Origin: Termitomyces sp. T153
Taxonomy: Eukaryota; Basidiomycota; Agaricomycetes; Agaricales; Lyophyllaceae
DNA: 64,000 bases
Direction of reading: 5' to 3'
NCBI GenBank assembly: GCA_018296165.2
Contig: JACKQL020000008.1
Coordinates: forward strand, 1,426,001 to 1,490,000
Position 1 is the stretch's first letter. Every line of letters starts with the position of its first letter. Under the pieces are notes generated by a model. The model made no database searches. It was not told the origin of the DNA and saw only the letters and a program-made list of their open reading frames with translations. The translations under genes and the position numbers were made by a program. Below are positions 1 through 64,000 of the stretch, piece by piece.

Positions 1-1293
1 GTGCTCTGTTCAACAGTCTGTTCTTGGCTTCCACAAATGTCAGGCACAACCTCACTGATGACAGATGATTGTGGTGCATCCCCTTTACTTTGCAGTTGAT
101 ACATGCAAAGTTCTTTGGGTCTGTCTCCTTGCAATCTTTCATTCTGTGATCCTTTGTGCACAGCCCACAGGTATCTATTTCCTGCTTGCACTGTTTGTTA
201 GCAACATGTCTTTTGCCACATCTTTGACTTTTTAGACATTGTCCATGTTCTTGGTCTAGCTTCCTTGCCATTACCTGTTTCCCTTCAATGACCAGCCCAT
301 TATCATGATATTTTTGGCCTCTTTTTCCATCACGCACACAATTATTAGGTGTGCTACTTTCTGCTTTTTGTGTTGTGCTCGCAGTGCCCTCACCCATTTT
401 GTTGTGACCAGCTCTCCAGGGTGTAAGCTGTTGTTGCCTTTGACTGTCACTAACTCTTCCACCAGTGAATTGCCCAGTGTGACTCTGCAAAGATGTCAAA
501 AACCCTGTGTTTTACCACTGCTCCCACACCGAACTTCTCACGGAATATCTTCTGTATGTCTGGTTCTGCTAACCAATCTGTCAAGTCTGTGGAGTTTAGT
601 TTGTATAAAGACCCCCTCCCCCCATTCTTCAGCTTGCAAATAGGAATTCCAAAAAGCCTGGGTGCTCAATAGGTCCTTGGCTATCTTAGCCTTCTTCACC
701 AGTTACTTCTCTGTCAGGCCACTCCACCCCTCTCCTCCTGTATTGTCAATGATTACTTGCCTCATCCTGTTCTTAGTTCTCTGCACAACATCCTTGTGTT
801 CTGCCCTTTGAGCCACCTGTGCATAGTTCATTCTTGTTGATCCTGGTACATTGCTCCTTTCTTCCTCTGTGTTCTGTTTTCCATCACCTGTCCTTCCTCC
901 ACCCTCTCTGCCATCTCCTTTGCCACCCTCTCCACCATCTCCTTTGCCACCCTCTCCACCATCTCCTTTGCATGCTCTGCCATCTTCACTGTCTTCACTG
1001 TTGCTTCTGCCATGTTTACCTATACTCCTCCCCCACTGCCTCCACTACAATTTTCTCCATCTCCTGCATCCTCACCCCCCCAATTCCTATCACTGGCACA
1101 CTGATTCCATTCTTTGCTTTGTCCAAGATGTCCTCTCTGGCTAGCAATATTGCCAGCATGCACTTCAGCATATCAATGTCTATTGGATCTTTTGCATCAT
1201 CTAGGGCTCCAACTGTCAACCAGACACTTCCTCACATCCTGCATAAATAGCACCACCAGTGTCAGGTTCTGTAGTTTCTGTGTTCCAGTCATG
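1..1293 (-). pseudogene. LINE (Tad-like) ORF1/gag-like remnant
   Basis: Reading the minus strand from about 1293 down to the window edge gives an N-terminal segment, a repetitive Glu/Lys/Ala/Val stretch (about 880-1010) that may be a coiled coil, then a domain ending in a cysteine-rich tail. Between about 60 and 260 the tail shows the order CLKSQRCGKRH, CGLCTKDHRMKDC, CINCK: stacked CCHC-type zinc knuckles typical of the nucleic-acid-binding ORF1 of fungal non-LTR retrotransposons. Just upstream lies the usual segment before the knuckles (GWSLKGNR at about 271-295). At least one frameshift (near 1220) and stops break it, and no reverse transcriptase ORF is inside the window; it would lie to the left. 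The family is recognised from motif order only. An LTR-element gag is the alternative, but several different knuckles in a row favour a LINE. Confidence 0.62.
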
Positions 1294-1584
1294 GTTGTGG
1301 TCATACTATGTGTCTTTTGTGGTCCCTAGCTGATGCCCTTGGCTGTAATTTCCCCACTGCCCAGCACTGGCATCTTGTATCTTGCATTGATAGTATGAGT
1401 AGAGCATTATTTAGAGGGTATTTTGCAAGATATTCTACTCCTAATCTATTGCCCTATCTGCTGTTGTGTTCCCTTTGGTCTGTGAGGCAGAGACCTTTCA
1501 GGCACTATGACAAGTCTGTAATGTCTTGTAATTACATCCAATACATACAAAATGGAGATTGGTGTGGGTGTTGCAAAGAGTGGC
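1294..1584. other. Short spacer, no gene seen
   Basis: I see no coding pattern or repeat here. It separates the LINE remnant from the 3' end of the SMP-30-like gene and may be LINE 5' sequence or the host gene's 3' flank. Confidence 0.4.
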
Positions 1585-2302
1585 CTATGGTGATATTGGC
1601 AGGATACCCTTGATGGCAATTTCTGCAACAAATATCTTGGTTTCAGCCATGATGACAAGCCTCCCATCAGTTGTGAACACCATGTTGGCCAAGGTTGTCC
1701 CTAAGAAGAATTTTCCAATTCAAGTATCTTCATCACTCCAAACCTGCTTCTCAATCAATAGAAAGAAACAGAATTGATTTGGTGGACTGGACCTGTACGC
1801 CATCTCCACAGCTGGAGTACACATTCCCCTGGATATTGACCTGTATACCATCAGGAATGCCAGCAGCAACATAGGCAAAAACACAGCAATTCTTGAACAT
1901 ATGCATACATGGATCCATGCCAAAAGTATATCTGGCAGGAACAAATATTACAATGATGCTAGAATACTAGGCATTGACAGATTGTGTCTGGTCTATTGGC
2001 CATGCTGACCAGGGAAGCTGGATCTTTTGATAGGGTTAACTTACATACTAGTGGGCTCAGTTTGATTGTTTCCTAGGAGTCCTCCCAAGGCTCCAGTTTC
2101 TGAGCTATGGTTGATGTAGCCACCATGATGCTCACATGTTAATGTCCTAAATATGATGGTACTTACATGTATGCAATATTGCCATCAGCAGTGAAGGCAA
2201 TCCCATTGCATTTGTCAAAGTCAGTTGCCACCACCTGGACTGACCCAGTCTTTGGGTCAAGACAATACACCTGGTTGGAGAACAATGGGTTGAGGTGGAA
2301 AC

Positions 2303-2993
2303 TGTCAGGACCACAGTCCTGGAGGGGGACTCTTACAGGAGCCAAAACCACTTTGGGGAGGTGATGCCAACAGCAAGTATGTAAATAGGGAAAGAAACTA
2401 AGAAACTAAGAAATAAGAGTGAGTAATGAATGGAGAGAAGATCAGATAACAACAGAACACAAACAAGATATCAGGTAATGTCGAGGCTGGAGTGTAGCTA
2501 CAGACTAAGGGACCTTATATAGCTGTAGGACACTGCCAAAAGGAGAAGATGGAAGTGATCTAAGTCAGCTGGGAGTGATCTAACACAAGTGGAAGTGATC
2601 TCAGTCAAGTGGAAGTGATCTCAGTCAGGTGGAAGTAATCTGAGTCAGGTGGAAGTGATCTATGTCATAGCAGGAAGTGATCCAAGTCATGAGAAAGTGA
2701 TCTGAGACAAGGGAAGCAATCCTGGAAGTGATCTGGAACAGGTGGAAGTGATCTGGGACAGGTGGAAGTGATCTGGAACCTGTGGAAGTGATCTGTGCCT
2801 GTGGAAATGATCTGGAACAGGAAAAGCGGTCCTAGAGGTGGCTAAAACCTGAATGCGGCTGAAACAGGACTGTGGCTGAGATCTGGGGGTGTGGCTGAGA
2901 TCTGGGGGTGTGGCTGAGATCCAGAGAGGGACTGTGTAGAATCTGAAGTTGGATGATGGTGAAGGAAAGGGGGAAATGGAATGGGTCATGACA
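2303..2993 (-). mobile_element. Solo LTR (family C-like) with GAAAC target duplication
   Basis: On the plus strand the segment starts TGTCAGGACC and ends GGGTCATGACA, the same ends as the family C LTRs at 3567 and 56106. GAAAC precedes it (2298-2302) and follows it (2994-2998), a 5-bp target site duplication as left by LTR-element integrase. Removing the LTR and one GAAAC restores the SMP-30 exon across the site (frame YGFFNCF). A TATATA signal near 2516 probably marks the LTR promoter. CpG is scarce, so this looks older than the LTR at 3567. No internal element sequence is present, so it is a solo LTR left by LTR-LTR recombination. Confidence 0.85.
2550..2830. repeat. Minisatellite inside LTR (about 20-bp unit, GGAAGTGATCT core)
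   Basis: The unit GGAAGTGATCT followed by a variable (A/C/G)AGTCAG(G/C)T is repeated more than ten times with point changes and small length changes. It lies inside the solo LTR, so it was probably carried in with it or expanded after insertion. Open reading frames across it on the minus strand are by-products of the repeat. Confidence 0.8.
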
Positions 2994-3566
2994 GAAACAA
3001 TTAAAAAAACCATATCTGTTTGTGGAGTTGAGCTCTGAACAGTATGTAAAGAGATGGGTATGCATAGTTGATGCAATGCAAAGTCATTCAAATATGGAAT
3101 GAAAACTTACTACTTACTTGGAATTGGTAAAAAACAATTTCCCACTTGGGTGCACTTTGATGTCATTCAAAGAATTGAATTGTTGCCCAAAGAAGTTATC
3201 CAAGAGGATGGAGACATTATTTGGAGCTTTTGGATCCACGAGAGCAATTGAAGGCAGGAGAGACCCACATCCAGATGTAACAAATAAGAGAGACAAATTG
3301 TATGGTCTTGTTCCTCCATTTGTCATTTGAATGGTTTTAGGAAGATTGAGCTATATGGAATTGTTTCAAGGCATTAGTGCACATGAAATATGCTGATTGA
3401 GACTTACAAACATGACAGGTATGTTGATGAAACTATCATTGGCAGCTAATGTGGTGTTGACATCCATTAAGCTGATTTTGCCTATAACATTGCTGTGGTT
3501 CAAGTCACTCATTCCTGGTGGGCCACCATTGTTGCTGGTGAAGAACACTTTGTTTGTGTCAGACAC

Positions 3567-4728
3567 TGTCAGGTTCCGCTGACCTCGGGGGCTCAGCTGC
3601 ACTGGGCGAGTCCTTACTAGGCGGGCGTGATCCCCTTGCACTGGTAACTGAACACTCGAAGACGTTCCGGGCACTGATGGCTTGTGCGGATAGTTGGTGG
3701 GATGTGATCTGGACGGGTCCGGGGAGGTCCGGAGAAGTCAGATTGCAAGGAAACGAGACGGTCTTGGCGGGGTTCAGGCAGAAGACCATATGGGAGATTT
3801 GCGGAAGCGAAGGAGTAGGCGGCTGTGTGATCAATGGGAACAGAGCCGGGGTTTGATGGGAGATCATTTGGAGTTGATGGAGTCTGGGACCGAGTGAAGA
3901 GTGAGGTTCGGACCTGGTAAAGGAGTGTTGGGGTTTGTAATCGTAATCGCGGAGTTCGTGAGGTCATTAAGGTTGATGAAGACTTGGGCACAACGGTTGG
4001 ACGGAGTCACTGAGACAGCGTCAGATGAGATGATATGGAACAAGAGTAGATTCGAGTGGAGATACGAGACGATAACGAGAATAATAGCAAAATGGAGACA
4101 GGACAGGACCGGGAGACTGAGATAAGACCGGGAGACTGAGATAAGACTGGGAGACTGAGATAAGACCGGGAGGCTGAGAGTAAGGAGAACGAAACACGAA
4201 ACACAAAAAGGAAACAATCAGACCATAGGTAATGTTAAGCAATATCAAGACTAGAGTACGAAGAGCTACTCGACGGCTTATATACTGACTACCGGAGAAC
4301 TTCAGGGTACATCGGCTGCAGCGGCGGGGCTTGGCAGAGCTTGATGGAGTGGGCGGGTGTCGTTGCGATCGAGGATCGGGCCGCGCTGATACGTTGATGG
4401 GATCATTGGGGAACGCAGGTCGCCCCGAGGTTGTCGTGATACTCCAGAATAGGTCGGAGGAACCAGGGTGTTTAGTTGATGATGGGTGGCGAAGATTGGA
4501 AACAGCGGGGGTGGTTCTCAGGGTTTGGGAGATCCAGGGTAAGTGTCAGTGGCTGCGGGGAAGGCACCGAAGTTGGCCAGGGGGCTGTCGGAGTTAGCTG
4601 GGGAGGCGTCGGAGTTAGCCAAAATAGGTGTGGGGCATGGGCGGAAGTTCGGCGGAGCGTCGGGGGTTTTTTGGGGGTTTGGGGGGTTGATGGGCGATGT
4701 GTGGGGGTTCAGGGGACGGGTCATGACA
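3567..4728 (-). mobile_element. Solo LTR (family C, CpG-retaining) with GACAC target duplication
   Basis: It begins TGTCAGGTTCCGCTG and ends GACGGGTCATGACA, and it is flanked by GACAC at 3562-3566 and again at 4729-4733. It aligns end to end with the LTR at 56106-57143: shared start, the CTTATATACTGAC block near 4278, and shared end. Unlike its surroundings it still carries many CG dinucleotides, which suggests a recent arrival. It splits an SMP-30 exon between APVYV and KVFF; removing the LTR and one GACAC joins the frame. A roughly 19-bp unit (GACCGGGAGACTGAGATAA) is repeated about four times at 4108-4172. Confidence 0.9.
4108..4172. repeat. Short tandem repeat in LTR, about 19-bp unit x4
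   Basis: GACCGGGAGACTGAGATAA is repeated about four times with single-base changes. It lies in the LTR just upstream, in LTR sense, of the TATATA block's distal side. The 56106 LTR has a purine-rich AGACA tract at the matching place but not this exact unit. Confidence 0.75.
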
Positions 4729-4879
4729 GACACATAGACAGGAGCCTTGTGTGCAAAGGCAAACATAGAGTTAGATGCAACCTCCCAAATGGAAGGATTG
4801 GGCCCAAGAATTGTAAGGAAAGCAGAGTCAAGAATTTGGAAGAAAGGAGATGCTGTTGAAGTTGGATTGAAGAATGTTT

Positions 4880-5597
4880 GTGCTGGAGGCATGGGCCTGT
4901 AGTTCTTGCTAAGTCCAAGACCCAACCTCACTTCATTTGGTTAGATCCTCAATATTCTAACTCAATGTTGAGATCCAGACCCAACCTCACTTTTTTCAGT
5001 TAGGTCCTTGATATTCTGACTCAATGCTAAGTCACAGACCCAACCTCACTTCATTTGGTTATGTCCTTAATATTCTAACTCAATAGTAAGATCCAGACCC
5101 AACCTCACTATGTTTGGTTTGGTCTTTCTGTTTCATCAACTCAATGCTGAGATCCAGACCCAACTCCACTATATTCAGTTAGGTCTTTGTATTTTGTCAA
5201 CTCAATGCTGAGATCCAGATTCAACTTCACTATGTTGAGTTAGGTCTTTGTATTTTGTTAAATCAATGCTGAGATTCAGACCTAACTTTACTATGTTTGT
5301 TTAGGTCTTTGTATTTCATCAACTCATGTCTTGCCAAGACCCAGCCCTATCCTTGCTTTGTCCACTTGGGTCTTTCATTTTGTTTAATAAGAGATCCTCT
5401 ATAAAGTAATCAAGATTGTTATATAAATGGAGTTTTCCTACTCATCTCTTTCACTATGCTGACATTGGTCTTTCTTTTCTGAATCAATGTGTTTATAGTC
5501 CTGTCATTGTGAATGTCAGTAGATGTAAGTCTTTATCATGATTTCAATTCTACTCAGTCAGATAGACCTTTAAAGTATTTCATTATTCCTAACACAA
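4880..5597 (-). mobile_element. Reversed Helitron 3' end with minisatellite, hairpin truncated
   Basis: Read on the minus strand, this stretch matches the terminal block of the Helitron units at 43385-44036 and 52585-53319. First comes a roughly 350-bp unique part with the same landmarks (TGACTGAGT, AAATCATGATAAAGAC, CAAAGTCAGCATAGTGAAAGAGATGAG, each with differences), then about eight copies of the 59-bp repeat (5340-4900), then the start of the terminal hairpin (CTACAGGCCCATGCC near 4880-4894). The second arm is missing; SMP-30 coding sequence follows immediately. No transposase is present. The upper limit, where copia-like sequence begins, is approximate. Confidence 0.75.
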
Positions 5598-6272
5598 TTT
5601 CAGAGTTAGAGTTTAAGAGGGATAATAATTTGATCTAGATACAAGAAGGAGAACTCAGTATGGTACTTGCAGAGTAAACAAACTTTATGTTACATATCTA
5701 TCCAAGAAGTAGAACTAGATATATCAGTAAGTTACAAGTATGGTAACCAAAGTCATGATATACACACCTCAGTACAGTACTCACAGAGTAAACAAATTGA
5801 GGTGTGATCTAATCAAAAAATTTATCTGAAGTGACTGGTAAGCAAACACATGTGACATGATAATAAAGGCATATTAAGTATTCACAGGCTTTACCCTTTG
5901 ACACTTGCACTTGTGTGGAGTCACAATCCCATTGCTTTTGTGAATTTCCAATGTTTTTTGTGTCCCAATGCTTTTGTGAATATGTCAGCCACCATGTCTT
6001 CCATTGGTATGAATACCCTTGAGCAAGGAGAGAAGCAACAGTAGAGCATTGTGCAGGAGAAGTAGCTTTTATGATGGTGGTTGAAGGTCAAGATGTGGTT
6101 TAATCAATTTGAACCACTTCCAAATATACCCAAACATGGTCACATGACTCTGTTGATATTCCCACATGTATTTCTGACTAAAATAGGGATAAATCTGCAA
6201 AGTTGAAGATGCTCAAAAAACTGTCCCAATGAGTGAATATTTTAAAATGGCTAGTACTCCATCAGTTCTGAT
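5598..6272 (-). other. Probable 3' UTR and 3' LTR of the copia element
   Basis: No coding sequence is seen. The position, directly downstream of the copia RNase H on the minus strand, is where the 3' LTR should be. The only shared sequence I can point to is an identical 17-nt stretch (TTTCAGAGTTAGAGTTT) at 5598-5614 and 10882-10898, followed in both by a similar GGG(T)GATAA. This fits matching LTR ends, but the copies are too decayed or truncated to draw limits. Confidence 0.4.
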
Positions 6273-8060
6273 TTAAATTACATAAGCTAAGATGCAATTT
6301 GTAGCTGCAATGCTATAGTATTTTAAATGATTTAACCAAAATTTTAGATACTTCCAATCCTTCATGCCAATGTCATCTTTCACAAAGTATAAAGCATTGG
6401 GACAGTTTTTTGAGCCACTGTACATAGTGAACAATAGCCTGTCCCTTGGACACAAGGTCATCTCAGAGGTAGTGGTACTTTTGTTGGATATGTTTAATTT
6501 GAGAGCAATATTGAGCTTCTTTTGTGAGGATGATAGCAGCTTGGTTGTTGCACAGAAGTGTGGATGGCTCACATTGTGGATGTCTGATATCTTCAAAGAA
6601 ATTTTGTAACCATGCTAAGTGTTGCCCAGTGTAGCACAGCCCTATATACATGGATTCTGTGGATGACAATGATACCATTGTTTAGCATTTGCTTGCCCAA
6701 CCAATGGCCCCTCAGGTAGAGATAAAAATGTATTCAGAGGTGGATCTTGAAGTGTCAGTGGACTTGAAGTGTCAGTGGATCTTGAAGTGTCAGGTTCCCC
6801 AGACCAATCTGCATTGGAATAACTGTGAAACAACATATCCATGTCAATGTCATTCCTATCAAATTTCAGTTCCATTTTGCTGGTTGTATTGAGGTACTGC
6901 AAGACTCTCTTGGCTGCAATCCAATGGTGGCACTTTGGGTTTGAGTTGAAACAGCCAAGTACTCTGACTGTGTAGGCTATGTCTGGTTGTGTACCCATGA
7001 TTGTGTACATTAAGGAGCTAACAATGCTGGAGTAGGACACCAGTTTGCCTTTGATTTTGGTTTCAAAAACTGTGGTGTTGTCTTTGGAATCATCAACAGT
7101 GAGTCTTGAACTTGCAGCCATAGGAGTCCAGGTGGGCTTTGAACCCTCTATGCCACAGCATTCAACCAAGAATTTTATGTATTGCTCTTGCGAGATGTAG
7201 ATTGAGCAGTTTGGGTGATTGTGCCTGATTTTGATGCTCAGTATGTATGTTGCTGCTCCTAAATATTGCATTTTAAAGGCTTTGGACAGCTTCTATTTAA
7301 TGGAGTTCATGAAGGGGCATGAGTTTGTTGCAAGGATGAAGTCATTGACATAGATCATGAGGAAGCATATCTTTTTCCCTTCTCTATAGATGTAAAGGCA
7401 AGTCTCTGCACTCAGGCACATAAAACCAAGGGTACAGAGCTTTTTGTCCAATGTCAAGTTCCAGGTCCTCCCTGCTTCCTTAAGTCCATAGAGCAATTGT
7501 TTGAGCTTTCATCAGCATCCTTCTGGTATGAGAACACCTTCTGGAGGAGTCATGTATAACTCTTCCTCTAACTTGCCATTCAGGTAAGCAGTGGCCATGT
7601 CCATCTGGTTGAGTTTGAGGTTGTACTTTGCAGCTAGTGTGAGGATGATCCAAATGGATTCCAGATTTGCTACAGGCACCCATACTTCTTTGTAATCAAT
7701 TCCTTCCTTCTGAGTGAAACTGTGGGCAACTATACAAACTTTGTAATGCTCAATATTGCCACTTTCATTATACTTTATGTGGAAGACTGATTTAGATGTG
7801 ATGGGTTTCACTCTCTTTGGTACAAGTATGATTTTGAATACACTGTTATCAATTAAGATCTGTAGCTCCTCTTGCAATGTAGCAGTCCATTTTTCTTTAT
7901 TTGGGCCTGCAAAGGCCTCAGTGGCATTGCACAGCACAGCATTATTTGGTGATGTGCTCTGGGATATCCTAGCAAAGTAGACATCTTCCTCTGACTCAGG
8001 CTCTAGTTTGCTGTACAATTTGCTCACATTGCTCATCTGTGGGCTGTTTGCACATGCTTG
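6273..8060 (-). pseudogene. Ty1/copia reverse transcriptase and RNase H
   Basis: The minus strand reads in order: WTATLQEELQ, FTQKEGIDY, QMDMATAYLNG, MTPPEG (reverse transcriptase fingers and palm, 8036-7512), then KLLYGLKEAGRTW and MIYVNDFILATN (7496-7300), then the thumb and connection, SSIVSSLMYTIMGTQPDIAY (about 7050-6960), and an RNase H region with NADWSGEPDTSRST (about 6820-6780) and SLSSTESMY (about 6665). The catalytic YVDD box reads YVND, a GAT-to-AAT change that removes an essential aspartate. Stops and frameshifts separate the segments, and an in-frame duplication of a roughly 20-bp unit sits at 6745-6800 in RNase H. This is a dead pol in the usual copia order (integrase before reverse transcriptase). 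Confidence 0.88.
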
Positions 8061-8262
8061 TATGTCTAGTAATGTTTGGTATGTGGCACTGTCCTGAGAA
8101 TTTCAAGGTTGTCTTCCATGTGCACATGTTTCTCTGCTCTTGACTTCTCTCTTTGGCATTCCTCCAGATCAACTGCCTCTTGGTAGTCTGCATTTTTAGT
8201 GGCAGTCCTTTGCGTGCATGTGCTCTTCTCCTTCAATGGTGCTCCTACTGAATCTGCATTGC

Positions 8263-9600
8263 TCAAAGGTGCTTGTGGTGCATGCCTTTTTCTCCAGTGA
8301 CAGGCTTGGGGTCAGCCATCAAGGGGACATCAGTGGGATCCTTTGAAGGGTTCGTTGGTGGGGGCTTTGGAGTTGGTGGTGGAGAGCCCTCCACAGAATT
8401 CCTAGGCTCATCATTGGGTAGACTGTCATTGGAGTGGCAGGGATTGTTGTTGTTGTTGAGTGTTGTGGGTTTTTCTTTGGGAGTTGGATAGAGGAAGTTG
8501 GGCTCCCACTTCTCAGCAGCATTGTCTTTGTTACCAGGGAAAACTGGTGGAGGATCCCTATCTTTGTTAAAACATAGATGACAACTGTGGAATTCCTTTC
8601 TAGTTTTGATATTGAGGAGCTGATAGGCCTTTTTTCCCTCCATGTAACCAATGAAAATGGACTTTCTGGATTTGTTGCCAAACTTCCTGGAGTGTTGGTC
8701 CTTGGGTATGAGGGCATAGCAGGTTGATCCAAATGGTGTGAGCCACAAAATGTTGACCTTTTGCTAGTTTGGTGTAGGGGACATCTCCCCTCAGTCTGGC
8801 AGCTGGGGTTCTATCAATTATTGTAGTGGCTGTGGTTTATGATCCCCATGTTGTCCAGTTCTTTTCAAAATTCTTTGGCCATGTATTCCCTGCTGTTGTT
8901 GGACTGGAAAAAGTTTATGAAATTTTCAGAGAGCTTTAAGGCACCAATCTCAACTCCAAAGAATGTTTGTACATCCTTTTTGAATTCATAGAACTTCTTA
9001 ATGGCTTTGTTTTTGCATTTCATGAAATAGATCCAAGGAAAATGCCCATAGCTGTCAATGAATATAATCTAGTATTGATTTCCATATTGGTCAGTGGGCA
9101 TTATGGGTCCTCCAATGTCAGAGTGGATGATTTTGAGTGGATGTGATGCTAGATGCCTTTTGTGCTTGAAAGGGAGTTTCTTGACCTTGGCTAAGGTGCA
9201 CAGTTTGCAAAATGTGGCCTTCCCAGTTACTGCATCCATCTTTTCAATGTGGCCATCTCTGACTCTCTGTATCAGGTGCTCAGGCAATATATTCACAGAA
9301 ATGTGGGCATGGATTTTTGCTGCAATGTTTAGGTAATAGAAATTGTCCTTGTGAATGCCAGTAAGTATTGTTTTATGCCCCTTCATTGTCTTGATTTTGC
9401 ACATTCCTCTCTTAAAAACAGTATAATAACCAGCCTTGTTGAGTTTTTGGATGGATATCAGCATTAAGTTGAATGACAGCATGTAGAGGGTGTTCTCTAG
9501 TTCTACTGAATTTGTAGAGCCACCTGTTTTGTTATCAAGGGTTATAGTTCCAATTCCTATGGCCACCACAAACAAATCATCTCCAAAGTGGATCTTTTGG
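8263..9600 (-). pseudogene. Ty1/copia gag-pre-integrase and integrase
   Basis: On the minus strand, 9575-9069 gives LENTLYMLSFNLMLIS, then the pre-integrase zinc-binding segment with the late CKLC pair (FCKLCTLAKVKKLPF) and HPLKIIHSDIGGPI, the start of the integrase core. Core residues continue after a stop down to about 8750 (FFQSNNSREYMAKEF, where DNGGEY is expected). The segment 8748-8263 is the integrase C-terminal part (TPFGSTCYALIPKDQHSRK, SIFIGYMEGKKAYQL), followed by a Pro/Asn-rich linker. Upstream, the protease DSGA box is not preserved. Several stops and frameshifts mean no integrase can be made. Confidence 0.82.
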
Positions 9601-9747
9601 GGTTGTTTCAGCTCTTGGAATGAATTGCATTTGAGCTAATTCTGGTGTGGTGTCATGTGGGCAGAGGCTCCAAAGTCCACAATTGTGCCAAGTGTAGAGG
9701 TAGGATTAACATTTCCAACATAGGCCAAAATGTGTGTCATTAATGCT

Positions 9748-10738
9748 TTAGGCAGATTCAGTAGTAGAGTAACCTGCTACCCTTCCACTAGATTCATTGT
9801 CTGAGCTATTGGGGTCCAACAAGGAGTCATGGCTCATGTGATTTGCCTTTTCCTTCTTTTTCTTCTTCCACACTCTCCCTTTTTCTTTCTTCTCATCCTT
9901 TTCCTTCAATGTCCTACAATTTCCTGTGTTATGTGTGGAGGAGTTGTGGAATCGGCACCACATGTCCAATTTGGTTTTGAATTTCAATTTTGCATTGGAA
10001 TCAGCTTTTAGGGCAGTTTTGGAGGACATGCCTTGTTAAACTGTTTCTGTGAAGGTTAGCTGGTTGGATAGGGCAGAGAAGATGAGTGATGTCCTGGAGG
10101 CAAGTGAATTATGTACAGTAGCCCTGAATGACTCCCATACATTGTCTTCAAGTAGGGACTGTAAGAGGATGAATGCAGGGAACTCACAGTCAATTTCCTC
10201 TTTCATTGCAGTGAGCTTGGCATCAGTGGCTGATAGCCCAGAGATATGATTGCTCAGGGTAGAGGGTGATCTGTCCCATTTTAGATTTAAAATTGAAATA
10301 AAGGTATAGAAGGTGCTGACACTGACATTTGTGTTGACATATATCATGACCAGCCTATCAAACATGTCCTTTGCATGCACAAGTTCCCCTATCTTGAGGG
10401 CAAGTCAATTAGATATGTAAGCAATAATGATATCAGTGGCTTTTGCATCACAAACAGCCCAACTGTCTGTATGATGGCTAGTCCCAGCAATGTCAGCAAA
10501 TGGCAGTGTCATGGTGATGGGGGTAGTGTTGGTTGTTGGGGCTGTAGATGGCATGGTTGGAGCAATAGGAGGTGCAGCAGGAGAGGTTGTTGTTGCAATT
10601 TGAGTAGGGGGAAGTGTTTGTATGACATCCCATACCTTATCTTGATGAAGCTTTGCAGTGATGTGGATCTTCCAGATCTGGAAGTTCTCTGGACCTGTCA
10701 GGGTTGGGCAAGTGGTTGTTGTTTTCTGAGTTTGACAT
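9748..10738 (-). pseudogene. Ty1/copia gag
   Basis: Translation starts near 10738 (ATG TCA AAC TCA GAA) and, after a frameshift, runs through LTGPENFQIWKIHI, the conserved gag start of copia elements. It continues through a Thr/Pro/Ala-rich tract to LVHAKDMFDRLVMIY and LSATDAKLTAMKEEI (10380-10036), then to a Lys/Glu-rich C-terminal part with WCRFHNSSTHNTGNC (10029-9748), a degenerate CCHC knuckle region. Stops lie near 10400 and 10035. It is the first gene of the same minus-strand element as the integrase and reverse transcriptase entries. Confidence 0.72.
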
Positions 10739-10958
10739 GATGTGTCAAGGCAATCTCAGAGTTAATGATGATTGTGTGGAAATAGAGGCTTGGTCTGGAT
10801 GAAAATGGCAGGATGGGAGGCATATGTCCCTGTGAGTTCATAGTTTTTCTTACTCAGTGGTAAGCAATGGGGCCTATAATCTTTCAGAGTTAGAGTTTGA
10901 GGGTGATAACACATCTTCAAGTCTGAACACACACCTTGAAATCAGAAAGCCAGCATAC
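10739..10958 (-). other. Copia leader and truncated 5' LTR
   Basis: This is non-coding. The minus-strand gag starts just below it. The segment near 10882-10905 shares a short block with 5598-5620 (see that entry), consistent with the last bases of a 5' LTR. The rest of that LTR is replaced by a family B LTR beginning at 10959. Confidence 0.45.
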
Positions 10959-11402
10959 TGTCAGGGGACTACACATTTCTGGAGTATCATCTTGTTTTAT
11001 TTATTCCTAGTCAGCCTCTTACTCCTAGCCTCCCATTCTTTGGACACAAGTACTTTCAATCCAGAACTATTTGACAGTATTACTCTGGTAGTATCACACA
11101 GTCTGTGGCTTTAGATCAAGGCCTTTTACAGTGGATTTCCATTTTTGGGTCACATGACTTTCACAATGATGTTGGGCTCTGTGCATGTGCAGAATTCAAT
11201 GTCATGTTTCCCATGATACTTCCCATGGTGCATTTCTGTAAATTTGTAGTCCTGGCAACTGGGATCCTTAGACTTTTTCTCTTGGGAGGTCTCTCTGCAA
11301 GGTATGTAGTTAGTTTCTGCTATGCTACTACTGTTAATAGATTTTGAATTTCCCTTTGCTAGCTGTCTGATTGAGCCACAGCCTCCAGAGGTTGCCCTTA
11401 CA
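10959..11402 (+). mobile_element. Ty3/gypsy family B LTR (copy B1)
   Basis: It starts TGTCAGGGGACTACAC and ends GAGGTTGCCCTTACA. The last 130 bp or so (TTGAGCCACAGCCTCCAGAGGTTGC and preceding block) match the LTRs ending at 13119 and about 53612. Family B gag sequence follows directly, so this is a 5' LTR. It is shorter than the copy at 12560-13119 and probably carries an internal deletion. Confidence 0.75.
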
Positions 11403-11696
11403 GCAGAACCACTCTTTGAATTTGGTCTGGGAGCCCTCTTTTGGACTGCCTGAGTTTTCTGTTTTGGTTTTTCAAAGATCTTTCCCCCACTGGCATCTTG
11501 CTTATCCCTGTGCTCCTCCTATGACCCTTCCAGCACCTCCCCCTGATGCTTCAAGCCCCCAGGACAATGCTTGGAGATGTTTGTTGTTTCTGAAGGCACA
11601 GGTCCAACTTACTCAAGCTTTCCTTACCTCCCACATAGCCAAACTTACTAGGCTATGTCAACCACTGAAGCTGTGTCCCTCTCCCTCCAGGCCCTC
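11403..11696 (+). pseudogene. Family B gag, N-terminal fragment
   Basis: The plus strand encodes a Pro-rich start (PPMTLPAPPPDASSPQDNAW) then CLLFLKAQVQLTQAFLTSH, matching the family B gag at 13180-13400 and 53720-53900. It stops at position 11696, where the LTR of a family A element (TGTCAGGGGACTTCC) begins. The frame is otherwise readable; the remaining gag and pol of this copy are not found next to it. Confidence 0.75.
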
Positions 11697-12064
11697 TGTC
11701 AGGGGACTTCCATTTCCAACCTCTGCAACCTATTCTGGCATCTCCACAGCTTGTTCAACATCTCTGGGGCTCATTCCAGAACCCCGGAGATCTCCAGAGA
11801 ACTGCAGAGTTCTCTGTATTACCTCACCAATCATTGTTCTAGGGTTAGAACTAGCTCCAGCCTTCTGCACAGTAGCTCCCATGCCTCTGCCACCCACTGA
11901 GTGCCATGCCAAGCAGCAGGAATCCTTAGACTTGTTCTCTTTGGATTCTTCTCTGCTAGGTGTTTAGTTACTGATTGTATCATTGTCTACTCCACTAATA
12001 TACTTTGGATTCCCCTCTGCTAGCTGCATAACTCCAATCCACCATTCTGGAGGTCACTCTTACA
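11697..12064 (+). mobile_element. Ty3/gypsy family A LTR (copy A0)
   Basis: This is a 368-bp unit, TGTCAGGGGACTTCC to CACTCTTACA, nearly the same as the copies at 14269, 20259, 21326, 28198 and 31536. It interrupts family B gag and is followed by family A gag, so it is a 5' LTR. The other end of this element is not seen because another LTR cuts in at 12560. Confidence 0.85.
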
Positions 12065-12559
12065 GCAGAACAAGTCTCCTAAAACTGGTCTGAAAGCCCC
12101 TTATAGCTGCTAGGAAGCTCTGAGCTGCTATCTGTTGCTTCCCCACCAGGATTAAGCACTGTGGAGTTCTATGTCTCAGCTTGCCAATCCAGACACACCC
12201 TTGGAGGCCCTGGCCCCACAGGACAAAGCCTGGACTTGTCTGCTACATCTAAAAACCCAGGTGCAATTAACACAATCATTTCTCACCCACCATACAACCA
12301 AACTCTCTACCCTCCATCAAACCACAGATCTTATCTCCCAGTTGCTCCAGGCACTGCTCAAATGCCTAACTTCTATCCCTGCACCTCCCCCAGCTGCTAA
12401 ACCAGCCCCAACCATGTCTGCACCTGTTTCTGCAGCTCTGGTCACCCTATAGCTGTGGATCCCATACCCCACACTATCAGATGCATATAATGGTGCCTGC
12501 TCCAGTGGGGAATGTTTCCTCCAATCCTGCCTCACCTACATCCACCTTGGTAGGGATGC
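12065..12559 (+). pseudogene. Family A gag fragment (copy A0)
   Basis: From ATG at 12171 the frame reads MSQLANPDTPLEALAPQDKA and then HTTKLSTLHQTTDLISQLLQ. This is the same N-terminal gag as the intact 407-aa copy at 32011. It reaches about 80 residues before a TAG (about 12450), then continues in similar sequence (SCLTYIHLGRD) until the family B LTR at 12560. The bases 12065-12170 are the element's leader. Confidence 0.8.
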
Positions 12560-13119
12560 TGTCAGGGGATGTCCTGTTCCCCCTTTGCTCCATTCTCCCT
12601 CCTTATGTCTTTCTTTATTCTCCTTTGCTTTTCCTATCTGCTGGTTCCAGTTTTAGCCCTCAGACTGCACCAGTTCTCTGTCTGTAATTCCAACAAGTGT
12701 TGCCCCTTCCACATGGCCTCTTACCAGACCCCTAGATTGTTTCCTGTATTCTGGGCCTACCACTAATTGTAGGCCACCCACCCATCTTTAGACCACAGGT
12801 ACTTTCCACCAAGGGCTATCTTTTGGTTATATTTGTATGTGGTCATGTGCAGAGAGTCCAGAGATCAAGGCCATTTACAATGGATTTCCACTTTTTGATT
12901 GGACTCCAGATTTGGTTGTTGTTGGGTGTTGTTTCCAGAAGCTCTAGAGTAAATTTTCCAAACACTGGCATTGGGGATCCTTAGACTTGTTCTCTTTGGA
13001 TCACTCTCTGCCAGGTGAGTAGCTAGAACTCTAGAACTTCTTGTAGATACTGAATAGACTTTGGATCTCTCTCTGCTAGTTGTGTGATTGAGCCACAGCC
13101 TCCAGAGGTTGCCCTTATA
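12560..13119 (+). mobile_element. Ty3/gypsy family B LTR (copy B2)
   Basis: It starts TGTCAGGGGATGTCCTG and ends GAGGTTGCCCTTATA (TA replacing the usual CA end). It is inserted in family A gag, and family B gag follows at once, so it is the 5' LTR of a second B element. At 560 bp it is the longest B LTR here. Confidence 0.75.
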
Positions 13120-14268
13120 GCAAAACAAGTCTCTAGATCCAGTCTGGGAGCCCCCTTTTTGATTACTTGAGCTTCCTCAAAAGGTCTCTCCCCCACCAGT
13201 GTATTAGTGCCCCCTGTGCTTCCCCTATGACCCAGCCAACCCCTCCAGCACCTCCCCCTGACACTTCAAGCCCCCAGAATGATGCCTGGAGTTGTTTGCT
13301 GTCTCTGGAGACACAGGTTCAACTTACCCAAGCCTCCCTTACTTCCCACATGGCTGAACTCACTGGACTCTGTCAAACTACTGAAGTGGTGTCCCTTTTT
13401 CTTCAAGCTCTCCTGGAATGTCTTCCTCTTGCTCCTACCACACCTCCTATGCCCATAGCAGATGCAGAAGCTTTGTGTCTGCACCTAGCTCAGGCTTTCT
13501 GGCTCCAGCTGCTGCAGAACAGTTTGTATCTGCATCTGGCTTAGGCCTTTCAGCTCCTCCTCTCAAACTCCCTTGTCCTGCACTCTCTGATGTATATGAT
13601 AGAGATTGTAAGGCTTGAGAATGTTTCCTCCAGTCCTGTATCACCTATATCCAGCTGAGTGGTGAAGCCTTTACCTCAGGCACCCAGATGATGAGCATGT
13701 CAATACCTGATACAAGGTGGCACATGAGCAGTGGCAGCTTATGGAACTGCAATGTGAGTTGTGGCAGATGCAATCCTCAACCCTTCTTTTCTTTTATGGA
13801 GAGTTCACCCCCTGAGCTCCCTCTTCCACACCTGCATTAGCATCCCCACAAGCAGGTGCAGCTCCTCCCTTTATGCCTCATGCTGCTCCTCTGTGCTCCC
13901 TACTTCAAGGTGTTCCAATGGACATTGACACCTCCAAACAGCAGTCCTCTACTCCTCTGCTGTGTTAATGCTGTGGGAAGGCAGGTCATTTTGCCTGTTA
14001 CTGTCCTCAAGAGCTAAAAGTCCACTACCTGTCAGCATCAGAGCAAGAAGAGCTGCTCATCCAACTCCTCACAGCCCAGAATGCCTTTCAGATGCACCTA
14101 TAGCTGTCCACTCTGATGAAGTGGCTGATGTATTAGAGGAGGTTCCTACAGAGTCTGAGGATTTTTAAAAGGGCAATGGATGACTAGTACACCCCTGTTG
14201 CCCAGTACTAATTGTTTTGCCCCCCTGTCCATAGAATCAAATATATCTGTTGCCATTGTTGATACTAT
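13120..14268 (+). pseudogene. Family B gag with internal deletion (copy B2)
   Basis: The plus strand reads PPAPPPDTSSPQNDAWSCLL, LETQVQLTQASLTSHMAELT and LPCPALSDVYDRD. At about 13680 it jumps to HPDDEHV sequence, skipping roughly 330 bp that the copy at 53690-54985 still has. A CCHC knuckle follows at 13955-14010 (CVNCCG/CCGKAGHFACYC with a stop), then the acidic end EEVPTESEDF and stop at 14166-14168. The start of the spacer before pol is present up to 14268, where the reversed family A LTR begins. Confidence 0.75.
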
Positions 14269-14637
14269 TGTAAGGGCAATCTCCAGAGTGGTGAATCAGA
14301 GTCACACAGCTAGCAGAGGAGAATCCAAAGTATATTAGTGGAGTAGACAATGATACAATCAGTAACTAATCACCTAGCAGAGAGGAATCCAAAGAGAACA
14401 AGTCTAAGGATCCCCACTGCTTGACGTGGTGCATTAGTGGGCAGCAGAGGTGTGGGAACTACTGTACAGAAGACTGGGGCTACTCCTAACCCTAGGGAAA
14501 TGATTGCTGAGGTAATATAGAGAACTCCACACTTCTTTGGAGATCTCTGGGGTTCTAGAAAGAGCTCCAGAGACATTGAACAAGCTGTGGAGGTGCTGGA
14601 ACTAGTCATAGAGGTCAGAAATGGAAGTCTCCTGACA
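14269..14637 (-). mobile_element. Family A 3' LTR (copy A1, reversed)
   Basis: This is a 369-bp LTR in minus orientation (plus-strand ends TGTAAGGGC and CCTGACA). On its upper side lies the polypurine tract, seen on the plus strand as TCACCCTCCCTCTAG at 14638-14652. That makes it the 3' LTR of the minus-strand element that runs to 19825. It interrupts family B sequence. Confidence 0.85.
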
Positions 14638-17600
14638 TCACCCTCCCTCTAGCATGTGGCATCTTGACACACAGGGTAAAAGAAGTCCCTGATTGCTCAG
14701 TCTGCTAGTGAGATAGGGTAGATTCCCTGTATGGTGTGTGGGGCATCTGGATGTCTCTGGTAGAACTCCTTGATGAGTCCAGGGGCATGTATGTTCTCCC
14801 ATGGCTCCCAGGAGATATCCTTGATTCTATAGCCTTTCCACTTCACCTTGTACTATAGTCATCTCCAGAATAAATGGCTATCCAGTATTTACACCACCTT
14901 GTATTCCTCATTGTTGTTGACCACCACGGGGGGCAGCGGAGGTAGTGAGCATTGCTCCAGAATAGGATTCTTAGGGGCTGGAGTTAGTTTGACCATGTTA
15001 AACACTGGATGAAGCTGGCACATCCCTGCAGGGAGCTGGAGTCAATAGGCCAAGGGTCCTACCTGTTGTTCCACTATGAAAAGTCCCAACTGATGGTGCA
15101 ACAGCTTTTTTGAGGGCTGGGTAGTTGTAATATCCAAGGCATCCAGGTAGACTTGATCTCTGGGCTGATATTTGTGCTCCAGGGTCCTCCTACAGTTGTA
15201 GTATTGTGCCATGTTGTCCTTTGCCTTTGCCAGCACTGCTTGGGCCTCCTCCTGTGACCTCTTCATCTGGTCTAGAAATTCATTTACTGCCTCATTCTTC
15301 AAGGGTCAAGCCCAGAGTTCAAAACCCATGTGCAGATGCCATCCTATGTTAAGGAAGAATGGAGAGAACTGGGTGGATGCAAGGACATGGTTGTTGTATT
15401 GGAACTTGGCATCAGGAAGGAGTTCATCCCAGTCATCCTAGTGCTTGTTGCAAAAGAGGTGGAGGTACTGCTCTAACTCCTGGTTTACATGTTTGGTCTG
15501 GCCATTGGACTGCAGATGGTAGGTGGTGGAGGTATAAAGCTTTACTCTGAGCAGTTGGTAGAGCTCCCTAGTGAACTCCACCACAAATTGTGGTTCCTGA
15601 TCAGAGACATAAGCATTGGAGGGGCTGTGGAGCTTCCAGACATTTCTCTGGTACAGGTTTGTAGTTCCCATGGCAGAGCAGGTGGTGTGGGATGGAATGA
15701 AGTGCACTCACTTGCCATACAGATCTACCACCACTATGATTGCATTGTAACCATGGGCATTGGGGAGCTCTACAATGAAGTCCATGGACACCACGCTCCA
15801 TTGTTCCATGGGCATGGATAGTGGATGTAACTGTCTGTAGTGGAGTCAGTGTTGGGGCTTGGTCTGGAGGCAGAGATCACATATACTAGTGTAGGATCCA
15901 ATATACTGGGACATCTGGGGCCACCAGTAGTTCCACAATACTAGTATCTTCCACTGTCCAGAGTGCCCTGCAATGCGAGAGTTGTGATGTTGCTCCACAA
16001 TCTTCCAGTGGAGCTCTAGAACATTGGGGACATAAATACAGTCTCAGAAGGTCAGGATTCCATCTTGAACAGGCCCATTTGTCTGTGCAGACTGCCTTGG
16101 CACCAGTGATATGTCCTGACCTCAGTGTCCAAGCAGCTTGCACCACCAGTTCCTCCTGGTGACTGTCCCAATTTCCTCACTGTATGTTCTGGAGAATGTC
16201 TGCTTCCATTTCCTTGACAGCTAGATCCTCCATGGCTCAGACTGCAAACAGTTCAGGGTGGAGGAGCACAATGTTGCTGTTATCCTCCTCCCCCATGCCA
16301 TGGTCTGCTCTCTGGGACAGGGCATCTAGTTTCCCCATGCTCTGGCCAGGCTTGTGGTGCAAAGAGAGGTCAAGGTTGGCAAGGTAAAGGGACCACTAGG
16401 CCTGTTGGCAATTGAGCTTCTTGGCTGTCCAGAAGTATTTGAGGTTCTTGTGATCTGTCCAGACCTTGAACTTGTGCCATGCACCTTCCAGGAAGTGCTG
16501 CCACTCCTCAAACAACTAGATGATGGCCATCATCTCTTTGTCATGGATTTTGTAGTTCTGCTCCACCACATTCAGGCTCTTGAAGTAAAAGGCCACCAGA
16601 TGCCACATTTCATCCTCCAGAAATTGCTGCAAGAGCACTGCCCCAGTGGCAAAGTCAGAGCTGTTGGCTTTCACCTGGAAGGGAGAGTTGTTGTTTGGGA
16701 AGAGGAGGATGAGTCTGGAGGTCACAGCAGACTTGAGAGTGTCAAAGGCTGTCTGCTCCAGAGGTCCCCAACTCCACATAACATCCTTTCCAGTGAGGTT
16801 AAATAGCAGACAAGCATGGTGCAAGAAGTCCTGGATGAATTTCTGGTAGAAGTTTGCAAAACCAAGGAACACATGCACCTCCTTTTTGTTCTTGGGCTCC
16901 AGTCACTCCACCACACCTGCTACCTTCACCAGATCCATCTCTGTGGCTCTGTGCAAGATGATCAGGCCAAGTACTCCATTCAGGTCTGTTTAAACTTGCA
17001 CTTTTCCAGCTTGAGGTAGAGCTGGTGCTGGTAGAGGCATTTCAGGATGAGGCAAGTGATCTGATGGTGTTCCTCCAGTGTTCTGGTATAGATGAGGATG
17101 TTGTCAAGGTATATACACACTATGCCCTCAGCTATGAGGTCCTGGAAGATATTGTTCATCATGGTCTGGAAGGTGGTGGGGCTGTTGGTGAGTCCAAAGA
17201 ACATAACAAGTGGCTCAAACAATCCCTGGTTGGTCCAGAAGGGTGGCCTTCTATTTGTGTCCTTCCTGGATATGTACATTGTTGTAGCACCACTGGAAAT
17301 TCAGTTTAGTGAAGTATTGTGCACCCTGGAGGTTATTGATGAGCTCAGAGATGAGGAGGAGGGTGTAGCAGTTTTTCACTGTCATGGCATTGAGAACCCA
17401 GTAGTCCTGGACCAGTTGGAGTGAGCCATCCTTCTTCTTTTCTTGATAAAGAAGACCAGAGAAGCCATAGGAGACTTGGATGGGTGGATACAACTGGAGT
17501 CCAGGTTTTCTTGCAGGAATGTATCAAGCTTGTCCTGCTCCCTGGTGCAAGTGGGTAGACCTTACAGCTGGAGGGTGTGGAATCTGGCAACAGTTCAATA

Positions 17601-18475
17601 GTGTGGTTCCATGTCTTGTGCTCTAGGAGCAAGTCAAACAAGGCTTTGGAGAATGCATCTTCAAATACATAAAGGTAGGGAGGTACCACATCTGAGAACT
17701 CTTGGAGCATGGCATTAGTAGCAAATGCCTGAGCCAGCTGCTGGGATGTGGTCTGGCTAGCCTGGATCTCTGCAATGGAGGGCAGTGGGTATATGGTGGT
17801 AGCATAGATTTGATCCCACACTTCTATCACTTCATCTGGGAACTCTGGCTCATATATGCCACCAAACTCCTCTCCACATTTCTCTTCTGGAGCTCTGCTG
17901 CTGCTCTGGTCATTCTTGTAGAAGGCCTCTCTATGAGGGAACACCAGAGGTGGGGGATCCAGGAGGTCTAGATCTGCAAAGAGAAGAGGGCCAGTGTGAC
18001 ATGTGCAGATGGCTGCATGCTCTCAAACTTGGGCCAGCACTCTGCCCTGTCCTTCATGGCACAGGCAGAGCACTTCTGGGGGCACCTGCTCATAGTTATC
18101 TCTCCTTTGGTCCAATCAACCTTGGGATTGTACTTGCAGAGCCACATAAAGCCAAGGATCATGTCCTGCCTATCCAAGCTGGTGATGGCAAACACAGCAT
18201 GCTCTGCATGGTTCCAATAATGGAGGACCAGGTCAACTATGGAGTTGATGGCACCTGCTTTGTTAGGTGTTCTGTTGATGTTGTAGACTGGAATGAGCTT
18301 GGGGAGGGGCTGTGTGGTCAGGCCATGGCGTTTGACAAACTCTAAGTTCAGGAACAGTCCTGTTGCTCTGCTGTCCAGAAGAGCTGTGACTCTGCAGGTT
18401 TGCTGAGTGTCTATCATCTCAATCTCCACATCAAGATGCAGGAAGTTGGCAGATGGGCCAAAAGCCATCACATAC
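14638..18475 (-). pseudogene. Family A pol (copy A1): protease, RT, RNase H, integrase, chromodomain
   Basis: In minus-strand order: retropepsin at 18470-18150 (ALLDSRATGLFLN, so DSGAT has become DSRAT; RQDMILGFMWL); linker (17944-17560) ending FEDAFSKALFDLL; reverse transcriptase 17560-16980 (LVQDYWVLNAMTVKNCYTL, NFQWCYNNV, FGLTNSPTTFQTMMNNIF, CIYLDNILIY); RNase H about 16880-16330 (ATGAVLLQQ, YKIHDKEMMAII); integrase about 16150-15050 (NSRIAGHSG-type zinc region, YVSDQEPQFVVEFTRELYQ, AKDNMAQYYN, HKYQPRDQVYLDA); chromodomain about 14960-14690 (YEV...ILDSH, KWKGY). The RT box is YLDN instead of YLDD. Many stops and frameshifts make it non-functional. Confidence 0.88.
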
Positions 18476-18495
18476 TATTGAGGCATTCAATGTGC

Positions 18496-19825
18496 CTAAG
18501 TGGGGCTGTGCTGATGGACCTTTGGGGGTGTTGGGGAGCTTGGTGGAGGCTCTGGAGTTAGTATCTGTATGTCTGGAGGGGGGTGTTGAGGTTCTTCTGT
18601 CTCAGAATGAAGGGCATCAGAAAAGGCAGTTTCATTTTCTATTGACAGACATGAGAACCTGTTAGCACCTAGCAATGGAGGCATACATTTCATCCATTGC
18701 TCAACTAAAAATTCCCCTCCAGCTCTAGAGGTGAGGTGCATGCACTGATCTCCTCCAGAGTCAACTCTGGCATAAGCTTGTCCAGTGATGGAGCTCCAGC
18801 AGTGTTCTTTGTGGCCAGCAGCTGCAGGAGGAGTTCCTCCTGCTTCACTGTGGAAAGGTAGCATATCTTCAGGCCCAGGAGACAGTGCTGTGCAAAGTGC
18901 TCAGGCTTCTGGCATCTCTGGCATAGTGGTGGGGCAGCATGGAGCTGCTTGGTGGCATCCACATCCATGGGAATCCCTGGCAGCAGGGGTTGTGCTGCAG
19001 GGATGGCCAGAGTAAGAGCTAGCATTGGGTAGGCAGGTGCAGGGTAGTGGAAGTTGCTGATTGGAGCTGGGTGCAGTGTGGAATATAGGCAGTAGAGCTC
19101 CCTGCAGATCTCCATGAGTTGTCATTGGTCCCAGGCTACCTTGTACCACAATGCAATCTTTTCATTATTGGGGTGGCTCTGCACCAGATTGTCAATGCAT
19201 TCCACCAGTGCAGGGTGTAAGCCATCCCAGAAGGTGAGGCATAGTTGCAGGCCATTGGGGTAAGTGGCCTGCTTGACCAGAGCCCAGAACAAGTCAATGT
19301 ACTCATCCAGTATAAGCTTTCCTTGCCTGTACTGCTCCCTATCACATAGTGTCAAGGCTGCAGTCTTGGCAGGGTCTAATGGGAAAACCTCTGCACAGAA
19401 GTCCTTCTCAAAGGCAGCCCAGTCTGAAAAACTTCCAACACTTCCAGAGCAATGGAAAACTTGCAGCACATAGATAAAGGCATGTCTGGTCTTCATGTAC
19501 AACAGCACCCAGGCTATTTTCAATGTGTTAGAGTCAAAAGTGTCCCTACTGAGGTGGATATAGGTGAGGCAGGACTGCAGGAATTGCTCCCTGCTTGAGT
19601 GGGCACTGCTATATGTGTCTGGTAGCATGGGATGCAGAATTTGCAGCTATAAGGTCACCAGAGCTGTGGAGACAGGTGCAGATGCAGTTGGGGCTGGCTC
19701 CACAGCTGTGGGAGGGGTGGAGTTAGGAGTTAGGCATTTGAGCAATGCCTGGAGTGATTGGGAGATAAGATCTGTTGTTTGATGGAGGGTGGAGAGTTTG
19801 GTAGTATGGTGGATGAGAGAATATC
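18496..19825 (-). pseudogene. Family A gag (copy A1), 5'-truncated
   Basis: The minus strand reads TTDLISQ near 19780, then SCLTYIHLSRDTFDSNTLKIA, FDCGSV-type core sequence with SDWAAFEKDFCAEVFPLDP, LTLCDREQYRQGK and HPNNEKIALWYKVAWDQ, then a CCHC knuckle (CQRCQKPEHFAQHC, about 18905-18865) and the acidic end LELEGNF near 18710. A further tail continues to 18496 in a different frame. The first 40 or so codons, the leader and the 5' LTR are absent: at 19825 the sequence changes abruptly to integrase sequence of another element. Confidence 0.82.
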
Positions 19826-20258
19826 TGAGCTATCCAAGTACACTCAGTCTTCTGGCTTGTAAACCAGGGCTGGTGTCTGGCAATGGTCCTAGTAGCATGT
19901 CATGTCATCCTTGGCCTTCACCAATGCAGCCTTTGCCTCCTTTTAAGTCATACTCAGAGGGGTGTGCCTGAGGTTCAAATTCCATGTGGGGGTGCCTGCC
20001 AGTGTCCAGAAAGAATGGAGTCATCTGCATGGAGGAGTGAACATGGTTGTTGTACTGGAACTCAGCATCTGGCAGGAGCTCATCCTAATCATCCTGCCTC
20101 TCATTATACAATTATAAAAAAGGCAGAGATACTGTTTCAGTTTCTGATTAACATGTTCCATCCGCCCATCTGACTGAGGGTGATAGGCTGTGGTAGTATG
20201 TAGCTTCACTCCAAGCAGGTAGTACAGTTCCTGAGTAAATTCTGCCACAAAGTGGGGG
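19826..20258 (-). pseudogene. Integrase fragment of a further Ty3/gypsy copy
   Basis: The minus strand reads FVAEFTQELYYLLGVKLHTT, AYHPQSDGRMEHVNQKLKQ (late integrase core), then after a frameshift KEAKAALVKAKDDM and YKPED.VYLDSSDI up to 19826. It is cut at its upstream side by a family A LTR (20259) and at its downstream side by gag of copy A1. The C-terminal wording (ALVKAKDDM, YKPED) differs from family A's (VLAKAKDNM, YQPRD), so it may belong to family B or a third family. Confidence 0.7.
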
Positions 20259-20627
20259 CTATAAGAGTGACCTCTAGAATGGCAGATCAGAGTCATGCAG
20301 CTAGCAGAGGGGAATCCAAAGTATATTAGTGGAGTAGATGACAATACAATCAGTAACTAATCACCTAGCAGAGAGAAATCCAAAAAGAACAAGTCTAAGG
20401 ATCTCTGCTGCTCAGTGCAGCACATCAGGGGCTGTGGAGGCATGGGAACTACTGTACAGAAGGCTAGAGCTAGTCCTAACCCTAGAACAATGATGGCTGA
20501 GGTAATACAGAAAACTCCACAGTCCTCTAGAGATCTCTGGGGTTCTGGAATGGGCCCTGGAGACATCAAACAAGCTGCAGAGGCACTGGAATAGGTTGCA
20601 GAGGTTGGAAATGGAAGTCCCCTGACA
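20259..20627 (-). mobile_element. Family A 3' LTR (copy A2, reversed)
   Basis: This is a 369-bp family A LTR in minus orientation (plus-strand ends TATAAGAGTGACC and CCCCTGACA). The polypurine tract complement TCACCTCCCCTCTAG follows at 20628-20642. It is the 3' LTR of copy A2, whose internal part is split by copy A3. Confidence 0.85.
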
Positions 20628-21325
20628 TCACCTCCCCTCTAGCATGCAGCATCTTGATGCACAGGATAGAAATAGTTCCTGATTGCTTGGTCTGCTGGCA
20701 AATCAGGGTAGATACCTTGTATGGCATGCAGAGCATCTGAATGTCTCCAGTGGAACTCTCTAATGAGTCTGGGTATGTGTATGTTCTCCTGTGGTTCCCA
20801 GAAAATGTCCTCGACCCCATAGCCCTTCCACTTCACCTTGTATTGTAATTGTCTCTAGAATAAACAACTGTCCAGTATTTACTCCACCTTGTACTCCTTG
20901 TTGTTGTTGACTACCACTAAGGGTGGCTAGGGTGGCAGACATTGCCCTGAAATGGGATCCTTGGGGGCTGGAGTTAGTTTAACCGCATGGAACACCAGAT
21001 GAAGCTGGTGCATCTCCATGAGGAGCCAGAGTTGATGGGTTGGGGGCCCTACTTGTTGTTCTACCATGAAAGGTCCCAACTGGCAGTGTGATAGCTTTTT
21101 TGAGGGTTGGGTAGTTGTAGTAGATACAATCTCTGGGCTGATATTTGTGCTCCAGGGTTCTCCCATGGTTGTAGTATTGTACTACATCATCTTCTGCCTT
21201 TGCTAGCACAGCTTGGGCCTCCTCCTAAGACCTCTTCATCTGGTCCACAAATATGTTTACTGCTTCATTTTCCAAGGGTTGGGCCTGGGGTTCAAAACCC
21301 ATGCATGAGTGCCATTCAGTGTCAA
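20628..21325 (-). pseudogene. Copy A2 pol, 3' part: integrase C-terminus and chromodomain
   Basis: The minus strand reads FLDTEWHSCMGFEP near 21320, then AVLAKAEDDVVQYYN, EHKYQPRD, TTTQPSKKLSHCQLGPFMVE (21209-21040), then a chromodomain ([24 protein letters not shown] end at about 20830-20760) and [20 protein letters not shown]. The reading stops at 21326, exactly where a plus-strand family A LTR begins, and resumes at 28566. Confidence 0.85.
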
Positions 21326-21674
21326 TGTCAGGGGACTTCTATTTCCAACATCTGTGACTGGTTCCAGCACCTCCACAGCTTGTTAGATGCCTTCATAGCT
21401 CTTTTCAGGACTGCAGAGTTCTCTGTATTACTTCAGTGACCATTGCCCTAGGGTTAGGAGTAGCTCCAGTCACCTGTACAGTAGCTTCCATGCCTCTGCC
21501 ACCCACTGATGTGCTGCACTGAGCAGTGGGGATCCTTAGACTTGTTCTCTTCAGATTGCCCTCTGCTAGATAATTAGTTACTGATTGTATTGTCATCTAC
21601 TCTACTAATATACTTTGAATTCCCCTCTGCTAGCTGCGTGATTCTGATCTGCTGCTCCAGAGGTTGCCCTTACA
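21326..21674 (+). mobile_element. Family A 5' LTR (copy A3)
   Basis: It runs from TGTCAGGGGACTTC to TTGCCCTTACA and is 349 bp long, slightly shorter than its partner at 28198-28565. It is inserted head-on into the integrase of copy A2. Copy A3 is the only family A element here with both LTRs. Confidence 0.88.
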
Positions 21675-24183
21675 GCAGAACAAGTCTCCTAAAACTTGGC
21701 CTGGAAGCCCCTCATAGCTGCAAGGAATTCTGAGCCACTATCTGTCACTTCTCCACCAGGATTAAGCACCACAGAGTTCTATGTCTCAGCTTGCCAACCC
21801 AGACACACTCTTGGAGGCCCCAGCCCTACAGGACAAAGCCTGGACTCACCTGCTCCACTTAGAGACTCAGGTGCAATTAATGCAATTATCTCTCACCCAC
21901 CATACAACTGAACTCTCTACTCTCTGTCAGACAACAGAGCTTATCTCCCTATCCCTCCACGCATTGCTAGAATGCCTAAGCCCTAACTCTGCCCCTTCCA
22001 TGGCTGTGGAACCAGCCCTACTGGCCGCCGCACCTGCTCATGCAGCTCTGGTGACCCTACAGCCATGGATCCCTTGTCTGGCACTACCAGACACATATGA
22101 TAGCACCCACTCTGGTGGAGAGCGATTTCTACAATCCTGCCTCACCTACATCCACCTCAGTAGGGACACTTTTGACTCTGACATGTTGAAAAAGCCTGGG
22201 TGCTGTCATACATGAAGACTGGGCATGCCTCCACTTATGTGCTGCAAGTTTTCCACTGTTCTGGAGGTGTGGGGAGCTTTTCAGACTGGGCCACCTTCAA
22301 GAAGGACTTTTGCACAGAGTTTTTCCTGTTAGACCCTGCCAAGACAGTGATGTGCTCCTATCCTGCCTAGTGCCATGCAGGAAACCTAAAAAGAGAACCT
22401 AACACTAGTCACTAGATAGGGTAGCTGGCAGTAGGAAGTTAATAGTTGAGGGCAAGTCAGTAACCATCCCAGCAAATGAGAGCAAGTGCTAAGTTGAAAG
22501 GTGAAGTAGGAATGGTCACTATTGCTAGCCTCAGTTGCTAGTGACAGAGGGAAAACTGGATGAAGGCAGAAAGCATTGCTAAGACAAAGCAAACTTTTAA
22601 TGGTGGTAGAGGAGTTAGGGGGGAAGAATAGAAAAGGGAAGAATGGCAATAAGGAGACTGAACAAAGGACAAATATAAACTAGTTGCTAGCTGCAGTTGC
22701 TAACATTGCTAAGTTGAGATAACACAAAGGGCACCTGCAGTTGGCACCACACTAAGTCAGAGTTGAAGTTGGCAAGACTTGTTGCTAAGTTGTTGTCAAT
22801 GGAGAGTGAGAGAATAGAGTGAAGATAGAAGTAAAGTGAAATCACAAGCTAGTAGGCTTAGAGATGGACAAGTTCAATTTGAGAGGAGTAAGTCTGGTGG
22901 AATTGAATGTGTGGGGAATCAATTCTATATGTGATGATGTAGTGTCTATGTACAGGCAGTATTTATACTGTTCAAAGGTATAGTATGGGAAAGTAAGCAA
23001 ATAGTCACCATTAGCAACAGTGTCTGCCAAGACATTTATGGTTCATATGAGGCGTCAATCTGTAACTAAGTGAAAATTATAAGCAAAGTCTCTGTGGCAT
23101 ATAATTGCAAATAAGTCCAAAAAAAGAGCAAGTCCAATGTCAATATCTGAAGTGTAGATGCCATTCAAGTATGTTGGTAAGCTCAACAAGAGAAATGATA
23201 AGTAAAAAGGTATGTGTCTAGCAATATGTCCATATATGGGGAAAAAAAGCCACATTGTTGCCAAAGAGCTAGAGTTGCTAATAATTGTTGCTAGGAAAGG
23301 TCTCAGCCTTGCTGTTCTAGATCTAAAGTCCAGACTCCACATGATATTCCTTGTGATTGATAAGTCTTGTGGTTGCTAAGGTCCCATGTGAAGGCTATGT
23401 TGGTCCAGACCTTAGGCTAGGCCCCATGTGCTGAGTGTCATGACTTGTGCCAAATCAAAATAGTCAGCTGCTGCTAAGTCCAAAATGCTAAAAATGGTGC
23501 TCAGCAACAACTGGGTCTTATCAATGGCGGCACTGATGCTGCATGACAGGGAGCAGTACAGATAAGGAAAGTGTATGTTGGATGATTACATTGACTTGTT
23601 CTGAGCTCTGATCAAACAGGCCACCTAACCTGATGGTCTCCAACTATGCCTCACCTTCCAGAATGGCTTGCACCCTGCCTTGGTGGAACACATTGACAAC
23701 CTGGTGGAGGGTCACCCCAATGATGAAAAGATTGCATCATGGTACAAGGTGGCCCAGAACCAATGGCAACTCATGGAGATCTGGAGAGAGCTCCACTGCC
23801 CCCATTCCATGCTGTGCCCTGCTTTGGTCAGCAACTTCCACCACTCCATGCTAGCTCACCCAGTGTCAGCCCTTACTCCAGCCACCCTTGTGGTGCATTT
23901 CCTGCCACCAGGGATCCCCATGGATGTGGATGCAGCCTGACAACTCTGTGCTGCCCCACTGCTGTGCCAGAGATGCAAGAAGCTGGGGCACTTTGCATGG
24001 CACTGTCTCCTGGGCCTGGAGGTACACTACCTTTCCACAGTGGAGTAGGAAGAACTTCTTCTGCAGCTCTTGGCTGCAAAAGATGCTGCCAGAGCTCTGT
24101 TGCTAGATGAGCCTGTGCCAGAGTTGACCCCAGAAGAATCCAGTGCATGTGCCTCACCTCCAGAGCTGGAGGGGGATTTTTAG
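21675..24183 (+). pseudogene. Family A gag (copy A3), split by a 1.2-kb insertion
   Basis: From ATG 21781: MSQLANPDTLLEAPALQDKA, then SCLTYIHLSRDTFDSDMLK (frameshift near 22195), then DWATFKKDFCTEFFLLDPAKT up to 22347. The frame resumes at about 23526 with AALMLHDREQYR, then LQLCLTFQNGLHPALVEHID and HPNDEKIASWYKVAQNQW, a CCHC knuckle near 23958-24000 (CQRCKKLGHFAWHC), and the end LELEGDF at 24181. Stops: TGA in place of CGA or CAG-type codons at several sites, such as TAA after YR and TGA after VDAA. Comparison with 32011-33234 shows nothing else missing. Confidence 0.85.
22348..23525. mobile_element. Unclassified 1.2-kb insertion in gag (LTR-like)
   Basis: This block is absent from the other three gag copies. 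It has no convincing coding sequence. It starts TGATGTGCTCC and ends near CTTATCA, so TG...CA ends are possible, but I cannot recognise a clean target duplication (the flanks have mutated). It is rich in GTTGCTAA-type words (for example around 22680-22790 and 23270-23300). A solo LTR of another family is the simplest reading; a MITE or SINE is possible. Confidence 0.5.
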
Positions 24184-24401
24184 TTGAGCAACAGACGAGG
24201 TGTATGCCTCCATTGCTAGGTGTTAACAGGTTCTCTTGTCTGTCAATAGAAAGTGAAACTGCCTTTTCTGATGCCCTTCATTCTGAGACAGAAGAACCTT
24301 GAAGCCCCCCTCTAGATGTACAAACACTAACTCTGGAGCTCCTGCCAAGCTCTTTGATCCCTCCAAAGGTCCATTGGCACAGCCCCGCTTGGGCACATTG
24401 A

Positions 24402-27400
24402 ATGCTCCAACAGTATGTGATGCTCTCTGGCTTGTCTGCCCACTCCTTGCACCTTGACATGGAGATTGAGATGACAGACACTCAGCAAAACCACAAAGTC
24501 ATGGCTCTCCTGGACAGTGGAGCAATGGGACTCTTCCTGAACTTGGACTTTGTCAAATGCCATGGCCTGACCATGCAGGCCCTTCCCAAGCCCAGTCCTG
24601 TCTACAACATTGACAGAACACCCAATGAAGCCAGCACTATCAGCTCCATGGTTGACCTAGTTCTCCATTATTGGAACTATGTGGAGTGCACAGTATTTGC
24701 TGTCATCAGCTTGGGAAGGCAAGACATGATTCTTGGGCTCATGTGGCTCTGAGAGCATAACTCTAAGGCTGATTGGACAAAAGGACAGGTGACCATGAGC
24801 AGGTGCTCCAGGAAGTGTTCTGCCTGCACTGTGGAGGACAGGGCAGAGTGTTGGACCCAAGTCTGAGAGCATGCAGCCATCCATGCATGTTGTGCCAGCT
24901 CTCTTCCCTTGTAGAGAGGCCCTCTACAAGAATGATCAGAGCAATGGCAGAGCCCTGGAGGAGGAGCATGGAGGGGAGTTTGCTGGTATATGCAAGCTGG
25001 AGCTTCTAGATGAAGCAGTAGAGGTAGGGGATTGCATCTATATTACCACTGTCCACCTGCCACCCTCTGTTGTGGAGATCAGAGCTAGCCAGACTATGTC
25101 CCAGAGGCTGGCCCAGGCCTTCACTGCCAATGCCACACCTCAAGAGTTCTGGAACATAGTACCCCCCTACCTGCATGTGTTTGAGGATGTGTTTTCCAAA
25201 GCCTCCTTTGACTTGCTCATAAGAGGTGGGACCATGCCATCAAACTGCTGCCAGACTCTGCACCCTCCAGCTGTAAGGTCTACCCCCTTGTGCCTAGGGA
25301 ACAGGACAAGCTTGACGCGTTCCTTCAGGAGAACTTGGACTCTGGTCATATCTGTCCATCTAAGTCCCCAATGGCTTCTCCAGTCTTCTTCATCAAAAAG
25401 AAGGATGGCTTTCTCTGACTGGTACACGACTATTGGGTACTCGATGCTATGACAGTGAAAAACTATTACCCCCTTCCCCTCATCTCTGAGCTTATCAACA
25501 ACCTCTGGGGCATGCAATACTTTACTAAACTGGATGTCTGGTGGGGTTACAACAATATGTGCAGTCAGGAAGGAGATGAGTGGAAGGCTGCCTTCTGGAC
25601 AAACCAGGGATTGTTCAAGCCACTCATCATGTTCTTTGGTCTCACCAACAGCCTGGCCACCTTCCAGACCATGATAAACAACATCTTTTGGGACCTCATT
25701 GCAGAGGGTGTAATGTGTGTGTACCTCAACAACATCCTCATCTATACTAAAGTGCTGGAGGAACACTGTCAGATCACTTGTCTCATCCTGAAACACCTTT
25801 GCCAGCACCAGCTCTACCTCAAGCCAGAGAAGTGCAAGTTTAAACAAACCCAGATTGAGTACCTCAGCCTAATCATCTCACATGGAACTGTGGAGATGGA
25901 CCTGGTGAAGGTGGCAGCTGTGGTAGAGTGGCCAGAGCCCCAGAACAAGAAGGAGGTGCAGGCATTTCTTGGTTTTGCAAACTTCTACTAGAGATTCATC
26001 CAGGACTTTTTGCACCATGCCCACCTGCTGTTTGTTCTTATGGGAAAGGATGTTATGTGGAGCTGGGGACCTCTGGAGCAGATGGCCTTCAACACTCTTA
26101 AGCATGCTGTGACTTCTGGGCCTGTCCTCCTATTCCCAGATGACAACTCTCCCTTTCATGTAGAGGCTGACAGCTCCAACTTTGCCACTAGAGCAGTGCT
26201 CTCACAGCAATCTCCAGAGGACAGAAGTGGCACCTGGTGGCCTTTTACTCCAAAAGCCTGAATGTAGTGAAACAGAACTATGAGATCCATGACAAGGAGA
26301 TGCTGGCCGTCATCCAGTCATTTGAGGAGTGGCAGCACTTCCTGGAAGGTGCGCAGCACAAGTTTGAGGTCTGGACAGATTACAAGAACCTTAAATACTT
26401 CCAAATAGCCAAGAAGCTCAATTACCGACAGGCCCAATGGTCCCTCTACCTCGCCAACTTCAACTTCTCCTTGCACTACAAGCCTGGCCAGAGCATGGGG
26501 AAACCAGATGCTCTGTCTTAAAGGGCAGACCACAGAATAGGGGAAGGGAATAACAGTAACATTGTGCTCCTCCACCCCAAATTATTCATGATCCAAGCCA
26601 TAGAGGGCCTTGCTGTTGATGGAGCAGAGGCAGACATTCTCCAGAACATATGGCAGGATAATAGGGATGGTCAACAGGAAGAGCTTGTGGTACAGGCCCC
26701 TCAGACACTGAAGTAAAGGCATACTACTAATGTCAAGATGGTCTGTGCTGACAAATGGGCCCTCCAAGACAGGATCCTAACCTTTTGAGACCATATCTAC
26801 ATCCCCAATATTCTGGAGCTCCATCAGAGGATTGTAGAGCAACACTACAACTCCCACATTGCAGGGCACCTGGAGTAGTGGAAGACCCTGGAGCTGGTAT
26901 TGCAGAACTACTAGTGGCCCTAGATGTCCCAGTACATTGGGTCCTACACTAGTACCTGTAATCTCTGCCTCTGGACCAAGCCCCAGCACTAACTCCCCTA
27001 TGAACAGTTACATCTGCTACCAGTGCCTGTGGAATGATGGAGCATAGCATCTATAGACTTCATCATAGAGCTCTCTGATGCCCATGGTTATGATGTGATT
27101 ATGGTAGTGGCAGACCTGTACAGCAAGAGGGCACACTTCATTCTGACCCACACTACCTGCTCTGCTATGAGTGCTGCAAACATGTACCAGAGGAATGTCT
27201 GAAAGCTCCACAGCCTCTCCACCTACATCTCAGATTGGAGACTACAATTTGTGGCAGAGTTCACCCAAGAGCTCCACCAACTGCTCAGAGTAAAGCTCCA
27301 CACCACCACTGCCTACCACCCACAGTCAAATGGCCAGATGGAGCATGTAAACCAGGAGTTGGAGCAGTATCTCTGCCTCTTTTGCAACAAGCGCCAAGAT

Positions 27401-28180
27401 GACTGGGACAAACTCCTCTCTGACACCAAATTCTAGTACAACAACCATGTTCACACAACCACATAGTTTTCCCCATTCTTCCTTGACACTGGATGGCACC
27501 TATGCATGGGCTTTGAACTCCAGGCCCAACCCTTGGGAAATGAAGCAGTAAACAAATTTGTGGACCAAATGAAGAAGTTACAGGAGGAGGCCCAAGCTGC
27601 ACTAGCAAAGGCAAAGGATGACATGGCACAATACTACAACTGTGGGAGGACCCTAGAGTGCAAATATCAGCCCAGAAATTGAGTCTATCTGGATGCCTCT
27701 GATATTATGACCACCCAACTCTCAAAAAAGCTGTCACACCATCAGTCAGGGCCATTTACAGTGGAACAGCAGGTAGGACCCTTGGCCTATGAACTCTGAC
27801 TCCTTATGGGGATGTGCCAGCTTCAACTGGTGTTCAATGTAGTCAAACTAATCCTGGCTCCTAAAGATCCTATCCTGGGGTGACATCCGCCACCTCTGCC
27901 ATCCTCCATGGTGGTTAATGACAAGGAGGAGTATGAAGTGAAAGAAATCCTAGACAGCCATTTATTCTGGAGATGATTACAATACAAGGTGAAGTGGAAA
28001 GGCTACAGAATCAAGGATATTTCCTGGGAGCTATGGAAGAATGTACATGCTCCTAGACTTGTCAAGGAGTTCCACTGGAGACATCCAGACACTCCATGCA
28101 CCATACAAGGGATCTACTCTATCTCACCAGTGGACCAAGCAATCAGGGACTTCTTCTACTCTGCACATTGAGATGCCACA
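24402..28180 (+). pseudogene. Family A pol (copy A3): protease to chromodomain
   Basis: Protease at 24402-24752 (MALLDSGAMGLFLNLDF, RQDMILGLMWL, then TGA); linker 24871-25200 ending [13 protein letters not shown]; reverse transcriptase 25270-25990 (AMTVKNYYPLPLISELINNL, KLDVWWGYNN, FGLTNSLATFQTMINNIFW, CVYLNNILIY, KKEVQAFLGFANFY); RNase H 26010-26521 (SNFATRAVLSQQ, YEIHDKEMLAVIQSFEEWQ, LNYRQAQWSLYLANFNF); integrase 26750-27960 (HQRIVEQHYNSHIAGH, ADLYSKRAHFILTHT, FVAEFTQELHQLLRVKLHTT, HPQSNGQMEHVNQELEQ); chromodomain 27900-28100 (KWKGYRIKDISWELWKNVHA). The RT box YLDD has become YLNN. Several stops. Domain order is that of a chromovirus. Confidence 0.9.
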
Positions 28181-28183
28181 TGC

Positions 28184-28197
28184 TAGAGGGGGGGTGA
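28184..28197 (+). other. Polypurine tract of copy A3
   Basis: AGAGGGGGGGTGA lies directly before the 3' LTR, as needed for plus-strand priming. The same tract, AGAGG(G/A)GGTGA-like, sits next to the 3' LTRs of copies A1 and A2. Confidence 0.75.
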
Positions 28198-28565
28198 TAT
28201 CAGGGGACTTCCATTTCCAACCTCTGTAACTGGTTCCAGAACCTCTGCAGCTTGTTTGATGCCTCTGTGGCTCTTTTCAGGACTGCAGAGATCTCTAGAA
28301 AACTGCAGAGTTCTCTGTATTACCTCAGCAACCATTTCCCTAGGGTTAGGAGTAGCCCTCCAGTCACCTGTACAGTAGCTCCCATGCTTCCACCACTTGC
28401 TGATGTACCACACCAAGCAGCAGAGATCCTTAGACTTGTTCTCTTTGGATTCCCCTCTGCTAGGTGATTAGTTACTGATTGTATTGTTGTCTACTCTGCT
28501 AATATACTTCAGATTCCCCTCTGCTAGCTGCATGACTCTGATCTGCTGCTCCAGAGGTTGCCCTA
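28198..28565 (+). mobile_element. Family A 3' LTR (copy A3)
   Basis: It begins TATCAGGGGACTTCC (TG changed to TA) and ends GGTTGCCCTAA, where copy A2's integrase resumes on the minus strand. Its partner is 21326-21674. The two differ by a number of substitutions, so the insertion is not very recent. Confidence 0.85.
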
Positions 28566-31535
28566 ACTGAGTAGACACATGGACATGATTATTGTACTGT
28601 AACTCAGCATTGGGGAGGAGTTTATCCCAGTCATCCTCATGCTTGTTACAGAAGAGGTGGAGGTACTGCTCTAACTCCTGATTTACATGTTCCATCTGGC
28701 TGTCAGACTGCAGATGGTAGGTGGTGTGAGGTGTGAAGCTTCACACCAAGTAGCTGGTAGAGCTCCCTGGTGAAGTCTGCCACAAATTGTAGTCTCCAGT
28801 CAGATACATAGGCATCAGAGAGGCCATGGAGCCTCCAGACATTCCTCCAGTACAGATTTGTGGTGCCCATAGCAGAGCAGGTGGTGTGGGTTGGGATGAA
28901 GTGCACTCACTTGCCATAAAGGTCCACCACCACTATGATTACATTGTAACCATGGGCATTGGGGAGTTCTACAATGAAGTCTACAGAAGCCATGCTCTAT
29001 TGTTCTACAAGCATGGGCAGCAGGTGTAGCTGTCCATAGGGGAGTCAACATTGGGGCTTGGTCTAGAAGCAGAGATCACATCTGGGGCTACCAGTAGTTC
29101 TGTGAGACTAGGTCCAGCATCTTCCACTATCCAGGGTGCCCTGCAATGCAGGAGTTGTGGTGTTGCTCCACAATCCTCTGATGGAGCTCTGGAATGTTGG
29201 GCATGTAGATATGGTCCCTAAAAGTCAAAATCCTGTCTTGGAGGGCCCATTTGTTTGTGTGGACCACCTTGGCACCAGTGGTATGCTCCAACTTCAGCAT
29301 CCAAGCCAATTACCCTGCTGTGTGTCCCAGAAAATGTCTGCCTCCACTCTGTCAATGGCTAGACCCTCTATGGCTTGGATTGCAAACAATTTGGAGTGGG
29401 GGAGCACAATGTTACTGTTATCCTCCTCCCCCCCCATGCCATGGTCCACTCTCTGGGACAGGGCATCTGGTTTCCCCATGGTCTAGCCAGGTTTGTGGTG
29501 CAGCAAGAAGTCAACGTTGTCAAGGTAGAGGGACCACCAGGCCTGTTGGCAATTGAGCTTCTTGGCTGTCCAGAAGTATTTGAGGTTCTTGTGATCTGTT
29601 CAGACCTCAAACTTGTGCTGTGCACCTTCCAGGAAGTGCTGCCACTCCTCAAATGACTGGATGATGGCCAGCATCTCCTTGTCATGGATCTTATAGTTCT
29701 GTTCCACCACATTTAGGCTTTTGGAGTAAAAGGCCACCAGGTGCCACTTCCTGTCCTCTGGAGATTGCTGTGAGAGCACTGCCCCAGTGGCAAAGTTGGA
29801 GCTGTCATCCTCTACATGAAAGGAAGAGTTGTCATCTGGAAATAGGAGGACAGGCCCAGAAGTCACAGCATGCTTGAGAGTGTTGAAGGCCATCTGCTCC
29901 AGAGGTCCCCAGCTCCACATAACATCCTTTCCCATGAGAACAAACAGCAGGTGGGCATGGTACAAGAAGTCCTGGATGAATCTCCAGTAGAAGTTTGCAA
30001 AACCAAGGAACGCCTGCACCTCCTTCTTGTTCTGGGGCTCTAGCCACTCCACCACAGCTGCCACCTTCACTAGGTCCATCTCCACAGCTCTGTGCAAGAT
30101 GATCAGGCCAAGATACTCAATCTGGGTCTGCTCCAACTTGCACTTCTCTAGTTTGAGGTAGAGCTGGTGTTGGTGGAGGCATTCCAGGGCAAGGCACATG
30201 ATCCAACAGTGTTCCTCCAGTGCTTTAGTATAGATGAGGATGTTGTTGAGGTTTACACACACTATGCCCTCTGCAATGAGGTCTTGGAAGATGTTGTTCA
30301 TCATGGTCTAGAAGGTGGTGGGGCTGTTGGTGAGTCCAAAGAACATAACAAGTGGTTTGAACAATCCCCAGTTGGTCCAGAAGGCAGCCTTCTATCTGTG
30401 TCCATCCTGGATATGTACATTGTTGTAGCACCACTGGAAATCCAGTTTAGTGAAGTATTGTGCACCCTGGAGGTTATTGATGAGCTCAGAGATGAGGGGG
30501 AGGGGGTAGCAGTTCTTCACTGTCATGGCATTGAGAACTCAGTAGTCATGGACCAGTTGGAGTGAGCCATCCTTCTTCTTGATAAAGAAGACTGGAGAAG
30601 CCATCAGAGACTTGAACAGGTGGATGCAACCAGAGTCTAGCTTTTTTTGCAGGAATGTGTTGAGCTTGTCCTGCTTTCTGGGCACAAGTGGGTAGACCTT
30701 ACAGCTAGAGGGTGTGGAATCTGGCAACAGTTCAATGATGTGGTCCCACCTCTTGCACTCTGGAAGTGAGTTGAACAAGGCTTTGGAGAACACATCCTCA
30801 AACACATGGAGATAGGGGAGTATGACATCTTGGAACTGTTGGGGCACAGCATTAGCAGCAAACACCTGGGCCAGCCACTGGGATGTGGTCTGACTGGCCC
30901 AGATCTCCACAACCAAGAGTGACAGGTGTATGGTGGTAGCATAGATCTGGTCCCCCACTTCCACTGCCTTGTCTGCAAGCTCCAGTTTGTGTATGCCACC
31001 AAACTTCCCTCTGCACTCCTCCTCTGGGGCTCTGCCACTGCTCTGGTCATCCTTGTAGAGGGCCTCTCTAAAGGGGAGAGGCCTGGCACAACATGCATGG
31101 ATGGCCACATGCTCTCAAACTCAAGCCTAGTATTCTTCCCTATCCTCAGCAGCACAGGTGGAGCACTTCCAAGAGCACCTGCTCATGGTTACCTCTCCCC
31201 TGGTCCAATCTACTTTGGAGTTGTGCTCATGGGGCCATGTGAAACCAAGGATCATGTCCTGCCTACCCAAGCTAGTGACAGCAAAAACAGTGTGCTCCGT
31301 GTGATTCCAATAACAGAGGACAAGGTTGACTATGGAGCTGATGGCACCTGCTTTGTTGGGTGTTCCATCAATGTTGTAGACTGGAATGGGCTTGGAGAGG
31401 GGCTGCATGGTCAAACTGTGGCATTTAACAAACTCTGAGTCCAAAAACAGTTCTGTTGCTCCACTATCCAACAGAGCAGTGACTCTGCAGGTTTGCTGGG
31501 TGTCTGTGGTCTCTATCTCCACATCAAGATGCAGG
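28566..31535 (-). pseudogene. Copy A2 pol, 5' part: protease to integrase core
   Basis: Minus-strand order: retropepsin 31522-31130 (ALLDSGATELFLDSEF, RQDMILGFTWP); linker 31108-30780 (LPYLHVFEDVFSKALFNSL); reverse transcriptase 30780-29950 ([58 protein letters not shown]); RNase H 29930-29300 (KWHLVAFYSKSLNVVEQNY, KIHDKEMLAIIQSFEEWQHF); integrase 29310-28566 (HHNSCIAGHPG, QLLGVKLHTS, EHVNQELEQYLHLFCNKHED, LQYNNHVHV). The RT box YLDD reads NLNN. It ends at 28566 against the A3 LTR; upstream it is cut by the A4 LTR at 31536, so its gag and 5' LTR are missing. Confidence 0.88.
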
Positions 31536-31904
31536 TGTCAGGGAACTTCCATTTCTGACCTCCACAACCTATTCCAGCACCTCTGCAGCTTGTTTGACAT
31601 CTCTGGGGCTCATTCCAGAACTCCAGAGATCTCCAGATAACTGTGGAGTTCTCTGTATTACCTCACCAATCATTGTTCTAGGGTTAGGACTAGCTCCAGC
31701 CTTCTGTACAGTACTTCCCATGCCTCTGCTGCCTGCTGATGCACTGCACCAAGCAGTGGGGATCCTTAGACTTGCTCTCTTTGGATTCTTCTCTGCTAGG
31801 TGATTAGTTACTGATTGTATCATTGTCTACTCCACTAATATATTTTGGATTCCCCTCTGCTAGCTGCATGACTCTGATCTGCCATTCTGGAGGTCATCCT
31901 TACA
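31536..31904 (+). mobile_element. Family A 5' LTR (copy A4)
   Basis: This 369-bp LTR, TGTCAGGGAACTTCC to CATCCTTACA, is inserted at the start of the protease of copy A2 and followed by the leader and gag of copy A4. The 3' end of copy A4 is lost at about 35218, so no target duplication can be checked. Confidence 0.85.
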
Positions 31905-32010
31905 GCAGAAAAAGTCTCCTAAAACTGGTCTGGAAGCCCCTTATAGCTGCCAGAAAGCTCTAAGCTGCTATCTGTTGCTTCCTCACCAGGATTAAGCACT
32001 GTGGAGTCCT

Positions 32011-33234
32011 ATGTCTCAGGTTACCAGCCCAGACACACCCTCAGAGGCCCTGGCCTCACAGGACAAAGCCTGGACTTTCCTGCTACATCTAGAAACTCAG
32101 GTGCAATTAACGCAATCATCTCTCACCCATCACACTACCAAACTCTCTACCCTCCATCAAACTACAGATCTGATCTCCCAATTGCTCCAGGCACTGCTCA
32201 AATGCCAAACTCCTACCTCTGCACCTCCCTTGGCTGTGGAACCAGCCCTGACTATGTTGGCACCCATCTCCACAGCTCTAGTGACTCTACAGCCACAGAT
32301 TCTACACCTCATGGTACCAGATGCATACAATGGTGCCTGCTCCAGCAAGGAACAGTTCTTGCAGTCCTGCCTCACCTACATCCACCTCAGTAGGGATTCC
32401 TTTGACTCCAACACATTGAAAATAGCCTGGATATTGTTGTACATCAAGACCAGACATGCCTCCACCTATGCATTGCAAGTCTTCCATTGTTCCAGAGGTG
32501 TTGGAAGTTTTCCAGACTGGGCTGCCTTCAAGAAGGACTTCTGCATGGAGTTTTTCCTGCTAGACCCCATCAAGACTGCAGCCTTGACACTATGTGATAG
32601 GGAGCAATATGGGCAGGGAAAGCGCATGCTGGATAAGTACATTGACTTGTTCTGGGCACTGGTCAAGCAAGTCACTTACCCTGATAGCCTTCAATTATGC
32701 CTTGCCTTCCAGGATGGCCTGCACCATGCACTGGTAGAACACATTGACAATCTTGTGGAGAGTCACCCAGACAATGAAAAGATTGCATTGTGGTATGAGG
32801 TGGCCTGGGACCAGTGGCAACTCATAAAGATATGGAGGGAGCTCCACCACCCACACTCTGCAATGTGCCCTGCTCCATTCACCAATCTCTGCCAGCCTGT
32901 ACTTGCTTGCCCAATGCCAGCCCTTACTTTGGCCATCCCCACAGCATGCCCGCTGCCTCCAGGGATCCCTACAGATGTGGATGCCACCAGGCAGCTCTGT
33001 GCTGTGCCGCTGCTGTGCTGGAAATGCCAGAGGCCCAGGCATTTTGCACAGGATTGCCTGCTGGGTCTGGAGTTATTTTACCTTTCTATGGCAGAGCAGG
33101 AGGAACTCCTCCTGCAGCTGCTGGCTGCAAAGAATGCCACCAGAACTCTGCTGCTTAATGAGCCTATGTCAGAGTTGACCCCAGAGGAGATCAGCATGTG
33201 TGCATCACCCCTAGAGCTGGAGGAGGATTTTTAG
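32011..33234 (+). CDS. Family A gag, uninterrupted 407-aa ORF (copy A4)
   Basis: This is the only full-length family A gag without a stop. It starts MSQVTSPDTPSEALASQDKA, followed by a helical region HTTKLSTLHQTTDLISQLLQ, a Pro/Ala linker (residues about 75-95), the capsid-like core (SCLTYIHLSRDSFDSNTLKI, SFPDWAAFKKDFCMEFFLLD, LTLCDREQYGQGKRMLDKYI, HPDNEKIALWYEVAWDQWQL), then a CCHC knuckle near residues 338-351 (CWKCQRPRHFAQDC) and an acidic end LELEEDF. It lies 107 bases after its LTR, and pol follows in another frame. The protein would package element RNA. Whether it is expressed is unknown, since its pol is broken and its 3' LTR is gone. Confidence 0.85.
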   Translation: MSQVTSPDTPSEALASQDKAWTFLLHLETQVQLTQSSLTHHTTKLSTLHQTTDLISQLLQALLKCQTPTSAPPLAVEPALTMLAPISTALVTLQPQILHLMVPDAYNGACSSKEQFLQSCLTYIHLSRDSFDSNTLKIAWILLYIKTRHASTYALQVFHCSRGVGSFPDWAAFKKDFCMEFFLLDPIKTAALTLCDREQYGQGKRMLDKYIDLFWALVKQVTYPDSLQLCLAFQDGLHHALVEHIDNLVESHPDNEKIALWYEVAWDQWQLIKIWRELHHPHSAMCPAPFTNLCQPVLACPMPALTLAIPTACPLPPGIPTDVDATRQLCAVPLLCWKCQRPRHFAQDCLLGLELFYLSMAEQEELLLQLLAAKNATRTLLLNEPMSELTPEEISMCASPLELEEDF

Positions 33235-35218
33235 TTGAGCAACAGATGAGGTGTATGCCTCCATCGCTGGGTGCTAACAGGTTCTTGTATCTGTCAATAG
33301 AAAATGAAACTGCCTTTTCTGATGCCCTTCATTCTGAGACAAAAGAACCTCAATGCCCCCCTTCAGATGTACAAATACCAACTCTGGAGTCTGCGCCAAG
33401 CTTCCCAACACCTCCAAAGGTCCAACAGTGTGGCCCTGCCTGGGCATGTTAAATGCCCCAACAGTACATGATGGCTTCTAGCCCATCTGCCAACTTCCTG
33501 TGCCTTGATGTAGAGATTGAGACAACAGACAGCCATCAAACCTGCAGAGTCACAGCTCTTCTGGATAGCAGAGTAACAGGACTGTTTTTGGACTTGTAAT
33601 TTGTCAAACACCATGGCCTAACCATCTAGCCCCTCTCCAAGCCAATTCTGTTCTACAACATCAATGGAACACACCCAACAAAGCAGGCACCATCAGCTCC
33701 ATGGTTGACCTGGTCCTCTGCTATTGGAATCATGTGGAGCATGCTGTTTCGGCCATCACCAGCTTGGGTAGGCAGGACATGATCCTTGGTTTCACATGGC
33801 CCCATGAGCACAACTCCAAAGTAGATTGGACCAGGGGAGAGGTAACCATGAGCAGGTGCTCTTGGAAGTGCCTCACCTGCACTGCTGAGGACAGGGAAGA
33901 ACACCAGGCTTGAGTTTGAGAGCATGTAGCCATCTGCACATGTTGTGCCAGGCCTCTCCCCTTCAGACCTTCTGGATCCCCACCTCTGGTGTTTCCTCAT
34001 AGAAAGGCCCTCTATGAAAATCACCAGAGCAGTAGCAGAGCCCCAGAGGAGGAGCACAGAGGGGAGTTTGGTGGCATACACAAACCGGAGCTCTTAGACA
34101 AAGCAGTGGAAGTGGGTGACTGAATCTATGCTACCACCATACATTCACTGCCCTTAGTTGCAGAGATCTGGGCCAGTCAGACCACATCCCAGCGGCTGGC
34201 CCAGGTGTTTGCTATTAATGCTGTGCCCCAAGAGTTCCAAGGTGTCATACCCCCCTATCTCCATGTGTTTGAGGATGTGTTCTCCAAAGCCTTGTTCAAC
34301 TTGCTTTGGGAGTACAAGAAGTGGGACCACATCATTGAACTGTTGCCAGATTCCACACCCTCTAGCTGTAAGGTCTACCCACTCATGCCCAGGGAGCAGG
34401 ATGAGCTTGAGGCCATCCTGCAAGAGAACCTGGACTCTGGTCATATCCACCCTTCCAAGTCTCCCATGGCTTCTCCAGTCTTCTTCATCAAGAAGAAGGA
34501 TGGCTTGCTCCAGCTAGTCCAAGATTATTGGGTTCTCAATGCCATGACAGTGAAGAACTGCTACCCCCTCCCCCTCATCTCTGAGCTCATTAATAACCTC
34601 CAGAGTGCGCAATACTTCACTAAACTGGATTTCCAGTGGTGCTACAACAATGTACATATCCAGGAAGGACACAAATAGAAGGCCACCTTCTGGACCAACT
34701 GGGGATTGTTCAAACCACTTGTTATGTTCTTTGGACTCACCAACAGCCCCACCACCTTCCAGACCATAATGAACAACATCTTCTGGGACCTCATTGCAGA
34801 GGGCATAGTGTGTATACCTTGACAATATTCTCATCCACACCAAAATGCTGGAAGAATGCTGTCAGATCACTCACCTCATCTTGGAATGTCTCCACCAGCA
34901 CCAGCTCTACCTCAAACTGGAAAAGTGTGAGTTTGAACAGACCTGGATTGAGTATCTTGGCCTGATCATCTTGCATGGGGCTGCAGAGATGGACTTGGTG
35001 AAGGTAGCAGGCATGGTGGAGTGGCTGGATCTCAAGAACAAGAAGAAGGTGCAGGTGTTCCTTGGCTTTGCAAACTTCTACCAGAGATTCATCCAGGACT
35101 TCTTGCATCATGCCCATCCACTATTCAACCTCACTGGGAAGGACATTGTGTGGAGTTGGGGGCCTCCAGAGCAGACAGCCTTCAATGCCCTCAAGCATGC
35201 TGTGACCTTGGGGCCTGC
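33235..35218 (+). pseudogene. Family A pol (copy A4), truncated in RNase H
   Basis: Protease 33470-33915 (LLDSRVTGLFLDL, where DSGAT has become DSRVT; RQDMILGFTWPHEHNSKVDW); linker 33950-34205; reverse transcriptase 34205-35218 ([53 protein letters not shown], then TAG at 34676; FGLTNSPTTFQTIMNNIFW; then a small deletion that destroys the catalytic YLDD region near 34808-34822; FLGFANFYQRFIQDFLHHAH; AFNALKHAVTLGPA). At 35218 the frame breaks off into unrelated sequence, so the rest of RNase H, integrase and 3' LTR are gone. Confidence 0.87.
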
Positions 35219-35984
35219 TATCTTTGTCACTGTATATGCATATAGTCAGTTTTTTTGGATGCATATAATCAGTCACTTACTTATCAGTCTTCTCTGATGT
35301 TTGGTCTTCAGCTGGCCCAAGATATGAAACATCCAGTAAGCCCTTGGCCACAAGTTCATGTGTGAAAACTGCATTGAGCTTGAGAAACAGGTTGACCAAT
35401 TGTGGTATCAGCTTTCCAGCATGATAAAAAGGCAACATTGGGCAGATCTATTGTATTATCAGAGGTTTAATATAATCTCATATAATCTGTAAAACTTCTA
35501 TACTTACAATTCTTTTCCATGTTGTGCTTCAGGTCTGACACCCAGCCTCAGAGCAGAGACAAACTTGTCCTAGCTTGAATCTGTACTAGTAGTAGGAACA
35601 TGTTTCAATGATGATGAGGGATGTGCTTGTGGCATTGTGGAAGTGACTGGCAAGAGAGAAGAGGTAAGTTGAGAGGCACAACCATGTCAAATGATCATGA
35701 TTATGGTGATCACATGTCCTCAGGCTGATCATTTCCCTCTAGTTTGATCACAATGATTCAGGGCTAGAAATTCAAAGATTTACTGGAGACATAGACAGTC
35801 TTGTCTTGCCCACACATTCCTTGGACTGTTTCACTCACTCTCATTAGCATAGTCACATTGTATCCTATGGAAACAACAAAAAGTAAAACTTATTGCCTTG
35901 GACTGTTTCACTCACTCTCATTAACATAGTCACATTGTATTCTATGGAAACAACAAAAAGTAGAACTTATTGACCTCTAGATAG
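35219..35984. other. Non-coding flank of the Plavaka remnant, with a 77-bp duplication
   Basis: No clear coding sequence; intron-like AT-rich DNA, probably the 5' part of the decayed Plavaka transposon. A 77-bp unit beginning CCTTGGACTGTTTCACTCAC is present twice in tandem, at 35819-35895 and from 35896 to about 35972, with three or four differences. I found no matching terminal inverted repeat. Confidence 0.55.
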
Positions 35985-38841
35985 TCTGCAGCACTCAACA
36001 GCTGGCCACAAAGCTCATTGAAAAAGTTGTTCTTCCTCTTATGTTCTATTCAGACTCAACACATCTTGCAAACTTTGGAACAGCATCACTTTGGCAAGTG
36101 TATATGTGGTTTGGCAATCTCTCAAAATATATTCATGCCAAGTTGGCAGCTTTTCAAGACTAGTACAAGGAAGTTTATGGTACTGTTCCAACCCCAGATA
36201 TGTTGACTCATCTCAGGCAGGAATTGATTCAAGCTGTTTGGGAACATCTTCTTAGTGAGGAGTTCAAGTGAATCTATAGAGAAGGTATTGTAGTAAGTGT
36301 GGTGATGGAGTTTGGTAAAGGCTGTATTCTCATTTTTTCTGTTATTCTGCTGATTACAAGGAATGGTAAGATTTGTGTTCCATTTGGAGTTGAAATCCTA
36401 TCTGAGTGGTCTACTAGAGTATTGCTGGCTAGAATCAAGCAAATGGGCAGATACTTATGTGCAACCTATTGGATTCTGAGATCTCAGATTCTACATGTTG
36501 GAATGAAGCTCCATGAGATGATCTGGTCACAGAATTGGCAAACAGACAGCCAAAAGCACACTTCTGACATATTGAAAGCAAGAAAGCTCATTTTTATCCA
36601 TGGCATTGCTGCTACAGGAAGGAAAATTGATCAGATACTAGGAGAATCTTTTGTACCAGTCAAGGTAAAGTTGATTTTGTGTTTATATAAACTAAATAAC
36701 CATCTTTTATTAGAATGCTTTTTCTCAGCTTTAGCTTCCAAATGATCAAAACTACTTTGATCTCTTTGTTTGTGATCCTATGCATGAATTTGAACTTGAT
36801 GTTTGGAGGACTGTATTTGAACACTTGATCCAAATGCTGCATGAATATGGTCCTGAGCCTCTTGCAGAATTGGATTGGAGGTATGTCCTTATTGAAGCTA
36901 GGCTAAATTATTTTTGAGAACTGTGACAGATATTGTCAGATTTTGCCATTTGGCCATTCAACAATCTGTAAATTTCAAAATGATGTGTCAGCAATGCAGA
37001 GTTTTGCAGCTTGAGACTTTGAAGATCTCCTGCAGGTCTAGCTATCTGACTATATCATGAACTGGCTTTTGAGCTGATATTTTTTATAGAATGCAGCTCC
37101 ATGCTTTGAAGGACTCCTTTGGAGGACAAGCCCAACAAGTGACAGAAAAATTCAGGATTTATTGTTTGTCATGGCTGCCTGGCATGCATCTGCAAAAATG
37201 CACATACATACCAACTGGTCACTTGGTATTTTTTGTGGATTGACAAAAAGTTTCACCCACCATCTCTGCATTTTTTCAACTGAAGTCTGCCCACACTTTG
37301 AAACAAGAGAAACACCCAAAGAGGCAGAGGCTTTGGCATGTCAAAAGGTAGCAGCAGTAGCAAAGAATACAGGAAAGATTGGGTCCTCTAAGCCTGCAAA
37401 AACAGTTCAAAAGGGCAAAGTGGCTAATACCTCATGCAAAACAAAGAGCTTCAGGCTTGATATTCCAAAGATTCACTCAATCATGCATTCCTGACTCAAT
37501 ATAATGCTTTAGCACTGCTGACTTATATTCAACTCAGATTGTAAGTTGTATCATTGACTGTTGGATACTAGTCTGATTTCATAATGTTAGGGTGAGGCAA
37601 GAGCACAAGTGCATCAAGGCATTTTATGCATGGACAAATAAAAATTGATTTGAAGCACAAATTGCACAGCAAGAGCAGCATGGGGCATGATCAAGAGCAA
37701 TGGAACAGGCTATTCAGACAACTGTTGAAGATGAACAGCTTCCACCTACCAATCCTGAAGAACACCACTATATATCAAAGACAAAGCAGACACCACTGAA
37801 TCTTTTGAAATGGGTAAAGGATCATGTTAAAGATCCAGCAGTAAAGGTATGAATTGGCAATCTTCTATTTCAAGCTGAGAATTGATAAGATCAAAATGAA
37901 TCAGAACATCTGATATGAACTGAATAAACACCTTTTGATTTGCCTCCTTCCTTCCAACACTGAAATTACTGATCAAAATCATGAAAAACTCATTATCAGA
38001 GACAACATGATATATGAACATTTGTGTCAATTATACCACTTATGACAATCAATGAGACCAGGATACTCTTAATCCACAGCAGCAATCTGATGTCATGGTT
38101 CTTGCTGACAATGATGTCCACCCTTACTGGTATTTCAGAATTATGAAGATCTTTCATGCAATAGTGCAGCTAAATGAAAGTGGACACAAGTTTCAATGAA
38201 TGGAATTCCTATGGGGCTGCTGGTATGGGTTTGATAATGATGCCAAGTCTGGATTTGCTGCCAAATGTTGCTTTCAAATTGGTTCTGTTGAAGGAGAGGA
38301 GGCTTTTGGATATGTCAACCCAACAGATGTTCTTCATGCAGTCCATCTGATTCCATAATTTGCAGGATCCTGTACAAATACCCTGCTGGGCTCATCTATA
38401 GCTTGCTGCATGGATGAGGAAAATTTGGACTATGAAAGGTATTATGTTGAGATGTCAGTAACTTCAGCAGTGTCTTTTTGTTTGTTGCTAACTAAATATG
38501 ATTTTAGGTTTGTGGACAGGGATACTTTTGTTCAATTCATTGGAGGTGGTATTGGACATTGGACAACACAAGATGCAACACACTCCTTGCAACAAGATGT
38601 TGAGGAAGGTTTTTCTATTGGAAACTCATCCACAGATATGGATGACTCAAAGACTGATAATCAGGATCAGGAGAGTGCAAGCAACAATAGTTCTGAAGAT
38701 AGCAGTGAAGATGAAGATTTATCTGGGGAAGATAACAGAGAGGATGAAGAAACAAGTGAAGAGGAATCAGATGATGAACAAGATGATGATGAGTTGCTTG
38801 ATGATTCTCTTGGTTATGCAGTATTTCAATTCATCATGAGA
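35985..38841 (+). pseudogene. Plavaka-type (CACTA-related) transposase, decayed
   Basis: Coding pieces in order: FYSDSTHLANFGTASLW and WFGNLSKYIHAKL (36030-36165); CGDGVWRRLYPHFF with YSADYKEW (36297-36365); KARKLIFIHGIAATGRKID (36578-36650); DPMHEFELDVWRTVFEHLIQ (36776-36835); PFGHSTICKFQNDVSAMQ and DFEDLLQ (36935-37040); LLFVMAAWHASAKMHIHTNW (37155-37215); FETRETPKEAEALA (37300-37345); HHYISKTKQTPLNLLKWVKD (37761-37825); HPYWYFRIMKIFH (38120-38160); FLWGCWYGFDND (38205-38245); VNPTDVLHAVHLIP (38316-38358); FVDRDTFVQFIGGGIGH (38508-38560); then an acidic Asp/Glu/Ser tail to 38841. This motif order is that of the Plavaka transposases abundant in Agaricomycetes. Small introns appear to separate some pieces. 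Stops and frameshifts show it is inactive. Confidence 0.82.
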
Positions 38842-38859
38842 AATGTCATAGTAACTTCT

Positions 38860-39480
38860 TGATTATATTTGGTACAGCAAGTTACAATGGGAAATCAGCA
38901 ATATTTACAGGCTAAAGCAGTAGCAATACTGATTGAAATAGTTGAGGTAGGTATAATATATGTATATTGGAGTCAGAGTATTGCAGTTTGAACATGGCAT
39001 AAGATGTAAGCAATTAACAGGATGATTTAAAAACTTTGCATTTTATATCATTGGTTTTAAGCATCATATTTCACCAAGATAATCAGCTTACTCTGGTTCA
39101 TACTGATTGCTTTAATACATACCAAACTTGCAATTATTTGACATGATAATTGAATAATACAATGATATTCAATTGGGAGTCATTGAGGTTGTAAATGATA
39201 TTCATAAATATGGCTTTGTAAGGGCTAGATTATGATGTTCACTTTGTGTGATTATTGATATTTTATTGATCTATCTTTCTTAGATATACTCAATATATTT
39301 CTGGATAGTTTGAAAGGTCCCACACTGAAAATATATCATTATCATGGATCAGTTGGACATTGAATTCAATGTGGTATATAAGACCTGAAAATTGTGAATA
39401 ATTTAGCTCACAGCTCCCAGGCCATATTTGGCCATATATTCTGGCTGCCTTTTTTGTGATGTTATTCTGTCATTTGTGTC
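38860..39480. other. AT-rich flank, no gene seen
   Basis: Low-complexity AT-rich DNA follows the transposase tail. It may be the transposon's 3' end. I found no terminal inverted repeat or target duplication with confidence. Near 39480 base composition changes sharply to CpG-containing sequence. Confidence 0.5.
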
Positions 39481-39848
39481 TCCATGTACGCGCTTGTTAG
39501 AAGGCTGTCAAGGCAACTTTTGTTGTTCGCGTCTCCACCGGGTTGGATCTGAGCCCACGTCTTGCACGCCACTGAAACATCTTTGATTTTGAGCTCTGAA
39601 CCGTAAAATGTGACTCGATTCGATTATCGATACTTAAGTGATGGAAAAGTGGCAGTCAAAGCGCAATTCGTTGTACCGCGATCACGTGCACTTATCGGGT
39701 TCGCCGCTCACGTCCAATCTGATCTTCACTCTGTTCTCTTCCACCCTTGCAAATTATAACTTATCTTTTTAAGTACACACCCTTTGCTTTCTTCTTCCGT
39801 AAGTAATGTACCTGATAGATTTGATACTGTTCCTCGGTTCCCCATAGC
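39481..39848 (+). promoter_or_regulatory. Likely promoter region of the Mug135-like gene
   Basis: This CpG-containing, non-repetitive sequence lies directly upstream of an intact gene. A pyrimidine-rich tract (TTCACTCTGTTCTCTTCC, 39725-39742) lies about 100 bases before the ATG, which is common near fungal transcription starts. No specific factor site can be assigned. Its boundary with AT-rich transposon DNA is at about 39480. Confidence 0.4.
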
Positions 39849-40531
39849 ATGAATCAGCCCCCGCCCGCCCCGCCAGGACAGCCCCCTATCCCGCCTCCTC
39901 AGCCCGTCGCTATCCCCGTTCCCATGCTCCCGCAGCCAGACTTCATCCGCTTATCAGAAGGGCTGCTGACCGTCGCGCGGGAGATCGCTCTCATACCCAA
40001 CGTGCCTGTTCAGGTATCTGTTGCTGTGTTCACGGGCGATATTACTGGATTTACTGAGGGCTTGATTCATCATTAATTAGGGCATTCTCAATGCCATTAT
40101 GGCAAGTCTTCACCGAATTGAAGGTGAAGTTGCAGCAGGACTGCGTACGGTTGAACGTCGGTTAGATAGAATCGAGACACAGTATGCAACTATGCCTCTT
40201 CCCACCTTTGAAGGCTGACCTTTTCGAACACTAGATTGACCCTTGTCCCTATACGGATATACAATGCCAATGTTAACAGCAGCACAAACATCATGTATCC
40301 ACCTGGTATCAATGTTGTCCCAGGAATGCCTCTCACAAGGATGGAGATTCATACTCTAACAGGTACAGCAGGTTTTTTGTATCTCTACCCCCCTGCTCAG
40401 TTAATCGACTCATTCCTGCAGGAGTGAGCTGCCAAGTCACAGCAGCTGCCTTAGGGCTGCCTAATTTGCCTGTAACAGCCACGGTTATGCAGCGACGCCA
40501 ACAGCTCATTGAGTACCTTGGAGCATATTAA
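39849..40531 (+). CDS. Small four-exon fungal protein, Mug135-like C-terminal domain (apparently intact)
   Basis: Exons 39849-40013, 40081-40181, 40235-40362 and 40422-40531 join in frame to 167 aa. Introns are 67, 53 and 59 nt: GTATCT..TTAG, GTATGC..CTGAC..CTAG and GTACAG..GCAG. The N-terminus is Pro-rich (MNQPPPAPPGQPPIPPPQP). A helical segment LNAIMASLHRIEGEVAAGLR leads into RLDRIET. The C-terminal part LVPIRIYNANVNSS, YPPGINVVPGMPLTRMEIHT, ALGLPNLPVTATVMQRRQQL and IEYLGAY* fits the fungal domain found in the meiotically upregulated Mug135 family. Function is not established; a nuclear or meiotic role is only inferred from the name-giving protein. There are no stops, all phases agree and CpG is retained, so it is probably a live host gene. 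The domain name is from memory of the pattern. Confidence 0.72.
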
Positions 40532-40759
40532 ACTCTGCCTTGTTGTACTCTTTTTGTGCCTGTTCACTTCTATATGGTGGCATACATAAATATTTTACAC
40601 GTCCTAGATTCTAGATGAATAATAATAGACTTCTTATAATGTGGTTATTGATTGAAGCTGAAGTTTGAGATCCCATTTATTCTGCTGACTCACATATTAA
40701 CACTAGCCTTTTGTTAGCACCAATACTCTTGAGTCACAAAAAAACACTGAGATTCATGT
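40532..40759. other. 3' flank of the Mug135-like gene
   Basis: AT-rich non-coding DNA. Nothing else recognised. Confidence 0.4.
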
Positions 40760-40763
40760 CTGT

Positions 40764-41253
40764 CTACATAGTATTCTCATCCTGCATGCTGATCCCAGTA
40801 GTCTCACCAATGTTGGGACCAAGCAATTGTTCCTCTGCAGAAGCCGTAAGTATGGTAATGAGAGTTGGAGCAACTACATAAGCTCTAGAAGGGATGCCAT
40901 GGTTATCCGAGCCAGATGATATGGACTTCATCTTATATAGATGACGGCCCTCATGTTGGTGGACAGACATACAAACATACCATGGAGATCATCTTGCCCT
41001 GTGCTAGCACCTGCAGACAAGAAGGTTCTCTAGATGCCCACCGAACATGACCCACCAAGTTAGGAGTAGGATAGAGGGACTTGGTAACTTTACTTTTAGC
41101 AGTGACAGTAATACGGTTAGCTTTAGGTAATACCATCTGACCCTCATATGGCCACTTGTAGATATGGTAGACATAATTCTGCTTTGGAGAGCTAAGGGAA
41201 CTTCTTTGCAGGACTACTGAGCCCCAGTGAAGTTCAATGGTATTAATTAGCAT
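40764..41253 (-). pseudogene. Unrecognised coding remnant
   Basis: On the minus strand, 41253-40951 encodes 100 residues (including HIYKWPYEGQMVLPKANRIT and PTPNLVGHVRWASREPSCLQ) and 40970-40764 continues in another frame with SRAYVVAPTLITILTAS and GPNIGETTGISMQDENTM. The two are near-contiguous and look like parts of one protein separated by an intron or frameshift. I do not recognise the family. It could be part of a membrane or secreted fungal protein, judging only by the mixed hydrophobic pattern. It sits between the Mug135-like gene and the Hpm1-like remnant. Confidence 0.35.
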
Positions 41254-41477
41254 ATTGATATTATCAAAAGCTTTGCATTGGGTGATTGTATCAGTTACAC
41301 TAGGAGACCCTCATCGGTCTGGGTTACAAACAGATTGTCATGTCTATATGCAGTGATCATGGAGACTTATGAATTCAATGTGGTGAAAATCTTGTATAGA
41401 AATTTGAAGAGGGACCATATACCTGGGTACGAGGGAGGCGTACTTCTAAGTGGCAATCTCGGAGAATGGTAAGCACG

Positions 41478-42640
41478 TCATGAATCCCAACGAAGGGACA
41501 TAACACGTCTTCCAACTCCAGAAGCTATTTCCCAAACGCTTGTCACTGATCCTCTCTCGTCCTTCACCTGCGTCGTGAATTCCTCAATGCCCCCACCCAC
41601 ACCAAAATAAAGTACTTTCGCAGCAACAAGGCATAAATGTTTCTTCTCCCTCCCCTTTACTCCTGCGGCTCTCTTGAGCAAGGTGAGGAGCGGTGCGAGA
41701 CTTTCACTTCTATAGATTGTCTCACTTGCGAGGATGATGTCATAAGGAGTAGCAGGAAATGAACTCCATGAACCAGAGAAGAACTTGAGTCAGATCTTAT
41801 ACACTTCCAGAGATGTGAGGAATGCAGATTTGACTTCAGGGGTGAGAAAGAGGTCGCCTGGTGCGTTGGGGTTTGTGGACTCGGTATCTTCGCCTGCTTG
41901 CGGAGGAGGATGTGATGTTCGGAAGAAGGCTGCGGCGGGTGAGGTGTCTGTGGCTGAGCTATCAATTTAGTATGAGTTTTAAGATCAAATGGGCGTGACA
42001 TACACCACATAAGTAGGAGGGGAAGGAAACAAGCTCCAAAACTGAGGCATTATAGTCCTTGTGTCTATTGCTTCCTCCGGTGGGCAAGAAAAGACCTGTC
42101 GGAGGAGGAATAAAGTGGGGATAGCTGTTCCACAACCAATCTCAAGTAAGTATCAATTACTAAGAGCATCGTCGGACAAGGAAGGGCGAAGTACCTCTAT
42201 GATACGTCTTCCGCGTGCATCGAGTTTGGGGCGGCGGCCCGCCAGGTACCCCCGCAAGATCGATGCTACATTCCCATGTTTTCACTCCACCTTCATAGAT
42301 GCCTGGAACGATATCGAAGGGTGCCTCGACAAATGCGAGAGCATTTACACCGGTACTTGTAGAGGGGGCTTCGGAAGTATCCTCAGTGATGTTTTCCTGC
42401 GCAATCAGCTGGAAAGGGGCATCGAATAGATCTCTCCGAAAAAGGGTCACGTCCTTCGCAACTGGAGGTGAAGAATGGTCTGTTGTGAGGATGGGAATAG
42501 ATAGAGGCGAGTATGAGAGGACGTTCGGAAGAAGTTCGAGCTACTTGGGGCAGAAAGCTTAGCAGCAATTTGAGGTTAGAGAAGAAAAGCCGCTTACAAG
42601 TTTGTCGAAATTTTGCACAGCCGAGCACTCTGGATTGTAG
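41478..42640 (-). pseudogene. Hpm1/METTL18-type protein-histidine N-methyltransferase, broken
   Basis: The family methylates a histidine of ribosomal protein uL3. Minus-strand landmarks: LLPNVLSYSPLSIPI and LFRRDLFDAPFQLIAQE (42545-42400); FDIVPGIYEGGVKTWECSID (42320-42262); YLAGRRPKLDARGRRIIE (about 42248-42195); intron 42141-42194; SAM-binding motif I IGCGTAIP (42140-42117); HKDYNASVLELV (about 42060-42020); probable intron 41975-42020; LTPEVKSAFLTSLEVYKI, then TGA at 41790-41792, then LKFFSGSWSSFP; YDIILASETIYRSESL; CLVAAKVLYFGVGGGIEEF; GVGRRVMSLRWDS. Defects are an extra base in a run of C at 42249-42253, a second frameshift before HKDYN and the TGA. These could be real decay or, for the homopolymer, an assembly error. 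CpG is retained, so it is a recent loss if real. Confidence 0.82.
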
Positions 42641-42706
42641 GTGCAATTATGCTTTGGAGCACAAGCGTTCTATACACATCACTTATGATCAAGATCATCA
42701 CAAAAA

Positions 42707-43375
42707 TTAGGTAGATCTATGATTCCATCTCCACATCGACTTCCTGCACTTCACCAACCCTTCCCTCAGCGCCAGTATGCGCCATCCGTCGCCGTAGAAG
42801 CCTTGACAAAAAATAAGCACCGCAATCGGGCCGAAGAAAAGACGAGAAACCAGCCTTTCAAACAGGTCCAGAGGACTCTCGTGCTGTGGTCCATCATATG
42901 ACACGATCGAGACCCAACTGCTCAAAGGGCTCGTGCCCGACTCATAACTCGCGGCTCTAACATACAACAATAGACCATCTGACTGAATTATCGCCTCTTT
43001 CGTCTGCGTAGGCTGCCCAGAACAACAAAAATCAAAATCCATGCCTTGCGATGGAACTGATGGAGCAACAATGCCCACGGAGCGTGGAAGGCGCACAGAG
43101 GGGACGATATGTGTGAGCAATGAGGGGAGGGTGGTGTCAATGTGATAGGGTACAGGAAGGAATGTTGTAGGGCAGGGAAAGGTGTAGGTGGTGATGTCGT
43201 TTGACTTGGGACAGTGAGACTGTGGAAGCGTGGTGGGCGGGAGCTCGCCGAGGCGAGCATCACGCCACCAGAATCTCCATAGGTGAAGGGAATTGCGTGA
43301 GTGATGCATAGAGGTATAGGACAAGAGTGTTCGTACCAAAAGGCAGACTCGCATTCGCTGACTTGATTCATTGAT
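42707..43375 (-). pseudogene. Snurportin-1 C-terminal part, truncated by a Helitron
   Basis: Snurportin-1 carries m3G-capped snRNPs into the nucleus. Minus-strand landmarks of its cap-binding domain: VSECESAF (43363-43340), a short intron (GTACGAAC near 43338 to about 43274), FWWRDARLGELPP (about 43273-43232), FLPVPYHIDTTLPSLLTHIV, IQSDGLLLYVRAASYESGTS, PLSSWVSIVSY and LDLFERLVSRL (about 42860). The remaining tail to 42707 is uncertain. At about 43375 an intron acceptor-like CAAGTCAG precedes the first exon base, and the sequence beyond is Helitron-like, so the importin-binding N-terminus and the first exons are gone. They are not seen on the far side of the Helitron array. Confidence 0.7.
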
Positions 43376-43384
43376 GATTTGAAA

Positions 43385-44036
43385 TTTTCAAGTATATTAA
43401 AGATGATCCATGATCTATTGAATGATAATCACTTGGAAGAGTTGGAATATTGAAAACCTAACCAAATGAAGTGAGGTTTGGGCTGGATTTCAGCATTATG
43501 TTAAAAATAATGGAATAATTATGAAGGAAGGTTCATTTGACTGAGTGAAATATAATTGAAATCATAGTAAAGAGTGACATTTACTGACATTGACAGTAAC
43601 AGGAATATCAACACATTGATTTAAAAAAGAAAGACCAAAGTCAGCATAGTGAAAGAGATGAGAGGGAAAGCTCCATTAATATGACAATCTTGATTACTTT
43701 ATTGAGAAACTATTATCAATAACATGAAAGCCAAACTGAGGTTGAGTTTGGATCTCAGCATTGAGTTGGCAAAATACAAAGACCTAACCAAACATAGTGA
43801 GGTTGGGTCTGGGAATAAGCATTGAGTAGAATATCAAGGACCAAACCAAACAAAGTGAGGTTGGGTCTGGGATTAAGCATTGAGTTTGAACTACAAGGAC
43901 CTAACTGAATGAAGTGAGGTTGGGTCTGGAACTAAGCATTGAGTAGAATATCAAGGACCTAACTGAACAAAGTGAGGTTGGGTCTGGGATGAAGCAAGAG
44001 CTACAGGCCCGTGCCAAAGGCACTGACTATAGCTTG
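43385..44036 (+). mobile_element. Helitron unit 1, 3' terminal part
   Basis: About 370 bp match 52585-52960 (shared TGATAATCACTTG, TGACTGAGTGAAATATAATTG, GACCAAAGTCAGCATAGTG, GACAATCTTGATTACTTTATTG). Four to five copies of the 59-bp repeat follow (43735-43990), then a terminal hairpin and the end TAGCTTG at 44036. The next base begins TCTATATATTATG, the start of unit 2. Its own 5' part is missing; snurportin sequence abuts at about 43380. Confidence 0.75.
43998..44036 (+). repeat. Helitron terminal hairpin, unit 1
   Basis: GAGCTACAGGCCCGTGCC, AAA, then GGCAC..TATAGCTTG forms an imperfect stem-loop ending at the 3' boundary. A hairpin just before the 3' end is typical of Helitrons. Confidence 0.7.
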
Positions 44037-44196
44037 TCTATATATTATGCAACAACCCATGGGAATGTGGCTGCACCTATGTGATGACTTTTCTGCTTAG
44101 TAAAGCTGACCAAGAACCTTCCTTTTTGGGTTTTGGGTAGCTTGGCTGTTTTTTGCACTTGGAACAGGTTGTTTCTCAAAGAAATTACAGTAGACA

Positions 44197-45082
44197 GTTT
44201 TTTTTTTTTAATTCCATTATTATGAGCACAAGATGCTTGGCACCTATTTTGCTCAATACTACTGACAAGGTAAATATGTCTACAAGGGCCAGTGAATTCC
44301 ATACCCCCCTGCATATGTGGAGAATGAGCAGGCCAATGCATCCAAGCATCATTTAGACACTGCCCCCCTGGTATCCCTGAAAAGGCTGGATTGCTCAGGG
44401 TCAAGGCTTAGTTGTGCTTTCAACAGGTACCTGTGTCACAGGTGGGTGGAAGATGATGAGCATCCTGGCTGGGTTCTCCACTGAGTTGAGAATGGGTATG
44501 GGAGTAGAGGGAAGGGCCAAGTGCCATTATTATATGGGGTAGGTGAGGAGACTAGAGAGGAGCTTAATAATGCCCAAGTGATGTTTAACTATTGGCTGTG
44601 CTCATAATTGCTCTGGAGATGTGCTCATGTGTTGCATGCAAAGTGTTGCCAGAGCAGCACTAGGTGCTGGTGTGGGTAGCTGTCATGTTCTGTTGGTAGT
44701 TAGTGAACCTTTTGGTGGTATCTATGTATCTGAACAGATGCTTCAGGCTGAGGGGCATATTAAGTAGGGTGCTGAGAGACTCAGCTTTGTGTTTGAGCAG
44801 CCAGTTAATGTGGATGTAGTGTTCTTGGTCATACTGTGGGCATTCAAATAAGTAATGACAGATGGATTTGACCATGATGCCTTGGCAGTTAGGACATGCT
44901 GGAGATTCTGCTCTATGTATGTAAAATAGAATCTGGTTAACCAGAGTGTGACTTGTTTGAAGTTGCATGAGTAATGCTGATCTGCATTTTGGGAGGTCCT
45001 TGACCAGGGACATGAACCATTGGTAATACAATCTGACTTGGCTATTTTATGCTCTTCAGATACATTTTTTACCAAAATAAAT
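44197..45082 (-). mobile_element. 5'-truncated LINE insertion with target duplication
   Basis: ACAGTAGACA stands at 44187-44196 and again at 45083-45092. Between them the plus strand begins with a T-tract (44198-44209), the complement of a poly(A) tail. Sequence beyond 45092 continues the Helitron start as seen in unit 3 (GACAACTT..CCTTTGACTATGTG). On the minus strand 45031-44660 encodes the end of a fungal LINE ORF2: SRALLMQLQTSHTLVNQILF-like segment (reads CRSALLMQLQTSHTLVNQ) and CPNCQGIMVKSICHYLFECP, the terminal CCHC region. Truncation at the 5' end is usual for target-primed insertions. Confidence 0.88.
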
Positions 45083-47634
45083 ACAGTAGACAACTTGAAT
45101 ACATATATACAATCTTTTGACTATGTGTACAAGGTGCCAGATAGTCTGTAGGGATGAAAAAGGCCAAACACAATTTAGTGGACACTGTTTTTCATGCCTC
45201 ACATGTTTTTTGACACAATATGACCAAATAATGGGCATTTCCGAGGTTGTGGAAAGGAGGCCACACAACAAAGTATGTTCAGTCACATCTATTGATTGAT
45301 TGATGTTGACTAACAAGCTTATTAGTGACTCCTTAACCACATTGAGCTATTGATACATCAAATATCTCATCATGCAAGTTAATTTTAATGGCTTTTGACT
45401 ATTAAAATGCTTAACAATGGATTTTTCAGGCAACCACCTACCACTCCTGAAAGCCAAAGGCAACAAGCTAGGAATCAAAGGAGACTTGAACAGTTACAAA
45501 TGACAGATCCTGACAATTGTCAAGCAAATAGAAACAATAGATCTTTGGAACAGATCAATACTGTGGTTGTCCCACCACTTCAATTGGGGCCTGGGGGTAT
45601 CAATCAATCTATGGGAACTGGGGGTTTGAGACCTATAGCCACTGCTTCTGGCCCCTTGGAAAGACCTATTAGGCAGGCAGCAGCTGCTGATGATCCATTT
45701 TTTATGGTCATTCTAGAAACTGTTTTGCCTGAAGGGTGGGATGCTCCTTTGCAGAATCCCATTCCTAGAGTGGTGCCACCTCTACCTGCTCTTATACAGA
45801 GAAGGGGCAATAGAATCAATCAGTCTGCTCTTGCTCAAGCTGCTATAGTCATTCCAGAAACAGTTTTGCCAGAAGGTTGGGATGCTCCTTTGCAGAATGC
45901 CTTACCTAGAATGGTGCCTTCTACACCTGCTCCTGCACTGAAAAGAGTGAGACCAAATGCTTATAGAGAAACAATGGAAAACCACCCAAATCAACAACAG
46001 CATGCACTAGCAGCATTGCAGGAGCAGCAAAGGCTGAGACATATTGCTATGGTTGAAGAGCAGGAGAGGCAACAACAAGCTTTGGCCATCTTGCATTAGG
46101 AAAGGCTGAGGGAGGAGAAAGATTGAGGCAACAGGAACAAGAAGTCAGTCAAACACTTCTTTGAAATGCTACTTTAACTAACAAAGTTCAATAGCATATT
46201 GATTTGAATCCTGAATATAGGCCTTTGAATGCAGCTATGGCTCAAAGGATCTTTCAAGGCTGGGAAGAGCAACATGTAACTGATTTGGAAGAGGACTTCA
46301 ATGGTCTAGGTCTTCAGTTTAAAACATCAATTTGTCAATACAATGCAGCCTTTGCATTCACACCTCTGGGAGTCAAAATTGACCATGCTATTACCAATGC
46401 ACCTGGACCATACAGCTTTAGGATCAATGGAGAACTACATCATTTGACAGGTGCCTTGCTTCCTATTGAAGGCAATCTGCCTGTATATGCACAGCTCTAC
46501 TTTTACAATCACAATCAGCAATTGGCTTTTTGTCAACAGAACAATCCCAGGCTTGATCCTCAGATAATGGCCTCTTTGCAGGATATGCTTGCTAGAGTCA
46601 ATCCCTTCATTGACCTATACAAGCAGGACAGGCAGATTATGGGAGAAGTTCCAGAAGGCCAACCACAAAGGCTTTCTGTCAAGCTTACAGCTGATTTTGG
46701 AGATCCTCAATGCTATAATGACCCTAATGAACAGGAGGAAGTTGCAGCTGTAATTCCAAGAGATGGCTCAGAAGAGCAATCAAATGATTGTGATATAGTC
46801 TTGCACTTGCATAGAGGTCAATTGAAGCAGATTAGTCACTTGCACCCATATTACACTCCATTGCATTATACCATCATCTTTCCCACTGGACAGCCTGGAT
46901 TTCACACCAAAATTTGCTCTCATTTTGGACCACAGAATCAACAAAGATCAGCAAAGGTCACCCAAACAGCATATTATGCATATAGGCTGCAGCAAAGAAC
47001 TTTGGAATTCAATGCACCATTACTCTGGAGTGAGAGGCTATTTCAACAATATGTTGTGGATGCATGGGCTTCCACTGAACAAAATAAGTTGAATTGGATT
47101 CAACACAATCAGAAGAAGATCAGAGCTGAAGTTTATCAGGGAGTAGTGGATGTTGCTGCTGGAGATGAACAAGTCACCCCACAAAGCCATCATGTTATCC
47201 TCCCATCCTCCCATACTGGAAGTGATCAACAGATGCAGCAATTATTCCAGGACTCTATGGCCATTTGCAGGAATTTTGGAAAACCTGATCTCTTCTTGAC
47301 TATGACTGCCAATCCAAAGTGGTCAGAAATTGAAGAAGCTCTCTTGAAGGAACCTGCAGTCAATGGGAAGAAGCAAATAGCTGCTGATCAACCTGATATT
47401 GTTGTCAGAGTATTTGAACTCAAAAGGAATGCTGTAGTGAAGGAGATCAAGGAAGGTCTCTTTGGCAGCTGTGTGGCTTATGTTCATACCATTGAATTCC
47501 AAAAGAGAGGACTTCCACATATGCACATCTTGATCTTTTTCCATTGCCATCACAGGATCAAGGATGCACCTGATGTGGATTCCATTGTCTCTGCCCAAAT
47601 TCCAGATCTAGTTACTCAGCCTCAATTGTATCAG

Positions 47635-47684
47635 GTATTGGCTTTGTTTAAATTCTGGATTCAGTAACTTATCTTTGTTGTCAG
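47635..47684 (+). other. Intron in Helitron transposase
   Basis: GTATTGG..TTGTCAG, 50 nt, between the LYQ and VVTTNMVHGP segments. Removing it restores the frame in the Rep region. Confidence 0.75.
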
Positions 47685-48864
47685 GTTGTTACTACCAACA
47701 TGGTCCATGGTCCATGTGCAGCTGCCAAACCCAATGCTAAGTGCATGGTAGATGGCAAATGTTCCAAGAAATACCCAAAGGAGTTCCAGAAGGCTACTCA
47801 GTATGGAGATAATGGCTATCATCAATATGCCAGACCTGACAATGGATGCTTCTTTGAAAAGAATGGTCATCATTATGACAATTGAGATGTTGTTCCATAC
47901 AACACTTATATCTCAGCCAAGTACACATGTCACATCAATGTGGAGGTCTGTGCTTCAGTGGAAGCCATCAAGTACATTCAAAAGTACATCTACAAAGGCC
48001 ATGATAGGACAACTTTGGAGATTGGTGGAGAGCAGATGGACCAAAGGGATGAAATCAAGGAACACTTGGATGCCAGATACATCTCTGCACCTGAGGCTTG
48101 CTGGCACATCTTTGAATTCAACATGCATGGAGAGCATCCTCCTGTATATCAATTACCTGTGCATTTAGAGGACCAACATGAAGTCTACTTTCAGGATAAT
48201 GAGCCTTTGGAGATGGTAGCTGCCAGGCCTAATGCAAACAAGACTGCACTCACTGCTTGGTTTGAGGCCAATGCTAGATTCCCTAATAACAACACCACTT
48301 ATCAGAACTTTCCAATCAAGTTTGTCTATGAAGCTTCCAAAAAGACCTGGAAGGAGAGGCAGAGAGGAACAGCTATTGGGAGGATGTACTTTGCTTCACC
48401 TCAACAGGGAGAAAGGTTCTACCTTAGGATGCTCCTGACAGTTGTGACCAATGCAACATCATGGGCTGATCTCAGGACAGTCAATGGCCACACTTATCCT
48501 ACTTACAAGGAGGCATGCAAGGCCCTTGGTCTTCTAGAAGATGATGCAGAATGGAGGCAGTGTCTTGCTGAAGCTGCTCCAATCCAATCAGGATCAGCTC
48601 TCAGACAGCTCTTTTGCACTATCCTATTCCACTGTGCTCCTACCACTCCAGAGGCTCTATGGGATGAATTCAGGCACTCCATTTGTGATGATCTTTGACA
48701 CAGATTGGAGAATATCCAGCAGTACAGGGACCAAGTCTTTACTGATGAAGATGTCTATGACTATGGCCTTTATCTGATCAATGACAATCTGAAGAATTTT
48801 GGCAAGACTCTTCAAGACTTTCCAAACATGCCAGAACCCCAACAAGTTTGGAATGTGATTCCAG

Positions 48865-48918
48865 GCAAGTTGGACATTGTATAAAGAGTTGACATTGATA
48901 CTGATTAAATGATTTCAG
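48865..48918 (+). other. Probable GC-AG intron in Helitron transposase
   Basis: CCAG|GCAAGT..GATTTCAG|GAAATAGG, 54 nt. Splicing joins NVIP to GNRLLQEE in frame. The donor is GC instead of GT, a known minor class. Confidence 0.6.
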
Positions 48919-50393
48919 GAAATAGGCTTTTGCAAGAAGAAACAGATTATGATGTTGAGGAGTTGAAGAGAAGGGTGGATGAAAACAAGGCCAGGTTTAA
49001 TGGTGAACAACTAGGGGCCTTCAATGAAGTTATGGACTCTGTGGACAACAACTTGGGCAAGATGATATTCATTCACAGTGCAGGTGGATGTGGCAAAACA
49101 TTTGTCTGCAACACTTTGGCTTCTGCTGTTTGGTCCAATGGAGATGTGGCATTATGTGTAGCATCATCTGGGATTGCTGCCTTATTGCTGGAGGGTGGTA
49201 GAACTGCACATTCAAGGTTCAAAATCCCCATCCCTGCTCTGGATACATCCATTGCCAATATCAAAAGAGGAACTCAGTTGTCTCAACTCTTACTCCAGAC
49301 CAAAGTTGTCATCTGGGATGAAGTCCCAATGCAACACAAAAATGCCATTGACTCTGTAGATCAAGGGTTCAGAAACATCCTGGAGAAGGATGTTCCTTTT
49401 GGTGGAGTGACTGTGGTGTTTGGAGGAGATTTTAGGCAAACTCTCCCAGTTATCCAACAAGGACTCAGACAGCAGATGATTGCTGCTTCACTCAAAAGGG
49501 AAAGACTTTAGGATCAGATTCAAGTCCACTACTTGGTTCAAAACATGAGATTGGATCAGACTCCTGATAACATTGCTCATGCAGCTTGGTTATTGGATGT
49601 TGGTGCTGGAAAAAACCTTGGGCCTGGAGAAACAGTACAACTTCCAGAAACCATGATCTGTGATGACAATTCTGTCACTGGATTGATCTCTTCCACTTAT
49701 CCTCATATTGATCACCATCAAGATGATCAGTATTATCTGGACTGTACCATCCTTTCTGGCAAGAACTCTGATGTAGAGGATATCAACTCTGAAGTTCTGC
49801 AGAAATGTCCAGGAGAAGAGAAAATCTTGCAGAGTGCAGACTCTATTATATCTGATGATGGGAATCCTAATGGTCTTGCATTGTATCCAATGGAATACCT
49901 CAACTCTCTCAGAGCCAGCAGTTTGCCTTTGGCTAAATTGGCTTTGAAGATTGGTGTTCCTGTCATGCTGCTCAGGAATCTGGATACAACCAAAGGACTT
50001 TGCAATGGGACAAGAATGATTGTCACTCACATCAGCACCAGAGTTCTCAGATGTAGGATCATCAGTGGGGATGCCAAGTTTGCAGGATCAATTGTTTTAA
50101 TTCCAAGAATCAACATGGATGTGTCTGAAGAAGATTTGCCAATTCCATTGCACAGGAGACAATTCCCAGTTTGATTGGCCTTTGCCATGACTATCAACAA
50201 GTCTCAGGGTCAATCAGTCAAGCATGTTGGATTGGACCTTCAATCAGGAGTTTTTTCACATGGCCAACTTTATGTTGCACTCTCACGGTGCACATCAGGA
50301 GATTGTATCAAAGTCATCTTGGACCCAGAAAACACATCAAGAAAGACTGCAAATATTGTCTATCAGGAAATCTTGAATGGTTTACAAATGTAA

Positions 50394-50697
50394 GTGTGAG
50401 TTTTGTTGGATTCAAGCAAAAAATTGCTAACTTCTATGAACTTCAGCACCTAATGTCTATAGCTGGACCATGTAGTATAGATATTCTTAATGGTTTACAA
50501 ATGTAAGTGTGACAGTTTAAATAATTGGTTGGGTTGGTTAGTACTAACTTTTATAATTCTCAGCATCTCTAATATATACCAGTGGACATTGTAGTATTTT
50601 GTTAATAATGTAATATAGACACATGATTGGTTTATAGATGAAATCTCAGTGTATTGAATTGTAAGAGAAAAGCAACACTTGGTCAACAAAATACAAA
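50394..50697 (+). other. Helitron 3' non-coding part with a short direct duplication
   Basis: The block AATGGTTTACAAATGTAAGTGTGA, ending the helicase gene at 50375-50398, recurs at 50487-50510 in the non-coding tail. This suggests a local duplication of roughly 110 bp. No gene seen. Confidence 0.5.
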
Positions 50698-51262
50698 GAC
50701 CTAACCGAATGAAGTGAGGTTGGGTCTGGGATGAAGCACTGAGTTAGAAATACAAAGACCTAACTGAACAAAGTGAGGTTGGGTTTGGGATGAAGCACTG
50801 AGTTAGAAATACAAGGACCTAACTGAACAAAGTGAGGTTGGGTCTGGGATGAAGCACTGAGTTAGAAATACAAAGACCTAACCGAACAAAGTGAGGTTGG
50901 GTCTGGGATGAAGCACTGAGTTAGAAATACAAGGACCTAACTGAACGAAGTGAGGTTGGGTCTGGGATGAAGCATTGAGTTAGAAATACAAAGACCTAAC
51001 CAAACAAAGTGAGGTTGGGTCTGGGACTTAGCACTGAGTTAGAAATACAAAGACCTAACTGAACAAAGTGAGGTTGGGTCTGGGATGAAGCATTCAGTTA
51101 GAAATACAAAGACCTAACTGAACGAAGTGAGGTTGGGTCTGGGATAAAGCATTGAGTTAGAAATACAAAGACTTAACTGAATGAAGTGAGGTTGGATCTG
51201 GGATGAAGCATTGAGTAGAATATCAAGGACCTAACTGAACGAAGTGAGGTTGGGTCTGGGAT
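50698..51262 (+). repeat. 59-bp minisatellite, about ten copies (unit 2 end)
   Basis: Unit of 59 bp with core AAGTGAGGTTGGGTCTGGGA and a spacer GAAGCACTGAGTTAGAAATA. Measured starts at 50698, 50757 and 50816 give the period. Copies are nearly identical. The same repeat is at 43735-43990, 52950-53275 and, reversed, 4900-5340, always next to the terminal hairpin. Confidence 0.92.
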
Positions 51263-51269
51263 GAAGCAA

Positions 51270-51307
51270 GAGCTACAGGCCCGTGCCTAAGGCATGGGGC
51301 GTAGCTC
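51270..51307 (+). repeat. Helitron terminal hairpin, unit 2
   Basis: GAGCTACAGGCCCGTGCC, TAA, GGCATGGGGCGTAGCTC: the best-preserved stem of the four copies, placed immediately before the unit boundary at 51308. Confidence 0.78.
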
Positions 51308-51308
51308 G

Positions 51309-53319
51309 TCTATATAATATGGGATGACTCCTGGGAAAGTGGCTGTGCACTCAATATATGTGACAACTTTGGATTGTGCTGACTAAAATTTGTCAGCTGC
51401 TGACCAAGAACCTTCCTTTTTGGGCAGCTTGGCTGTTTTTCGCACTTGGAACAGGTTTTTTTTAAAAAAAATTATAGTAGACAACTTTGACCATCCTTTG
51501 ACTATGTGTGAAAGGTGCCAGACTTGATATCTCAGGCAATATTTAACTATTTTCAGCCTTATTTATGTTAAATATACTGTCTTTTAATGCACCTCCACAA
51601 GGAACATGTCCCATGCATGTATTTCTTATCAAAAAAAGTTCAGAACAATGAATTTATGATCAAAAATGGCCAAAGAAGTGGTATAAGATGTTTCTTTGAC
51701 TCTGAAAAGCTTCTACTTATTTTTTAGGAAGGAGAATGATTGCCCTGTGTATATCCCTAGGCAACCTATGGTTCCTGATGGACTTTGAGAGGTTTATGGC
51801 ATACACTATGTTTTGACTATATTTCTTACTTGAGTCTGATTGCTGATAGCCTCTGACTTGGAAGTGTATTCTGTGATGTTAGGTGGTACCAACATTGAAT
51901 TGTAAAATCAAACAAAGTGAGGCTATACTTGGACTGGAGTGCTGCTAGCTGTATGTTGGCTTTCTGATTCCAAGGTGTATGGTTCAGACTTGAAAGTATG
52001 AATTCTTATAGTTTTACAGTAATCAGCTTGGAGTCAACTTACTCCTGATCATCTCCAACTTTTGCTGCTCTCAATAAAAATTTGACTACATTATGACAGC
52101 CTCTAAGAAAAGAATGGTGGATTTAATTTATTATGCTACTATTGGTGAAGAGAGCATTGAAGATTGCTTTAAGATGGAAAAAGCTTCAGAAGGCAGTATT
52201 AATATAGAATGTGTAAAGTTGATGGTCTTCTGTTAAGGGACTGGAATAGGAGGTTTTTTGCTCAGTACTATGACATATATCTATGTTTGAATAGACTGAA
52301 TTGCTACTAGCTGTAGGCTACATTCTGTTTCTGAGAATCCACAGAGTTTTTGATTTGAAGGTGTATGGTTTGTGATTAGATCATTGTATAGTCAGATATA
52401 TCAAGTTGAAGACAACAGATGAGTGATGTCAAAAGTCTGATTGCTAAGTATCAGTACCATTTAGTGATACTGTAAATGAGATTGTAGATATCTCATTACT
52501 CAGACTGCTTTCCCTAATTTGTTTCTCTTTAGTATATTTTGGTGTTCAAAAATTGTTCAACATGCTCTTCAAAGTGCATGAGTAATAAGGGGATAGAAGG
52601 TGGAAAGTATATTATAGATGATCTATTAATGATAATCACTTGCAAGAGTTGGAATATTGAAAATCTAACCAAGCAAAGTGAGGTTTGGTCTGGATTTCAG
52701 CATTATATTAAAAATAATGGAATACTTATATAAGGAAAGTATATTTGACTGAGTGAAATATAATTGAAATCATAGTAAAGACTTATGTTTACTGACATTG
52801 ACAATAACAGGACTGTCAACAAATTGATTTAAAAAAGAAAGACCAAAGTCAGCATAGTGAAAGAGATGAGTGGGAAAGCCCATTAATATGACAATCTTGA
52901 TTACTTTATTGAGGAACACTTATCAATAACATGAAAGACAAACTGAGGTTTAACTGAACGAAGTGAGGTTGGGTCTGGGAATTAGCATTGAGTTTAAAAT
53001 ACAAGGACCTAACCAAACAAAGTGAGGTTGGGTCTGGGAGTTAGCATTAAGTTTGAAATACAAGGACCTAACCAAATGAAGTGAGGTTGGGTCTGGGATG
53101 AAGCATTGAGTAGAATATTGAGGACCTAACCAAACAAAGTGAGGTTGGGTCTGGGATGAAGCATTGAGTAGAATATTGAGGACCTAACCAAACAAAGTGA
53201 GGTTGGGTCTGGAATGAAGCATTGAGTAGAATATCGAGGACCTAACTGAACAAAGTGAAGTTGGGTCTGGGATGAAGCAAGAGCTACAGGCCCATGCCAA
53301 AGGCATGGGGCATAGCTCA
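51309..53319 (+). mobile_element. Helitron unit 3 (non-autonomous)
   Basis: It starts TCTATATAATATGGGATG, shares about 180-220 bp with the start of unit 2, and ends with a 370-bp block, six or so 59-bp repeats and a hairpin, as in unit 1, at CATAGCTCA (53319) followed by T. Inside (51540-52580) there is no Rep/helicase and nothing I recognise; a few weakly similar segments (for example GCTAGCTGTATGTTGGCTTTCTG near 51945 and a diverged form near 52306) hint at internal duplication. Confidence 0.7.
53281..53318 (+). repeat. Helitron terminal hairpin, unit 3
   Basis: GAGCTACAGGCCCATGCC, AAA, GGCATGGGGCATAGCTC: same stem-loop as units 1 and 2, ending at the boundary with family B LTR sequence. 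Confidence 0.75.
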
Positions 53320-53612
53320 TTCAGACAAGTGTGGCCCCTTTAACACTGCCACCAGCTTATGTAACTGCTGACCAATTGCTGACACATCACTTTTGTTTTT
53401 TTTCTCTGTCATACTGTACAGTGGTTTCTCATGCTTCTGAAGCCTCTGAAGCATCACACCTGGCCTAGGGAATCCCCAGACTTGTTCTCTTTGGATTTTC
53501 TTTTGCCAGGTGAGTAGTTATCTCAGTAGACACTGTACAGTACTGAATAGACTTGGGACTTCCCTTTGCCAGTTGTGTGACTTAGCCACAGCCTCCAGAG
53601 GTTGCCCTTACA
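53320..53612 (+). mobile_element. Family B LTR, truncated (copy B3)
   Basis: From about 53470 the sequence matches the right part of the B LTRs (CCAGACTTGTTCTCTTTGGAT, GCCACAGCCTCCAGAGGTTGC) and ends CCCTTACA at 53612. The left part is missing or too diverged; the Helitron array abuts it. Confidence 0.7.
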
Positions 53613-53689
53613 GCAGAACAAGTCTCTAGATTTGGTCTGGGAGCCCCCTTTTTGGTTACTTGAGCTTCTACTTAGTTCCTCAAAAGGTC

Positions 53690-54985
53690 TCTCCCCCACC
53701 AGCATCTTAGTGCCCCTGTGCCCTTCCTATGACCCAGCCAACCCCTCCAGCACCTCCCTCTGATGCTTCAAGCCCCCAGGACAATGCCTGGTGTCATTTG
53801 ATGTCCCTGGAGACACAGGTTTAACTTACCCAAGACTTCCTTACTTCCCACATGGCTGAACTCACTGGACTCCATCAAACTACTGAAGCAGTGTCTCTTC
53901 CTCTCCAAGCCCTTCTGGAACGTCTTCTCTTTGCTCCTACCACATCTTCAATGCCCCCAGCAGATGCAGAACAGTTTGTGTCTGCACCTGGCTTAGGCCC
54001 TTCAGGTCCTCATTCCAAACTCCCTCATCCTGCACTCCCTGATGTATATGATGGAGATTGTAAGGCTGGAGAACATTTCCTCCAGTCCTGCATCACCTAT
54101 ATCCAGCTGAGTGGTGAGGCCTTTATCTTGGATGCATTCAAAACTGCCTGGGTCCTCTCCTACAAGAAGGCTGGTCAAGCCTCAACCTATGCATTGCACA
54201 TCTTCTGACACCCAGGAGGAGTGGAGAGTTTCTCTGGCTGGATGGATTCTGAGAAGGAGTTCCAAGCAGAGTTTTTCCCCCTTGACCCTGCCAAAACCAG
54301 AGCTCTTTCCCTTCAAGACCAAACTCAGTATGGTTAAGGGAAGTGGTCACTTGATGAGTACATTGACTCCTTTTGTGCCTTAGTTGAACAAGCTGGATAT
54401 CTGGATGGTCTACAACTCTGCCTAACCTTCCATGATGGACTCCACCCCTCTCTCAGGAATCATATTGACAGCATGGCAGAGGGGCACCCAGATGATGAAC
54501 ATGTTGATACCTGGTACAAGGTGGCATGTGAGCAGTGGCAGCTCATGGAACTGCAATGTGAGTTGTGGCAGATGCAACCCTCAACCTTTCCTTTTCCTCA
54601 TGGAGGGTTCACCCTTCACACTCCCTCTTCTGCACCTGCATTAGCATCCTCACAACCAGGTGCAGCTCCTTTCTTCATGCCTCATGCTGCTCCCCTGTGC
54701 TCCCTACCACAAGAAGTCCCAATGGATGTTGATGCTTCCTGACAGCAGTCCTCTACCCCTTTGCTGTGTCAATGCTGTGGGAAGGCAGGTCATTTTGTCT
54801 GTTACTGTCCTCAAGGGCTAGAAGTCTGCTACTTGTCAGCATCAGAGCAAGAAGAGTTGCTCATCCAACTCCTGGCAGCCCAGGATGCTACAGGAACCCC
54901 CTCTCCAGATGCACCTATAGCCATTCATTCTGAGGAAGTGGCCAATGTATTGGAGGAGGTTCCTACAAAGTCTGAGGATTTTTAA
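53690..54985 (+). pseudogene. Family B gag (copy B3), most complete copy
   Basis: The plus strand encodes a Pro-rich start (PTPPAPPSDASSPQDNAW), HMAELTGLHQTTEAVSLPLQ, LPHPALPDVYDGDCKAGEHF, SCITYIQLSGEAFILDAFKT, then after a TGA (54206) and frame changes FSGWMDSEKEFQAEFFPLDP, HPDDEHVDTWYKVACEQWQL, and a CCHC knuckle at 54764-54808 (CQCCGKAGHFVCYC), ending EEVPTKSEDF and stop at 54983-54985. It parallels family A gag domain by domain but with different wording. Stops such as TGA at 54740 and TAA at 54338 disable it. Confidence 0.82.
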
Positions 54986-55199
54986 AAGGGCAACAGATGA
55001 CCAGTATGCTCCCATTGCCTAGTACTAATTGTTTTGCCCCCCTGTCCATAGAATCAAATATATCTGTTGCCATTATTGATATAATGCCTGAAACAATAAG
55101 CCCCTCCTCAGACATACAAACTCCCTCTCCAGCTAAAATCTCAGCTGGAAACATACCCCCTAGCCCATGCCTTTGGATTCCTGCATGAGAATGCTGCCT

Positions 55200-56105
55200 C
55201 CCCCATTGCTATATTGTTGCTTCCACCCCTTCCATCAACTCCCTGAAGCTACAGGTGGAAATTGAGACAATGGACACCTAGCAGATCCATGGTGTGGTTG
55301 CCCTCCTTGACAGTGGCACAACAGGCCTCTTCCTCAACACTGACTATGTACAACAACACCACCTGACCACTTGCCCCCTTTCCCATTCTATCCCTGTATA
55401 CAATGTTGATGGCATGCTCAATAAAGCTGGTTCTATTTGCTCTGTGGTAAACCTGGTCCTCCACTACCAAGACCACTCAGAGCAAGCTGCTTTTGCTGTC
55501 ACTAGTTTGGGAAAGCAAGACATGATCTTGAGGTTCACCTGGCTATGTGAACACAATCCAGAGATTGACTGGACTAAGGGTGAGGTGAAGATGAGTCATT
55601 GCTCATGCCACTGCATTACCTGCACAGAAGAAGCCCATAAGGAGCAGAGAGCCAAGGTTCATGAGCATGCTGCTGTGCATGCCTGTTGCACTGGGCATCT
55701 CCCTTATGCTGATCTTGATCTCCTGAGTCCCCCCCCTCTGGCATTCTCTCATAGAGAGGCCTTCTATGAGGATGTCCAGAGTCCTGGGTGTGAATCTCCA
55801 GAGGAAGAGGAAGGTGAAGGAGAATGGACCCATACTCCAGATGCAGAGTCCCCGGATGAGACCATAGAGGTGGGTGATCAGATCTATGCTACAACCCTCT
55901 GCCTCCCTCCTACTGTGGCAGAGATTCAGGCCAGTCAGACTACTTTCCAGTGTCTGGTCAAGGCATTTGCAGTAAATTCACAGCCCAAGCCTTTCTATAG
56001 CACTGTTCCCAATCACCTCCATGACTTTGAGGATGTATTCTCCAAGGCCTCCTTTGGTTCACTTCCAGAGCGCAAGCAGTGGGATCATGCAATTGAGCTG
56101 ATACC
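55200..56105 (+). pseudogene. Family B pol start: protease and linker (copy B3)
   Basis: It runs from about 55250 (METMDT, then TAG) into an open frame 55294-56105: retropepsin MVALLDSGTTGLFLNTDYVQ, a conserved PVYNVDGMLNKAGSI, and GKQDMILRFTWLCEHNPEID. A His/Cys-rich spacer (CSCHCITCTEEAHKEQ) and an acidic linker follow, then DFEDVFSKASFGSLPERKQW and DHAIELIP. The DSG catalytic triplet is intact. The frame is cut just before the reverse transcriptase by the family C LTR at 56106; the rest of this pol is not in the window. Confidence 0.82.
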
Positions 56106-57143
56106 TATCAGGTTCCACTGATGATGAGGGCTCAGCTACACTAGCAAATCCTTACTAGGCAGACACAATGTCCTGCACTTATCACCCAGTATCCTGGGGT
56201 TGGTGCAGAGTGAAGGGACTTGTGAAGGGAAGCTAGGGGGGGCAGTCTGAGCAAGTCTGGAATGGTCCAGGGAAGTCTAAGACCAAGTATATTTGATATC
56301 GGACCTGGGCAGACATCAGGGAAAGGTTTGTGGGCATGCAAATAGACTGCAGGGTAAGCGGAGGCTTTGCAAATGATAGGGGCAGAGCTGGAGTTTGATG
56401 GGGGATCACCAAAGCTTGATGGGTTCCGGGGCCAAGCAAGGAGCAAGGTCTGGAGTTGTTATAAGAATGTTTGGGGGTCGTAGCACATGTGTGGAGTTCA
56501 TACTTATGTTGGAGATGAAAGGAACTTAGAGAAACAAAGGAAATATATACAGTCGAGACAAGACAGAGACAAGGCAAGACAAGACAGAGAAAAGAGATAG
56601 ATTCAAGACTAAAAATAGAGACAGAAACAAAACAAGACACAAGACACAGGAAACCAGTAAATGCAATATCAAGACTCAAGTTCCAGGAGTTACTCTACAA
56701 CTTATATACTGACTACTGGGTGGCTCCAGAGGACAGTAAATATGGTGGTGGGGCTTGACAGAGTTGTGTAGAGTTGATGGGTGTTGGATGCAATCATGGG
56801 GCAGGCTACAGTGACATTCTGATGGGATCAGCTGGGAATGCAGACCATTCTGGGGTCATTGGAGTGCTCTGGAGCAGGTCAGGAGAATTAGGGTGGAGGG
56901 TCAGGAGTGTGTGACATGGTTAAGAATGGTGGGAAAAGTCTCAGGAGCTTAGGAGAAGTCAGGGGAGGCATTAATGGCTGTGGAGAAGGTGTCAGAGTTG
57001 ATCAGGGGGCCATTAGAGTTTGCCAAAGAAGTGTCAGAGTTACCCAGAGTGGGCACGGAGGGTGGATCAGGGTTTGGGGAGTTTGGCAGGGTGTTGGGGA
57101 GGACTGAAAACAATGTTGGGGGTCTAGGGAGCGGGTCATGACA
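56106..57143 (-). mobile_element. Family C 3' LTR
   Basis: Plus-strand ends are TATCAGGTTCCACTG (TG to TA) and GGGTCATGACA. It aligns with the solo LTR at 3567-4728: shared CTTACTAGGC near the start, CTTATATACTGACTAC in the middle and the end. It differs mainly by TG/CA where the other has CG. A polypurine tract complement follows at 57144, so it is the 3' LTR of a minus-strand element extending right. Confidence 0.85.
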
Positions 57144-57156
57144 TCACCCCCCCTTC
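57144..57156 (-). other. Polypurine tract of family C
   Basis: TCACCCCCCCTTC on the plus strand, that is GAAGGGGGGGTGA on the element strand, directly abuts the LTR as plus-strand primer site. Confidence 0.72.
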
Positions 57157-57455
57157 AGCATTGAGACCCTTGAGATGCAGAGCACAGTTCAGGGGTCAGC
57201 AGGGCATGGAAATTGAAGTTGAGCAATATTGATCAGACTGCAGTAGTGGCAGCAGCATGGGGAACAAAGTCGAAGCATGGCTGCCATTCATCAGGGGGTC
57301 CCTCCCAAGTCATTAAAAAGGATCAGATGTACCTCAGAGTTCCCAAACTTTCCCAATGTTGTCTTCCATATACTCCCCAGCAGTGTCCCCCTCTCCCTTG
57401 GCACAGTCTCCCTCCCCTTCCTCCAAGGATTCTGAGGGTTGCTGAGATCATAAAC

Positions 57456-58966
57456 ATGTGCAAGCAATGTACTGGAGCTGTGAGTGCAATCTTGTCTGTG
57501 CGCTTCGAAGTGCTAACAGAAATCTTGACAGAGTTATCTGCGGCAGTGGCAGGCCCTTCAGAGCTGTTGTTGAGCAGTTCGTGGCTGCTGTGGGGCGGGC
57601 AAGGGGTCCCCCAACCCTTGAGTGGTGTCAAGCAGTGGCTCCGGTGAGTAACAGTGGGATTCTATTTTTTCTCTGACTAACCCATTCTGTAGTGTTTGTC
57701 CTGTGTTTGACAGGGAGAACACTGCGACTTTGAGGACCTCATGCCAGGTTTATGGCAGGATACATCAGTGTGCCTCCCATGTTGCTCATGGCATGAGAGA
57801 TGCTCTGTTACATCAAGTTGGTGTGCTGCCTGCGTCACTGTAGAGCAGGGTTGGGACCAGGCATGGGTCGTGGAGCAGATGGGGGAGGGGTGGCAGGGTA
57901 GGGTGTTGGAGAGGATCGAGAGGGCTGAGGGTGGGGGTAGTGCAGGGTGTCCACTAATGAAGGTTGGGCCCCTGTGGGGTGATTGGAGAGAAGGGGCCTT
58001 TATGGTGCATGACAAGGACAAGCAGAAGGCATTTCCCCTGCTAGAGATGGGACTGAGCAAGCAGGCGCAGGGGGAGCAGGCAATGGCAGGTCCCCCAGGC
58101 CCCGTGGTCTATTCCCCAATCTCTGGGGCTCCCATTGAGCAGTCCACAGGGGAGTTGTGGTCAGCCACAGAGGCCTTTCTGCAGCATCAAGTGGAGGGGT
58201 TGGAGAAGTTGCTGGCAACCCACAAGGAGGAGATCTGCAGGATTGGAGAGGACTGGGACACAATGCAGAGAGAGTGGGATGAGGCACAGAGGAAGCAGAA
58301 TGAGGCACAGAGGGACAGGAACATAGCACAGAGAGATCAGGACCTGGCTATGGGGACAGTCTTGGAGTGGCTGGTCCAACTCCAGCAGGTGCAGGCTCAT
58401 CTAAAGCAGTTGGAAGCATGGGTGGAGGAGGGGTGAGTCATAGGGGTGCCATGGGCAGCAGCAGAGAGGGCATAGAGGCAGGAGGAGTGGCTTGCCAATG
58501 AGGTGGCCTCAGGATGACAGGGGGTGCTTCATAAGTCTCTGCCTCTTCATTCTCTGTTCTTCATCCCACTGAGCTGTCTCCACTTTGGCAGACTGGGCCA
58601 GGGAACACTGCATTCTCCTTGATGGGGCATTGGCAGCACTGGAGTTCATTCACAACAGGCTGATGAGGATGCCCAGGGACCTCCCTCTAGAGCTGGAGCA
58701 GGGGGTTATGCAGATGAGGCACCTGCTGGCAGGGCATCAGTGGAGGACAACAGTGGACCCCAGAGTATAGTAGGAGGTGGCAACAGACATAGGAGAACCC
58801 CTCCCAGGGCATCCGGAAGTTCTGGCAACAGTGGTAGCACAACTGGAGGTGGATATGGTGAGGAGGATAGCAGAGGTAGAACTGGAGGGGAAGGGGCAGT
58901 AGAAGATTTTCTTGGACTTGTTTTCTTGTGCTCCGTGCCTGCTTGTACTTTTTGTAATATCATGTA
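57456..58966 (+). pseudogene. Intron-containing gene of unknown function inside family C, opposite strand
   Basis: Exon 1 about 57456-57643 (ANRNLDRVICGSGRPFRAVV, PPTLEW); intron 57644-57713 (GTGAGT..GACAG); exon 2 57714-58432; intron about 58433-58591 (GTGAGT..GGCAG); exon 3 58592-58966. Exon 2 starts with a Cys-rich segment CDFEDLMPGLW, CLPCCSWHERCSV, CAACVTVEQGW, then a linker and a long charged helix with heptad-like repeats (QREWDEAQRKQNEAQRDRNI, 58260-58330), a probable coiled coil. Exon 3 reads WAREHCILLDGALAALEFIH and LELEQGVMQMRHLLAGHQW. This Cys-motif plus coiled-coil plan recalls multicopy Agaricomycete hypothetical proteins; no function is known to me. Phases at the second intron do not match (2+2 nt) and a TAG follows TVDPRV (58770), so this copy may be decayed. 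Confidence 0.6.
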
Positions 58967-59093
58967 ATGTCATATATATGACTTGGATGACTGAGCTCTT
59001 TTTAGTGTTAAGTGAGGGGGAGTGAATAAAACATGTAGGCAGTACTTGTAGGAGTTAAATCCCTGGTAAATCCAGAGGTGGGGGTTATGCCCT

Positions 59094-60600
59094 CTATTGC
59101 CATCTGTGTTTACTAGTCCCAGGGGCCCTGGGGCTTGGTGGAGTGCCATCAATGGAAGTCCCAGAGTTTGTCGGGGGCTCCATCAAGGTTTTTTTGGGGT
59201 TCCCATGTGTCATCCTCAGGTCTGTAGCCCCTCCAGCAGACCAAGTACTGGGGTTGGCCATGGACCATGCAGGAGTCAAGGATTTAGTTGACCTTGTAGT
59301 GGTACTTGTCTTCAACTTTGACAAGGGGCAGTCAGCTGGGGTGTTAGCTGGGAAAGGGGTCTGGACTATGTCTTTTGAGGAGTTGGACGTGGAATACAGG
59401 GTGGAGGCCTTTCAAGCCTGGAGGTAGGTCAAGTTTGTAGGCATGCATGGAAACCTTCTGGAGGACTTTGAAAGGGCTGAGGCATTTGTGGTTGAGCTTG
59501 ATGGAGGGCCTCTGGGTCTTGAGGTTGCATTGATCAAGCCAAACCAAGGTGCCAGGGGGCTAGTTGGGAGTGGGATTGTGTCAGGCATTGGCATGTTTGG
59601 AGTAGGCTTGATTGGCAGTGTTTATCTTGTCCTGGAGAAACTGGTGGAGGGATCAGAGGTCCTTGATGACTTTGTGGGTGACATGGAAGGGGATGTATCT
59701 GGGGGATAGAGTGAGTCAGGGGTTGTAGCCCTTGTTGGCATAGAAGGGGGAAACTCTGGTGGCAGAGTAGGGCATGTTGTTGTAGGTAAACTTGGCAAGG
59801 GGGAGTTCTGTGCACCAGTCATTCTGTAAATAGTTAATGTAGAGGTGGAGATACTGTTCCAATGTCTGGTTTACTCATTCTGTATGTCCATCAGTCTCTG
59901 GGTGATAGGCAGTGGAGAGGCTAGTTTTGATTTTGAGCACCTTGCATAGCAATTGCCAGAAATAGGATATGAACAGAGGTCCACGGTCAGAGACAATGTC
60001 ATTTGGGAGTCCATGCTTGGAGAATATGTGTTCCAGGAACAGTTTGGCAAACTCTGGAGCATTGTTGGTGGTGTAGCAAGGGATGAATGGGGCTTGCTTG
60101 GTGAGGCAGCAGACGATGACAAGAATTGCATTGAAACCTTTGGAGTTGGGGAGTTCAACAATGTGATCTATTGATATTGAGGACTAGGGGCATTGGCCAA
60201 TGGGGAGGGGCTTCAAGAATCTGTGGGAGCAATGGCAGGGTACCTTGGCCCAGAGACAAGGTTTGCAGGCCCTTACATATTGCGTGATGTCCTTCTTCAT
60301 TCCTGGCCAAAAGTAAGTCCAGAAGATGAGTTGAAGGGTCTTATAAATTCCTAGATGCCCCCAGAGCTTATGGTTGTGGTGTTGCCAGAGTATGTCAAGG
60401 CAGATGGACTTGTGGTCTGGAGCATAAATTTGTCCACTCTAGAGCAGGAGGCAGTGGTCTGGGAACAGCAAAAAGGAGTTTTTAGTGCTTGACTCATTGG
60501 AGTTGTTGCAGGGGTCATGCTGGGCAAAGAAGGAGTCCAGGAGCAAATTTCTGATTTGATGGAGAATTCCTTCTTCATTTAAAATCAGTGCAGCATGTAG
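59094..60600 (-). pseudogene. Family C integrase and chromodomain
   Basis: Minus-strand order: zinc-binding and core start (about 60500-60180), FSKHGLPNDIVSDRGPLFIS and FWQLLCKVLKIKTSLSTAYH, PETDGHTE then a stop, VNQTLEQYLHLYINYLQNDW (60040-59820), LAKFTYNNMPYSATRVSPFY, then QRPSIKLNHKCLSPFKVLQK and LPPGLKGLHPVFHVQLLKRH (59520-59360), and the chromodomain [36 protein letters not shown] (59310-59165). The chromodomain places it among chromoviruses, which use it to read histone marks at integration sites. A few TAA/TAG stops interrupt the frame. Confidence 0.87.
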
Positions 60601-60639
60601 ATGTTCAGGGGGGATTACCACTTGATGGTTGAATGTGTT

Positions 60640-61900
60640 CCATTTGGCTTCAAATGACTTTTTCAGATACACATTGGACCTTTGAGTGAGGGCATCAGGC
60701 TTTGTGCCAAGTCATCCAGAGCAGTAGTGGATGGTGAAGTTGTACTCTGAGAGGGTTTCAGACCATTGAGCTTGGCAGCAGCTAAGCTGTTTTGTGGTCA
60801 TAAAGTATTGTAGGTTGTTGTGGTTGGAGTAGACTTGGATGCGGTGTGGGGATCCCTCAAGGTAGGCCTGCCACTGACAGAAGGCTTCAACAATTGCAAG
60901 GAGTTCTTTGTCATAGATGTCATAGTTGAGTTCCATAGGGATCATTGATTGGGTGTAGAAGGCAATGGGATGGAGATCCTTGCCCCTGGAGTCCAACTAG
61001 GAGAGTATTCTAGTAATAGTGTAGTTGGAGGTGTTGCACTTGAGTACAAGAGTACGATAGGCAGGGAGGGGTCAAAATGGTGGAGGACTGGAGCAGAGGT
61101 GAAGGCCTTCTTCAGGAGGAGGAAGATGCTTTGGCACTTGCTGTCCCAATCCCAAGGGGTGTCCTTCCATGTGAGCTGGTTGAGGGGTTTGGTGATTCCA
61201 GAGTAGTTGCTGATAAATCAGTGGTAAAAGTTAGCAAACCCCAGAAATGACTGTACCTCCTTGACATTTTACAGCAGGGGCCAATTGAGTATAGCTTTGA
61301 CCTTGGCGGGGTCCATGTGCATGCCATTGGGAGTGACAATGACTCCAAGATATTTGACCTCCATCATGTGGAAGGAGCATTTCTCAGGTTTGGCATGAAG
61401 GTGATATTCCCAGAGTCATTCCAAGACATGGCAGACATGCTCCAGATGCTCTGCAGGCAAATTGGAGTAGATCAGGATGTCATCCAGGTACACAATAATG
61501 AAGACATTGTTCATGTTGTGGAAGATGTCATTTATGAAGTACTGGAAAGTGGTGGAGGAGTTAGTCATTCTGAAGGGCATTATGAGGTACTCAAAAAGGC
61601 CATAGCAGATGCAAAAGGCAGTCTTCTATTCATGTCCCAGAGCAATCTGGACATTGTTGTAGCCAGAGCGGAGGTCTATCTTTGTGTAGATCTCAGCACT
61701 ATGGAGGCGGTCAACAAGGTCTCCAATCAGGGGGAGGGGATACCAGTTCTTCTTGGTGACTTTGTTGAATCCCCAATAATTGACACAGAGTTAGAGTGAT
61801 CCATCTTTCTTCCTGGTGAACAGGACTGGAGCACCGGCAGCAAAGCATGTCATTGAGGAACTCCTTCAGGGCCTAGAGCTTGATTTCAGACATGTTGTAG
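60640..61900 (-). pseudogene. Family C reverse transcriptase and RNase H
   Basis: Reverse transcriptase (about 61860-61260): the segment LTRKKDGSL, then [20 protein letters not shown], the AFCICYGLFEYLIMPFRMTN-type segment, FQYFINDIFHNMNNVFIIVY, and the catalytic YLDDILIYS at about 61505-61478, intact. LLGVIVTPNGMHMDPAKVKA lies near 61320. RNase H (60996-60660): [60 protein letters not shown]. Some stops are present. The preserved YLDD contrasts with every family A copy and the copia element. Confidence 0.87.
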
Positions 61901-63374
61901 ATCTTGCCAAACAGGGGTGAGGCACTCTCTTTGAGATTGATCTTGTGGTCATAGGAGTGGTGCAGGGAAAGTTCTTTGGCACTCCCTTCAGAGAACACAA
62001 TAGCAAACTCATGATACTCTGGAGGAACTACTTCAGATAGGATCTGTTCCTCTGTTTTGCTCTCCAGCATGGTGGTTCCTGCCCAGAGGTGCTCCTCCAG
62101 TAGGGCTGGCATGATTTGTAACTGGAAGGCAGGGGTGCCATCTTGTAGGATGCATGCAAAGGGGATGGCGCCAATGATTTTAATGTCAAGGTTTCCAGAG
62201 TTGATGGAGGTGGATGTCAGGGTGAAAGTGGTTGAGTCTGGGGTGGTGGTGGAGTTAATCAAGGGGGTTGAGCATCATTGGTTGGGGTACTGTGGGCCTT
62301 TGTATCAATTCTGAGGTATATTGGGAGGCAGCCATCATAATTTGATCAAGAGTGACCAAGGCGGAGTTGCACTTTCTTTACCATTGGGGTCACTGTTGGA
62401 GGTTAAGGAGCTCTGGATAGCTCTGGAGGTGCTGGCACTGGAGTCAGAGATGTCGGAGTCCAAGCTAGACTGGAGGCAGAGGGGGATGCTGGCTGCTAGA
62501 CTTGCTTTGGGGCTGGGAAATTGTATAGTGAGGTTCTTCCAGTCCATGTCAGGGTTGACGTCTTGCAGCCACAGGAGTCCAAGCACAATTGGAGTCAACA
62601 GGGGTAGTTGGGTTATGAGGAGCCAGGCCTGCAACTGCAGGTCATTGTCAAGAGTGAGGATGGTGTCATGGTATTGGGTGATCCTTGTTGTGGTGGAGCT
62701 CCTGTCGAATAATTGGAGCTTGAGGAGTTTGTCGAGGTTGTTGTATTGGAGGTTGAGTTGACTGCTGATGAAGGTACTGGAGATGCCACTGTTGATGAGG
62801 GTGGGGAGTACCTTGGGCAAGCCGTCAAGTCAAACATTGATGACAAATAACTGCATGGACCTAGAGCAGAGCTGCAGAGGAGTCCGGAAGTGGTTGATCA
62901 TAGTCTCAGAGTTCTTGGAGGAGGGTGAGACATTGAAGGGTACTAGTCTGGAGTCGGTGGAGTTGTCCCAATTAAGGTGGAGAGTGAGGTTGGGCCAGTC
63001 AATGTGGAGTTGGTGGAGTGGAGCCATGAGAAGCCTAAGATGACAGAAGCAGAGGGGTGTAGTTTTGTGACAAGTAGCCGGAGTTCTTGTTGCCATCCAT
63101 TGGCAAAAGTCATGGTTGTCTCCAGGCAGTGGGTGATGTCCCTGGTGGGGGTGGGGTCACCGTTGAAGAGCTTGAGGGGGATTGGGGCAGGGAGGCATCG
63201 GAGGAGTTGGGGGGCAAGCACTGCCAAAGACTCATTGATGAAGTTATCTGTGGCGCTGCTGTCAACTAGGGTGGGGAAGGGGTTGTCAGAGAAGAGGAGG
63301 GTGGTGTGGAGGAGAAGTGTGGTGGAGGTGTGAGAGGTGAGGTGTGCTGGGAGGTTGTCTGGGGCGAGTACCAT
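61901..63374 (-). pseudogene. Family C protease region with two retropepsin-like domains
   Basis: Minus strand 63374-62943 carries a first domain (LLLHTTLLFSDNPFPTLVDS, SATDNFINESLAVLAP, LRLLVTKLHPSASVILGFSW). Minus strand 62860-62335 carries a second (MQLFVINV, LPTLINSGISSTFISSQLNL, LQAWLLITQLPLLTPIVLGL, WLQDVNPDMDWKNLTIQFPS). Both have the hairpin, the active-site strand and the closing (V/I)LG..WL strand. The active sites are DSSAT and NSGIS, where DSGAT-like is expected. A linker follows to VPPEYHEFAIVFSEGSAKEL (62060-62000), which leads into the reverse transcriptase. Normally a gypsy element has one such domain. Both appear weakened by G-to-A changes. Confidence 0.7.
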
Positions 63375-64000
63375 TGCGCGAAGAAGTGTGGCCTGGGCAG
63401 AGAAGACATCAGGGTCTGGTCCATGGTCTAGTGCATCCTCAAGACCTAAACTACCAACTTGTTTTCCATGAACTGGTAGTTACAGTCTTTTATGTTGATG
63501 CTCCACATGGTGCATCCCATCACCTGTCATTTAGGACAACTGCGAATAAAGTGCCCCTGCTCACTACATAGGATGCATATGCCCTCTTTCTATCATTTCT
63601 CCTGTGTCGCCTCCAGTACATTGATCCATGGCCTATCCCAAATCTTGTTCATGCACAGGGCTTCTTGATTGTTGGCGGAGGATGGAATGTTGTTGTAGTT
63701 GTTAGGGTTGGCATTCAGGGGCTCTGGGGTTTCATGGAGGTTGGCGGCATTGAGCTGGGCAGGTGGGTGTTGTCCTGGGAATTGATTAGTGCTGGAGGTT
63801 CCTTGGCCCAGAAGGAAACGGGGTGTGGGGTTGGTGGGGTTGGTGGGGATCAAGGATCAAAGGCCATTGGTTGCTCCAGCCTGCCAGTTGGTATTACTGG
63901 AGGTGTTCCAAGAGGTCCAGGATGCCGTGTTTTTGCTGTGGTCTTCCCAGTAACATTGGTCAACCTAGGTAACAAGCACCTTGTACTCATTGTAGGTGGT
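63375..64000 (-). pseudogene. Family C gag C-terminal part with CCHC knuckle
   Basis: At 63585-63530 the minus strand reads GICILCSEQGHFIRSCP, a C-X2-C-X4-H-X4-C knuckle. Before it, 63853-63593 gives a Pro/Asn-rich segment (PTNPTPRFLLGQGTSSTNQF, NPNNYNNIPSSANNQEALCM) ending NKIWDRPWINVLEATQEK. The capsid part and the 5' LTR would lie beyond the window's right edge. A stop separates the two segments from each other. Confidence 0.72.

Follow-up and report, generated by a model that had tools for sequence, protein, structure and literature searches.

Here we describe a spliced gene on the opposite strand of a Ty3/gypsy retrotransposon in the fungus Termitomyces sp. T153. Judged by comparison of its copies, it belongs as a resident accessory gene to a chromovirus family that was active recently, is copied together with the element, and has a reading frame that is under purifying selection. 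The predicted protein combines a Zn2Cys6-like cysteine cluster with a basic stretch and a coiled coil, and it probably helps to control the element that carries it.

The element and its window copy

The window is the whole stretch of DNA that was analysed, 64 kb of contig 8 in a genome of 72.4 Mb. The element lies on its minus strand, so that reading along the window the 3′ LTR is followed by the polypurine tract, by pol up to about 63.5 kb, and then by gag, with the 5′ LTR about 2 kb past the window edge. It is classed as a Ty3/gypsy chromovirus by the order reverse transcriptase, RNase H, integrase and chromodomain, together with the LTRs, the polypurine tract and a target-site duplication; in young copies the Pfam families RVT_1, RT_RNaseH, rve, Integrase_H2C2 and Chromo were all recognized. 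Table 1 gives the features of the window copy.

Table 1. Features of the element and its antisense gene, in window positions
Feature	Position	Strand	Basis and remarks
3′ LTR	56106..57143	-	LTR pair and boundaries; TGTCA...TGACA type, first G mutated in the window
Polypurine tract	57144..57159	- (minus-strand reading)	Sequence; identical in young copy L042; begins at the first internal base after the LTR
Leader, from LTR to antisense gene	57144..57355	+	Conserved beside the LTR in other copies; presumed promoter area
Exon 1, decayed in the window	57356..57479	+	Alignment to P0013 and L041
Intron A, GTGAGT...CAG	57480..57531	+	Alignment of copies
Exon 2, shorter by about 127 nt in the window copy	57532..57643	+	Comparison with L041; offset of two match pieces
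Intron B, GTGAGT...CTAAC...TAG	57644..57692	+	Alignment of copies
Exon 3: Zn2Cys6-like cysteine cluster (57693-57833), basic stretch, coiled coil	57693..58530	+	Sequence comparison, dN/dS, structure model
Intron C, ...CAG; window donor decayed to ATAAGT	58531..58591	+	Alignment of copies
Exon 4: C-terminal helical part and stop	58592..58902	+	Sequence, dN/dS
Spacer separating the two convergent genes	58903..59113	.	dN/dS
pol (chromodomain, integrase, RNase H, RT, protease)	59114..63479	-	Ends approximate (chromodomain end about 59114); stop-broken in the window; domains identified in young copies

The two LTRs of the window element match at 705 of 764 positions, and from its sequence the 5′ LTR appears to have been cut by another element. 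It is interrupted by a younger-subfamily element in the opposite orientation (locus L039 from about 2752, C8:1492752), which has its own copy of the gene at C8:1500670-1501899. Beyond the 3′ LTR, the plus strand of window positions 53500-56105 holds pieces of another Ty3/gypsy-like element, and the studied element seems to have inserted into this one, because a frame at 55282-56121 is cut where the 3′ LTR starts. The window also contains a tandem array, split into two blocks (50571-51278 and 52879-53318), whose repeat unit is 58-59 nt long.

A gene of four exons antisense to the element

Between the chromodomain end of pol and the 3′ LTR, alignment of the copies and of annotated relatives resolved a plus-strand gene, antisense to the element, with four exons separated by three introns of some 50 nt each. 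The original prediction had called a Cys-rich, coiled-coil gene on the plus strand between the chromodomain and the polypurine tract, and sequence comparison confirmed this; GTGAGT introns, of which it had proposed two, begin at 57480 and 57644, and a third, at 58531-58591, is added here. A further GTGAGT at 58435 was considered as a donor and rejected, since homologous copies read through it as exon 3 and the real donor lies at 58531. All three introns carry GT...AG signals, and these recur across copies. Intron B begins with GTGAGT or GTGCGT, according to subfamily, and has CTAAC before its acceptor in nearly all copies; intron C begins with GTGAGT or GTAAGT in the other copies and varies in length among them while its flanking exons stay constant. 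In the young copy L041 the introns measure 51, 49 and 51 nt, and splicing in silico leaves an open frame of 514 amino acids; P0013, a relative annotated in another Termitomyces strain, is a protein of 514 amino acids. Because introns A and C of L041 are multiples of three without stops, forms that retain them are possible, and some annotated models do retain introns A/C. Removal of intron B would be obligatory, since the reading frame changes across it, as seen in L040. A distance of 230 nt separates the end of the gene from that of the convergent pol frame, which spans 1394 amino acids and terminates in the chromodomain.

The copy in the window is, by its sequence, a decayed pseudogene. It has in-frame stops (for example at 57708) as well as the decayed donor of intron C, and its exon 2 is 112 nt long versus 239 nt in the intact L041, with a gap of about 127 nt near 57572. 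Its CpG observed/expected ratio is 0.08 versus about 1 in young copies. The gene and the integrase lose CpG with age in the same way, from a ratio of about 1 in young copies to 0.01-0.1 in old ones, as methylation followed by deamination would predict.

In the sense genomic RNA the introns are present as reverse complements and are not spliced out, so every new DNA copy keeps them, and the earlier claim that the introns would survive retrotransposition follows from this logic. The same orientation means that the protein would need its own antisense transcript.

The gene is a fixed part of the element family

The association of gene and element was sampled from both sides. When loci were chosen by integrase DNA, 29 of 30, the window's own included, carried the gene in the same place and on the same strand, some of them with a partial gene only (e.g. 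L028). The remaining locus, L026, was considered as a gene-free element and rejected as such: the LTR next to its chromodomain has on its far side the primer-binding side of another element, which marks the place where an inserted or rearranged element joins it. In the 12.5 kb on its LTR side its own gene was not found, and an opposite-strand element with its own gene is present there. When loci were chosen by gene DNA, all seven further ones (L002-L008) were flanked by integrase on one side and an LTR on the other. When places were chosen by gene protein, all 84 that were scored, the best-scoring among 2955 first-look candidates, lay beside the antisense integrase of the element, 73 by coordinates and 11 by DNA. 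In the 73, the integrase is on the opposite strand, 405-465 nt away for matches longer than 1 kb; in the other 11, the tail and integrase DNA adjoin the gene, and in L062 the integrase piece is represented by just its first 73 nt. Among the matches listed, 38 of 111 integrase places had no gene; six of these 38 were examined and all six carry gene sequence, whole in L053 and L055 and interrupted or truncated in L052, L054, L056 and L057. The gene is thus the stable component of the element that had been proposed, and neither family elements lacking it nor a gene lying mostly outside elements is what the sampled loci display.

Gene and integrase have also diverged together. Pairwise distances in the two are correlated at r=0.87 over 38 elements (703 pairs), and 2000 shuffles gave at most 0.37. 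Strains Mn162 and T112 show this arrangement too: in 13 of 127 proteins, all 13 from these strains and none from J132, the gene models continue from the C-terminus into tail or integrase read in antisense. A diverged copy at C35:457514-458843 (L042 9615-9987 plus L049 1-943), with 40-50% protein identity, keeps the order LTR, leader, gene, so the association is old. This diverged copy is cut by a young element, and P0127 contains a similar type.

The family has moved recently. In two young elements the LTRs of a pair agree at 985 of 989 and at 974 of 982 positions, the second pair being cut at its end and belonging to a copy with the intact 514-aa frame, and a GTGCA target-site duplication flanks L042 on both sides; near-identical LTRs and this duplication together point to recent movement. 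The contigs of L043, L044, L047 and L048 start a few bases inside an LTR, and those of L045 and L046 slightly further in; these starts are most likely assembly breaks at the repeat. The gene has the position and distribution of the antisense open reading frames (aORF-3R) known from plant elements: it is antisense to gag-pol, lies between pol and the 3′ LTR, and is present in most copies of the family.

Selection on the reading frame

In the gene frame dN/dS was 0.23 (0.19-0.28) and in the integrase 0.10, over 24 pairs with corrected exons that are not independent of one another and with a gene dS of 0.89, which is near saturation. The pairs set 3 young against 8 middle-aged copies of the 38, picked by CpG content. 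Other frames in the same copies gave 1.16, 1.03, 1.21 and 1.14, and the complementary frame 0.38. Among middle-aged copies alone the ratios were 0.46 and 0.37, higher as predicted from decay after insertion. Nei-Gojobori estimates over 36 aligned copies gave 0.30, 0.38 and 0.29 for three parts of exon 3 and 0.26 for exon 4, and in the middle one of the three the complementary frame equals the gene frame (0.39 vs 0.38). The signal is weak in the area of exons 1 and 2, at 0.49 versus 0.60-0.74 in other frames (28 pairs), and in the spacer (58901-59090) all six frames lie at 0.67-0.85. On these ratios the antisense reading frame is under purifying selection, and it is conserved like other proteins of the element, although its constraint is weaker than that of the integrase.

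Chance open frames, or the shadow of codon bias in repetitive DNA, would be an alternative, given that long open frames are numerous on both strands of CpG-poor copies. The constraint is, however, strongest in the antisense frame, and the splice sites and the position are conserved; the frame and adjacency tests refute this alternative, which we regard as negligible.

Features of the predicted protein

After the N-terminal region comes a cluster C-x2-C-x6-C-x15-C-x2-C-x6-C, with a conserved histidine and a seventh cysteine next. Each of the six cysteines is retained in 83-100% of the copies that have letters there, and the mean top-residue fraction over exon 3 is 0.73. Zn2Cys6 (PF00172) is the Pfam family that matches most members, 19 of 39 at E of 1 or less with a best value of 0.0052, although the scores shown, 11.1-15.4 bits, are under the 21-bit cut-off. 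The two x2-x6 halves match the Zn2Cys6 spacing and are conserved, while the middle loop has 15 residues and the first half has few basic residues or none. A middle loop of 15 residues exceeds the usual Zn2Cys6 range. The cluster is followed by a basic stretch, whose commonest form is KGKRRASPSPEAGPSKRARG; a loose pattern occurs in 101 of 127 proteins, and the strict halves of the motif in 33 and 32 of these 101. A structure model predicts a long helix at residues 270-368 and further helices to 479 at lower confidence, but the model is poor overall, with a mean pLDDT of 51.7. Foldseek with this model returned three matches at E up to 10 and none at 0.001, a search of solved structures gave weak matches with a best E of 0.38, and a search of NCBIfam gave no match.

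Possible roles of the gene

Our best guess, drawn from the cluster, the basic motif and the coiled coil, is a nuclear dimeric regulator. Transcription of the antisense RNA might start near the 3′ LTR, and the spliced message would yield a protein that moves into the nucleus and forms dimers by way of its coiled coil. The Zn2Cys6-like cluster would then bind DNA or chromatin, and the protein would regulate the element in trans, perhaps by acting on LTR transcription or on target choice. We hold with moderate confidence that the resident gene encodes such a DNA- or chromatin-binding regulator. The six-cysteine cluster, the Zn2Cys6 matches, the basic motif, the long helix and the analogy with plant antisense frames speak for it. 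Against it stand the sub-cut-off scores, the long middle loop, the first cluster half without basic residues, the strict basic motif halves in about a third of matches, and the poor model with no fold match; dN/dS above that of the integrase, near-saturated dS, and the equal complementary frame in part of exon 3 also count against it. A more specific version is tentative: the element may carry, on its opposite strand, an ordinary gene of several exons for a Zn2Cys6-type transcription regulator of its own; splicing would limit the protein to the antisense transcript and so provide an independent feedback switch.

The protein might instead help the replication cycle and not transcription, in particle assembly, in nuclear import of the integration complex, or in targeting linked to the chromodomain. 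A gene that is fixed in the family and selected would fit such a helper, as would a coiled coil suited to assembly, and plant antisense frames have been suggested to take part in retrotransposition (PMC7264820). The cysteine cluster and basic motif point rather to a nuclear nucleic-acid binder, and a separate antisense transcript would be an unusual source of a particle protein, so that we consider a helper unlikely, if a serious rival. It is very improbable that the antisense RNA, through double-stranded RNA or transcriptional interference, is what matters: the gene is convergent with pol, and the same review discusses antisense transcripts as regulators (PMC7264820), but the strong constraint at the protein level and the conserved splice sites argue otherwise. 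Slightly less improbable, though still doubtful, is a captured host gene retained as cargo for its benefit to the fungus, an origin that three ordinary fungal-type introns would suggest. Capture of a host gene had been one of the options raised earlier, and for a recognisable host gene it found no support: no homolog outside the element was found among the 84 best-scoring genome places (of 2955 first-look candidates) and the Termitomyces-named protein matches listed, all 84 places lie in elements, and the 40-50% identical copy holds the same position beside the LTR. A window exon matches a protein of Termitomyces sp. Mn162 at 99% identity over 82% of the query, and protein searches returned no relative outside Termitomyces among the matches listed (10 of 10 matches, the 120 listed of 170, and 76 of 76 were all from this genus); viral contigs yielded no relative either. 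Of the suggestion that such proteins are multicopy in Agaricomycetes, the multicopy state is supported, and the wider distribution found no support among these matches. The gene is multicopy because the element is.

Relation to known systems

That additional antisense frames occur between pol and the 3′ LTR is already known from plant Grande, RIRE2 and Retand and from fungal Boty (brtn). Gal4-type factors have a cysteine cluster followed by a coiled coil. The Termitomyces protein resembles them (PF00172) in its C-x2-C-x6-C ... C-x2-C-x6-C spacing with a coiled coil after it, and differs in its 15-residue middle loop, the few basic residues in the first half and the sub-cut-off scores. A spliced antisense gene is also known from an animal retrovirus, HBZ of HTLV-1. 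HBZ is nuclear and plays a part in the life cycle of the virus (PMC11963269); the likeness lies in antisense coding and in the predicted nuclear regulator of the Termitomyces element, whereas the host virus is different and no sequence relation is expected. A close counterpart is brtn, an additional antisense gene in the pol-3′ LTR interval of Boty-like Ty3/gypsy elements of Botrytis cinerea (Zhao et al. 2011, Virology 417:248, as cited in PMC7264820, PMC8365987 and PMC4227169): both are fungal Ty3/gypsy elements with gag-pol, a chromodomain and an antisense gene between pol and the 3′ LTR, but Botrytis cinerea is an ascomycete. The plant aORF-3R genes (Grande gene23, RIRE2, Retand TRP28 and PvRetro13) share the antisense position between pol and the 3′ LTR, as described in PMC7264820 and PMC11963269, and differ in having plant hosts. 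The Grande protein is reported there to be nuclear and TRP28 is predicted to bind DNA (PMC11963269); TRP28 belongs to PF04195, and a Pfam search of the Termitomyces protein gave no match to that family. In PMC7264820 and PMC11963269 the word 'intron' does not occur, and the terms 'antisense', 'accessory' and 'intron' are absent from a survey of LTR elements in fungi (PMC3248453). No report of the Termitomyces gene was found in the open-licence literature, and as far as that literature goes the new points are the basidiomycete family, the three introns, the Zn2Cys6-like cluster, the measured selection signal, and a protein known from Termitomyces alone among the matches listed.

LTR retrotransposon antisense accessory genes have been described mainly from plants, and the element-borne gene found here accounts for a large group of hypothetical proteins that are annotated in many copies in Termitomyces. 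Since young copies with near-identical LTRs exist, along with a selected protein whose features can be recognised and genome sequences from several host strains, the question of its function is testable. A spliced gene can persist in an element that is copied through RNA when it is antisense, and if the proposed reading is true, this placement would let a multi-exon regulator gene be inherited through RNA.
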